Below, piece after piece: positions 1 to 41,559 of a DNA stretch of 41,559 nucleotides. This DNA is from a virus. The DNA is taken from positions 1-41,559 of the IMG/VR virus record IMGVR_UViG_3300031825_000365, one strand, 5' to 3'. Made by a program: the position numbers and the translations under genes. Numbering within the stretch: position 1 is the stretch's first letter; each line of letters opens with the position of its first letter. The notes beneath the pieces were generated by a model. It was given only the letters and a program-made list of their open reading frames with translations, made no database searches and was not told the DNA's origin.

Positions 1-1314
1 ATGGCAACGAACTTATTAACCGACCGCACGATCTTGGCATCCAAGCCGAAAGACCGTGAATACGAACTCACCGACGGCGGAGGCCTCGCCCTTCGCATCA
101 AGACCAACGGCACCAAGATGTGGGCGGTGCGGTACACCAGCCCGACGACCGGAAAGCGCGTGCGCGAGTACATCGGCGCCTATCCGGCGCTTCGCCTCGC
201 AGATGCGCGCGAGAAGGCATCCCAACGAAAGACGCTTGTAGCGCAAGGCGTAAGCCCCGACGCAGCTGCGGTTCTCCTGGCGGAAGATGGGGATACCCCG
301 AGTACTGTCGGCGAGCTATACGACATTTGGTACACCAAGCACGTCGAGCGCAATCGCTCCAGCAAAAGCGACAAGGATTCGATCAAGAGCCGATTTGAGA
401 ACTATGTCCGCCCCCGGGTCGGTGACATCCCCTTGAGCAAGATCCGCCGCGGACAGCTCATGGTCGTCATTGATGCTGCGCGCGACGCGAACAAGATGCG
501 GACCGCGAACCTGCTCCTTGGCGAGCTCGGTCAGATGTTCCGGTACGCTGCGGCGCGAGAGTGGATGCAGGGTGATCCCACTGCCGCCATCACGCGCAAG
601 GACGCTGGCGGCCAGGACAACGAAAGCGATCGCGTCTTGGATGATGCGGAAATCGTCATGTTGCGCGACATCCTGGCAACACCACCCGAGTCGAAATCGC
701 GCTACTACACGGCAACGCGCCGGGTACTGCCTGTTCATACCGAGCTTGCCGTGTGGTGGACGCTGGCGACACTGGGCCGCGCCGTCGAGGTCGCTACCAT
801 CAAACGCAAGGGCGCTGTCAATCGGAAAGCTGCCACGTGGACCATTCCCGCCGATGTGTCGAAGAACAAGAAGCCCCACCTGGTGCACCTGAGTGAATTC
901 GCCCTGGCGGTGTGGGACCGAATGTGTGAGCTGCCCGGCGAAGGCGAGTATTTATTTGAAGGGCGCGATGGCGGCCACCTATCGGAAACCGAGGTAACTC
1001 GCCGACTGACCGATCGCCAAACTCGCGCCAAGCCGGTCAAGGGGCGAAAGAACAGCACGGTGCTTGATCTGCCCGGCGGCCACTGGAGTCAGCATGACCT
1101 GCGCCGCACGGGCGCCACGATCATGGGTGAGCTCGGAATCTCGTCCGACGTTATTGACTTGTGCCTAAACCATAAGAAGGCGAAGAAGACCACCCGGACC
1201 TATCAACGCCAGACAATGCTGCCCCAGCGGAAAGATGCGTTCGAAGCCCTTGGGCTACATCTCACCACACTACTGGGACAGCCGGTCGGCTGGCTCCCAT
1301 CCAGTGATGTATAG
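1..1314 (+). CDS. int: Tyrosine recombinase / phage integrase (P4-type, DUF4102 N-terminus)
   Basis: This 437-aa site-specific recombinase would integrate and excise the element. An N-terminal arm-binding DUF4102-like region spans about residues 10-95, a SAM-like core-binding domain about 100-200, and the catalytic domain about 210-410. The visible catalytic residues are R260 (in LGRAVEVATI), H365 and R368 (HDLRR), H391 (LNHKK) and the nucleophile Y401 (TYQR), so the enzyme looks intact. The ATG is the first base of the window, so its promoter and the expected attL lie just outside. P4-type integrases usually sit beside attL and read inwards, which fits this position. It is convergent with the minus-strand operon that ends at 1328. 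Confidence 0.96.
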   Translation: MATNLLTDRTILASKPKDREYELTDGGGLALRIKTNGTKMWAVRYTSPTTGKRVREYIGAYPALRLADAREKASQRKTLVAQGVSPDAAAVLLAEDGDTPSTVGELYDIWYTKHVERNRSSKSDKDSIKSRFENYVRPRVGDIPLSKIRRGQLMVVIDAARDANKMRTANLLLGELGQMFRYAAAREWMQGDPTAAITRKDAGGQDNESDRVLDDAEIVMLRDILATPPESKSRYYTATRRVLPVHTELAVWWTLATLGRAVEVATIKRKGAVNRKAATWTIPADVSKNKKPHLVHLSEFALAVWDRMCELPGEGEYLFEGRDGGHLSETEVTRRLTDRQTRAKPVKGRKNSTVLDLPGGHWSQHDLRRTGATIMGELGISSDVIDLCLNHKKAKKTTRTYQRQTMLPQRKDAFEALGLHLTTLLGQPVGWLPSSDV

Positions 1315-1327
1315 AAGACTGCTCAGA

Positions 1328-1588
1328 TCAATTACACCGTTCAGAGACGACGATTCGTCGGATCCAGTTTTTCGCGGCTTGCTCCGCACGCTCGAGCCAA
1401 GCCAACAATTCAGTACAACCCGCACCTTCCGACAGCCCACGTATATGCTGCAAGTAGAGACCTACCGTTCGCGACGTATTCCACGCGGCAGCCTCTTGGT
1501 AGAGACGCTGGAAGAAGTCTTCACCCTCAATCGCGCGGTAGCTGGAACTTTCGCTAAGAATTCTGGTTTCCCCTGAGAAACACTGCAA
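1328..1588 (-). CDS. Hypothetical protein, third gene of the 2116-1328 operon
   Basis: This 86-aa protein is of unknown function. Its start lies 35 bases inside the preceding gene, which suggests translational coupling. The C-terminal half carries an amphipathic pattern (FFQRLYQEAAAW, then LLAWLERAEQAAKNW). It resembles the helical C-termini of various bacterial hypothetical proteins that have a Trp-Ala/Asp-Trp spacing, but I cannot name a family. It is transcribed towards the integrase and stops 14 bases from it. No nuclease, membrane or secretion motif is visible. Confidence 0.6.
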   Translation of the reverse strand: MQCFSGETRILSESSSYRAIEGEDFFQRLYQEAAAWNTSRTVGLYLQHIRGLSEGAGCTELLAWLERAEQAAKNWIRRIVVSERCN

Positions 1589-1832
1589 CCTTTGCTTTTA
1601 GCAGCGAGGCATCATAGGTAGAAGTGCTGAGTGCACTCTGTAGCACCTTTCTCCGGATTTCAGTCGGCATTTCACGCCAGATGCTTAAGATCGCAGCCCC
1701 AAGGCAAGCAATGACTCGCCGCTCGCCTTCGTCAAGCACCCCAGTGTCTAACATCTCAACCGACGTGGGCAATCGTACGCCACCTTCATTTAGCCAGCGC
1801 TCAATGTCCGAGTCATCAGGATCGTGAATCAT
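1554..1832 (-). CDS. Hypothetical protein, paralogue of the adjacent upstream gene (copy 2)
   Basis: This 92-aa acidic, mostly helical protein is of unknown function. It is clearly paralogous to the gene directly upstream (1829-2116). Both have ERW..EGG near the N-terminus, a central ERR(V/I)(I/L)A.LGA..LS(I/L)W block, then RR.VL.S and a C-terminal D.S(L/V)LKA(K/R). The ATGA overlap at 1829-1832 couples the two. The pair therefore arose by tandem gene duplication and has diverged substantially. Confidence 0.7.
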   Translation of the reverse strand: MIHDPDDSDIERWLNEGGVRLPTSVEMLDTGVLDEGERRVIACLGAAILSIWREMPTEIRRKVLQSALSTSTYDASLLKAKVAVFLRGNQNS

Positions 1833-2116
1833 GTTTTCTGCCCCGAAAAAGCCCCTTCAGCGATGCGCGCAATCCTCGCCTTGAGTACAGACCTGTCGAA
1901 TGCTGCTTGAGCGATCTCGCTATTTAATACCCGCCGACGCGCGTCGAGCGGGAGCTCATCCCAGAGGCTCAACACCGACGCCCCTAGAAAAGCGAGAATT
2001 CGACGTTCAGACACCTCGAATTCCTCAATAGCGAACGCCTGAGCCAGAGACGCAAGTTGCGAGCCCCCCTCATCGTCCCATCGCTCTAGCGCTTTAGTAC
2101 CGGTTGTCTGTGACAT
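1829..2116 (-). CDS. Hypothetical protein, paralogue of the adjacent downstream gene (copy 1)
   Basis: This 95-aa protein is the first gene of a three-gene minus-strand operon (2116 to 1328). It shares the ERRI-LAFLGA-VLSLW core and the SVLKAR tail with the following gene, 1554-1832. No catalytic motif, transmembrane segment or zinc motif is visible. The operon lies between integrase and the plus-strand small genes, in the opposite orientation to both, which is typical of accessory cargo with its own promoter. Function unknown. Confidence 0.7.
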   Translation of the reverse strand: MSQTTGTKALERWDDEGGSQLASLAQAFAIEEFEVSERRILAFLGASVLSLWDELPLDARRRVLNSEIAQAAFDRSVLKARIARIAEGAFSGQKT

Positions 2117-2180
2117 GTTGCAGCCTCCCAGAAGATTGCATACAACCAGTGTAGGGCAGGCACTGCTTGACGACTTACGC

Positions 2181-2268
2181 CTGTTTCAATTTAGTCTTAG
2201 GCCAGACCTACCGCAGGGCGTACTGTGGGTATGTGGTACTCGCCACGACAACCAAAAAGGCAAACATC
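2181..2268 (+). promoter_or_regulatory. Duplicated promoter/leader region, copy 1
   Basis: This stretch aligns with 3476-3564 over almost its whole length, including GTTTCAATT-AGTC-TAGG, a central GGCGTAC, then GCCAC, ACAACC, AAAAGG and the ATGAC start. Conservation of non-coding sequence ahead of two different small ORFs suggests a shared promoter or translational control element. No clear -35/-10 pair stands out. Confidence 0.55.
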
Positions 2269-2430
2269 ATGACATTTCCTACCCGCTTCAGCGCCGCAGG
2301 TCCTCCCGCCCAACCTGGTCAATCGGACGTGCCTAACAAGCAGCAAGAACAGCAAAGCCAGGAACAAAAAGAAGAGGCAGCTCGTAAGCAAGCACAGAAC
2401 GACCCCATGAAACAGCGGACCCCTCAGTAG
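2269..2430 (+). CDS. Small hydrophilic Gln/Lys-rich protein (53 aa)
   Basis: A 53-aa protein from the ATG at 2269 (MTFPTRF...). An upstream in-frame ATG at 2167 would add 34 residues. I reject that start because those bases belong to the conserved leader shared with 3476-3564, whose own gene starts at the equivalent ATG. The C-terminal half is highly charged and Gln-rich (KQQEQQSQEQKEEAARKQ) and is probably helical or disordered. It looks related in style and control to the gene at 3565. Function unknown. Confidence 0.55.
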   Translation: MTFPTRFSAAGPPAQPGQSDVPNKQQEQQSQEQKEEAARKQAQNDPMKQRTPQ

Positions 2431-2701
2431 CGAATCGCACGCTTTCGGCCCATTCCTGTCACGGAAAACGCAGCTGCTTGGCTGCGGATGGATAGCTGAA
2501 AGCTTGTGAGCAGACGCTGACTCGTCGCGTGATTGCGAGGGCCAGCGTTGTCGTGTATCCATCCCGACACGATACTTCTGCACCGGTTCAAAGGCCGCGA
2601 TAGAGGCCAATCGGCCCAGAAAACAAAAACTCAGATCTGGTCGGCTGGTTCGCTATTTCGCGGATACGCCGCGCTGCGAATCATTTAGGCCGCGACCCAT
2701 C
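2431..2701. other. Intergenic stretch without a recognised gene
   Basis: I see no convincing ORF, tRNA or terminator in these 270 bases. Open frames here are short and lack ribosome-binding sites. Confidence 0.4.
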
Positions 2702-3136
2702 ATGAAGCTCTTTAGGAAGTCATTTGCACGCGTCATTTCTGCCTGCCTAACGTTCCTCTCTGCAACGAGATCGTTCAATCACGACGGTGGCCACCGAGAA
2801 CATCGGCCCTCCCCCCACGCTGCGACCTTGTCGCCTTGGCGTGTGTACAGAATCTATGCTCGCCCTGGGCGCCTGTTTCTCCGGAATGAGCAAGGAACAA
2901 TCTTTGACTTCGGCGTTATGAAAGGAGCTGAGCCCACGTTAGCCTATCGGCTGTTCGTGAAAGGTCTCACAGGCCGGGGGTTCGCTTCGCGCACGCTGCT
3001 GCTAGATGACATCACTAGTCGAATTGAGGCCGGTGAGATTACGAGTGAACAGCTTGACCTTCCCGAATGTACGGCTGGGTCAGAAGTAGATATGGATCGC
3101 GGTACGCACGTCGACGTCTCGATGAAGTTGGCTTGA
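2702..3136 (+). CDS. Hypothetical protein (144 aa)
   Basis: This ORF has a basic N-terminus (MKLFRKSFARVIS) that could be a weak amphipathic or membrane-associated helix. It is followed by a mixed alpha/beta stretch (RVYRIYARPGRLFLRNEQ, DFGVMKGAEPT). It matches no family I know. The ribosome-binding site is weak (no clear GGAG near the ATG). Its 3' end overlaps a frame leading into the IS3 remnant, so it may be a truncated host or phage gene. Coding status is moderately likely. Confidence 0.45.
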   Translation: MKLFRKSFARVISACLTFLSATRSFNHDGGHREHRPSPHAATLSPWRVYRIYARPGRLFLRNEQGTIFDFGVMKGAEPTLAYRLFVKGLTGRGFASRTLLLDDITSRIEAGEITSEQLDLPECTAGSEVDMDRGTHVDVSMKLA

Positions 3137-3229
3137 TCGGCCCAACCACTTACCGAATCGTCGCGGGTTTCCAAGACACCTGGTTGCCTCAAAATTTAGG
3201 CGATATGGAAGTGTGTCTGGAAGGAAAGA

Positions 3230-3436
3230 CGTCGCGGCAGCAATTATCATGTGAGTTCAAAATGCAGGCAGCAAAGCGAGTCACCGATCTAGGGCACAAG
3301 GTCGGTGACGTTACGACACACTTGGGTATGAGCAAGCACAACCTGTATGCGTGGCCCAAACGCTATTCGGGCAATCCCAAAACAGGGCGTACGGCAAGAT
3401 GACCAGAGCGCGGCGGTCCGTCAGCTAAAAGCCTAG
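3230..3436 (+). pseudogene. IS3-family transposase orfA remnant (frameshifted)
   Basis: The translated segment EFKMQAAKRVTDLGHKVGDV...LGMSKHNLYAWPKRYSG matches the helix-turn-helix N-terminal half of IS3-family OrfA (typically E-F-K-.-E-A-.-.-.-.-.-.-.-G, then LGVS.-LYAW.K.Y). The expected start is decayed. The frame then breaks near 3400: it stops at 3400-3402, but a neighbouring frame continues QDDQSAAVRQLKA to the TAG at 3434-3436, which is the expected continuation of OrfA. No orfB follows. It is a dead insertion-sequence fragment. Confidence 0.75.
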
Positions 3437-3475
3437 CTTATGGGATTGTCGAGCGACCATTGCCTCAAATTTAAG

Positions 3476-3564
3476 TTTGTTTCAATTCAGTCGTAGGTCC
3501 TGCCATTCGTTAGGCGTACCGTGAATTTGTGGCATACAGCCACAACAACCCAAAAGGTACACAC
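3476..3564 (+). promoter_or_regulatory. Duplicated promoter/leader region, copy 2
   Basis: This is the homologue of 2181-2268 and lies immediately upstream of the small gene at 3565. It shares GTTTCAATT, AGTC, TAGG, GGCGTAC, AGCCAC, ACAACC and AAAAGG in the same order and almost the same spacing. Confidence 0.55.
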
Positions 3565-3759
3565 ATGACTTCGACCATACGCATGAATTCCCCTGGTAAT
3601 CAATCAGGCCGCCTTAATGAGAAAGACCTGCCGGGCAAGCACCTAGAAAAGCAAGCGGAACGACAACAGAAAGACTCCGCGCACAAGATTGATCCGACAG
3701 ACCGGAGCGAAAAAAAGGCACCTCAGGTCAGCGGAGATTCTGCCCCCCGGAAATCGTAA
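3565..3759 (+). CDS. Small hydrophilic charged protein (64 aa)
   Basis: A 64-aa protein that starts at the ATG equivalent to that of the gene at 2269, directly after the conserved leader. The in-frame ATG at 3529 lies inside that leader and is not preferred. The product is very rich in Lys, Glu, Gln, Ser and Asp (NEKDLPGKHLEKQAERQQKD) with no hydrophobic core, so it is probably disordered. Function unknown. The shared control region suggests joint regulation with 2269-2430. Confidence 0.55.
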   Translation: MTSTIRMNSPGNQSGRLNEKDLPGKHLEKQAERQQKDSAHKIDPTDRSEKKAPQVSGDSAPRKS

Positions 3760-3863
3760 CTGGCCGGAGCCCTGTTCGTCGGAAAAAACCTCGGCTCCTA
3801 TCGGGCCAGTGCCATCAAAGACTCCATCCATTGGAGGAGAGCCTACTAACAGCGGAGCTCGCC

Positions 3864-4142
3864 ATGAAGAACATAAGCAGTTCAGACTTCGACATTGATG
3901 GGCAGCCAATGCCGTCAAATACTCATCCTCAAAACAGCACGCCAGCTAGCGGAGAAAAAATAGCTAGCCGCGCTAGCCTTGATGGGGGCCGTAGAGCGGA
4001 TATCATGCACTCGGCTAAAGATCTCAAAAAGAACTCCCCACAGACGACAAGTTGGTTTGGCACCGGAAGTCCTTGGATAGCAACTGGCTTGTCTGCAGCA
4101 ACTGGCCTTATCCTCGGGGTAATGCTAGGGCGCCGCGAGTAG
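3864..4142 (+). CDS. YqjD/ElaB/DUF883-like small membrane-anchored protein
   Basis: A 92-aa protein with a polar N-terminal two-thirds and a single C-terminal hydrophobic segment that ends in basic residues (PWIATGLSAATGLILGVMLG, then RRE). This PW...G...GL.LG.LLGRR ending is the hallmark of the DUF883/ElaB/YqjD family. Family members are tail-anchored in the inner membrane and, in E. coli, bind stationary-phase ribosomes. The usual long charged helix before the anchor is shortened and diverged, so the relationship rests on the C-terminus. A TTG at 3831 in the same frame is an alternative start. Confidence 0.55.
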   Translation: MKNISSSDFDIDGQPMPSNTHPQNSTPASGEKIASRASLDGGRRADIMHSAKDLKKNSPQTTSWFGTGSPWIATGLSAATGLILGVMLGRRE

Positions 4143-4443
4143 AGACCTGGACCTCCTTCGACAGACCTCGTTGCGCAAGGCTCCTGAGCGTTGAAACGAA
4201 CAACGCCCAGGGAGCTGAAAACAAATCTTGTTGGCTCTCCGCCCGATGCGGCGGGATAGGAGCATTTCGCCTGGGTTCGAGCGAAAGCAGGACGCCAACT
4301 TTGAAGCGCTGCGCAAAGGTTGAACCAGCCCCCCTCAAAAGGTGAGGATATATCTAATTGGCGCTGGTGCGGCAACACTACGGCAAATCATTGCACGCCA
4401 GGCAGCATGAATCCCCCCACGATGTACCTTTGAAGGACAGCCA
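4143..4443. other. Intergenic stretch without a recognised gene
   Basis: About 300 bases separate the DUF883-like gene from the Rmf-like gene. I find no ORF with a ribosome-binding site and no clear terminator. A promoter for the 4444 gene is expected here but I cannot place it. Confidence 0.35.
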
Positions 4444-4671
4444 ATGCGGCGCGACGACATCCAAGAGCTTGGAGCACAGGCGGCGCGGGATGGTTTGACC
4501 TTGTTCAATTGCCCATATTTCAAAGCGGAAGAAATGCCTGGCCACACTGGGGAAGAGCTCAGCAGCTGGAAGGCCAGGGTCGATGCATGGGCGGCAGGAT
4601 GGAAATACGCACGAAACGTGGCCAGGCCGCCGCTACGTTTCCGGAAGTACATCCTCGAACGCAAACCGTAA
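4444..4671 (+). CDS. Rmf-like small protein, copy 1 (75 aa)
   Basis: This gene has a GAAGGA ribosome-binding site before the ATG at 4444. The product is clearly paralogous to the gene at 5412: both begin M.RDDI..LG..AAR(D/E)GLTL, continue with CPY, then MPGHTGE and end W...V(D/E)AW.AGW. The G...CPY...W..GW pattern recalls ribosome modulation factor (RMF) and the related CrpP family, small proteins that bind ribosomes or act in stress. The similarity is limited to this pattern, so the functional label is tentative. A rho-independent terminator follows at 4690. Confidence 0.7.
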   Translation: MRRDDIQELGAQAARDGLTLFNCPYFKAEEMPGHTGEELSSWKARVDAWAAGWKYARNVARPPLRFRKYILERKP

Positions 4672-4689
4672 GGCCCGTACTCACGCAAA

Positions 4690-4713
4690 GCCCCTACATT
4701 GGGGCGCATTTTT
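4690..4713 (+). terminator. Rho-independent terminator after the first Rmf-like gene
   Basis: GCCCC, a TACATT loop and GGGGC form a stem, followed by GCATTTTTAT on the plus strand. Confidence 0.65.
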
Positions 4714-4882
4714 ATGGTGTTCCACGGCTTTGCACATGCCACGGCGCGCCAGACCAGTTGTACGCCGCACGATGGATGCTCGCGTTTCTAATGGCCGTGC
4801 TAAAGATGAACGCGCCACGGGAGCACGCGCCTGCAGGCAATCCATTCCCGACACAGGCGCACCGATCTAGGAGGGAGACAAA

Positions 4883-5113
4883 ATGACCTCAGACACTCGG
4901 TTAGCAGACGTTATCGTCAAGCGTCCAGACCGATCTACGTGTCGGATACAACGCCGGCTAGTCATCAAGCGCGGCACGGCGGCCCCCCCAAAGCCTGAAT
5001 ACCACTGCGCTTTGCCCACAGGTGAACCTGTGAGCTGGTTGGGAGACGGGAAATACCGCCTCCCGGACGGCTCAATCGCGGTCGCGGTAGCTCATCGACC
5101 GCCTGCACCGTAG
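4883..5113 (+). CDS. Hypothetical small protein, 'PV(S/T)WLG...LPDG' family copy 1 (76 aa)
   Basis: This gene has a strong ribosome-binding site (AGGAGGGAG) eight or so bases before the ATG. Its C-terminal half (TGEPVSWLGDGKYRLPDGS) is matched by the gene at 27547 (DGRPVTWLGAEHYQLPDGT), so the two are paralogues lying on opposite sides of the late operon. Predicted beta-rich, soluble. I recognise no named family. The adjacent downstream terminator at 5218 marks it as an independent transcription unit. Confidence 0.7.
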   Translation: MTSDTRLADVIVKRPDRSTCRIQRRLVIKRGTAAPPKPEYHCALPTGEPVSWLGDGKYRLPDGSIAVAVAHRPPAP

Positions 5114-5217
5114 TTGGCCCCTGGGCGCAAGCTACGCAGGGGATGCCACGGCGCTAGATGGCATATGCTACATTTCCCCCGCCCATGTGCGTCCTTGGCC
5201 GGCGACTTTGGGTACTA

Positions 5218-5252
5218 CGTCCCAACCCCATCACGGGTTGGGACGTTTTTGC
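5218..5252 (+). terminator. Strong rho-independent terminator
   Basis: A perfect 11-bp stem (CGTCCCAACCC / GGGTTGGGACG) with a CATCAC loop is followed by TTTTT. It terminates the unit containing 4883-5113. Confidence 0.88.
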
Positions 5253-5411
5253 TTATGGGCCGAAGCAATTGGTATCGGCTCAGGAGATGCGCCGCAAGCT
5301 GCACAAGGGGATGGCGCCGCGCTAGGCTAGGTAGTACCGCCACACTATTGCAAGCCCGCCCCCCAAGCGCAATACTGACCTTCCCGTGTTCCTCTTTTGG
5401 AGGGTATAGCA

Positions 5412-5648
5412 ATGCAACGCGACGACATCCGAAAGTTGGGCGTCAAGGCTGCCCGCGAAGGCTTGACTCTGTGGGATTGCCCCTACTATTGCGCCGCGGC
5501 CATGCCCGGGCACACAGGTGAACTGATCACGGCATGGCGCGAGAAGGTCGAAGCTTGGGAAGCTGGGTGGTTAGCGGAAATGAAATGTTTGAGCCCCCCG
5601 GGAAAGACGAAGTTCGCACCGCTGTCAGTTGAGCGGCGCCCCAACTGA
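5412..5648 (+). CDS. Rmf-like small protein, copy 2 (78 aa)
   Basis: A GGAGGG ribosome-binding site at 5398-5403 selects the ATG at 5412 over the upstream in-frame candidate. The 78-aa product is paralogous to 4444-4671 (RDDI.KLG..AAREGLTL, then CPYY, AMPGHTGE, W...VEAWEAGW). It shares the same loose resemblance to ribosome modulation factor. Duplication within one kilobase, each copy with its own terminator, suggests independent expression units. Function is inferred only from the pattern. Confidence 0.7.
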   Translation: MQRDDIRKLGVKAAREGLTLWDCPYYCAAAMPGHTGELITAWREKVEAWEAGWLAEMKCLSPPGKTKFAPLSVERRPN

Positions 5649-5658
5649 ACTATGTGCT

Positions 5659-5683
5659 AACGCCCCAGCAATGGGGCGTTTTC
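5659..5683 (+). terminator. Terminator between plus-strand cargo and the late operon
   Basis: AACGCCCC and GGGGCGTT form an 8-bp stem followed by TTC on the plus strand. It lies between the end of the second Rmf-like gene and the convergent 3' end of the minus-strand spanin gene, and could act in both directions. Confidence 0.7.
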
Positions 5684-5696
5684 ATTGGCGGCATGG

Positions 5697-5942
5697 CTAC
5701 GGTCTGGCCCAAGCGTCTACCACTGTCTGATGCCGTGCCGCGCACTCTGCATACTGGAAGGCCAGCGCCACATGCGCCTGCGCCAGGTCGTCCCAAGAGG
5801 GCGAATCAACGCGCAGCACCGGCGGGCACGGCGCGCTGAGGTTGACGGGCAGCGTTGGCCGCGTCGATGGCTTCGTTGGTTGCGCGCACCCGGCCAGGGT
5901 CGCGCACGCAGTCAGCAGGCAAAGGGCGCTGAACGATTTCAC
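5697..5942 (-). CDS. Rz1: Outer-membrane spanin lipoprotein Rz1-like (nested in Rz)
   Basis: An 81-aa lipoprotein. The N-terminal signal peptide ends in the lipobox TLAGC, so Cys19 should be lipidated after cleavage. The mature part is proline-rich near its start (TKPSTRP), as is usual for o-spanins. It lies out of frame inside the 3' end of the i-spanin gene and extends past it, the classical Rz/Rz1 arrangement. Together they fuse inner and outer membranes in the last step of lysis. Confidence 0.85.
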   Translation of the reverse strand: MKSFSALCLLTACATLAGCAQPTKPSTRPTLPVNLSAPCPPVLRVDSPSWDDLAQAHVALAFQYAECAARHQTVVDAWARP

Positions 5943-6222
5943 GGGTATACCTCTCGATGACTTTGGGCTGGGCAGTGGCGAGCGTGTGCGCGGTACCGGC
6001 CAGGCTCTGCGACAGCCCGGTCAGCCGCTCGGCCTCAGTCCTGAATTCCTCCAGGCCCGCCACGCGGTGGGCTTCCTGGCACTCGGAGCGGCCCGCTTCG
6101 CGCTGGCTGTGCCCGTACCAGGCGACTCCCGCGCCGGCCACACCCAGCGCCATCGCCCCTGTGACGCCGGCCACGGCATAGCCCTTCCAGCCGGCCAGCG
6201 TCTTAATGGCGGCGGTGATCAT
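5806..6222 (-). CDS. Rz: Inner-membrane spanin Rz-like
   Basis: A 138-aa i-spanin starting at the ATG at 6222. A single N-terminal transmembrane segment (VAGVTGAMALGVAGAGVAW) is followed by a periplasmic helical region with a coiled-coil-like pattern and the typical spanin segment IERYTREIVQR. The start overlaps, in the ATGA arrangement (6219-6222), the stop codon that the endolysin would have if its frame were intact. This supports both the start choice and the claim that the endolysin frame is broken. Confidence 0.82.
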   Translation of the reverse strand: MITAAIKTLAGWKGYAVAGVTGAMALGVAGAGVAWYGHSQREAGRSECQEAHRVAGLEEFRTEAERLTGLSQSLAGTAHTLATAQPKVIERYTREIVQRPLPADCVRDPGRVRATNEAIDAANAARQPQRAVPAGAAR

Positions 6223-6628
6223 GCCCGCCCCTTCCAATCGCGCGGAATTTGGAAGTGCGGGCCGTCCTTGAACGACTTCCAATCCCCCCCCACTCCACCG
6301 GGACGCCTATCTCTGCGGCGCATGCCTTGACCACCGAGGCTAGGTCGGCAAACGCTTGCCAGTCGTTCCAGGGAATCCCACTGCCCACCAGCGGCGCCAA
6401 GTCAACGGCATGGCCAAGCCCATCCGCCTGGGGTAAGTGGTAGCTGTTCATGGTCTTGCTGGAACCGCGCACGACATACTCGCGTTGCTGCGCGATCGTC
6501 CGGACGCCCTCGACGACAGTGAAGTCCGCGGCCGTGCGCTGGATCGCCAGTTTCACGACGGCGACCAGGTCAGGATGCACGCCAACCAGACGCGTCAGGC
6601 TGCGCTGCGATAGCTGAAATTGGCTCAT
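6203..6628 (-). CDS. Endolysin, M15 peptidase (L-Ala-D-Glu peptidase-like), frame broken near the 3' end
   Basis: A peptidoglycan peptidase of the VanY/M15 family. N-terminal matches include FTVVEGVRT and the zinc-site segment SYH...GHAVDL (H64, D76). After EWGG (residues 112-115) the frame departs from the family. The minus strand has eight Gs (6284-6291) where nine would give the canonical WGGDW. The alternative frame then reads DWKSFKDGPHFQIPRDWKG and stops at 6219, exactly overlapping the spanin start. As read, the product ends in 26 unrelated residues and lacks the PHFQ zinc-ligand histidine. It is either a sequencing/assembly indel, a phase-variable tract or a real mutation. Confidence 0.85.
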   Translation of the reverse strand: MSQFQLSQRSLTRLVGVHPDLVAVVKLAIQRTAADFTVVEGVRTIAQQREYVVRGSSKTMNSYHLPQADGLGHAVDLAPLVGSGIPWNDWQAFADLASVVKACAAEIGVPVEWGGIGSRSRTARTSKFRAIGRGGHDHRRH

Positions 6629-6915
6629 TTCGAATCACCCCCCAGCTTGAACGAGATGAGCCGGCGTGCCGCCAACTCCAGGATCTGCTCACCCAGAATT
6701 CCCAAACCTGCACCCGCGCCAATCACGACGACCTGGGGAGCGTCTGGGAACGGGATATAGATCAGCGCCGCCACCGTACCCAGAGCGCTGCCCAATATCG
6801 TCCGGCCCAGGACAACCCGCCACGAGAGCTTTTCCTGACTGGTTAGCGCGCGCCCTACTGCGATCAGCGCGCCCATCCCGGCCAACCATGCAAGCGTCTT
6901 TTCAAAGTCGTTCAT
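6625..6915 (-). CDS. Phage holin (96 aa)
   Basis: A small membrane protein with three hydrophobic segments (about residues 7-23, 36-56 and 62-82). It is rich in Gly and Ala and has a charged C-terminus (RRLISFKLGGDSK). Position, directly before the endolysin with an ATGA overlap at 6625-6628, identifies it as the holin that times lysis by permeabilising the inner membrane. Its start follows a terminator at 6933, so the lysis cassette may have a separate level of expression. Confidence 0.8.
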   Translation of the reverse strand: MNDFEKTLAWLAGMGALIAVGRALTSQEKLSWRVVLGRTILGSALGTVAALIYIPFPDAPQVVVIGAGAGLGILGEQILELAARRLISFKLGGDSK

Positions 6916-6932
6916 TGCGTTCTCTATAGACG

Positions 6933-6953
6933 AAAAAAACCCGCCAATGCGGG
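6933..6953 (-). terminator. Rho-independent terminator before the lysis cassette (minus strand)
   Basis: On the minus strand CCCGC-ATTG-GCGGG is followed by seven Ts. It lies between the tail-fibre-associated gene and the holin. Confidence 0.85.
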
Positions 6954-6978
6954 CAACACAACCAATCGCGGTCTGGCC

Positions 6979-7395
6979 TTACTCGACCTGCCCCGCCTCG
7001 ATAAACAGGGCATCAGCCTGCGCCCCTGTCAGTGCCAGCTCGCCCATGGCTGCCAGTGTGCTGGCGCTGTCGCGTCGCACCGACGGCGACATTTCCCACG
7101 CAAGGCGGCGCTCGTCAGCCGCGCCCATCGCGCCAAAGAACGCATTCACTCGTTCTAGCAGTTGGTGACGCGCCAGGACCACCACGGCCTGGTACTTCGT
7201 CACAACCTGCGGCACGGGTTGTGGCGCCAGCGCACTCGGGTCGTGGGCGTCGTAGGCCGCCTGAACTGCGGCACGCTGGGTCTCCGTCAGATCGCTGCCA
7301 TACAGAAACGCGCCTTCCTGTGACCATGAGAAAGGAAGCCCAGCCAGGCCGGCAGCCTGAAGCTCGGAAACAAAGGAAGGACCAATAGGTTTCAT
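6979..7395 (-). CDS. Tail-fibre-associated / assembly-like protein (138 aa)
   Basis: A soluble 138-aa protein directly downstream of the tail-fibre gene, joined to it by an ATGA overlap (7392-7395). The N-terminal section (LPFSWSQEGAFLYGSDLTETQ) and following Ala-rich helical region resemble small proteins that follow tail fibres and act as fibre chaperones in many phages. The position is the main argument. A terminator follows at 6953. Confidence 0.5.
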   Translation of the reverse strand: MKPIGPSFVSELQAAGLAGLPFSWSQEGAFLYGSDLTETQRAAVQAAYDAHDPSALAPQPVPQVVTKYQAVVVLARHQLLERVNAFFGAMGAADERRLAWEMSPSVRRDSASTLAAMGELALTGAQADALFIEAGQVE

Positions 7396-8297
7396 ATCAT
7401 CACCGCGGCGGAGAGTTCAGTAATGTGCCGGACTGCCAGCGCTGGGTTGACATAGGCCATGGGCACCATGTTGTGTGGGCCATCTGCCGACACTCCAAGC
7501 GTCGTCCATTTGGCGACTGCCGCGCGCCCTCCGGTGTCATCGTTGAGAATGGATCCGACGTTGCCGCCGGTGACCACCGCGCCATCGGCAGAAATGCCAG
7601 TGAATACCTCGGAAGATCCAAGCTCCGTTCGCAACGATTGGCCGAACAGGCCGACTTGCGCGCGCGTGTCAGCCCACATCAGCGCGTTAAACCCTCCGCC
7701 GATACTCACCCAGGTCGTTGACGACGAGGTGACATCGTAGTTGCCGACAAGCCCCACCAGTCGTCGGTTGAACCAAGATGCGACACCGCGATTACTGGCA
7801 TCCCACAGGAATCCCCCCGAGGGATCGTTGTAAGCCATACCGACCAGCGTAGCCTCTGGATTTCCGCCAACAGTTTCTACGCCATTCGCGAGCGCTGAAT
7901 GCCCTTCGGCTAGGGCACTCACGCTCAACGAGATATTGCCGGCTCCAGCGTCCATTGCCACTACGTATACCGTGGCCCCGGAGGGGATGGCAGAGCGCGC
8001 CATCGGCACTCCCGCCTGCGGAATCCAGTACTGCTGCTTGTTGATGACCAAACCATTGCCGTTGTAGGGCATCAGGCGAATTTCATCGGAGCTCACGCGG
8101 ACCAGCCGGCACTGTCCGTGCGCGAACGGCGGCAGGTCGGAGACGGGAATCACTCCGCCCGCCCCTTTCTCGACGAAGTTTTCCAGCCGATCCGTCAAGT
8201 CATTCTGCTTGGTAAATGCGGTTCGAGGGGATTCGCCGCGGCGGCCGTTCGACTGCGGCGTATCTAGGTCAACCTTGTACGCGGAAAGATCAGGCAT
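7392..8297 (-). CDS. Tail fibre / receptor-binding protein candidate (301 aa)
   Basis: A Gly/Ser/Ala-rich, beta-predicted 301-aa protein lying in the tail-fibre position after the tip protein. It has no enzymatic motif. The N-terminus (KQNDLTDRLENFVEKGAGGV) is probably the tail-attachment helix, and the remainder has repeated short beta-like segments (VETVGG, GLVGNYDVTSSS, VVTGGNVGS). It overlaps the preceding small gene by eight bases. Likely the variable host-recognition component. The assignment is by position and composition. Confidence 0.6.
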   Translation of the reverse strand: MPDLSAYKVDLDTPQSNGRRGESPRTAFTKQNDLTDRLENFVEKGAGGVIPVSDLPPFAHGQCRLVRVSSDEIRLMPYNGNGLVINKQQYWIPQAGVPMARSAIPSGATVYVVAMDAGAGNISLSVSALAEGHSALANGVETVGGNPEATLVGMAYNDPSGGFLWDASNRGVASWFNRRLVGLVGNYDVTSSSTTWVSIGGGFNALMWADTRAQVGLFGQSLRTELGSSEVFTGISADGAVVTGGNVGSILNDDTGGRAAVAKWTTLGVSADGPHNMVPMAYVNPALAVRHITELSAAVMI

Positions 8298-8472
8298 TCT
8301 CTTGCCCTCCCCCCTGCGCTTTCACCTCCTGCTCAGCGCGCACCGCAGCAACGGCCAGCTTGACCGCGTTCATGCCGATCATATTGAGGCGTGCCGTGAG
8401 GCCGTTGATGAGCTCCGGCGTCAACCGATTCTCCATGTTCTGCATGAGCACCCTGTGAATTTCTTCCTGCAT
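8290..8472 (-). CDS. Small helical protein in the tail-tip cluster (60 aa)
   Basis: A 60-aa helical protein (EEIHRVLMQNMENRLTPELINGLTARLN) between two tail-fibre-type genes, overlapping the next start. Probable structural or chaperone accessory. No recognised family. Confidence 0.55.
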   Translation of the reverse strand: MQEEIHRVLMQNMENRLTPELINGLTARLNMIGMNAVKLAVAAVRAEQEVKAQGGGQENA

Positions 8473-8488
8473 GATTTTTTTCCCAAAG

Positions 8489-9151
8489 CTAGAGCCAGCC
8501 CGTTACATCGAGGTAGGCCATGTCGTTCGTAACGGAAAGCGTGTAAAAGCGGGTGTTGAACAGCGGAGCCCAGCCGAAGTACGTGCCGAGGTTTTCGCCG
8601 AACTTGGAGAACACGCCGTTGTTTCTGGCGGCGAAATGCTCACCCCAATGAATGGAGCTCCACCCGCCGCCGGGGTTCGGATAGCACTGGTAGCCCTGAC
8701 GGTAGAACGATGGGCAATACGCCCACTTGGCGAAAGGCAGCCCGCCGTACTCCACCCCATCGCGATACCCACTACCGGTCCCATCGGCGTTCCAGTAGCG
8801 CCCTAACTGCATCGTCCTGTAGACGTTCATGGGCCGCGCAGTGCTCATGAAGATATGGCGGCCATCCTCAGACCAGATGTCCAAAGGCCCTCCGGTCACC
8901 CATGGGCGGTCGAAGATGTAGTACTCAACAGCTGCCCCAGCGAAAGTGACGGTGTAAGTTCCATCGCCATTGTTTCGGAGCTCTCGCATGGACGAAAACT
9001 GCTCCGTTGGCCGAAAGAAAACTATCGGTTCGAGCGCTGGAAACGTAAGTGACGTTCCGACACCCATGTGGCGAAGGAACATATTGACGTTCTTGCTATC
9101 CACGATGAGATTTCCTGCAACGTCATAGAGAACTAATGCGGCGTCAGCCAT
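8489..9151 (-). CDS. Putative tail-tip/fibre protein (220 aa)
   Basis: A 220-aa protein rich in aromatic and Gly residues, and predicted to be beta-rich. It starts one base after the stop of the 94-aa gene upstream, within the same operon. The N-terminus (ALVLYDVAGNLIVDSKNVNMFLR) resembles the beginning of small tail proteins seen downstream of J-type tip genes. I see no catalytic motif. It is assigned as structural from its place between J and the fibre gene. Confidence 0.6.
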   Translation of the reverse strand: MADAALVLYDVAGNLIVDSKNVNMFLRHMGVGTSLTFPALEPIVFFRPTEQFSSMRELRNNGDGTYTVTFAGAAVEYYIFDRPWVTGGPLDIWSEDGRHIFMSTARPMNVYRTMQLGRYWNADGTGSGYRDGVEYGGLPFAKWAYCPSFYRQGYQCYPNPGGGWSSIHWGEHFAARNNGVFSKFGENLGTYFGWAPLFNTRFYTLSVTNDMAYLDVTGWL

Positions 9152-9152
9152 A

Positions 9153-9437
9153 TCAACGAAGTCCGTAGTAAACGCGGAGGCGGATCACTGGATTGTTCGG
9201 ATTCGTCACCACCTCCCATCTGATCGTTCCACCGTTGCGGATAACGGCAGGCCAATTTGTGCCTCCCGTGATCGGGCTACACACAAACCAGGAGTCTGGC
9301 TCGTTGAGCACGTCGACAAACCGAGAGCCGTTCCCGGCGGTGGTCTCGAAGCTGCTGAACTGGCGCGCCACCCGCGACCCATACTGAAAGAGCGGCACGC
9401 CGTTCTGATCCCAGAGTTCAAGAGGGACAAGCGCCAT
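9153..9437 (-). CDS. Hypothetical tail-tip accessory protein (94 aa)
   Basis: A 94-aa beta-predicted protein (LELWDQNGVPLFQYGSR...) that starts immediately after the J stop codon. No family is recognised. Its opening resembles that of the following 220-aa gene in style, suggesting a related tip domain. Part of the late operon. Confidence 0.6.
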   Translation of the reverse strand: MALVPLELWDQNGVPLFQYGSRVARQFSSFETTAGNGSRFVDVLNEPDSWFVCSPITGGTNWPAVIRNGGTIRWEVVTNPNNPVIRLRVYYGLR

Positions 9438-12400
9438 CTAAGCCCCCCCGAAACGCGCTCCCAGCTGCCCGTTCGGGTAGTAGTAGCGCATGCCCCTATT
9501 GCTGAAATCAGTACGAGAGCCGTCCGTGTCAGTGCCGTTAAACGAGAGCAATCCAGTCCGCATGTTTATGTTCAGCAACGGCTGACCCTGAGCGTTGGTA
9601 GCGTCGGACCGCAAGTTATCCACGAACGCTGCCGACCCCAGCGTGCCATTCTTGATATAGGCGGTATCGAAATATGCTGTGTCGTTCGCAACGTCGAAGA
9701 TGAACGGAGAATGCAACTTGCCGTTCAAGGACGTGAGAAACGCTACCGTGTCGGCCATCACCAAGAACTCACTTCGGCTCTGTCCGTTCTCCCCGATGGA
9801 AGCTCCCAAAGCAACACCGGCCTGCACAACCCGGCCATCCTGCCGCACCTGGGTTTGCAGCATCCAGGTCGAACGCAATGCAATATCCATGGTGCTCGCC
9901 AGCAGTCCCGCGCCAACGGCAATGCTCCGGGTCTCAACAATCGTCGCCTCGTTGGTGCCGACCCGCCCGCTCAGGGTTTGCATCTGCTGCGCCGTCACCG
10001 CCGTAAGGCTCGCCGTGACCGCCAACTCATCCTGAATGACGGCGATGTTGTCGTTGACTTGGGCCGCCAACGAAACCCGGCGCCGAGCTTCCCGATAATC
10101 CCCCTCGTTCACAACAGAAGTTACGGAAACCGTGCCGACAAAGTTCGTGCCGTCGTCGCCCGCATACCACTTCTGGTCGATCACATCATCCCCGGCGAGG
10201 TCGCCGATGATGTCTTCCAAGACACCATCGGCTACGCCAGCCGAAATCTCGGTGATCAAATCGGGCGCCAGGTGCCCAGCGTTGATCTGCCCCTCCATAT
10301 AGCTCAACAGCTTGGACGGGTCAGAACTTGACTGCCCACGAACACCCTGCTCGCCGGGATACCATGGGCCTGGCTGGTCCGCCTCGTCACGCACCCGCGC
10401 CCAGAAGTACATTTCCTGGGAGTTCCCCATCCCCACTATCGAATGCGATACCTGTGGATAGGCGAAGGAACCCAGTAGCTGCGCCTCGGTAAAGTCGTTG
10501 GTCAGCGAGCGGTAGATCTCGATGGAGCGCAGATTGATACCTGACGGCCAGACCCAGTGCAGGTCAATACCCATGACCTGACTGGTCGTGGTCAAAGACG
10601 TCAGTCGCGGCGGCGGTAGCATGGTGGCGGTGATCTGCCCTTGCCACGTCTTCCATGGTCCCGGCAGCGTGCCAATACCGCGCGCCCGAACCCACCAAAC
10701 GCCCGGCGAGAGCTGCGCCTTCATGCTCGGCTCGGCAGCCACACCAAGAGGCATCCAGGTCGTACCCTGGTCGTTGCTGGCCTGGAACTCGTAGGCCGTG
10801 GCGCCACGAGCCGGCGTGCACGAGATCTGCTGAACGCCAGTTATAGAGGTCGCGAATACGCTAACCTCGTTCACTACGGGCGCACCCGGCTTGTTGGGCA
10901 ATAGCGACGGCGGCGGCGGCGGCGGCACTTGACCGCCAAGCTCGGCGGTATGCACTGATTCCGCGTAATTGACAAAGGTCAGCGCCACCCTGCCGTTTTC
11001 GTCCGGTGTCGCTGAGAGCGCCAGCGTGTTCAGCGCTCGCCTTTCTCCCGGGCCGAACTGGTAGTACGTCGGTTCCTCGGTATCCCCCGAAGCGATTTCG
11101 ACGTCCACCGGTAGAGCGCTGGCCAGCACCGCCGAAAACTCATCCTCTCCTTGCGTCACCAGGAACGGCCCGCGCACAGTGCCGTTCAACATGCGCAAAC
11201 TCAGGTAATGGTTCTCGCCGATCCACCATTCCAATGGTTCAGATGTGGTGAGCACACTCGTAGCCGGGTTGTACTCGCGAACGAACCCCGAAAGCCCCCA
11301 TTTCGGCACATCATGCGTGATCGCAACAAGATCCAGGTACTTGGGTAAGAGGCCATCCAGCTCGGCAGACAGGTTGGGAAACCGACGCTGGTCGCGGTTG
11401 GCCGCAGCCATACTCATGCCTTCACGCCAGGCCTGATCGCGATCCGTGCAACCGAACAACTCCACCGTGTAAGGGCGTTCTTGTGTGCCGCCGGGCAGGA
11501 CACACGACACATCTTCGGGCTGCCAAGTGTCCGAGTTGGTAAAAGACACCACCACGTGGTCCGGGCTGTCTGACCTCATGAACTTGTAGTCCACGGAGAA
11601 AGACTCGGCCACGATGTTCATGGGCGTAAACATGGCCTGCGGCACTGTGCGCGGCTCATTTCGCACGATATCGATCACGCCGGCGTAATACATCGGCTTC
11701 GCACGCCCCACGCGGGCGATCTTCGTCAACGCGTCCCAGAACGTGGTCGTGGTGTCGAAAACACCGTTGAACTCGTCGCCGCGGCTTTCCCAGACTTGCG
11801 CCAAGCGATACAGCTCGAACAGGTTGATGCGGCTGTCCACCAGCCCCCGCCCATACTCCTTGTTCGTGCAAGCATCAGCAATTGCCCAAGCGGGACTGCG
11901 GGTAGCCACAGTCGACTGAGACCAGCCATCCACAGGGTTCCACGTCTTGAGCTTACGTGTAGCGATCACGTTAACGCGGCGTGCCGTGGATTGATTCAGG
12001 TTGTTCGTGGCGCGCATAACCACGGCCAGCATGGTCAGATTGCCATACGACTGCTGCGACGGCAGATAGGCCCGCATACCGGCCCATTGCAGCACGTTGC
12101 CGTATCGAGTATCCGTCTGCTTGTTGTTGGTGCGCACTGCGCGCACCTGATAGCGCCCCTCTGGTACGTCATAGCGGTAGGTCCGAGCCTGCGGGGTCGC
12201 GGTGGATGCTCGGTAGGATTCGCTCCCCAGCATGAACCATTCCCCGGCCGGCTCACCCGCGCTGTTAATAGCCTGCGCCGACACCTCCCACGTGACGGTA
12301 AACGGGTCCAAGCCCCCTTTATCGTCAGCGCGGTACAGCCCGGCCGGAAAGGCGATATCGATGGCGATCCGGTTGGCAAGTGAGTCCGCCGGATTTGCCA

Positions 12401-13217
12401 CAAAGGGCCCCACAATGCCGCCGCCCGCCTCGTTCGCTCCCTTCAACTCCAAGCCTTGAACGGCGTTGGAGGTGACCACGTTATCCGGGAATAGCGTTAC
12501 CTTTCCACCTGGACGAATGACCTCGTATCGCACCTCACCGAAGTTATCCATTGGGGTGTCTTCGATAAGGCGCTGCTCGATGTCAATCTCACCCTGGCTG
12601 ATGGCAAAAAGCTGGTACAGATACTGCTGATTGCCGTCCAGTTCGGTGTACGGTTCGGCAGCGAAGTCGGGATACACCCGGAAGCGCCCGTACAGAACCG
12701 GTTTAGCCTCAAGCAGGCGCGCCCGGTTCCCCTGGGCGTTGATGCCATACGTGGGACTGGCCTGTTCGCGACCGGAGGCGAGATTTGCCGTGGGCGGCGG
12801 TAGCACAGCATTAAGCAGCAAATTGCCGGCAATCATGATGCCAGCCGAGGCCAACGATCCAGCCGTAGCCCCGTATGTTGCACCGACAATGCCACCCACA
12901 TATACCGAGGCCACCATCAACGCTACTTGCAGCAATGTCCGCATGGGATTAGAGCCGCCATTGCCACCGTCGCCGGGCAGGTAATAGACTGCCACCACGT
13001 CAGTCGTCTTGATCCGACGCGCCCACTCGGCTTGCAGCACATATTCCCCGTTGACCTGCACCACGAAGACGTGGTTGCGCACCAGCTTTTCGCCACGGCC
13101 AGACACGGCGCCCCGCGCCCGCAGCATCGTGTCAAGGCGTGTGCCGGCCCGCACTGCCACCAACTCGCGGCTCAATTGCGGCCGGAAGGGGTTTTCGCAG
13201 AAGAGAACTTTAGGCAT
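9438..13217 (-). CDS. J: Tail tip / host-specificity protein J-like (1259 aa)
   Basis: The central tail-tip attachment protein. I start it at the ATG at 13217 (MPKVLFCENPFRPQ), which overlaps the NlpC/P60 gene by a few bases. The longer frame up to 13355 runs through that gene and is not used. Early residues include a hydrophobic Gly-rich segment (about 95-140) as in lambda-type J/GpI fusions. A central J region is followed by fibronectin-like repeats (around the PPPPPS linker near residue 800) and a C-terminal region (LTAVTAQQMQTLSGRVG...) of the DUF1983 type. There is no separate gpI gene, and its region may be included here. Confidence 0.88.
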   Translation of the reverse strand: MPKVLFCENPFRPQLSRELVAVRAGTRLDTMLRARGAVSGRGEKLVRNHVFVVQVNGEYVLQAEWARRIKTTDVVAVYYLPGDGGNGGSNPMRTLLQVALMVASVYVGGIVGATYGATAGSLASAGIMIAGNLLLNAVLPPPTANLASGREQASPTYGINAQGNRARLLEAKPVLYGRFRVYPDFAAEPYTELDGNQQYLYQLFAISQGEIDIEQRLIEDTPMDNFGEVRYEVIRPGGKVTLFPDNVVTSNAVQGLELKGANEAGGGIVGPFVANPADSLANRIAIDIAFPAGLYRADDKGGLDPFTVTWEVSAQAINSAGEPAGEWFMLGSESYRASTATPQARTYRYDVPEGRYQVRAVRTNNKQTDTRYGNVLQWAGMRAYLPSQQSYGNLTMLAVVMRATNNLNQSTARRVNVIATRKLKTWNPVDGWSQSTVATRSPAWAIADACTNKEYGRGLVDSRINLFELYRLAQVWESRGDEFNGVFDTTTTFWDALTKIARVGRAKPMYYAGVIDIVRNEPRTVPQAMFTPMNIVAESFSVDYKFMRSDSPDHVVVSFTNSDTWQPEDVSCVLPGGTQERPYTVELFGCTDRDQAWREGMSMAAANRDQRRFPNLSAELDGLLPKYLDLVAITHDVPKWGLSGFVREYNPATSVLTTSEPLEWWIGENHYLSLRMLNGTVRGPFLVTQGEDEFSAVLASALPVDVEIASGDTEEPTYYQFGPGERRALNTLALSATPDENGRVALTFVNYAESVHTAELGGQVPPPPPPSLLPNKPGAPVVNEVSVFATSITGVQQISCTPARGATAYEFQASNDQGTTWMPLGVAAEPSMKAQLSPGVWWVRARGIGTLPGPWKTWQGQITATMLPPPRLTSLTTTSQVMGIDLHWVWPSGINLRSIEIYRSLTNDFTEAQLLGSFAYPQVSHSIVGMGNSQEMYFWARVRDEADQPGPWYPGEQGVRGQSSSDPSKLLSYMEGQINAGHLAPDLITEISAGVADGVLEDIIGDLAGDDVIDQKWYAGDDGTNFVGTVSVTSVVNEGDYREARRRVSLAAQVNDNIAVIQDELAVTASLTAVTAQQMQTLSGRVGTNEATIVETRSIAVGAGLLASTMDIALRSTWMLQTQVRQDGRVVQAGVALGASIGENGQSRSEFLVMADTVAFLTSLNGKLHSPFIFDVANDTAYFDTAYIKNGTLGSAAFVDNLRSDATNAQGQPLLNINMRTGLLSFNGTDTDGSRTDFSNRGMRYYYPNGQLGARFGGA

Positions 13218-13599
13218 AGATCCGGTAAAACTGACAGCGCCCGAACCCCATGATTCGAAGTTCGCGCATATGAGTGAAGATGACGCCGTGACCACGCATG
13301 GCATGAAGAACCCCGCCACCATCGATATCCAGGTAGATGCCAACGTGAGGTTCACTGCCCTCGCGCATCAGCACGCCATCGCCGTGCACAGGCACCTGGA
13401 CGATCTCCCATTCACCGGACCGGAGCTTTTCGGCGTGAAGAGCGCGCGCCTCGTCGCCTAGCACGCAAGCGGGAATGCCGCCACCAAAGTGCGCCAGGCG
13501 TACCGCGCGCAGTAGGCCCCAACAGTCGTAGGCGTCCGGCCCTATCGCACCGACCTTCCACGGCTTCCACAAGTATTCGGCGATCTGATCGGCCGTCAT
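13210..13599 (-). CDS. NlpC/P60-type tail assembly peptidase (129 aa, lambda gpK-like)
   Basis: An NlpC/P60 cysteine peptidase. The nucleophile is C26 in YDCWGLLR. Histidines follow in PHVGIYL (H85) and GGVLHAM (H99). It sits between the DUF1833 gene and J, exactly where lambda K is found, and overlaps the previous gene by four bases. In lambdoid phages this protein is needed for tail tip assembly and may cut peptidoglycan at entry. Confidence 0.85.
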   Translation of the reverse strand: MTADQIAEYLWKPWKVGAIGPDAYDCWGLLRAVRLAHFGGGIPACVLGDEARALHAEKLRSGEWEIVQVPVHGDGVLMREGSEPHVGIYLDIDGGGVLHAMRGHGVIFTHMRELRIMGFGRCQFYRIYA

Positions 13600-14132
13600 C
13601 GAACCAGCCCCGGGAAGCGGCTCGGTAGGTACTTTTCGCGCGGGAAGGCAGCGTTGTGCACGTCATCGAGCGTGGCCGTTCCAGTTATCTGAACGCCCGT
13701 GGCATTGACGTTGGTCAGTTCCATCACGATGGGCGGATCCATCCCCGGCTTGGACAGATCGGTCGACACGAAGGGGCGATAGATCATTACGATGGGCTCG
13801 CTGGGCGTACTTGCGGCCGCCTCCAGGTGGGCGATGACTTCCTGCGTCACGCCGTCCAGCGTGACTTTCATCTGAGGCACCAGGTCTTCTTCGAATCCCG
13901 GCAACGAGAAACCGAAGGCGGCGGCCGTGAATTCGACGTATTGGCCGCCGTGCAGCGGCGCATCGCCCTCAAGGCGTGCCGTGATGCTCTCGTGGCCCAG
14001 CACCACTCGTATGGCCGTGCGCTGGCCCTCGTCGTCCACGAAAGCCGAGTGGAGGACTTCCAATGTGTCAAACACCACGCGGTCCTGCGGCGCGCTGGCG
14101 TATGCTTCCTTCACTGCCTGATCAAAACTCAT
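13596..14132 (-). CDS. DUF1833 tail protein (178 aa, lambda gpL position)
   Basis: A 178-aa beta-rich protein matching the DUF1833 family style (early ALEVLHS-like segment, central FTAAAFGFSLPGFEEDLVP, TLDGVTQEVIAHLEAA). It lies between the M-like gene and the NlpC/P60 peptidase, i.e. the position of lambda gpL. It begins just after an internal terminator at 14150-14171. Confidence 0.75.
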   Translation of the reverse strand: MSFDQAVKEAYASAPQDRVVFDTLEVLHSAFVDDEGQRTAIRVVLGHESITARLEGDAPLHGGQYVEFTAAAFGFSLPGFEEDLVPQMKVTLDGVTQEVIAHLEAAASTPSEPIVMIYRPFVSTDLSKPGMDPPIVMELTNVNATGVQITGTATLDDVHNAAFPREKYLPSRFPGLVR

Positions 14133-14147
14133 CGGGGCCCTTGAAAT

Positions 14148-14171
14148 AGAAAAGGCCCGCCGAAGCGGGCC
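14148..14171 (-). terminator. Internal terminator inside the tail operon
   Basis: GGCCCGC-TTCG-GCGGGCC followed by TTTTC on the minus strand, an almost ideal intrinsic terminator between two structural genes that must both be expressed. Confidence 0.85.
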
Positions 14172-14192
14172 ATGAAAGTGACTTTCGAACTG

Positions 14193-14546
14193 CTAGTCGA
14201 TGTTGAGCTTTTCGACTTGACCGGATACGTGCCAATCCGGTCCAACGTACGTCTCAACGGGAGCTTTGATAAACCGCGCCCGCGAAAACCGGACTCCGCG
14301 CCCATCTCTAATCTTCAACATGAACCAGCTGGTCCAACCATTGAGGTCACCTTCCGCGAACGCGGAATACGTCTCGAATTGCTCCTGCGTCAGCACAAAC
14401 CTCACTGACTGCGTGATCGGATAAACGCGAAATCGCCGTCGCTGGCGTGCTAATCCGCAGTCCATCGGCGTGCGTATGAACGGATCTGCCGGTTGCCGGG
14501 ATAACTCAAGCAGCGGGAGGGCCGCCGGCCATATAGGTAATGCCAT
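14193..14546 (-). CDS. Minor tail protein (117 aa, lambda gpM position)
   Basis: A 117-aa protein directly downstream of the tape measure gene, where lambda gpM lies. Predicted beta-rich with segments such as RFRVYPITQSVRFVLTQEQ and GWTSWFMLKIRDG. I place it as a distal minor tail protein from synteny. The residue pattern alone does not identify a family. Confidence 0.65.
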   Translation of the reverse strand: MALPIWPAALPLLELSRQPADPFIRTPMDCGLARQRRRFRVYPITQSVRFVLTQEQFETYSAFAEGDLNGWTSWFMLKIRDGRGVRFSRARFIKAPVETYVGPDWHVSGQVEKLNID

Positions 14547-14549
14547 GCT

Positions 14550-17342
14550 TCACCCCAACTGTGGTTTCAATCCAAATCGATGTTGCATAGCACGACCAGC
14601 TTCGCTGTTCCCAGCCCTGATCGCACCACCGAGACGCTTATCGATCTGCCGCCACAGCATGTCGATCGACAGTGAGCCGTCCGTATGCTGGCGGACTTGA
14701 ACTTCAGGCTCCGATGGCGCCCCAGTCATGTTTATGTTCACTACCGGGCTACGACCAGCCGTCGCGTTTCCAACTGAATTCGAAACGAGTGGAGTCACGT
14801 ACCCCCCATCTGCACCACTCATGAGGTAAGTTCTACCTCCCTCCGAATACAGCTCGGGACCAAGTTCATTAACCCGGTACAGCGAGTTTGCTGCAGTCGG
14901 GCCACCAGAAGCGCGCGAACCTGCAAGCGCCGTTCCAGATCCCCAGGGGCCACTGCGCAACGCAGACACATCCCCAGTCATTGTTCCGCCCACTTGCGAC
15001 GACGAGAATCCACCGTCGGAAGATCCGAGAAAATTTCCCACCAACCCGGCCATTGCTTGGCGTGCAGCGATCCGCGCCAAGTCAGCTACTACCGAAGTCG
15101 CGAAGTCCGCGAACGATAATTTCCCTGTTGTCGCGAAGCGGACAATCGCATCCTCCATGCCCTGGAAGGCATTGGAGAAAAGCCCCTTCGTCTGATCGGC
15201 AACGTTCGAAGCCGAATTCAGATAGTTTTCGAGCGCCGACTTGGCGCCGTTCTTCCAATCTGCCTGGGCACTTCGCACCTGGTCGAAGTACTCCTGCTGC
15301 ATAGACAGCCGGAGCTGAAGGTGTTCCTGTAGGAGCTTGGTTTCGCTCTGGTAGGTCTCCTGCGTTATCTGGCCGGAGGCCATCGAACGATCAAACTGCG
15401 CCTGCTGGCGCTGGTAGTCCCTCAGGATCCCTTGGCGCGCCCTAAGCTCTTCCTGGGCGCGATCACCCAGCCCCACCCCCGCAACTTGATCCGCGTACTG
15501 CTGCTGTTCCAGATCCCGAGTGGCGGCCAAGCTGGCGCGCAAGGCTTCGACCTTGGCGGTTTCCTGCTTGGTGCGTAGCTCCTTCTCGGCGGCCACGTTC
15601 AGATCAAGCTGGCGGCGCAGCAGATCTTGCTGGGCCAGCAGACTCTTCTGATCCGCCGTCAGGACTTTCTTGTCCTTCAGGTCGGCGATCTGCTGTTCGA
15701 ACTCAGCGCGCTTCTGTCCCCAGGTTGCCAGCTTGCCTTCGCTGGTGATCTGAGCCTGCAAGGAAGCTTCTGCTTCTCGGTATTGCTGGATGAGCTTAGT
15801 AGCGGCATCGTCCGTGTGAGGCTTTTTGGCGCCCTTGTCCTCGAACTGCCGGTCAACGGCGGCGCGTGCGGCCTTTATCTGCTCATCCGAGAGCTTCGTG
15901 CCATCCTTTTGCGACTTGATGATCCACGCATCTAGATCGGCCACCGCTTTCCGATACTTGTCCGCTTTGGATGCGCCCTCTTCAATGATGCGCGCAATTT
16001 GTTCGCGAGACTGAATCGCCTCCCGGTTGATCCGGACGAGTTCCGATTGCGCTTTGGCTGCGTCTTCCGCCTCTTTCCGCTGGGCGATCAGCGCATCACG
16101 ACGCCCTTCTGCATCCTTGAGGCCGGCCCTCTCCTTATCGCTGATCGTTGCGCCGGCCTCAGCGGCGATCCGAATATTCTCAGCACGCTGGCGAATCTCA
16201 CGCTCGACCACCCGCAAGGTCTCATCGACCGTGGTCTCACGACCGATGTCCAGCATCTTGTCCCAAGCCCAAGAGGCGGCTGAGCCCAGCTTGTTCCATG
16301 CCGATTCGAGCGACCCCAGGTTCTCCTTCTGCGCGGCGGTTCTGCCAGTGAGTTCCGATGCCGCCTGCCTCGCGACAAGCTCAACGGCCTCCTGCGCCCG
16401 ACCTTGGTCCGTCAAGGCTTGGGCCTGAGCGTAGATGGTGCCCGTCAGAATCCCATACCGCTCGTTGAGTTCCACAACCGCGGCAACCGGGTCCTTTCCA
16501 AGCTTTGCGAAGACCTCAACAGTCTTTTCAATCTCCACGCCAGTCGCACGCTGCATCTCAGCAGCAATGAGCGCCACGTCAGCTAGCGCGGTGCCGGACA
16601 GCTTCCCGGAGGCGGCAACCGCATTCAATGCCTGAACTGCGCGTGAATGGCTACCCGTGACTTCGCCCAAGCCGCGCGCCAGCAAACCCAAGTTATCCGC
16701 CGTGACACCCGCAGCATTCCCATTCAGAATCAATGCTTCACGGAAGTTCTCGGCTTCGGAGGATCCCTTTACCCACGCCGCGGCTACTGCGGCAACGGCG
16801 CCCGCCGCAAGGGTGTACGGATTAACTAGGCCCATTAACGCGCCACCCAACGCGCGTGCCGCGGGCACGATCCCGCCGAACATGTCCTTTAGCTGGCCGC
16901 CTTGCTGGAGCAACACCGTCAGCGGCTGCTGCCCGCCCTGGAGGGACACCACAATGTCGGTCAACTGCGCAGGCACACCACGCAGGGCAGCGGCCTGTTG
17001 GGCGGCGCTGATCCCGTACTGGTTGAGTTGCTTCCCCGCGCCGGCCGCCGCTGCGCCCGTCGCGGCGAGCTTCGATTTCAGCTCGTCCAGGATCGAAGTG
17101 GGTACTTCACGCAGCGCAGCGTTGTACAGAATTTGCTGCTTCCGCGTGTAGTCGATGGTGTTCGCCTGGTTCACCAGGGCATCCACTCGGCGACGCTCGG
17201 CGGCGGTCAGCCTGGCATAGTCCGCCTGGGCAGATTGCGACATGTCGCTGGTGCCGCGCTTCGCCGTCGCAATGGCGGTATCGAACTGCGAAGTATCGAC
17301 AACAATGTCTAACCGCGCAGTCCCTATGCTTTCCTGTGCCAT
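14550..17342 (-). CDS. Tail tape measure protein (930 aa)
   Basis: The tail-length ruler and scaffold. The N-terminal part carries the TMP-type helical region (AAQQAAALRGVPAQLTDIV). A Gly/Ala-rich hydrophobic segment lies about residues 185-215, and long Gln/Glu/Lys/Ala coiled-coil stretches fill residues 370-680. The C-terminal third contains the lambda-family end (FADFATSVVADLARIAARQA, then SGGPTAANSLYRVNE-GPE). Its length and position after the tail chaperone pair are as expected. It starts two bases after the stop of the G-T frameshift ORF. Confidence 0.93.
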   Translation of the reverse strand: MAQESIGTARLDIVVDTSQFDTAIATAKRGTSDMSQSAQADYARLTAAERRRVDALVNQANTIDYTRKQQILYNAALREVPTSILDELKSKLAATGAAAAGAGKQLNQYGISAAQQAAALRGVPAQLTDIVVSLQGGQQPLTVLLQQGGQLKDMFGGIVPAARALGGALMGLVNPYTLAAGAVAAVAAAWVKGSSEAENFREALILNGNAAGVTADNLGLLARGLGEVTGSHSRAVQALNAVAASGKLSGTALADVALIAAEMQRATGVEIEKTVEVFAKLGKDPVAAVVELNERYGILTGTIYAQAQALTDQGRAQEAVELVARQAASELTGRTAAQKENLGSLESAWNKLGSAASWAWDKMLDIGRETTVDETLRVVEREIRQRAENIRIAAEAGATISDKERAGLKDAEGRRDALIAQRKEAEDAAKAQSELVRINREAIQSREQIARIIEEGASKADKYRKAVADLDAWIIKSQKDGTKLSDEQIKAARAAVDRQFEDKGAKKPHTDDAATKLIQQYREAEASLQAQITSEGKLATWGQKRAEFEQQIADLKDKKVLTADQKSLLAQQDLLRRQLDLNVAAEKELRTKQETAKVEALRASLAATRDLEQQQYADQVAGVGLGDRAQEELRARQGILRDYQRQQAQFDRSMASGQITQETYQSETKLLQEHLQLRLSMQQEYFDQVRSAQADWKNGAKSALENYLNSASNVADQTKGLFSNAFQGMEDAIVRFATTGKLSFADFATSVVADLARIAARQAMAGLVGNFLGSSDGGFSSSQVGGTMTGDVSALRSGPWGSGTALAGSRASGGPTAANSLYRVNELGPELYSEGGRTYLMSGADGGYVTPLVSNSVGNATAGRSPVVNINMTGAPSEPEVQVRQHTDGSLSIDMLWRQIDKRLGGAIRAGNSEAGRAMQHRFGLKPQLG

Positions 17343-17344
17343 AT

Positions 17345-17662
17345 TCAGCTCTTGTGTAGAAACTCCAGGGCCGCACGCTCAACCATTCGCAGCATGTCCA
17401 TGACCTGCCGCTGGCGTTTGCGCCGAACACCCCGCAAACGCAGATCGGCTTGCAGCGCCAAGTAGTCCAGTCCGATAGGGCCGCCCGCGCCAACACGCCA
17501 TTGCGTTTGATTGCGGATGAAGAGCGCGAAGGCATCAGCCAGTTCCGGTAACACTTCGGGAACTGGCCTCTTAAACAGCGCGGGCCGAGATCGAATGCCG
17601 GCCAGCGCGAGCGCAGTGGCGGATGGTGGCGTCCAATAGAACGCCGCCACCGCCGCCTTTAG
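17345..17662 (-). CDS. Frameshift extension of the tail chaperone (lambda gpT-like part of GT)
   Basis: This frame follows the A AAA AAC slippery site and is in the -1 frame relative to gpG. It reads LKAAVAAFYWTPP.. and contains the typical QWR.G.GG..GLDY.A segment of DUF1799/gpT-like proteins (residues about 50-65 after the GTG at 17650). The only near start is a GTG with no ribosome-binding site, so the sequence favours synthesis as a fusion with the 103-aa product, as in lambda G-GT. The extension ends two bases before the tape measure gene. Confidence 0.75.
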   Translation of the reverse strand, partial: LKAAVAAFYWTPPSATALALAGIRSRPALFKRPVPEVLPELADAFALFIRNQTQWRVGAGGPIGLDYLALQADLRLRGVRRKRQRQVMDMLRMVERAALEFLHKS

Positions 17663-17970
17663 TTTTTTTCCAGTTCGACCTGCAGCGCGCGGTTGTAGGC
17701 CTGCACGATGGCGAGGTCAGCCCCTGGCTGGTGCTGCCGCAGCGCATTTACACCCGACTCGTCCAGCGGCATGTCTGCATTCCAGCGCTCGACCAGCTCC
17801 AGCAAGAGGCCGCCCGTGGAAAGCTTGCCCTTCTCGACCTTTGCCATGAGCGCGCGGTACTCGTCGTCAGTCTTGTGGCGAAACGCCAGCTCCAACTTTT
17901 GAGTGCGGCCCTGCCCGGTGATCGTCACCGTCGCTTCGATGACGGGATTCCCTTTGATGATGAACGTCAT
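17659..17970 (-). CDS. Tail assembly chaperone (lambda gpG-like, 103 aa)
   Basis: A short helical protein directly after the major tail protein, where lambda G is found. It ends ..VELEKN with the stop TAA directly after the slippery heptamer at 17668-17662. Ribosomes that shift -1 there continue into the gpT-like frame, making a long GT fusion. Both forms bind the tape measure protein during tail assembly. Confidence 0.8.
   Translation of the reverse strand: MTFIIKGNPVIEATVTITGQGRTQKLELAFRHKTDDEYRALMAKVEKGKLSTGGLLLELVERWNADMPLDESGVNALRQHQPGADLAIVQAYNRALQVELEKN
17662..17668 (-). promoter_or_regulatory. Programmed -1 ribosomal frameshift site (A AAA AAC)
   Basis: On the minus strand the codons are CTG GAA AAA AAC TAA. 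The heptamer A-AAA-AAC has the exact X-XXY-YYZ phase for -1 slippage, and the stop follows immediately. The -1 frame joins the downstream gpT-like ORF without interruption. Confidence 0.8.
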
Positions 17971-17972
17971 GC

Positions 17973-18626
17973 TTAGACCTCGTCGTAGGTCACGGTGTCG
18001 GCGATCAGCGACAGCGTGAAGGTGTTCTGCAGGTTGACGTTCTGCCCGCCGGTCGCTTCCTTGCGGAAGGAGGGATAGCCGTAGTAGTACGTAACGCTTC
18101 CGTCCGGATAGGTGGTTTCGAGCACCACCGGCAGGCGCAAACGGTCGGCAGCGATGAGCGCCTTGTACCAGGGCTTCTTGCGGTCGTAGTCGTGCGTGTA
18201 GGTCAGCACCAGAGGGGTCTTCACCGTGGGCTTTTGCTGTTGCTTGCCGGTCGGGTCTTCGGTGTACTGATAGGTGTGGTACTGCTGCTCGCCGCCAGTG
18301 ATCTGCACGTCGGTGATCTGATCAAGGCTGACCCATTCACTCACTTTGCGGTAGGTGCCAGCGCCCTGCCCGGCCGGATACAGCCGAAGTTCCGTGGTAT
18401 CGGCGCCCTCGATCTTGAAGCCATCGGCTGTGACGCCAGAGGCGCGAAACACGGAGTTGTCCAGCGCCGGCCAGCCTGAAGACAGCACCAACACGTCGCC
18501 CGCCGTGGGCGGGGTAGTCGTCGTTCCGGTCGGGTCGACCCCGTTTGTCACCGCAGTGATCGCCACCGCCTGCGCAAGTGCCGTCGAAATGCGAAATTGC
18601 GATCCGTTGATAAAGATGGAAGACAT
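17973..18626 (-). CDS. Major tail (tube) protein (217 aa)
   Basis: The tail-tube protomer. A 217-aa beta-rich protein in the lambda gpV position, with the short N-terminus SSIFINGSQFRIS and a central GVTADGFKIEGADTTEL. It is preceded by its own terminator/leader segment at 18643-18667 and a TTTTCC-rich gap, and is followed by the tail chaperone gene three bases later. Synteny gives the identification. Confidence 0.85.
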   Translation of the reverse strand: MSSIFINGSQFRISTALAQAVAITAVTNGVDPTGTTTTPPTAGDVLVLSSGWPALDNSVFRASGVTADGFKIEGADTTELRLYPAGQGAGTYRKVSEWVSLDQITDVQITGGEQQYHTYQYTEDPTGKQQQKPTVKTPLVLTYTHDYDRKKPWYKALIAADRLRLPVVLETTYPDGSVTYYYGYPSFRKEATGGQNVNLQNTFTLSLIADTVTYDEV

Positions 18627-18642
18627 TTGTTTTCCTCAAATG

Positions 18643-18667
18643 AAAAACCCGGCGCGGAGCCGGGTTT
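18643..18667 (-). terminator. Internal terminator before the major tail gene
   Basis: AAACCCGGC-TCCGC-GCCGGGTTT followed by a T-run on the minus strand. It lies between the tail-completion gene and the major tail protein. Confidence 0.85.
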
Positions 18668-18687
18668 GATATAGAAGCGGGAGAAAG

Positions 18688-19047
18688 TCAGGAGGGAAGG
18701 AACCAGATGCCGAAGTCCTGGCGGGTGCCGTACTTCTTGATTGCCTCTTCGTAGAGGCTGGTGGGAGAGCCGTAGGGCTCCACGGCCGGAAAGTCGCTTT
18801 CGCACAGGGCGGTGCCGATCTGGTCGGCGATAGAGCTCGCCTGCGCCCGCGTCGTAGCCCAGACAAACACCTGCAAGCGCTGGTGCCGCTTCTCGCGGCG
18901 CTTGCCGTCGACGTACCAACGCTCTTGCCCGCCCGCGCCCTGGTAAATGATCAGCGGGAACTCCGGCTTGTCCGGCGTGACATCCGGATACGCGCGCCCG
19001 CCGACCAATGGCCCCAGAAGCGCTTTCAATTTGGACTCAAGTGTCAT
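18688..19047 (-). CDS. Tail completion / DUF3168-like protein (119 aa)
   Basis: A 119-aa DUF3168/gpU-like protein (SKLKALLGPLVGGRAYPDVTPDKPEFPLIIYQ). It terminates the tail tube and joins it to the connector. The pattern of early Ala-Leu repeats and Pro-Leu-Ile-Tyr-Gln is characteristic. It overlaps the preceding HK97 gp10-like gene by eleven bases. Confidence 0.85.
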   Translation of the reverse strand: MTLESKLKALLGPLVGGRAYPDVTPDKPEFPLIIYQGAGGQERWYVDGKRREKRHQRLQVFVWATTRAQASSIADQIGTALCESDFPAVEPYGSPTSLYEEAIKKYGTRQDFGIWFLPS

Positions 19048-19564
19048 CGTTCACCTCCCTCCCCGCCAGAAGCTCAGGCAGACGTTGCCGCCCGCGCTGG
19101 ATCATTGCCGCCTGCGCCCGAGGCGAAGCGGCTTCGTACGCCGGACGGAGGAAAGGTGAGGCTGGCACCCATTTCGGCGTCGCAAGCTTGCGGCGCTTGT
19201 CCGTGACATAGGTGCCGTCCGACTTCCTTATCACCGGATAGATCTGCCAGTGTCCGAACTCGACCAGGTGCCCGTGCGGCGCCTTGCGCTTGTTCCAGGT
19301 GACCGCGTACTGGACCTCTTTGTCACCCGAGTACCGCTCGCGGAAGGCCAAGTAAATCGCCTCCGCAAGGGGAATTCTCGGTCCCGACTCGCCGACCGCC
19401 CCCTGGCCGCTTCGCGGAGCCCGCACCTTCGCCTCGTCTCGCAGCACCTCGCCACCAGCAACGGCCATGGATCGCGCCAGGCTGACCCGTGCGGGTCCCA
19501 ACAGCCGATCCAAGCCCGCCGACCAGCCGGAGGTGTCGAAAGTCGCCTGCAGCCCTCTAGCCAT
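19037..19564 (-). CDS. HK97 gp10-like connector/tail protein (175 aa)
   Basis: A 175-aa protein of the HK97-gp10/SPP1 gp16.1-type family, with the typical opening of a Gly-Leu..Leu-Leu helix, VRAPRSGQGAVGESGPRI and HLVEFGH. It lies between the head closure gene and DUF3168, as in HK97-type genomes. Confidence 0.85.
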   Translation of the reverse strand: MARGLQATFDTSGWSAGLDRLLGPARVSLARSMAVAGGEVLRDEAKVRAPRSGQGAVGESGPRIPLAEAIYLAFRERYSGDKEVQYAVTWNKRKAPHGHLVEFGHWQIYPVIRKSDGTYVTDKRRKLATPKWVPASPFLRPAYEAASPRAQAAMIQRGRQRLPELLAGREVNDDT

Positions 19565-19910
19565 CGTTGCCCCCCTGCTCGCAGATCAAATCCGTCCACT
19601 GTCGTCGCGCAAGGTCCATCCGTACGTTCTTGATATCGAATGGATCGCCAACCGGCTGGCCGTCGAAGAGTTCCAGCACGCGCATTCCCTGGTCAATTCC
19701 GCGACGGAACCGGATGCGAAAGCTGTATGCGTTGATGGAAGCACCCATGTTGTCCTGGTTGCGTGTGATCGCGCCCATGCCTGTCTGACCGCGCGGATCT
19801 GATCGAACGGTTACCACCTCAACCCAGGCACCATTGGGCTGGCCGACTTCGTCAGCGCTGTCCTCGCGCCGTTCGATTCGAATCCAGGTGCGTAAGGTTC
19901 CGGCCCTCAT
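19557..19910 (-). CDS. Head closure / head-tail adaptor (117 aa)
   Basis: A 117-aa SPP1 gp16-like or lambda FII-like head-tail adaptor with MRAGTLRTWIRIERRE and a beta-rich body ending in LICEQGG. The four-base overlap with the gp6-like connector (19907-19910) and the eight-base overlap with the gp10-like gene place it in the connector cluster. Confidence 0.83.
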   Translation of the reverse strand: MRAGTLRTWIRIERREDSADEVGQPNGAWVEVVTVRSDPRGQTGMGAITRNQDNMGASINAYSFRIRFRRGIDQGMRVLELFDGQPVGDPFDIKNVRMDLARRQWTDLICEQGGNDG

Positions 19911-20383
19911 GGCATCATTTCCCGGCGGTCAGCGCGCACCAGTTCCGAAATGCCCTGCGGCAGTCTTATCGCACTTGCTCCGATCACCACTTCTTCGCGG
20001 TTCGCGTACAGGTTCCCGAGCGTCAGCCGCACCGCCGCTTCAATGCGCGGCGTGGCGACCATGCCGTATAGAACACGGTGAAAGCCGATCTTGGCTTCCT
20101 TCAGCCGTTCTTCTGCCAGATCGACCGCCATCTTGCGCGCCGCCGTGTTGTTGATCGCCCCCGCCCCGGCCATCGCCGCGTCGTAAGCATCCTGCGCTTC
20201 ACCCGCAGCGGCCGGCAGAGCATCCTGCGCCGCAACAAGTTCGGCCGCAGTGGCAAAGAACGCGCGATTCAGGTAACCCGCGATGGCGCTTTCCGCGCTA
20301 GCTAGCAGCTTTTCGAGCAGTGGCGCGTCCGCCGGATCAGCGCTGCACTGGACAATGCACTCCTCCGGGGTGAGCAGTGCCAT
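19907..20383 (-). CDS. Head-tail connector gp6-like (158 aa)
   Basis: A gp6/QLRG-family head-tail connector. The helical N-terminus (LTPEECIVQCSADPADAPLLEKLLASAESAIAGYLNR) and the body are typical, with an extra Ala-rich insertion (residues about 48-85) compared with short members. It follows the 84-aa gene by two bases. Confidence 0.8.
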   Translation of the reverse strand: MALLTPEECIVQCSADPADAPLLEKLLASAESAIAGYLNRAFFATAAELVAAQDALPAAAGEAQDAYDAAMAGAGAINNTAARKMAVDLAEERLKEAKIGFHRVLYGMVATPRIEAAVRLTLGNLYANREEVVIGASAIRLPQGISELVRADRREMMP

Positions 20384-20385
20384 GG

Positions 20386-20640
20386 TCAGTCCTTCTTGCC
20401 TTCGGCCAGGGCCAAGCGCAGCTTGTCCAAGCCCCAGCGCTTGTCATACTTGATCTCGTCCGCGTCGAGTTTCGCCATGAGTTCGGCCTTTTCGCTCGCG
20501 TCGCCCTCAGGCTCTTCCAGTGCGTCCAGGTCATGAGCGGCCGGCAGCAGCCACACCGGACATTCATCGCCGGCGGGATATTCGACCGGGTAGATTTCGC
20601 CTTTCGGCACAGCGCGGATCGTCTTGATCAGCTTCGGCAT
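20386..20640 (-). CDS. Hypothetical head-region protein (84 aa)
   Basis: An acidic 84-aa protein between the capsid and the gp6-like connector. Its C-terminus KRWGLDKLRLALAEGKKD resembles LEM/SAP-like short helical ends, but this is only suggestive. It may be a head decoration or assembly factor. Preceded by a stable hairpin at 20659-20686. Confidence 0.65.
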   Translation of the reverse strand: MPKLIKTIRAVPKGEIYPVEYPAGDECPVWLLPAAHDLDALEEPEGDASEKAELMAKLDADEIKYDKRWGLDKLRLALAEGKKD

Positions 20641-20658
20641 TTTTTTCTCCGATGTAGT

Positions 20659-20686
20659 GGAGGGACGCCCTTCTGGCGCCCCTCCT
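20659..20686 (-). terminator. Stable hairpin after the capsid gene (weak or no terminator)
   Basis: GGAGGGGCGCC-AGAAG-GGCGTCCCTCC forms a long stem on the minus strand but lacks a T-run. It may protect the capsid mRNA 3' end or lower downstream expression. Confidence 0.5.
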
Positions 20687-20693
20687 TGGCTCG

Positions 20694-21938
20694 TTACGCC
20701 GCCGCGATCTTCATCGCGCGCATCGGCTCGGGGTTGTGGACACCGCCGCCCACGCGCTTGGTCGTGTAGAACAGCACGAAGGGCTTGTTGGTGTAGGGAT
20801 CACGCAGCACCTTCACGCCTACCCGGTCGTAGATGGTGTAGGTCCGCTTGAAGTCCCCGAACAGCACGGCGGCCGCGCCAGCGACCGCATCAGGCATATC
20901 CGGAACCTCGCTGAGCGGGAAGCCGCCGAGCGTGGAGGGCTGGCCTGCCACCATGGACGGCTGCCACAGATAGTTGCCTTGGCCGTCCTTCAGCTTGCGA
21001 ACCAGGCCCTGGGTCTTGCGGTTCATGGCGAATCGCGCGTTGCCCGTGAAGGCCGAGGGCAGGTCATAGATCAGGTCGATGACGCCATCCGAGGTGATGG
21101 CCGCCGCAGCGCCGCTGTTCACCACCTTGATCGCGCCGAAGGGATGCTTGGCGGCATTGGCCCCGCCAACGATGTAGGTCAGGATGCCGAAGGGCTTGCT
21201 GGCGCCATCGCCCGAAACATAAGCCAGACCTTCCTGCTTGGCGAACTCGGTTTCCACCTCCCCGGCGAGCCAGCTTTCCAGGCTGATCGCGGAATCGTCC
21301 AGCAGTTGCTGCGTGGCGGCGGGATTGGCGTAAATCTCGCCCCAGCCGAAACCCAGCGAGGCAAAGCCCGCGGTATTCGTCTGCGGGCGCGCGGCAGTTT
21401 CGCCAACCCAGCCCGAGGCCGTACCGCCCAGGTTGTACAGCTTGGTGAGGCCGGCGCCAGACACGGGCTGAACGGTTGCCAGCTGGCGCATGGGCGAAAC
21501 CAGCACCAGCCTGTCCGTGATCGTGCGGTCCCACTCCACCGGAGCGAGGTAGCCGCCCTCTTCCGCGGCGCCCTTGTTCAAGGCGGCCTGCACATCGCCC
21601 TTTTTGAAGTGGGCATTGAACGCGTCGCTATACTCCGCGTCCTTCAGCCGTTGGCCGCTGCCGTCGCCCATCTGGGCCGATGCGATCTTCAGATTGGCGT
21701 CATCGATGGCCGATTGGAGCCGGCTGATGTCGGCGTTGATCTTTTCGACCTTGAGCGCTTGTAGGGCGTCGTGCGTGCCCTTTTTGACCTCGTCCAGCTG
21801 CTTCGTGTGCTCGTCCTTGAACGTGGCGAAGGCTTGGTTCAGCTGGTTAACCAGATCCTTGATATCCCCCGGAGCGCCGGCGTCAGCGCGAACGGAGACC
21901 AGCCCGCGGGGTACGCGGGCATTCGATTGTTGCTTCAT
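20694..21938 (-). CDS. HK97-family major capsid protein (414 aa)
   Basis: The major head protein. The N-terminal ~100 residues form a charged coiled coil (KDLVNQLNQAFATFKDEHTK..), the delta/scaffold domain cut off by the prohead protease in HK97. The capsid fold follows (AAEEGGYLAPVEWDRTI, WVGETAARPQT, LVRKLKDGQGNYLWQPS). It is transcribed directly after the protease with a two-base gap. Confidence 0.95.
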   Translation of the reverse strand: MKQQSNARVPRGLVSVRADAGAPGDIKDLVNQLNQAFATFKDEHTKQLDEVKKGTHDALQALKVEKINADISRLQSAIDDANLKIASAQMGDGSGQRLKDAEYSDAFNAHFKKGDVQAALNKGAAEEGGYLAPVEWDRTITDRLVLVSPMRQLATVQPVSGAGLTKLYNLGGTASGWVGETAARPQTNTAGFASLGFGWGEIYANPAATQQLLDDSAISLESWLAGEVETEFAKQEGLAYVSGDGASKPFGILTYIVGGANAAKHPFGAIKVVNSGAAAAITSDGVIDLIYDLPSAFTGNARFAMNRKTQGLVRKLKDGQGNYLWQPSMVAGQPSTLGGFPLSEVPDMPDAVAGAAAVLFGDFKRTYTIYDRVGVKVLRDPYTNKPFVLFYTTKRVGGGVHNPEPMRAMKIAAA

Positions 21939-21940
21939 GT

Positions 21941-22780
21941 TTAACCTCGCAGGGTTGTAAGTGTGGTTTGCAGCAGGGCTGCTACGTCGTCACCAGCGCA
22001 CGGCGTGGTGGTTGTGGCAGCGCTCGGCTTGCCGGAAAAAAGTGCTTTGAACGTGTCGCGACGAGAGGAGCGGCTGTATCCGGCGCGAGCCATTGCCGCT
22101 TCCACCTGGGCCAAGGCCCGCCGTTCCCCGTTCGACTGCGGCTGCTCGGTGACGGCGGCGCCATCGAGCAGGCCAGTGGCGAAACCATCCTCCACCGCCT
22201 GATCAGCTCCGATCCAGGTTTCCTTGTCCATGAGCGCTGCGGCCTGTTTCGATGTCAAGCCCGTTCGGGCTGCGTAAACCTGCGCCATCGCTTCATCGAA
22301 CGGCTCCAGCTTTGCGGCTGCGTCGACCAGGTCGTGCCGGTTTCCGATGGCTACTGCCCAGGCGTTGTGGATCATCAGGAACGATCCCTGACCCATCAGG
22401 ATTTCATCGCCCGCCATCGCAATGACAGACGCCGCCGACGCTGCAAGCCCCAACACCTTGATAGTGACCTTGGCCTTGTGCTCGCGAAACGCGTTGTAGA
22501 TCGCGACCCCTTCGAAGAAATTGCCGCCGGGTGAATTCATGTTCACCGTCACGTCCCGCGCCCCGATGGATCGCAGCGCGGCCTGTATGCGCTTGACCGT
22601 CACGCCACTGCCATCCCAGGTTTCCCCGATGGCATCGTAGATAGAAATCGTCGCGTCTTCCTCCCCGCCGGCGGCGCGCACCTGAGGCGCCCACCGCTCC
22701 AGTGCGTCTGGACGCAGATCGAAGTCGGCGGCACCAAGACGGGCATCCGCCTTGATCTCAGGCAATTGCAGCAGGCTCAT
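21941..22780 (-). CDS. Prohead protease, ClpP-type (279 aa)
   Basis: A ClpP/S49-like head maturation protease. I start at the ATG at 22780 (preceded by AAAAAGGAAA), not 22891, because the longer frame overlaps most of the portal gene's end. The likely catalytic Ser is S115 in GLAASAASVIA and His is H138 in FLMIHNA, and the SPGGN oxyanion segment lies at 83-87. The C-terminal region is Ala/Thr-rich. The start overlaps the portal gene by 23 bases. Confidence 0.9.
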   Translation of the reverse strand: MSLLQLPEIKADARLGAADFDLRPDALERWAPQVRAAGGEEDATISIYDAIGETWDGSGVTVKRIQAALRSIGARDVTVNMNSPGGNFFEGVAIYNAFREHKAKVTIKVLGLAASAASVIAMAGDEILMGQGSFLMIHNAWAVAIGNRHDLVDAAAKLEPFDEAMAQVYAARTGLTSKQAAALMDKETWIGADQAVEDGFATGLLDGAAVTEQPQSNGERRALAQVEAAMARAGYSRSSRRDTFKALFSGKPSAATTTTPCAGDDVAALLQTTLTTLRG

Positions 22781-24044
22781 TGGATTTTCCTTTTTGGGTA
22801 ATGGGATCGCGCAGCTTGTTCGCCTGCGGGTCATCGCTCGCCGGGAGGTCTGACAGCTCCCGGATCTCGTTCTGCCACATCCACGGGGCATGGCCGCCCG
22901 CCCCGGACGCTTTGGCGAAATAGTCGGCCTGGTCCTTCAACGTGCCGCGCATCAGCGCCCGCTCGTTGAACTTGTAGGCAAGCTCGTCCAGTTCCTCGTC
23001 GGTCAGGAAGGTGCGCATCGCCGCCTGCTCCCACGCGGTAAACCAGAACTGCAGCCCGTACTGCACGAAGAAGATCCCAAGCTGCTCGATGCCCGACCCC
23101 CAACTGGTGTCGTCCATCATCAAGAGGGGCCGCGGCACGCCGAAGGCCCGCGCCACCTCTTCGATCTGCGCGTTGCGGTTCTCGATGTGCTGCGCTTCGG
23201 CGGCGGTTACCTTGAACTTGTTTGCCTTGGCGCCTTCCTCCAACAACATCCAGCGCTCGGCGTTCTCAGCCCCAGCAAAATCCGTGTCCAGGGAATTTCG
23301 CATCCGCCCATAGGCCGTATCCGAAGGCGCCTTGGGCACCTCCACCGCGCCGCCCGCCAGGTTGCCCGTGCGAAAAACGCGACCGGCGGCGCGCTCGGCA
23401 TCACGTGCCAGAGCGATGGCATCGCGCGCGAGCTTCATGCGGCCCAGCCCTTCCACCCCATCAATGGTGATGTCCCTTAGGTGAAATACTTCCTTCTGGG
23501 ATAGCTTTACCTGCTGGCCATCCGGCCGGGTGTACGTGTAACGCATCTCCCAACCCGACAGCTCGGCCTTGACGGACCCCAGCGCCATCGGCACCAAGGC
23601 AATGGGCCTGCCCGCCGACCAGACAACCCTGGCATAGGCGTTCCCTTGCTGCAAAACATGCAGCTGCATCATGCTCTTGAATTCGAAGGGCGTTTGCCAC
23701 CCGTTCGGCTTCAGCTTCATCAGCCGATACCCCGGGTGCTCTTTCGCTGCCGCCTTGGATGCGTCGTTTCGAATCAGATTGAGCGGCAGCATTCCAAGCG
23801 ATGTGACGATCAGAGACACGCACCGCAATGCAGCCATGTTTCGCAGCGATTCCACCCGGCTGCTGTAGTCACCGCTGCGGATGTATTCCAGGAGCGCCGG
23901 ATCATCCAAGCCTCGGAAAGCCTGCCCACTGGGCTGCGACGAAGCCTGCGCGCTTTCGAGCGCAATGGTGGGCTCAAGTCGCGGGCCGGCTTCAGGCGCC
24001 GACTCTTCACCCGAGCCGCCCAGAAAGCGGTCCAGTAATTTCAT
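22758..24044 (-). CDS. Phage portal protein (428 aa)
   Basis: HK97-type portal, forming the DNA channel at the capsid vertex. Recognisable segments are LRNMAALRCVSLIVTSLGMLPLNL, RPIALVPMALGSVKAE, FHLRDITIDGVEG, FKVTAAEAQHIENRN-QIEEVARAFGVP and a helical C-terminus. It lies between the large terminase and the protease. Confidence 0.95.
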   Translation of the reverse strand: MKLLDRFLGGSGEESAPEAGPRLEPTIALESAQASSQPSGQAFRGLDDPALLEYIRSGDYSSRVESLRNMAALRCVSLIVTSLGMLPLNLIRNDASKAAAKEHPGYRLMKLKPNGWQTPFEFKSMMQLHVLQQGNAYARVVWSAGRPIALVPMALGSVKAELSGWEMRYTYTRPDGQQVKLSQKEVFHLRDITIDGVEGLGRMKLARDAIALARDAERAAGRVFRTGNLAGGAVEVPKAPSDTAYGRMRNSLDTDFAGAENAERWMLLEEGAKANKFKVTAAEAQHIENRNAQIEEVARAFGVPRPLLMMDDTSWGSGIEQLGIFFVQYGLQFWFTAWEQAAMRTFLTDEELDELAYKFNERALMRGTLKDQADYFAKASGAGGHAPWMWQNEIRELSDLPASDDPQANKLRDPITQKGKSNEPAAIA

Positions 24045-24052
24045 GAGTTCTC

Positions 24053-25759
24053 TCAGATAAATCGAATCCCGCGGGATTCGTATACCGACCGGCCGGAGGC
24101 CTCGGGATTAAGGACCATCAATTGCGCTGCATCGAATGTCGCCATCAAGGGATCAATCTTTGCGGTGCCGCTTGCCTGCTTGGTAATCAAGATGCCGTTG
24201 GCGCGCAGTTCGATACGAGCATTGCCCACAGCCCAAGCCATCAGAGCCTGATCGCCATGTACGAAGGTGCCTTCGGCAAGCTTGCGCTCCACTGTCTTGA
24301 TGATGCCGCCCAGCTTCCAGCCCTGCGACACACCGACGATCAATTCCTCGGGAATTTCAGCCTCTACCAGCGCGTCATTGAAGGTCACGCCGTTTTGGTC
24401 GGCACCGATGCCACATTTCTCGGGGAGCAACCCCGCGTCATACACCTGGCGGATGAGGGCCGCCAGTTCTGCGGTGTCATCGCCGATCTGCTTGACTATG
24501 ACCAACTCGCCAGCCCGTTCGAAATCGCGCAACCTGGGCTCAATCTCTTTGCGGCGCTCCAGAACAGACGGGTGTGCCCAAGCTCGCGCCCAATGCAGCC
24601 AGTTTCCCGTCCCACGCTCGCGCCCTAGAAATGCCAGGCCCAGCAGGTCATCCAGGCCGCCGCCGTCGATACCGGCCGTGACCACTTCGGAACGCTCCAT
24701 CAGCGCGCGAAGCGTCAGTACGCGCGTCCCCCGCTTTAGCCAGTGATCAGCACCCGCCCAACGGTCAGAACGCAGGTTCAGCCCAATCTCGACATTCAGA
24801 TGCTTGGCAAGGAATTGTTGGAATGCTCCGTCCGTTCTGGCCTGCAATAGCTTGAGCTGATCCCCCAACCATTCGGCGCTGACCGAGCGGCCGAGGTTCG
24901 GATTGGTGATGTAGAAGTTGGCCGGGTCAAGATAGGCTTTTGCCTCGACCATTTCTTCTGGAAACTCGTACAGGATGCCCAGCGTCTTCGGATCGACCAC
25001 CCGCCCGTCTCGCACGTCGCGCCAGTAGGCGAGCTTTTCTTTGAAGACACCCGCCGGCGGATCGTCGCTCTGTGTGGTCAGGTAGATTACCCAGCCTTCA
25101 TCACGCGATATTTGGCCGCCGAGCGCCTCCAGGAACATCGCCACCGCGTTAGCGCGCTTGCCGAATAGCCACAATTCATCGACCAAGATGCGGCCAGACT
25201 TCTTGCCCGATACCGTATCGGTGTCGGCGGCCACCACCTTGAGGCTATTGCGCGTCGTCCGGTGAGTGATGGTGCGGATGTGGTCCTGAACGTGGAACAT
25301 GTCGGACAGTTCCTCGTCCGCCCGAACCATCGCAGCTGCTGGCTTGAAGCTGTTGTCTGCGACTTCCTTGGTCGGGGCCAGGATCAAGTGTTCCTCTTCC
25401 TGGCGCCAGCAGATGATTACCGCCGTCAGCATGATGCCGGCGGCAATAGTCGATTTCGTGTTCTTCTTGCTGATCAGCAGGCCATATTCCCGGATCCGTT
25501 GCTTGCCGGTGGCGGCGTCATATCCGCCGAAGATCGCCCGCACAAAGTCGAATACCCATTCTTCGGAGCACTCCCCGAAGGTCTGGTGTCGGTACGTTCC
25601 GATGGCCTCGTCGTAGACCTGCGCCAGATCTACGACCTTGAGCTGCTTGAAGATGCCCAGCGCATATTCGGCCTGGTCGGGGTAGATCGGCGGCGGAATG
25701 ATCGACTGTCGCGTGCGCAGGCGTTCCGCCCAATCAGGGCACGCGGTTGTCCAGGCCAT
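24053..25759 (-). CDS. Terminase large subunit (568 aa)
   Basis: The DNA-packaging ATPase/nuclease. The P-loop region is a degenerate RKNGKS-type (SKKNTKST, residues 97-104), as in HK97-like TerL. Walker B is ILVDELW (D194, E195). Candidate nuclease metal ligands include D365 in GIDGGG, D454 in IGADQNG, and D536 or D543 near the C-terminus. It follows the small subunit after three bases with a GGGAAGGGG ribosome-binding site. Confidence 0.95.
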   Translation of the reverse strand: MAWTTACPDWAERLRTRQSIIPPPIYPDQAEYALGIFKQLKVVDLAQVYDEAIGTYRHQTFGECSEEWVFDFVRAIFGGYDAATGKQRIREYGLLISKKNTKSTIAAGIMLTAVIICWRQEEEHLILAPTKEVADNSFKPAAAMVRADEELSDMFHVQDHIRTITHRTTRNSLKVVAADTDTVSGKKSGRILVDELWLFGKRANAVAMFLEALGGQISRDEGWVIYLTTQSDDPPAGVFKEKLAYWRDVRDGRVVDPKTLGILYEFPEEMVEAKAYLDPANFYITNPNLGRSVSAEWLGDQLKLLQARTDGAFQQFLAKHLNVEIGLNLRSDRWAGADHWLKRGTRVLTLRALMERSEVVTAGIDGGGLDDLLGLAFLGRERGTGNWLHWARAWAHPSVLERRKEIEPRLRDFERAGELVIVKQIGDDTAELAALIRQVYDAGLLPEKCGIGADQNGVTFNDALVEAEIPEELIVGVSQGWKLGGIIKTVERKLAEGTFVHGDQALMAWAVGNARIELRANGILITKQASGTAKIDPLMATFDAAQLMVLNPEASGRSVYESRGIRFI

Positions 25760-25762
25760 GGT

Positions 25763-26302
25763 TTACCCCTTCCCGACAACGCGTAGATGCGTGGGGGGCG
25801 GTGGCGGCGCGAATCGCCCGCCGGTAGCAGCCTTGTTTGCCGCCTCCTGCTTCGCGCCCTTCTTGCCCTGTTCCGCAATTTTCCCGTGAGTGAACGGCAT
25901 GAGCGCTTTGGCGGCCTCGAGCCGAAGCTTCGGCTCTTCCCCCACGTCGTTCATGATCGCCACGAGAACATCCCGCGGATCTGAGGTAAGCCCGAGAGCT
26001 TTCAGGCCGATTCCGTCCATGAGATCAGTGTCGGCGCCAGTGTCTTGCGGCTCTCCAGCCGCTGAAACCGGCTCTGTCGGATTCGCCGGTTCGGCCTCTT
26101 TGTTAATCCGCTTTTTGTTAACTGATTTGTTAACTTCTGCGTTGCGCCCCAGGGCGGCCAGAACATGCTTGTCACGCATCAGCCGGGCGGCTGCTTGGGC
26201 CGCCCCGTTTTCGCTGTAACCCGCGTGGATAGCGGCTTTCGCACCGGATAGACCCGACAGCAGCGCATCGACGAAGCGGCGCTTTTTGTCGGTTAATGCC
26301 AT
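25763..26302 (-). CDS. Terminase small subunit (179 aa, Terminase_2 type)
   Basis: The DNA-recognition subunit. The N-terminal HTH segment (LTDKKRRFVDALLSGLSGAKAAIHAGYSENGA..) matches the Terminase_2 family. The remainder is a charged linker and a helical C-terminus. The sequence around the gene contains repeated GTTAAC/GTTAAT motifs, some inside the gene, which may be its binding sites. Confidence 0.9.
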   Translation of the reverse strand: MALTDKKRRFVDALLSGLSGAKAAIHAGYSENGAAQAAARLMRDKHVLAALGRNAEVNKSVNKKRINKEAEPANPTEPVSAAGEPQDTGADTDLMDGIGLKALGLTSDPRDVLVAIMNDVGEEPKLRLEAAKALMPFTHGKIAEQGKKGAKQEAANKAATGGRFAPPPPPTHLRVVGKG

Positions 26303-26330
26303 AGGTTTTGGTTAACAAAAGTGGGTTAAC
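26102..26330. repeat. Cluster of GTTAAC/GTTAAT motifs near the terminase start
   Basis: GTTAAC occurs at 26117, 26129, 26311 and 26325, and GTTAAT at 26102 and 26292. The GTTAAC sites are paired (12 and 14 bp apart) at two places around the small terminase gene start. Candidate small-terminase binding elements or cos-flanking sites. Confidence 0.4.
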
Positions 26331-26509
26331 AATTTTCCGAAACGAGGGAATTTTCTGTGCGTGAGGGAACAGGTGGTTTCCGGAAGGCGAACCCGCCAGA
26401 CTTTCACCCGCCCCCCCTCAGTCGTGGCCCAACAGGCCCGCGCACAGGCAGGCCAGGGCGCGATCCCATAGGCACCAGGCCCGCACCATCACCGTGACAG
26501 TGCAGCGCG
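26331..26509. other. Intergenic region upstream of the terminase operon
   Basis: About 180 bases separate the 55-aa gene from the terminase region. They hold a short hydrophobic minus-strand frame (about 23-25 codons, VRAWCLWDRALACLCAGLL) with no ribosome-binding site. The region is a plausible place for cos, but I cannot demonstrate that. Confidence 0.3.
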
Positions 26510-26677
26510 CTACGGCCTTCTGGTGGCGCGAACGGATAGCCCGCGCCTGATCCATCGCTCCACTTTGCCCCAATGCGGCGTTGCGCCAGTCATGCGGGCA
26601 GCGATAGCCACGCCAGAGAGATACCAACGCACCCACCACGCGATATGGATGGAAACCGTGACTGTCTGTTGCGCCAT
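26510..26677 (-). CDS. Small Trp/Arg-rich protein downstream of HNH (55 aa)
   Basis: A 55-aa protein starting at the ATG at 26677 and ending in TAG at 26510-26512. The start shares one base with the HNH stop codon (TGATG), with a GGGGCAGAGAG ribosome-binding site. The product MAQQTVTVSIHIAWWVRWYL... has a short hydrophobic Trp-rich N-terminal segment and a basic C-terminus (RWIRRGLSVRATRRP). It is likely real from the coupling, but the function is unknown. Confidence 0.6.
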   Translation of the reverse strand: MAQQTVTVSIHIAWWVRWYLSGVAIAARMTGATPHWGKVERWIRRGLSVRATRRP

Positions 26678-27009
26678 CACTCTCTGCCCCTGTAGCCCAT
26701 GTCCCGCCGCGTCTTGGCGTCATGGCATCCGGCCTTCCGCCCGTTCACATCGCGTGACACGCACAAAATCTGCGTGTTCGCGTCGGTGTCTTCGCCGCCG
26801 TCGAACAGGCTTACCTTGTGGTCCAGTTCAAACCCATACGGGTAGATGGTCAGCGTCCGGCAATGCGCACAGTACGGGTCAGCAGACCAGACGCGCAACC
26901 GACGCTCTTGCAACTTGCGACCCGTCATGCGCCTGGCGCTGGGTGTGAGCGCAGCGGCCAGCCTGGAACCCGCCATTGCGATGCGTGGCTTAAGGGTAGT
27001 GAGCTTCAT
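26677..27009 (-). CDS. HNH endonuclease (110 aa)
   Basis: An HNH nuclease. Zinc/metal residues are visible as YCAHC, LDHKVSLFDGG (His of HNH), TDANTQILC (Asn) and GCHDAKTRRD (His). I use the ATG at 27009 (MKLTTLKPRI), and a start at 27051 is possible. HNH genes next to terminase are usual in HK97-type phages, where HNH and TerL cooperate in cos cleavage. It precedes the 55-aa gene and the terminase pair. Confidence 0.88.
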   Translation of the reverse strand: MKLTTLKPRIAMAGSRLAAALTPSARRMTGRKLQERRLRVWSADPYCAHCRTLTIYPYGFELDHKVSLFDGGEDTDANTQILCVSRDVNGRKAGCHDAKTRRDMGYRGRE

Positions 27010-27127
27010 GCCGATTCCATTTGTGATCTGGCCGGGTGCTATCCACTGCACACCGCCCGGCGGCGATGACCGAATCCCCGCACGCCATGCCCAGCGTGCG
27101 GCCCTCGGTAGCGGGAGGGTAGGAGAA

Positions 27128-27202
27128 TGGTTGCGGCGGCAGGAAACGAACCTGCGACCTCCGGGGTATGAACCCGGCGCGCTACGACTGCGCTACGCCG
27201 CG
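27128..27202 (-). tRNA. tRNA-Met(CAT), initiator-like
   Basis: On the minus strand a 75-nt cloverleaf with encoded CCA: acceptor CGCGGCG/CGCCGCA, D-arm GCGC, anticodon stem CCGGG/CCCGG with loop TTCATAC (CAT at 27168-27170) and T-arm GCAGG-TTCGTTT-CCTGC. The first acceptor pair is C1-A72, a mismatch that is a hallmark of bacterial initiator tRNA, and three consecutive G-C pairs precede the anticodon loop as in tRNA-fMet. The D-loop is short (AGTCGTA), and 11-24 is C-G rather than the initiator-type purine-pyrimidine pair, so the identity is mixed. Confidence 0.8.
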
Positions 27203-27210
27203 AAAATGAA

Positions 27211-27243
27211 AAGCCCCGACCGGAGAATCCGTATTGAGGCTTA
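27211..27243. repeat. Terminator-like hairpin repeat, copy 1
   Basis: AAGCCCCGACCGGAGAATCC, then GTATTGAGGCTTA. It closely resembles the strong terminator at 28239 and separates the first and second tRNA genes. The outer stem has decayed compared with copy 2. Confidence 0.5.
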
Positions 27244-27248
27244 TGCAG

Positions 27249-27342
27249 ATGGGCGGCCGGAATTGAACCGGCGTCCTCATGCCGTGCTTCGTTCTCGTTT
27301 AACTCTGCACACCATGCGCTCTATCCGCTGAGCTACGCCACA
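27249..27342 (-). tRNA. Degenerate tRNA-like gene with enlarged anticodon arm
   Basis: On the minus strand it keeps TAGCTC-AGCGGATA-GAGC (D-arm), AGGAC variable region and T-arm GCCGG-TTCAATT-CCGGC. The inner acceptor pairs GGCG/CGCC hold, but the three outer positions do not pair and no CCA is encoded. Between D-arm and variable region lie 39 nt instead of the usual 17. These form an extended stem CATG..GTGC / GCAC..GCATG with a large loop. Probably a tRNA pseudogene or non-canonical RNA. I cannot assign an anticodon. Confidence 0.55.
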
Positions 27343-27345
27343 AAA

Positions 27346-27434
27346 TGGAGCGGGCTGCGGGGATCGAACCCGCATAGGCGGCTTGGAAGGCCGGGGGCTC
27401 GCCTAAAGTTTGCAGCTGCGTTACTAGAACCCGC
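27346..27434 (-). tRNA. tRNA-Gly(TCC) with enlarged D-arm region
   Basis: On the minus strand: acceptor GCGGGTT/AGCCCGC (one wobble), discriminator T and an encoded CCA. The anticodon loop is CTTCCAA (TCC at 27385-27387), with T-arm GCGGG-TTCGATC-CCCGC. The sequence matches bacterial tRNA-Gly(UCC) at the acceptor, anticodon and T arms. The segment between the acceptor and the anticodon stem is about 15 nt longer than normal, giving 89 nt in total, and the D-arm cannot be drawn canonically. Confidence 0.65.
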
Positions 27435-27546
27435 CATCTGCCGCTCTTGGCTGTGCGGATGTGGGCTAAGTACGTATTGACTGTAGGAATGGATAGTGCG
27501 GGAATGAGCGCAGAGGTGGACTACGCCCATCCATTGGAGCTAGCTC

Positions 27547-27780
27547 ATGCCGCAAAACTATACAAATCAGACTTCTGAGCTTGTTGCGGTGGACGCAAAC
27601 GGGGTCACGTACATCATTGAGCGCCGCTACAGGTCTACCCCCTGGCACGACGGGGCCTGGGCCAACTACTACCTCTGCTTGCAGGATGGCAGGCCTGTGA
27701 CATGGCTTGGTGCAGAACACTACCAATTGCCCGACGGAACTGCACTACTCGCGATCGAATGCCGTCTGCCTCAGAAGTAG
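27547..27780 (+). CDS. Hypothetical small protein, 'PV(S/T)WLG...LPDG' family copy 2 (77 aa)
   Basis: A plus-strand accessory gene with GGAG before the ATG at 27547. The second half (DGRPVTWLGAEHYQLPDGT..) is paralogous to the gene at 4883, but the N-terminal half has a different, beta-rich YIIERRYRSTPW. It probably belongs to the same small-gene family as 4883-5113. The gene lies upstream of the tRNA cluster and opposite to it. Function unknown. Confidence 0.65.
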   Translation: MPQNYTNQTSELVAVDANGVTYIIERRYRSTPWHDGAWANYYLCLQDGRPVTWLGAEHYQLPDGTALLAIECRLPQK

Positions 27781-27941
27781 CGGCTGAGCTGAAACCACCG
27801 GAATCCTAGACGCGGAAAAAGATGGGAGATTCGCAGGTCCAACTTTAGCTGGGCTAGGTGTGCCGGTGCGGGCGCACTATTCCTTGTCCAGGTCCAGAGT
27901 GCTAGTGTGGGTGTTCGCGGGGGCCTCTCCGGAGATTACTC

Positions 27942-28184
27942 ATGAAGAAAAAACCGGACGCCATCCTAGCCCGCGCAGTCAGCCTTGAAGTCGGAATATT
28001 GCACGGGGCACTCACCGCTATCTTTATGCGCATCCAGCATACAAACCTAGCAGTCGATGCGCCAGAAGATACACCCATAATTTCCGTTTTCGTCCTAGAT
28101 AGGGACCAAGCGGCAGATCTAGAGCGACAGCTGGCAACTGCGCTGCGGGGACTCGGTTCCGGCGTACCTCGAACTAACCATTGA
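27942..28184 (+). CDS. Hypothetical protein (80 aa)
   Basis: An 80-aa plus-strand protein with a GGAG ribosome-binding site ten bases before the ATG (MKKKPDAILARAV...). It has a helical amphipathic C-terminal portion (DRDQAADLERQLATALR). It is followed by a convincing terminator at 28239. No family is recognised. Confidence 0.6.
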   Translation: MKKKPDAILARAVSLEVGILHGALTAIFMRIQHTNLAVDAPEDTPIISVFVLDRDQAADLERQLATALRGLGSGVPRTNH

Positions 28185-28238
28185 CGTTATGGGGCTGGCT
28201 TTTTTGCGCCGTCACACCTAGTCCTTCACGGCTCTTAT

Positions 28239-28275
28239 AGCCCCGACCGGAATGTCCGTATCGGGGCTTTAATTT
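28239..28275 (+). terminator. Rho-independent terminator (hairpin repeat copy 2)
   Basis: AGCCCCGA and TCGGGGCT form an 8-bp stem with an inner CGG/CCG helix, followed by TTAATTT. It closes the plus-strand gene 27942-28184 and is homologous to 27211-27243. Confidence 0.75.
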
Positions 28276-28341
28276 GGTCGCGCAGAGAATTCCTGGCATT
28301 CTGCGACCGCTAAACGCTTAGTCCTATTCGGCCGTCTCGAG

Positions 28342-29316
28342 TCACCGCCCGGCAAATCCGAGGTCGCTACAAATCTGTTCGAGTTCGACGGTGTAGGCTG
28401 GAATCGGCCATCTGTCGATGGTCTGAGCATGATAATTCTGAACCAGCCAGTACACCACAAGGCAAGACGGCTCCGCAAAAAAGCCGCTTTCCTTGGCTCT
28501 CTCGGCCACGCGCAAGCGAAGTGGTTCCAAACGAGCCAATGCTGTTATGTCATTGACACTTACGCCGTCGAGCAGGTCGCGATACGTGTCCGCTATTAGA
28601 CTAAAGATGTGTTCTTCAGGACGTGATTGCCCAATCTCCGAGTAGGCCGCGCCCACCGCCTCCATCAATTGTGTTCGTGACGTAGTTATCGCCTCGATTT
28701 CCTTGATCGCTTGGCAGAACAACTCATCCGTTGATTCCATGAGTGCCATACAGCGAGCGACCACTCTCTTCGCGCTTTCGGGAACCTTTACCTTCGGCTT
28801 GTAGATGTTGTCGTGGACGAGCTCGGCATATGCGTGCTGCAAGATGGTTCGGACCTGAATCTCGCATGGCGTGTCTGCCGGTACGACGGCTCCGTCAATG
28901 TCGAGGTCCTCTGGTGGCCTAACAATGTAGTGGACCGACTGGTAGTCAAACACTGCTGGGTCGTCAAATATTTCGAACTGGTAGTGCCGATCACGACTGC
29001 AAGTCCAGCGGTTGGATCGCAGAATTACGTTGTTCAAGAGCTCAATGTCAGATTTCAGCAAGACAACGAAACGTACTCCCACTAAGTCGGTCATTTGCGT
29101 GGTGGGGTCCGCATAGCGTTTGTCAGATTGCTTCTTAAGAGCAGACTGGACCTCTTTCACGCGAGGGATCGGCGCAATTTTTAAAAGGCCTTTGAATCGC
29201 TCGCTGCCGACTTCTCTGAGAAGCTCATCGGTCACGCTGGAGGAAACGAAGTCGCCCCACACTTTGAGCGCGGACGAACGTCCTTCCAACCAGCGGGCGA
29301 ATTCTTCCGATGTCAT
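28342..29316 (-). CDS. RelA/SpoT-domain nucleotide synthetase (toxSAS-like candidate, 324 aa)
   Basis: A single-domain RelA/SpoT-type synthetase without an HD hydrolase domain. Motifs are visible in order: RVKEVQSALKK (52-62), DLVGVRF (D77, G80, R82), YQSVHY (Y125, S127, H129), EIQVRT (E152, Q154, R156) and HAYAELVHD (H161). The C-terminal ~140 residues are helical. Members of this fold make (p)ppGpp, or act as toxins that pyrophosphorylate tRNA or adenylates. Which one applies here is unknown. The start overlaps the stop of the nucleoid-associated protein gene by four bases (29313-29316), so the two are coupled. Confidence 0.85.
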   Translation of the reverse strand: MTSEEFARWLEGRSSALKVWGDFVSSSVTDELLREVGSERFKGLLKIAPIPRVKEVQSALKKQSDKRYADPTTQMTDLVGVRFVVLLKSDIELLNNVILRSNRWTCSRDRHYQFEIFDDPAVFDYQSVHYIVRPPEDLDIDGAVVPADTPCEIQVRTILQHAYAELVHDNIYKPKVKVPESAKRVVARCMALMESTDELFCQAIKEIEAITTSRTQLMEAVGAAYSEIGQSRPEEHIFSLIADTYRDLLDGVSVNDITALARLEPLRLRVAERAKESGFFAEPSCLVVYWLVQNYHAQTIDRWPIPAYTVELEQICSDLGFAGR

Positions 29317-30377
29317 TCCTGACGCTCAACAATCCCATCAATCACCACGGTGGTCTTTCCATCCACCGGATCGCATACATTCACCAGCGTGATCTTATCT
29401 GCCGGTGTCGTGATCATGACGCCCGTCGTGAATGCCAACTTTTGTCGGCGCTTAAGCTTGGACAAGATGTACTCCGTATCCTTCGTAATGGCGTGCGTAG
29501 GGAAGGCTGAACGGGCCATGAACGCCGCATATTCGGCTTGATCGCCCTTGTCGAGGTACTTGTCTGCGAAGTCTTTCACGCTGATCGTCTGAGTATTGCT
29601 GCGCAATTCTGAACGAAGGGACTCGCCGAGCTCAATACGCTTAACGGGCGAGAACCCCCTCGAATCCAGGAACTGCTTGGTCTTCGTGAAAAAGTCCTGC
29701 GTTAGCCGTTTGTCCGACGCCGCAATGTTCGCGCCGAGGAATGTTCCGTAAAAGTAGTGCGCGGCCGTCCGCGTCTCCGTGCCAGTCAAGAGGTGATCGA
29801 ATAGGTGAACCGCGTAGTCATCCTTGTTGTGCAAATTGCCGTCTGGCTTCGGTTGAGCATTCATCTGCTGTACAAAGCCGATCTTGTAGAGCCGCTGGCT
29901 GTCAGTCAGGAAGACGTTATTGAGATAGTCGACCGTGGTGCGGCCATCCGCCTGACGCTCAGCGAGAGCATCTTGCATGTCAGCTTTCACCACAGCCATG
30001 AAAGGCCTCTGAAATTTACCCGTCTTCCCGCTCATTACAATTAATTTGCACGCCGGATACGGGCGAACCCCTTGAGCGCTACACAGGCGGTGCGCAAAGC
30101 TTGCCGAATGCGCGATGAACTCCGGCTCGCCCACATACATGCCATGCACCGCATCTTGAAAAAAGCTCCCTGCGCCGTACTCTTGAAAATCAACTTTGAT
30201 GCCGTGCGATTTGTGACCAAGAGCGGCGGCAATACGACGATTGAACATGTCGATACCCCCACCAGCGAGTTGCACCTTTTCAGCAGAGATCCTCGGCTGA
30301 GCGACTTGCTTGTCCTTCGCGGCAGGTACGTGATGCACTACCAAACGCTCAATGTTTAAAAATTCAAGGTCCAACAC
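29313..30377 (-). CDS. Nucleoid-associated protein, NdpA/YejK-like (354 aa)
   Basis: A YejK/NdpA (NA37)-type nucleoid-associated protein. The start is GTG at 30377 with GGGAG seven bases upstream. Family features include the N-terminal LDLEFLNIERLVVHHV and the central FDHLLTGTETRTAAHYFYGTFLGAN and later AEYAAFMARSAFPTH segments. E. coli YejK is about 335 aa. It is the first gene of a two-gene operon with the RelA/SpoT-type gene. A LexA box lies about 60-75 bases upstream, so both should be induced by DNA damage. Confidence 0.8.
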   Translation of the reverse strand: MLDLEFLNIERLVVHHVPAAKDKQVAQPRISAEKVQLAGGGIDMFNRRIAAALGHKSHGIKVDFQEYGAGSFFQDAVHGMYVGEPEFIAHSASFAHRLCSAQGVRPYPACKLIVMSGKTGKFQRPFMAVVKADMQDALAERQADGRTTVDYLNNVFLTDSQRLYKIGFVQQMNAQPKPDGNLHNKDDYAVHLFDHLLTGTETRTAAHYFYGTFLGANIAASDKRLTQDFFTKTKQFLDSRGFSPVKRIELGESLRSELRSNTQTISVKDFADKYLDKGDQAEYAAFMARSAFPTHAITKDTEYILSKLKRRQKLAFTTGVMITTPADKITLVNVCDPVDGKTTVVIDGIVERQE

Positions 30378-30433
30378 GAACGAGCTCCCGTTATCCGTTA
30401 GGTTTCAACACAAACCTTACAATAGGGAACACA

Positions 30434-30467
30434 CCGGGAATACTGTATTTTTATACAGTATTCCCGG
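30434..30467 (-). promoter_or_regulatory. LexA (SOS) box in a 15-bp perfect inverted repeat, upstream of ndpA-relA/spoT operon
   Basis: CCGGGAATACTGTAT-TTTT-ATACAGTATTCCCGG is a perfect 15-bp inverted repeat. The core CTGT(8 nt)ACAG (30443-30458), flanked by TA, is nearly identical to the consensus LexA box. On the minus strand the box contains TATAAA, a candidate -10 element, so LexA would block RNA polymerase directly. Confidence 0.8.
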
Positions 30468-30504
30468 CGTTTCAGATAGGCCGTTCTGGACCGCAGTAGG
30501 CAAT

Positions 30505-30532
30505 AAAAAAACCCGCCTAACTGAAGACGGGT
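30505..30532 (-). terminator. Rho-independent terminator after the Q-position gene
   Basis: ACCCGTC-TTCAGTTA-GGCGGGT followed by seven Ts on the minus strand, 75 bases downstream of the Q-like stop. Confidence 0.88.
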
Positions 30533-30605
30533 CTGCGGGCGCACTTGTTCAAAGTGACTAAACAGGACGAACTTTAGCAGATAAAATTCAGTCCCGCAAG
30601 AGGCT

Positions 30606-31259
30606 TCAATCGCATAGCCCTTTGGCCGACAGCAGATCCGCCGCATACTCCATCGCGAGCGCTTCGACGCCTTTCTGGCCCGCGCCACGCTCGCCGCCCT
30701 TCTGCTTAGTGGTGCGCGTCCCGTATAGCCAGAGCTTGATCTTGCCGTTGTAGTTGGTTGCCGTTGCAGCGCTCTTCCCTGCCCGCTCCGCCGCATCCGA
30801 CAGCTTCACATCCTTGCCGAAGTACCGCGCCACGATGGCATCGCGCAGCACGCGAGGGGTGGGATACCCCGACAAGGCATCGCACGCCGCAGCATCGGAT
30901 ATTTCACGCACGGCCGCCAGCCAGTCGTGGCGGTCCACTGTGCCCTGGCAGCACTTGCAACGGTCGGTACGCGGGGCGAAGCGTGCCACCAGGATTGCGC
31001 GGTACAGGCGAGGCATGGCTTTCAAGGCGCCCATGACAATGGCGGCCTGTCCGGCCCCATCCGTCCCGCCCAGCCCCTTCCCGGACGCCGCAGCCTGGGA
31101 CTCGGCCTCAGCCATGCGCGCCATCATCGGCTTGTCATACACCTGGTCCGTATGGTTGTAGGCGAAGGTCAGCGCCGCATGGGCGGTCGCGAACAGCCGG
31201 CTCGGTTTCGCTTCCGCGACCGGGGTCGAGGGCAAGCGTGAAAGGGTCAAGGTAGTCAT
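30606..31259 (-). CDS. Late regulator / antitermination protein Q position (217 aa)
   Basis: The last gene of the early operon. I start at the ATG at 31259, which shares one base with the stop of the PDDEXK gene (TGATG). The 217-aa protein has a zinc-like CKCC (residues 101-104), a helix-turn-helix-type C-terminal part (KLSDAAERAGKSAATATNYN) and a basic tail. Its place, followed by a terminator, is that of lambda Q, which allows late transcription. The family is not certain from sequence alone. Confidence 0.65.
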   Translation of the reverse strand: MTTLTLSRLPSTPVAEAKPSRLFATAHAALTFAYNHTDQVYDKPMMARMAEAESQAAASGKGLGGTDGAGQAAIVMGALKAMPRLYRAILVARFAPRTDRCKCCQGTVDRHDWLAAVREISDAAACDALSGYPTPRVLRDAIVARYFGKDVKLSDAAERAGKSAATATNYNGKIKLWLYGTRTTKQKGGERGAGQKGVEALAMEYAADLLSAKGLCD

Positions 31260-31681
31260 CAGATAATCCCCGGGGAATAAGTCACTTTCGCGGGCAGCAT
31301 TTCCCGCATCCATTGCATTGCTGGTTCCCATGCGAAGGTGACGGTATGCCGCCCCCGAACAGGAAAAGTTCTTGGGTTCACGTGGTAGGCGTCCACCATC
31401 ACCGATTCGCCGCGCGCCCCCGTCTGCCTGTAGATCAGCACCGGCACGCCCTGCTCGCCAGCCTGCTCCTGCGCCTGGCGCCACCACGCGGGCAAGCAAA
31501 GCGTGTTGGCGTGCTTGCATTCGATGACGATGTGCGCGAAAGCGGGATCATCGGCAACCACATCGCTATCGTCTGCGGCGTTGCGCACGCGCCGACGCCA
31601 CACCTTCCCGGTTGCCTCGGTCAGCAAGTTGGCCACCTTGCGTTCGAACGCCGCCCCCTTGTTCCTCTGCATTGCGCTCAT
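31259..31681 (-). CDS. PDDEXK-type phage endonuclease / resolvase-like (140 aa)
   Basis: A small nuclease with a PD-(D/E)XK core: an early Glu (E13 in FERKV), D40 in DDSDVV and the ECK element (E54, K56). Families of this architecture act as Holliday junction resolvases or structure-specific nucleases in phage replication. It overlaps its neighbours by four and one bases in the early operon. Confidence 0.75.
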   Translation of the reverse strand: MSAMQRNKGAAFERKVANLLTEATGKVWRRRVRNAADDSDVVADDPAFAHIVIECKHANTLCLPAWWRQAQEQAGEQGVPVLIYRQTGARGESVMVDAYHVNPRTFPVRGRHTVTFAWEPAMQWMREMLPAKVTYSPGII

Positions 31682-31875
31682 GCCGCCTTCCTCCTAAGGG
31701 CAAACTGCCGCTTGATTTCCTGTTCAAGGTCCTGGCGTGCCTCAGAGCCTCGCTTCTTCGCCACCAGATCCAGATAGGGCTTGCGCCGATCAAAGGGCAA
31801 CCTCAGCACGTGACGCGCTTCGCATTCCCGCCGCCGCGCCTCTGAGAGCTCCCCCACCTCATCCGTCGCGATCAC
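31678..31875 (-). CDS. Small charged protein (65 aa)
   Basis: A 65-aa highly charged protein (EARRRECEARHVLRLP, then KPYLDLVAKKRG). The four-base overlaps at both ends show it belongs to the operon. It is a conserved type of small gene between replication initiator and nuclease in beta-proteobacterial phages, function unknown. Its second half is basic and helical (DLEQEIKRQFALRRKAA). Confidence 0.65.
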   Translation of the reverse strand: MIATDEVGELSEARRRECEARHVLRLPFDRRKPYLDLVAKKRGSEARQDLEQEIKRQFALRRKAA

Positions 31876-32852
31876 AGATGCACCCCGAAATCAGCACGAG
31901 CACGGGCCTTCTGTTCCTCGGTCAGGTTGGCGGCGCGCAGCACTCGCATCTTGAAGTCGGGCGGGGTTTCTCCATCCTCCTGACGCAGGCCCAGGGCGTT
32001 TCCCTTCGCGACGATGCCGGGCCACGACTTCAGCCAGGCAAGATCATCCTCAGCGACGGGGCCGCCGCTCTCGGCCTTCTGCTTCTCGTACCAGGACGCC
32101 TTGAAGCCGGCCCAGGAGTTTTCCGCAGCGATCCGCACAGCGTCACCAGCCGAAAGCCCAGCCTTCGCCGCCTCGGTCTTCACGCCATCCCAGGCGGTCT
32201 GCGTCAGGGGCAATTCCTTGACCTTGCGCACCTTGAGCCAGTCCAGAGCCACCTGCAAATCGACGCCTTCGGCAACCAGGTCATCAGCCGTCACGGTGTC
32301 GGCGGGTTTTCCGGGTTTCGTCTTTCCGGATTTTTTGGGAGCACTCGGCGCGGCAGCGCCGGCCTGACGCTTCCTTGATGATTCTGATGGTTTATTGATG
32401 GTTCTATGCGGGTGCAACCCGTTGCACCCTTTACTGTCGTGTTTTGCACCCTTTTTGCTTTCGTTTGCACCCTTTATGTCGTCGTTTGCACCCTTTTCTC
32501 CATCATCCGTAAAGGGTGCAAATTTTGCGTTTGACGAATTTCCGGCGTGGTCTTCCAAGCCTTCAATCGCACCGCCTGCAATCCAATCAGCCGAGATTTG
32601 GTACTCCGTGACCTGGCTGCGCCCCCCGTGACCTGCGCTGACGCGAATCAGCCAGCCGCAGTCACGCATCTTCTTCAGCTGGTACTGCACCGCACGCACC
32701 GATTGGCGCGTCTTGTCGGCCAGGTACTCCACCGAGGGGAAAATGTGGCTGCCGTCGTCGTGGGCGTGGTCGGCCAGAGCGAGGGCAAGCAACATCTCGC
32801 CGCCCCCGTTCGGATACCGCTTAAACACCATCGTCATGACTTCAACGCTCAT
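31872..32852 (-). CDS. Replication initiation protein (O-like, helix-turn-helix, 326 aa)
   Basis: A 326-aa replication protein starting at the ATG at 32852 (ATGA overlap with the YbcO-like gene). The N-terminal winged HTH (residues ~8-95) contains GGGEMLLALALADHA, FPSVEYLADKTRQSVRAVQYQLKKM. A low-complexity Lys/Gly/Asn repeat region (about 110-150) is encoded by direct repeats, as in lambda O where the iterons lie inside the gene. The C-terminal domain (about 190-326) is helical. No helicase loader or helicase gene follows, so host DnaB would have to be recruited. Confidence 0.8.
   Translation of the reverse strand: MSVEVMTMVFKRYPNGGGEMLLALALADHAHDDGSHIFPSVEYLADKTRQSVRAVQYQLKKMRDCGWLIRVSAGHGGRSQVTEYQISADWIAGGAIEGLEDHAGNSSNAKFAPFTDDGEKGANDDIKGANESKKGAKHDSKGCNGLHPHRTINKPSESSRKRQAGAAAPSAPKKSGKTKPGKPADTVTADDLVAEGVDLQVALDWLKVRKVKELPLTQTAWDGVKTEAAKAGLSAGDAVRIAAENSWAGFKASWYEKQKAESGGPVAEDDLAWLKSWPGIVAKGNALGLRQEDGETPPDFKMRVLRAANLTEEQKARARADFGVHL
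32410..32521. repeat. Iteron array within the replication gene (candidate origin)
   Basis: TTGCACCCTTT occurs at 32422, 32444, 32465 and 32486, with an inverted copy AAAGGGTGCAA at 32511-32521 and a shorter inverted GGGTGCAA at 32410. The direct copies start 21-22 bp apart, two helical turns, as expected for iterons bound on one DNA face. They encode the KGAN/KGAK/KGCN repeats of the protein. Lambda's origin is likewise inside gene O. Confidence 0.7.
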
Positions 32853-33328
32853 GGCGACTCTCCATACAAACGTTGATACCCGCGCTCGGCTTCCTCGGGC
32901 CACTTGCCCAAGGCGATGATGCGCAAGCGCGTAAGACGCAGCCCAGGAACGAAGTAGCTCAGCTTCATTTCCCACGGCGCGGTTGATTGATCCAGGAAGA
33001 AATGGCACCCGCCGCACCCGAAGGCAATTGCCCAGTCGTGCGCCTTGATCCCCTTCCCTTTCCCGTCGCGGATCTGGTTGGAATGGCAGGCAACTGTCGT
33101 ATCTGTGCCGCCCTGGCAGTACTTGGGAACGCGCAGCAAGCATTCCTCGCCCTTGGCAAGGTCCAGCAGCGCCGGGTTGCGATAGACGGTCTTAGGCGGC
33201 TTCTTGCCCTTCTTGCGCGCCTTCATCGAGGCACGGGGCGGCGGCATGGCGGTGGCCCGCATCATCGGCGTTGCTCTGCGCTTCATCGGCGTCTTGTTCT
33301 TGAGAGGCGTGCGGCGCATCAGCGACAT
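32849..33328 (-). CDS. YbcO-like / DUF1364 nuclease domain protein (159 aa)
   Basis: A YbcO-type (DUF1364) putative nuclease. I use the ATG at 33328, which has a GGAGG ribosome-binding site four bases upstream; other in-frame starts are 33358 and 33319. A strongly basic N-terminus (RRTPLKNKTPMKRR..) is followed by a metal-binding domain: EECLLRVPKYC, CHSNQI, FGCGGCHFFLDQ. It overlaps the next gene by four bases. In lambdoid phages YbcO is a structure-specific or RNA-guided-system-independent nuclease in recombination. Confidence 0.8.
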   Translation of the reverse strand: MSLMRRTPLKNKTPMKRRATPMMRATAMPPPRASMKARKKGKKPPKTVYRNPALLDLAKGEECLLRVPKYCQGGTDTTVACHSNQIRDGKGKGIKAHDWAIAFGCGGCHFFLDQSTAPWEMKLSYFVPGLRLTRLRIIALGKWPEEAERGYQRLYGESP

Positions 33329-33624
33329 ACGGCCTCCGATGCAGCCCGAATTCGCCACCAGTAGGGGAAGTTCCAGCCGTTCGCATGTCTCGTGACCAGG
33401 CCCGCGCGAACGGCGTCGAATAGGAACGAATCCACTGCGCGCGCAGCGGCTTCCGCGCGTGTGGTCCGAGACCAGGGGCTCACCGCCACCAGGGCAGGCT
33501 CCACGATGCGCCGCAAGCCTGGAACATCAACACGCCGCGGAGTGTCGATGATGGCCTGGCGCACCGCCTCGACCGTCTCCGGCGGCACGCGGTAGCCCTT
33601 GAACATGTGCACGCAGTCAGCCAT
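33319..33624 (-). CDS. Hypothetical early protein (101 aa)
   Basis: A 101-aa protein from the ATG at 33624; the longer frame to 33798 would run through the neighbour. It is basic and helical (KGYRVPPETVEAVRQAIIDTP...) and contains WWRIR near the end. It overlaps 33617-33922 by eight bases and the YbcO-like gene by ten. Function unknown. Confidence 0.6.
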   Translation of the reverse strand: MADCVHMFKGYRVPPETVEAVRQAIIDTPRRVDVPGLRRIVEPALVAVSPWSRTTRAEAAARAVDSFLFDAVRAGLVTRHANGWNFPYWWRIRAASEAVCR

Positions 33625-33922
33625 AGACGCCGCTCCATGCCACGAAGGGCTTGCGGATGGCCGTATGGAACAGCCCTGCCGCTGTCGCGTTGTGGTCCAA
33701 CTCCGCGCGACTGGCGACCCCGCACATGTCGCGCACGTACTGCGCTGCATGTTGGCTTGGGGACACGCCCTCAGGGGCGGCGCCGACGCGGGAAACAACC
33801 CACCGCTGGAACTTCGCGCCGCTGCACATCATTGCAGCCGTGCGCGACAGCGCCGCCCCCTTACGCTCCGTGGACGGGACACGCGCCCGCACGGGTACAC
33901 CCGATGTTCCGCGCTGGATCAT
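33617..33922 (-). CDS. Hypothetical early protein (101 aa)
   Basis: A 101-aa basic protein joined to the CII-like gene by an ATGA overlap (33919-33922). Its segment RVPSTERKGAALSRTAAMM and Ala-rich C-terminal half suggest a helical, possibly DNA-associated protein. I recognise no family. Confidence 0.6.
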   Translation of the reverse strand: MIQRGTSGVPVRARVPSTERKGAALSRTAAMMCSGAKFQRWVVSRVGAAPEGVSPSQHAAQYVRDMCGVASRAELDHNATAAGLFHTAIRKPFVAWSGVYG

Positions 33923-34362
33923 TCTTCGGCCATCCCGCTCAGACGATTCGCAACACTCGCCACAGCCTCCATGACCACGCGTCCAGCCGCGGTGACGCGT
34001 GCCACCTCCTGCTGGTCCACGCCGCCGTCGGCCAGGGCGTCGTACACCTCATGACCAAACTTGCCGTGGGCGACCATCAAGCCGGCAACCTGCTCCAGCA
34101 CGGAAATGTCGCTTTCGCCACATGCCTCCGGAGCCTTCACCAGCAGATAGCCGTTGCTGTGCGCGAAGGCGGCCAAGATCCGAGGATCGCCCGTCATGCG
34201 GACGATGCGATCCGCCTCGGCAAGCGTCAGGTGGTGCGTGTTGTTGTTGGGATTGACCTTGTTGCGCAGGACGGCCGCCGAAATGCCGACCAACGGCCCC
34301 AATGACTCGCTCCCGCCCTTGTACTCATGCACCGTCAGATCGGCCGCAGTGGTGATGTTCAT
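33919..34362 (-). CDS. CII-family phage regulator (147 aa)
   Basis: Resembles the phage CII/Phage_CP76-type regulators. Features are an N-terminal helix-turn-helix region with GISAAVLRNKVNPNNNTHHLTLAEADRIVRMTGD and a helical C-terminal domain. It lies in the cro operon, where CII would be expected, and has an AGGAAA ribosome-binding site. Confidence 0.78.
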   Translation of the reverse strand: MNITTAADLTVHEYKGGSESLGPLVGISAAVLRNKVNPNNNTHHLTLAEADRIVRMTGDPRILAAFAHSNGYLLVKAPEACGESDISVLEQVAGLMVAHGKFGHEVYDALADGGVDQQEVARVTAAGRVVMEAVASVANRLSGMAEE

Positions 34363-34436
34363 ATGTAGATTTCCTGAACGTATCTATTGCTTAGCAGCGG
34401 CCTTACGATGCGCTGCATGGAAAAACGAATTGCGCC

Positions 34437-34532
34437 CTACACGTCCAACGGCCCGATCTGGACCTTGTCGCAAGGCTTTGCCGGTGCTGCCGGTTGCGGT
34501 GCCGGCTGGGCCGGGGTCGTCGCGCTATCCAT
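34437..34532 (-). CDS. Short Pro/Ala-rich protein (31 aa)
   Basis: A 31-codon ORF with a strong AAGGAGAGA ribosome-binding site before the ATG at 34532. The peptide (MDSATTPAQPAPQPAAPAKP, then CDKVQIGPLDV) is Pro/Ala-rich and probably disordered. The excellent translation start is the main support. Location between Cro and CII genes in the same direction. Confidence 0.5.
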   Translation of the reverse strand: MDSATTPAQPAPQPAAPAKPCDKVQIGPLDV

Positions 34533-34618
34533 GCGCTCTCTCCTTCAAATGGGTGGTCAGCCCCTTAGAATGTTTGCTCTCACACAAAGCACTCGCCCCG
34601 AACAGGAGGGGGCCGACC

Positions 34619-34879
34619 ATGGAAAACTTGCAGCAGATCACCGAAAACATCTGCCGACTGAAGGGCGAACTTTTCGCCATGCATGCCCTGCTGGACGCCA
34701 TGTTCCAAAGCATCCCGGAGGACCAGTTGCGGACCTTGGCGCAAGCGCATGCCCAATCGACGGAAGCTGCGCGCGTGGTCCTGCTCAACAGTGCAACTTC
34801 GGGCGAATACGTCATTTCCGCCTTCGACGATCATTCAGAGAACTTGTCTTCCAGGCTGCACAACCTCGCTGGCCTATAG
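34619..34879 (+). CDS. Hypothetical antisense-encoded protein in the cro operon (86 aa)
   Basis: A plus-strand gene with a strong AGGAGGGGG ribosome-binding site before the ATG at 34619. The 86-aa helical product (ENLQQITENICRLKGELFAMHALLDAMF) is inserted between cro and CII but in the opposite direction. Its 3' end overlaps a minus-strand 61-aa ORF (34812-34997). The ribosome-binding site and composition suggest it is real. Transcription against the early operon may have a regulatory effect. Confidence 0.65.
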   Translation: MENLQQITENICRLKGELFAMHALLDAMFQSIPEDQLRTLAQAHAQSTEAARVVLLNSATSGEYVISAFDDHSENLSSRLHNLAGL

Positions 34880-34997
34880 CCGACTCGAAGAACTTCTTCT
34901 GGGATGCCACGTGACTTGTCGGGCACATCGTGACGGCGTGGCGCTCCAGCGCAGGCCGGATCAACCACAGGACGAATCGGGCGTAGAGGCTATGCAT
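34812..34997 (-). CDS. Small protein following cro (61 aa)
   Basis: A 61-aa ORF whose ATG overlaps the Cro stop by eight bases. Its N-terminus (MHSLYARFVLWLIRPAL) is a plausible membrane-associated segment, and the C-terminus is basic. It overlaps the end of the convergent plus-strand gene 34619-34879. Supported by overlap with cro, but coding potential is moderate. Confidence 0.4.
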   Translation of the reverse strand: MHSLYARFVLWLIRPALERHAVTMCPTSHVASQKKFFESAIGQRGCAAWKTSSLNDRRRRK

Positions 34998-35265
34998 GGA
35001 AGGTCTCCTGTTGAGCGGACCGCAATGCGCCCTGATCACAGTGGTCTGACAATTCAGGCCAAATGCGCCGCCAGTCGTCAGGACGGAGCGCGCTTCGCGC
35101 CACTTTCCCGCCCGTTCCGCGCTCGATATCCACGCAGCGCTCGGGGGAAATGGGTGAGAGGCCGGAAGCCATCTGCGATAGGTAGGAGGGCGAGACACCA
35201 ATTGCTTTCGCAAGGGCTGCGGCCGTGCCACGTGGGCTGATCGAGATATAGGTCTTGAGGTCCAT
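34990..35265 (-). CDS. Cro/YdaS-like transcriptional regulator (91 aa)
   Basis: A small HTH regulator divergent from CI. The start is the ATG at 35265 (MDLKTYISISPRGTAAALAK..), and an upstream in-frame ATG at 35286 lies inside the operator. The segment ALAKAIGVSPSYLSQMASG and SPERCVDIERGTGGKVARS match the YdaS-type antitoxin/Cro-like family. It should bind the operators between itself and cI to repress cI in lytic growth. Confidence 0.85.
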   Translation of the reverse strand: MDLKTYISISPRGTAAALAKAIGVSPSYLSQMASGLSPISPERCVDIERGTGGKVARSALRPDDWRRIWPELSDHCDQGALRSAQQETFHA

Positions 35266-35272
35266 ACCCAAG

Positions 35273-35302
35273 AGTTTAGTTAGCACTAAACCGTAAGGTC
35301 AA
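35273..35302 (-). promoter_or_regulatory. PR-like promoter for cro and the early operon
   Basis: On the minus strand TTGACC (35302-35297), an 18-nt spacer and TAAACT (35278-35273), overlapped by the operator-like repeats OR1 and OR2. Confidence 0.55.
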
Positions 35303-35329
35303 GTGTTTACTAATTTAGTGTCCTATAAA
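35275..35329. promoter_or_regulatory. Right operator region: three candidate 16-bp operators (OR)
   Basis: Sites with arms resembling TTTAGT-N4-ACTAAA: 35275-35290 (TTTAGT TAGC ACTAAA, perfect palindrome), 35299-35314 (TCAAGT GTTT ACTAAT) and 35314-35329 (TTTAGT GTCC TATAAA). The first covers the PR-like -10, the second its -35, the third the -10 of the cI promoter, as in lambda OR1-3. Confidence 0.7.
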
Positions 35330-35338
35330 CTTTCGCCA
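35324..35338 (+). promoter_or_regulatory. PRM-like promoter; cI transcript probably leaderless
   Basis: TATAAA at 35324-35329 lies eight bases before the cI ATG (35338), and no Shine-Dalgarno is present. The expected start of transcription falls at or next to the ATG, as for the leaderless cI mRNA of lambda. The -35 region is poor, as for activated PRM promoters. Confidence 0.55.
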
Positions 35339-36363
35339 TGACCACCCAAGAAATCCGACGGGCGAATCTCCGTGCCTGGGTCCAGCAGAATGGAACCCCT
35401 AGCAAGGAGAAGAGCTACTTCTCGCAAGTCCTTTCCGGCACCGCCCCCCTCGGAGAGCGAGCCGCGCGTCGCCTTGAAAAGGACTATCGGATGGGTGAAG
35501 GCTTCTTAGACACGCCCCAGGGTGACTCGCCTGTAATCCCGGAAGCACCGCCACCCACCCCATGGCCTTTCGCGACTATTCAAGAAGCCGACATACGCGC
35601 CTTGCCCGCAAGCCAGCTGAGCGCTCTGGAAGGCGCCATGGCGCTTGCAATCGCTCAGATGGGGCTGGGGATGGCTGTCGCCCCGCCCGCGTCTTCTCGC
35701 CCGCTGGCTGCGTCTCGTGGCGGCCTGGTGGACATGGATGCCGCAGACGATCCGTTTCGGATGCGAAAGGGCGAACTACCTTCTGCTCCATGGGAAGGTG
35801 GCAAAACAACCCTCCTGGCAGAGCGTGAGAACAAGGTTCGAATCAGCACCCGAGCTGGCGTTATCGCCAATGTTGGCCCAGGTGAACCACACGCGGCGAA
35901 CGATAAGTTCGAGAAGGTTCCCGAGATGGCCGACGTGCGCCTGGCGGCCGGCGACGGCATAGAAAACCTAGTGGAAGAAGAAACCGGAACTGTTCAGTTC
36001 CGGCGATCCTTCTTGCGCTCGGTTGGCGCCGGCGCAGGGAAAGCCCGTGTTGTGTACGCCAAAGGCGACAGCATGGAGCCAATCATCCGGGATGGGGCGG
36101 CCTTGCTGGTTGTGCCCAACGAGAACCTCACCTTGCAGGATGTGGCCGCAGGCGGTGTGTACGCCATCAACTATGACGGCAAGATGATCGTAAAGACAGT
36201 GACGCAGGACCGACTGACGAAACGCTGGGTTGCGCGTTCGTTCAATCCCGCGCATCCCGACATTCCCCTGGAAAACGGCACCCCAGTTCGCGTGCTCGGA
36301 CAGGTTGTGTGGGCAGGAACTCGCCTGCGCGACAACGAATCGGGCCAGTGGACGCGTTCATAG
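35338..36363 (+). CDS. cI: CI-type repressor with S24/LexA-like domain (341 aa)
   Basis: The lysogeny repressor. The N-terminal ~60 residues form the HTH (RANLRAWVQQNGTPSKEKSYFSQ..), a linker follows, and the C-terminal S24 domain carries the active Ser (S245 in AKGDSMEP) and Lys (K286 in GKMIVKTV). An Ala-Gly pair (A204-G205 in RLAAGDG) is about 40 residues before S245, a possible self-cleavage site in SOS. It is 341 aa, longer than lambda CI, because of the extended Ala/Pro-rich linker. A strong terminator follows. Confidence 0.92.
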   Translation: MTTQEIRRANLRAWVQQNGTPSKEKSYFSQVLSGTAPLGERAARRLEKDYRMGEGFLDTPQGDSPVIPEAPPPTPWPFATIQEADIRALPASQLSALEGAMALAIAQMGLGMAVAPPASSRPLAASRGGLVDMDAADDPFRMRKGELPSAPWEGGKTTLLAERENKVRISTRAGVIANVGPGEPHAANDKFEKVPEMADVRLAAGDGIENLVEEETGTVQFRRSFLRSVGAGAGKARVVYAKGDSMEPIIRDGAALLVVPNENLTLQDVAAGGVYAINYDGKMIVKTVTQDRLTKRWVARSFNPAHPDIPLENGTPVRVLGQVVWAGTRLRDNESGQWTRS

Positions 36364-36385
36364 AATCCTTGCCCTCATAGCCAAT

Positions 36386-36409
36386 AGCCACCTTCGGGTG
36401 GCTTTTTTT
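36386..36409 (+). terminator. Rho-independent terminator after cI
   Basis: AGCCACC-TTCG-GGTGGCT followed by seven Ts. Confidence 0.9.
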
Positions 36410-36462
36410 CGCCCCTACGTCTTGCGCCTGCCCCGCAAGTGCTACCTGCACTCAAGCGCAAG

Positions 36463-36503
36463 TTTAGTTTTTACTTGACGTTAAGTTTAGTGTTTACTAA
36501 TAT
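36463..36503 (+). promoter_or_regulatory. PL-like promoter with two operators (OL)
   Basis: TTGACG (36475-36480), a 17-bp spacer and TAATAT (36498-36503) form a strong sigma70 promoter reading plus. Two operator-like sites overlap it: TTTAGT TTTT ACTTGA at 36463-36478 and TTTAGT GTTT ACTAAT at 36486-36501, 23 bp apart. The match to the OR sites shows control by CI/Cro. Confidence 0.8.
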
Positions 36504-36867
36504 CCTTCTTAACGCAGCTTTGTCTGCACGCAGAACCCCACGGACCCGCAGCCAGCAATCAGGGCATCGCCTTAAGCGGGAGACGTCACCGCCACAAAGT
36601 CGGAATGGGGAAGGCGAGCATCGCTCCTTAACAACCAGTCAGACCCAACCGCCGCCCCACATCGGGGCCGCGCGCGGGCGCGCCCAGTTCCACGTAGGTG
36701 GCGCGAAACAACAACCGGGTGCCACCGCTGCGGAGACCAACGCAAGCGAAGCACTGAAAGTGGAGACAGGCCGGATAGACGGCAGAGAAACGCCTGGTAC
36801 TCGACCAGGCGGTTTCGGCCAGCGCCGCGTGCGGCGCTTACCGAAGCCAACCAGAGAGGAAATCCTC
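36504..36867 (+). other. Long leader of the PL-like transcript
   Basis: About 360 bases follow the promoter before the first gene (36868). They are purine-rich and G+C-rich with a stable hairpin near 36790-36815 (GCCTGGT-ACTCG-ACCAGGC, then GGTTTC) and another potential GCCGCG/GCGGC stem. No convincing ORF has a ribosome-binding site. It may carry antitermination, attenuation or small-RNA functions. Confidence 0.45.
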
Positions 36868-37107
36868 ATGAATCGCAGACCCACCCCGCAGAAGGAAGTA
36901 GATGCCTGGAATGCCCGCGTGAAGGTGGGCGACACCGTGGCATACGCGGAAGTGAGGGGTGAAGACACAAAGCAATACAAGACCGCCACGGCGGCCGAAG
37001 TGTTGAGCGGTCATACCGCCGTCGTGTGGCTCCATGGTAGGAACGACTGCGTGTGCGTCAGCCACTGCAAACCCATAAACGACCAGGTACACGATGTGGA
37101 AGGCTGA
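36868..37107 (+). CDS. Hypothetical left-arm protein (79 aa)
   Basis: The first gene of the PL-like transcript. It has an AGAGGAAA ribosome-binding site before ATG 36868. The protein (MNRRPTPQKEVDAWNARVKVGDTVAYAEVR...) is SH3-like in style (GDTVAY...GHTAVVWL...), with several Cys/His near the end (CVCVSHC). Followed by a terminator at 37101. Confidence 0.65.
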   Translation: MNRRPTPQKEVDAWNARVKVGDTVAYAEVRGEDTKQYKTATAAEVLSGHTAVVWLHGRNDCVCVSHCKPINDQVHDVEG

Positions 37108-37128
37108 TCACGGCGGCCAGCCTTTTTT
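37101..37128 (+). terminator. Rho-independent terminator after 36868-37107
   Basis: AGGCTG and CAGCCT stem with a loop of eleven bases followed by TTTTT. It also separates the gene from the convergent membrane protein gene. Confidence 0.75.
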
Positions 37129-37131
37129 CCC

Positions 37132-37833
37132 TCAACAGTCGGTCAGCAGACGCCAAGTCCCCAGCTCGACTATCACCCCGATGTCCGCGCCACGAACGGT
37201 AGCTCCAATTGCTTCGGACCAGGACTCGCCTGCTCCGTCCACGCAGGAAACTGTGAAGGTGAAACTGCTGCCGATTTCTTCTGGCTCCAAATCTCGTATC
37301 CGAAATTCCACTGACTGCTTGGTGTCAATTACCTGCCACTCAGTCGGAGGCCTGAGCAAGTCGGAACGATCACATTGCAAACGAACAGCCGATGCTCGAT
37401 ATCCAATGTTCTCAAGAACAAAATTCACGCTCGTTGACAAACCAGACATGGTTCGTTTTTCAGCGCGAATATCAAAACTTGGCATCAACCTGTTCCGCGC
37501 TGCAGCCTGTTCGCTTTTGAACTGTTCCAGTTGAACTTGCACTTGTTGCTTTGTCACTTCGACTAGTTCGCGCTGATGCTCGACAGATTGCCTCAATTCT
37601 TCCGCCTGCTGCGCCAAGGCAGCCGTACTCAACCTCAGTTCTTCCCCTTGTTGGAAGTACCCCAAGATGAGCCAAAGTAGCGCCAAGGGGCCAACAACGC
37701 CGGCGAGGAAGTCGCCAATTGCGTTGAGTTCCATGCCGAAAAAACCACCCCACTTCGCCCATCCCAGCACAACGACGGCAGCTAGGTAAAACAACGTAAT
37801 TGAGATACCGACCCAAGTCAGTTTCTTACTCAT
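37132..37833 (-). CDS. Membrane protein with coiled coil (233 aa), accessory gene
   Basis: Two N-terminal transmembrane segments (about residues 9-27 and 37-60) are followed by a long Glu/Gln coiled coil (STAALAQQAEELRQSVEHQRELVEVTKQQ, then QLEQFKSEQAAARN) and a beta-rich C-terminal half. It is a common pattern of accessory membrane proteins in prophages and genomic islands. Its opposite direction to surrounding genes suggests an independently expressed moron, possibly superinfection exclusion or membrane stress. I cannot name the family. Confidence 0.7.
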   Translation of the reverse strand: MSKKLTWVGISITLFYLAAVVVLGWAKWGGFFGMELNAIGDFLAGVVGPLALLWLILGYFQQGEELRLSTAALAQQAEELRQSVEHQRELVEVTKQQVQVQLEQFKSEQAAARNRLMPSFDIRAEKRTMSGLSTSVNFVLENIGYRASAVRLQCDRSDLLRPPTEWQVIDTKQSVEFRIRDLEPEEIGSSFTFTVSCVDGAGESWSEAIGATVRGADIGVIVELGTWRLLTDC

Positions 37834-37978
37834 CGCTCATCCCTCCAAGTGCTCGGATTCTAATTAGAGCGATTTGGGCGCGCAATTTAACGCAGCATCT
37901 CCCCATGCCCCGCGTGCGGGGTATCGGCAGGCGCTGCCTGATCCCCATCAACCCTACGTCCACACCGGAGCCATCCCC

Positions 37979-38053
37979 ATGGCCGAAAAGATCATCCGCT
38001 TCATCGAAGAACTCATCGACGCTTTCAACTTCGGAAGCAGCATCAGCAAATAG
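37979..38053 (+). CDS. Very small amphipathic protein (24 aa)
   Basis: ATG 37979 has GGAG eight bases upstream. The 24-aa peptide MAEKIIRFIEELIDAFNFGS.. is a probable amphipathic helix. It resembles tiny phage peptides expressed before larger left-arm genes, but there is no independent evidence of translation. Confidence 0.4.
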   Translation: MAEKIIRFIEELIDAFNFGSSISK

Positions 38054-38182
38054 CTAAACGCAGAGCACTGAATCCGCAATGCACAGGGTCGCCGCTCTGC
38101 TGCTTACTTCGCATTTTCACTTAGACCATGCTAGAAATAGGATTCCATCTTCGAAACGCTCCAATCCACAAGGAATCCAGTC

Positions 38183-38929
38183 GTGCGCATTTTACTTTCA
38201 TGCATGCAGTGTTTTCAGGACACAGGCACACCAAGTCTGCACTTTAGTCGGCCAGAGATTCGTGATGACGGGAGATATGAGAACAGATGTCCTGCCGGAC
38301 ACGACACCACGACCTTCCTACAGCAACAGAAATTTGAAGTTCTCTTTGAGGTCGGCGCAAACGCAATCCTTGATGGTTATTACCGAGAGGCCGTCTCGTC
38401 TTTCACATCCAGCCTAGAGCGATTCTACGAGGTCGCTCTGCGAATTCTTCTTTCCCGATCTTCGAAATCGGAGGATCTGTTCAACATGTGCTGGAAGGAG
38501 GTCTCGAGCCAATCAGAACGGCAGTTAGGCGCGTTTGTTTTTGTGTGGGCCACCAATTTCGGAAAGGCGCCGGCACTCCTGCCGAACGCCTTGGTGAAAT
38601 TCAGAAATGAAGTAATTCACAAGGGAAAAATCCCCTCGAAGGAGGAGGCTTTGCGATATGGGGATGCCGTACTTGGCGTCCTCCGTCCAAAGCTGTCTGC
38701 GCTGAAAGCGGAGTTCACCAAAGAAATTACTGAGCTTACATCCCGCCAATTTCATAAGCAGCAAGCCGAATCTTCCAACGACCACCTTGTTGCAACACTG
38801 GGCATGGCCACTTGCGTAAGCCTAATGGGCGGAGACACTGCCAAGCAAGACCAGAGTTTAGAGGACTACCTGAAGAGCCTCGCCCAACAGCGCTACATCT
38901 TCGAAGGCCTCGGAGCGCCAAAGCTCTAA
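38183..38929 (+). CDS. Zinc-ribbon and HEPN-domain protein (248 aa), defence candidate
   Basis: It starts at GTG 38183 with AAGGA upstream. The N-terminal zinc ribbon is visible as C7-x2-C10 and C36..H40 (CPAGH). A helical HEPN-like region (residues ~50-190) carries the RX4H motif R141-N-E-V-I-H146 in ALVKFRNEVIHKGKIP, the signature of HEPN RNases. The C-terminus is helical. Such proteins occur in abortive infection and toxin-antitoxin systems, but here no partner antitoxin is adjacent. Identification of the domain is based on the motif; activity is inferred. Confidence 0.65.
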   Translation: MRILLSCMQCFQDTGTPSLHFSRPEIRDDGRYENRCPAGHDTTTFLQQQKFEVLFEVGANAILDGYYREAVSSFTSSLERFYEVALRILLSRSSKSEDLFNMCWKEVSSQSERQLGAFVFVWATNFGKAPALLPNALVKFRNEVIHKGKIPSKEEALRYGDAVLGVLRPKLSALKAEFTKEITELTSRQFHKQQAESSNDHLVATLGMATCVSLMGGDTAKQDQSLEDYLKSLAQQRYIFEGLGAPKL

Positions 38930-39072
38930 GTAAGCCGCCGGCCCGAACTACAGGGTTGCGTCGCAGAGCAGACCGGTGCCGAAACTCACCGGCGCTGAGA
39001 GTGACTTTCAAGGTTATCCGGGCTACTGGCCCGCTCTCCAAAGCCCATCACCGCGCGTTCGCGCAAATCCCC

Positions 39073-39201
39073 ATGCCTACAACTATCCCCGCCATCTGGT
39101 GGGGCCTGGCTCTGCTCGCCCTGGTGGCGGTGGCCCTGGTCCCCATCGGCAACTACTTCACCCGCCGCTATGTCGCGGCCGATCCCTGGAGCCCCACATG
39201 A
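39073..39201 (+). CDS. Small membrane protein (42 aa)
   Basis: A 42-aa protein with one transmembrane segment (IWWGLALLALVAVALVPIG) and a positively charged FTRRY. It is joined to the next small gene by an ATGA overlap (39198-39201). No ribosome-binding site is obvious upstream, but the paired architecture supports it. Confidence 0.55.
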   Translation: MPTTIPAIWWGLALLALVAVALVPIGNYFTRRYVAADPWSPT

Positions 39202-39431
39202 ACACCATCAGCGCAAGCGCGCCCCCGGTGCGCCAGCGTGACCCCATCACGATCAAGCAGGCAGCCCGGAATCTGAGCGACCTCATCGCACCCCGCGACC
39301 ACGCCGGCAAAGGCAACTGGAGCGACGACGCGGATATCCCCCTGTGGGCCTGGCCCGCCAGCCTGGCGCTGGCTGCGTTCTTCCTCTTCGGCCCAGAAAT
39401 CCTCGGCTGGCTACTCGGATACCGCTCCTAG
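39198..39431 (+). CDS. Small membrane protein (77 aa)
   Basis: A 77-aa protein with a polar N-terminal region containing TIKQAARNLSDLIAP and a C-terminal hydrophobic segment (LWAWPASLALAAFFLFGPEI). Coupled to the 42-aa membrane protein in front. Likely a two-gene membrane module of the left arm, function unknown. Confidence 0.6.
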   Translation: MNTISASAPPVRQRDPITIKQAARNLSDLIAPRDHAGKGNWSDDADIPLWAWPASLALAAFFLFGPEILGWLLGYRS

Positions 39432-39457
39432 ACGCCACGCTGACCACGCCTCTTCAC

Positions 39458-39745
39458 CTACTCACGTTTTGTTGGAGGCATCGCCAGTGACTCAACCAGT
39501 TCCCCGTCTGCATCACAGTCAAGTCTCAAAAGAAAGGTGTGGACATCCACACCTTGGCAGGCGGCTTCCCCTTGTGCTACTCGCCAGCACTCCACGAGGC
39601 GCGTCTCCTCCACACTAACTTTCATTTCGTGAATCGGCTGAATCGGCCGATCCGCAGCGGTTTCCCCGCACAACCCGCTTTCATAGCAGAACCGCTCCAA
39701 TCCCCTGCGGATAGCCGCGCCAAACCGGCTATTCGAGTCTTCCAT
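39458..39745 (-). CDS. Hypothetical protein opposite to the left-arm genes (95 aa)
   Basis: A minus-strand gene with a good GGAGGT ribosome-binding site before the ATG at 39745. The 95-aa acidic product has several Cys (RFCYESGLCGE, ECWRVAQGEAACQG) and a possible beta/alpha fold. It is placed between plus-strand genes, divergent from parB. Unknown function. Confidence 0.55.
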   Translation of the reverse strand: MEDSNSRFGAAIRRGLERFCYESGLCGETAADRPIQPIHEMKVSVEETRLVECWRVAQGEAACQGVDVHTFLLRLDCDADGELVESLAMPPTKRE

Positions 39746-39800
39746 TCTGACCTCCATTACAACGGGAAGAATCTTAGCCCAATCACAAAGTGGCCAAACC

Positions 39801-40757
39801 ATGAACGCTCCCCCAGCATCGTTCAAAACGATGATCAAGGACGGCACGATCAAACGCGCCGACGCAATGAAAGTCCGCTATTCCGATATCCGTGTGAAAG
39901 AAGGTTTCAACCTCCGCGACCTGGATGACGAATACGAAACCGGTATAGAAGCACTGGCCTCCTACATTCTGGCCGGGGGCACGTTTCCCGCACTCGAAGT
40001 CATCGCCCTGCCGGACGGTTCCGGCGTAGAGGTGGTGGACGGCCACCGTCGCTATGACGCGATTGGACGGGCGATCCAGCGCGGCGCCCCCATCGAGTGG
40101 GTGTCCGTCGTCGGGTTCCAGGGCAATGAAATAGAGCGCCGTGCGCGCATCTACACCAGCAACGAAGGCGTCAAGCTACGCCCGCTTGAAGCGGCACGCG
40201 GCTTTAAGCGGTTCCGCGGGATGGGCCTGGATACGGAGGAAATAGCGGCGCTCGTTCACCGCAGCCGGCCCCATATCGAAAACTATCTCGTCCTGGCTGA
40301 CGCTGAGCCCGATGTGCAAGCGCTGGTGCGCAGCGGCGCGGTCTCCGCCGAGGTCGCAATAGACACTGTGCGCCTGTACGGCGCCAAGGCGGGAGCGTTT
40401 CTGAGCGGCAAGGTGGACCAGGCCAAGGCCGCCGGCAAGTCCAAGGTCACCGCCAGCACCATCCACGGCCGCGCCCTCCCCCGCAAAGTCGTCTCCCCGC
40501 TCATCAGCGGCGTGGACTCCTTCATCAAGGGACTGGACGCCAACCAGCGCGCAATCCTCATCGACATCCAGGAAGGCCGCGTAGCTGCCGACACCATCAC
40601 GGTAAAGGCCGAAGACCTGATCAACTTGTTCCAGGCCCACGGGGCCGTCGAAACCGTCCGCGCCAAACGCGCCGAGAAAGCCGCCAAGGAGGCACAGCAA
40701 GCCGCCCCCGATACACAGGCACCTATAGACCTTGAACAAGAGGAAGCCACAGCATGA
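39801..40757 (+). CDS. ParB/Srx-domain protein (318 aa)
   Basis: A ParB-type N-terminal nuclease/CTP-binding domain: residues ~25-120 include RYSDIRVKEGFNLRDLDD, VVDGHRRYDAI (the GERR-like box), and RRARIYTSNEGV. The HTH region follows (GLDTEEIAALVHRSRPHIENYLVLA) and a long charged C-terminus (KAEKAAKEAQQAAPDTQ). No ParA gene is visible nearby. It is a frequent left-arm gene in these phages, perhaps in transcription control or DNA processing. Confidence 0.88.
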   Translation: MNAPPASFKTMIKDGTIKRADAMKVRYSDIRVKEGFNLRDLDDEYETGIEALASYILAGGTFPALEVIALPDGSGVEVVDGHRRYDAIGRAIQRGAPIEWVSVVGFQGNEIERRARIYTSNEGVKLRPLEAARGFKRFRGMGLDTEEIAALVHRSRPHIENYLVLADAEPDVQALVRSGAVSAEVAIDTVRLYGAKAGAFLSGKVDQAKAAGKSKVTASTIHGRALPRKVVSPLISGVDSFIKGLDANQRAILIDIQEGRVAADTITVKAEDLINLFQAHGAVETVRAKRAEKAAKEAQQAAPDTQAPIDLEQEEATA

Positions 40758-41098
40758 GCGCCCCCGAGATATCCATCCCCGTTGACGTCGTGGACGCCGC
40801 CATCAATGGCTGGTTCAGCACCCTACCGGATGGCAGGGATCAGCAGGAGCATTTCCGCATTCGAATGCGCGCCGCCCTTGCGGCGGCGGGCTGCCCCGCT
40901 ACTGGCGATGCGCGGGATGCGAAGCGGTATCGCACCTGGCGCGATGCGATGGTGGCAGAGGACACCGAGTTCCGGCTGACCGTCGCCGCTGCTCTTCCCA
41001 GCGAAGTAGGCGACACGCGACCGCCGACCAGCGCGGAATGGGATGCCGGCATCGACGCCGCCATTGCCGCCCAGCAGGGCAAAGGGGGTGAGGCATGA
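40754..41098 (+). CDS. Hypothetical left-arm protein (114 aa)
   Basis: A 114-aa Ala/Asp-rich protein (DAKRYRTWRDAMVAEDTEF..., RPPTSAEWDAGIDAAIAAQ) whose start overlaps the ParB-like stop (ATGA). The pattern 'RYRTWRDAMVAED..EF', then 'P...EWDAGID' is common in left-arm genes of lambdoid phages with unknown function. Confidence 0.7.
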   Translation: MSAPEISIPVDVVDAAINGWFSTLPDGRDQQEHFRIRMRAALAAAGCPATGDARDAKRYRTWRDAMVAEDTEFRLTVAAALPSEVGDTRPPTSAEWDAGIDAAIAAQQGKGGEA

Positions 41099-41370
41099 GC
41101 ATTTACTATGCGCGCGTCTGGCCGCACTCAGGCGTTGGGGTCCGGGATATCGCCCCGGCGGCTGTCCGGGACAAGCCGATTGATGAGGTTGACGAATGGG
41201 ATGCCGAGCCCTGCGCCGAGGACTATTTCCACAACCATGACGGGTTTGAGGCTAATTGGCCGCTAACTTTCGCCCTGTTCGACGGGATCACTGGCCCCGA
41301 GATTGGGCGGTGGGTAGTCGCTCTGGAATTTGAGCCGTCGTTTACCGCCTCTCAGCAGCAGGATGGGTGA
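41095..41370 (+). CDS. Hypothetical left-arm protein (91 aa)
   Basis: A 91-aa acidic protein (YYARVWPHSGVGVRDIAP...) that overlaps the previous gene by four bases. It contains an unusual acidic/His-rich stretch (EDYFHNHDGFEANWP). Unknown function, probably co-transcribed with parB. Confidence 0.65.
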   Translation: MSIYYARVWPHSGVGVRDIAPAAVRDKPIDEVDEWDAEPCAEDYFHNHDGFEANWPLTFALFDGITGPEIGRWVVALEFEPSFTASQQQDG

Positions 41371-41385
41371 ATGGGCCGCGCCACC

Positions 41386-41559
41386 TCAATCGTCCGTCTG
41401 CGCCAGCGAGATCGGGTCATCGTCCCCGAACGGACCAACGTTGATCAGCGTGTTCCGGTGGTCGCACCCCGGGCACTTGAAGAAGCATCCAGCCTCATCA
41501 ATCTCGGGGTCGACTGCGGAAAACATGATTTCCAGCCCGCAGTTTCGGCATTTCCACAT
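41386..41559 (-). CDS. Small zinc-ribbon protein (57 aa)
   Basis: On the minus strand the ATG is the last base triplet of the window (41559-41557) and the stop is TGA at 41388-41386. The 57-aa protein carries two CxxC pairs (CRNC and CPGC; C4/C7 and C29/C32), a classical zinc ribbon, and an acidic C-terminus (DDDPISLAQTDD). It is convergent with the left-arm genes. Upstream control lies outside the window. Confidence 0.75.
   Translation of the reverse strand: MWKCRNCGLEIMFSAVDPEIDEAGCFFKCPGCDHRNTLINVGPFGDDDPISLAQTDD

Follow-up and report, generated by a model that had tools for sequence, protein, structure and literature searches.

A predicted LexA operator upstream of a YejK-like and alarmone synthetase operon in a temperate phage and related mobile elements

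The analysed stretch of DNA, a virus record of 41,559 bases (hereafter, the window), carries a two-gene cassette encoding a homologue of the nucleoid-associated protein YejK and a small alarmone synthetase-like protein, preceded by a predicted LexA operator (SOS box) embedded in a long perfect palindrome. From the sequence of this site and its recurrence in front of related operons, we consider it very probable that host LexA keeps the cassette repressed during lysogeny and that it becomes expressed upon DNA damage. The function served by such control is a separate and less settled matter, for which we put forward a tentative proposal below.

The palindrome and the predicted LexA operator

The palindrome consists of two 15-nt arms, CCGGGAATACTGTAT (30434–30448) and ATACAGTATTCCCGG (30453–30467), which pair at 15 of 15 positions around a TTTT centre (Table 1), exactly as claimed in the original prediction. 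No other short-loop inverted repeat in the window is as long, and arms in 25 dinucleotide shuffles did not exceed 11 nt. Nested within this longer repeat, again as predicted, lies a perfect CTGT-N8-ACAG core, and the asserted match to the SOS-box consensus holds over a wider stretch: the 20-nt site TACTGTATTTTTATACAGTA agrees with the LexA-box consensus TACTGTATATATATACAGTA (quoted in PMC8072944) at 18 of 20 positions. CTGT-N8-ACAG occurs once in the 41,559 bases; since chance would yield 0.28 occurrences, these 8 bases carry little weight by themselves. The extended pattern TACTGTAT-N4-ATACAGTA, searched with up to three mismatches, also occurs once (0.01 expected). The long outer arms of the palindrome are not explained by LexA.

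Table 1 Features at the cassette locus, in coordinates of the window
Feature	Position	Strand	Basis or remark
Gene 2, small alarmone synthetase-like, 324 aa	28342..29316	-	PF04607, phrog_32462, fold, invariant residues
Gene 1, YejK/NA37-like nucleoid-associated-protein homologue, 354 aa	29313..30377	-	PF04245, phrog_1974, YejK fold match
Candidate -10 element TATTGT (tentative)	30419..30424	-	Common to Achromobacter relative L010, alignment by eye
Perfect inverted repeat, 15-nt arms, 4-nt centre	30434..30467	.	Outer CCGGGAA/TTCCCGG arms not kept in relatives
Predicted LexA operator (SOS box)	30441..30460	.	Half-sites 30443-30446 and 30455-30458
Intrinsic-terminator-like hairpin with T run	30509..30534	-	Pattern match only, 1.2 expected in shuffles

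The two-gene operon and its phage surroundings

Gene 1 starts with a GTG codon 65 nt past the end of the box. Its product scores above the cut-off for the NA37 family (E = 2e-9, 37.5 bits, cut-off 24.6) and matches phrog_1974, and the sole significant fold match of its predicted structure (mean pLDDT 80) in the PDB is E. coli YejK (9be2). Because the TM-score of this match is only about 0.4, the domain arrangement of the protein is uncertain. By its PF04245 domain and YejK fold, gene 1 is a member of the NA37/YejK family, with a putative capacity for DNA or nucleoid binding. The start of gene 2 overlaps the stop of gene 1. The encoded protein comprises a RelA_SpoT domain (PF04607, E = 9e-16; also phrog_32462) and a helical C-terminal part, its fold matches B. 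subtilis SAS1 and S. aureus RelP, and it is matched by the PADLOC candidate model PDC-S33 (E 1.6e-9). Residues R52, K54, D77, R82, Y125, H129, E152, Q154 and R156 of the synthetase, along with others, are invariant in 34 homologues. On the basis of domain, catalytic residues and SAS fold, gene 2 encodes a small alarmone synthetase, whose predicted products are (p)ppGpp or (p)ppApp. The operon had originally been described as a RelA/SpoT pair; this does not hold, as gene 2 alone has a RelA/SpoT domain and gene 1 is YejK/NA37-like. Among loci found via gene 2, every intact one with enough upstream contig has an NA37-like gene directly before the synthetase gene, and the pair thus represents a conserved operon, whose gene order and overlap are compatible with the layout of toxSAS toxin–antitoxin systems. 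Split synthetase frames were seen in two loci. In a Neisseria gonorrhoeae genome (L029:3951-5995) the gene seems divided across two frames, with gene 1 open, and in a Melainabacteria-labelled metagenome contig (L028:115-1139) a synthetase homologue is split into two overlapping frames, which could be a sequencing error.

Elsewhere, the window encodes a CI-like repressor of the S24 family (35338-36363), a CII-like activator and an O-like replication gene, and can therefore be assigned to a temperate phage. Its terminase shares 88% identity with its counterpart in Bordetella phage PHB09, and the closest relative of gene 1 that was found (70%) comes from Achromobacter, which together make an Alcaligenaceae-like host likely. 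In or beside the O-like gene (32422-32522), TTGCACCCTTT is repeated four times with a spacing of 21-22 nt and is also present as an inverted copy; these iteron-like repeats are a candidate for the phage replication origin. Downstream of the cassette, there are two minus-strand tRNA genes (27131-27339).

Along the minus strand, the terminator-like hairpin comes first, followed after 42 nt by the palindrome and then by the two-gene operon. Transcripts of the replication operon upstream would stop at the hairpin, and if it works, the cassette needs a promoter of its own in the ~130 nt that hold the palindrome. This arrangement, in which a terminator-like site parts the operon from the replication genes, accords with the original proposal that the cassette is controlled separately from the early and late promoters of the prophage. 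A scan detected no strong consensus sigma-70 promoter at the site in the window, and the -10 element in Table 1 is tentative. Overlap of the box with a promoter is plausible by eye in relatives L002 and L009. In L002, the box is located between TTGAAT and TATCAT, spaced by 17 nt (alignment by eye), a layout enclosing the box such that bound LexA would block the polymerase.

Conservation of the box and alternative readings of the palindrome

Relatives of the operon were gathered from viral contigs and genomes. Scanning genome contigs with the gene-1 alignment yielded no matches; the gene-2 alignment worked. In a tree of 43 gene-1 proteins, the window falls into a clade of 16 members (support 100/100), the operons of which come from prophages and integrative elements. 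Twelve of the 16 have a perfect CTGT-N8-ACAG upstream and one more (L010) has it with a single mismatch, whereas in the remaining three (L011, L023 and L026) no upstream box was found. In seven members, 51-69 nt separate the end of the box from the start, and in the rest this distance reaches up to 136 nt. Per 200 nt of upstream sequence, window shuffles predict 0.0013 boxes and the density in these loci, true sites included, predicts 0.012. Loci L067, L071 and L072, which were found after the pattern had been noticed, carry perfect boxes too. It should be noted that the 12 box-bearing members are not independent, as some are close kin (L002, L003 and L005; also L071 and L072), and three elements are near-copies. 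On the tree, three state changes (for example, one gain and two losses) suffice to explain the distribution of the box, versus 11 with shuffled labels. The sequences flanking the boxes have diverged to the shuffled level (median 0.59 versus 0.57 shuffled), and the relatives keep the CTGT and ACAG half-sites while the outer CCGGGAA arms are lost. This is the reverse of what the original prediction had named as evidence of another function, namely, loss of the core with persistence of the outer palindrome.

Outside the clade, a search of 350-400 nt upstream detected no perfect box in any of the 27 relatives, so the idea that LexA controls the whole family was abandoned; the predicted LexA-type control is specific to one clade. 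Nor does the cassette in general need it, given that these 27 relatives as well as L011, L023 and L026 do without the box. The possibility that an adjacent HTH regulator replaces LexA outside the clade was likewise dropped, as homologues of the HTH protein in question are absent upstream of the other members. That idea had been prompted by a P2-like prophage of E. coli L725 (L108:3234-5687), in which an HTH gene is followed by genes for a nucleoid-associated protein and a GTP pyrophosphokinase, and a perfect CTGT-N8-ACAG falls within the HTH gene, at 3408, some 180 nt ahead of the gene for the nucleoid-associated protein.

Several further sites of this type were observed in the collected loci. 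A second LexA-like sequence with one mismatch, CTGGGGTTNTGTACAG, is kept 76-78 nt before gene 1 in L002 (4923-4938), L003 (4925-4940) and L005 (4925-4940), where a perfect box is also present at about -151. Additional perfect copies of CTGT-N8-ACAG adjoin a frame resembling an SOS-response-associated peptidase in L009 (6853-6868) and are found upstream of a small opposite-strand gene in L002 (7138-7153 and 7205-7220), both assignments having been made by eye.

The motif also recurs in front of host lexA genes. Perfect boxes precede lexA in an Achromobacter (L059), a Paraburkholderia (L060) and an Alcaligenaceae bacterium (L061), all of whose genomes carry the operon. One Paraburkholderia lexA box, CTGTATTTTTATACAG, is letter-for-letter identical to the window core; this match bears on the motif and not on the locus, because the operon of that genome (L011) has no box. 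When up to two mismatches are allowed, the window core with its flank is present in 32 of the 61 Achromobacter-family genomes, and a reversed control pattern in none; Pfam matches gave no informative identities for host genes adjoining similar 21-mers in these genomes. Judged from the lexA boxes of L059-L061, the motif is one that host LexA would recognise, the likely host of the phage itself being assigned through relatives. At the sequence level, the LexA reading of the original prediction is thus upheld by retention of the core in 12 of the 16 clade operons (13 with one mismatch) and by its presence before lexA.

These results also bear on what else the palindrome might be. It could be an operator for a regulator other than LexA, such as the CI-like S24-family repressor of the phage, and phage operators are indeed palindromic. 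A repressor, however, usually binds at multiple sites around the gene encoding it, whereas the window holds no second copy of this site even with three mismatches, on which ground an operator of the phage's own repressor was discarded; moreover, the site is found before the operon in unrelated prophages and integrative elements, and before host lexA genes. A non-LexA operator is accordingly very unlikely. We give still less credence to the palindrome acting as an RNA hairpin, whether terminator or 5′-UTR element. Such a hairpin would be very stable if transcribed (-48.8 kcal/mol, z -7.2, for the folded 111-nt stretch), but the repeat is not flanked by a T run on either strand as in an intrinsic terminator, it was not flagged in the terminator scan, and a real terminator-like site exists further upstream. 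Relatives preserve CTGT/ACAG and not the pairing of the outer arms, which, together with the missing T run, led us to reject the terminator reading. Finally, roughly one shuffled window in four contains a bare CTGT-N8-ACAG, and one might attribute the palindrome to chance, with no regulatory role. The length of the arms, beyond anything in the shuffles, and the recurrence of the box at the same position in 12 of the 16 clade members speak against this, and chance, already contradicted by conservation, has a negligible probability. A LexA operator is, in our assessment, the preferred reading of the site.

Proposed role and comparison with known systems

Under LexA control, the repressor bound to its operator within the palindrome would shut a promoter in or beside it, and the cassette would be silent in the lysogen. 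DNA damage would give rise to RecA filaments and LexA self-cleavage, allowing the cassette to be expressed. The synthetase would then most likely produce (p)ppGpp or (p)ppApp, or pyrophosphorylate another substrate, for example, tRNA, as some toxSAS do, so that the cell slows. The YejK-like protein encoded alongside may either bind DNA or hold the synthetase in check. The most probable advantage would be that competitors are stopped or the element is protected during damage.

The cassette is found in different types of elements: in L084 and, judging from gene order, in L004 and L086, it lies amid head and tail genes; in L085 it adjoins an integrase fragment; and in L082, together with its box, it neighbours genes for an integrase and a TraI-like relaxase. 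No copy was detected in PHB09, a related phage. Such a distribution suits an accessory cassette. A part in defence is plausible because CapRel, a RelA/SpoT-domain protein, is reported to be defensive (PMC9712102) and a YejK nucleoid-associated domain was validated in E. coli anti-phage defence according to the main text of the DefensePredictor study (PMC13092281). We entertain defence or dormancy as the role of the cassette, at somewhat less than even chances. More speculative still is the generalisation that mobile elements, mostly of Burkholderiales, carry a LexA-silenced, SOS-gated immunity or dormancy cassette that would be freed by damage, such as that from an invading phage or an induced competitor.

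LexA control could also be real with the cassette serving the lytic programme of the phage, for example through host growth shutdown or DNA reorganisation after induction, an explanation that competes over the role and not over the site. As expected for its family, the CI-like S24 repressor of this phage would also be inactivated by the same damage signal, and the cassette would consequently be switched on together with the lytic genes. Nevertheless, there is no lytic programme next to the boxed cassette of L082, and the cassette occupies differing places in different phages, as an accessory gene does; a lytic role thus appears rather unlikely.

If LexA control is confirmed, mobile DNA would hold a stringent-response enzyme that answers directly to the regulator of the DNA-damage response, and two stress systems usually treated separately would be connected. 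The operon, in which the YejK-like and alarmone synthetase genes are strictly paired, is widespread, yet annotated by domain only, and LexA control in one clade would make mitomycin C a ready condition for finding the function of the cassette.

LexA-boxed prophage genes, LexA-controlled toxin–antitoxin modules and alarmone synthetases of mobile elements are each known. Neither their combination nor a YejK-like and synthetase operon under LexA is described in the open-access papers searched, an absence that is weak evidence. A LexA box precedes the prophage gene tum of phage 186, and the LexA-boxed prophage genes known to us control induction or dinI-like functions. Gifsy dinI homologues and antirepressors are reported as prophage genes located behind host LexA boxes and induced by DNA damage (PMC8072944; PMC3121763). 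The operon in the window likewise has a host-type LexA box before a prophage gene, but it governs genes for a YejK-like protein and a predicted alarmone maker rather than factors for induction or dinI-like functions. A growth-slowing module under LexA also has a parallel in tisB/istR, in which tisB encodes a type I membrane peptide toxin. That module is LexA-regulated (PMC8072944); in the present cassette, gene 2 is a putative toxin gene and gene 1 a putative antitoxin gene.

With toxSAS, CapRel and the prophage-encoded Phrann gp29, reported as RelA/SpoT synthetases of mobile DNA, some of them proven to act against phages (PMC9712102, PMC11782079, PMC6426606), the cassette shares a RelA/SpoT-domain synthetase on mobile DNA and a two-gene or fused toxin–antitoxin layout. 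It differs from them in its YejK/NA37-like partner, its upstream LexA box and the sequence and fold of gene 2, which are closer to the housekeeping SAS1/RelP than to CapRel. For the YejK system of DefensePredictor, the main text names no partner (PMC13092281). E. coli YejK has the Pfam family NA37 in common with gene 1, besides the fold match, but is distant in sequence, and the gene 1 type, in the mobile-DNA loci collected, always has an alarmone synthetase as its partner. The yejK gene of Salmonella, by contrast, is chromosomal and has no alarmone synthetase partner. It is, all the same, a candidate SOS gene, with a LexA box and induction by DNA damage (PMC8072944).
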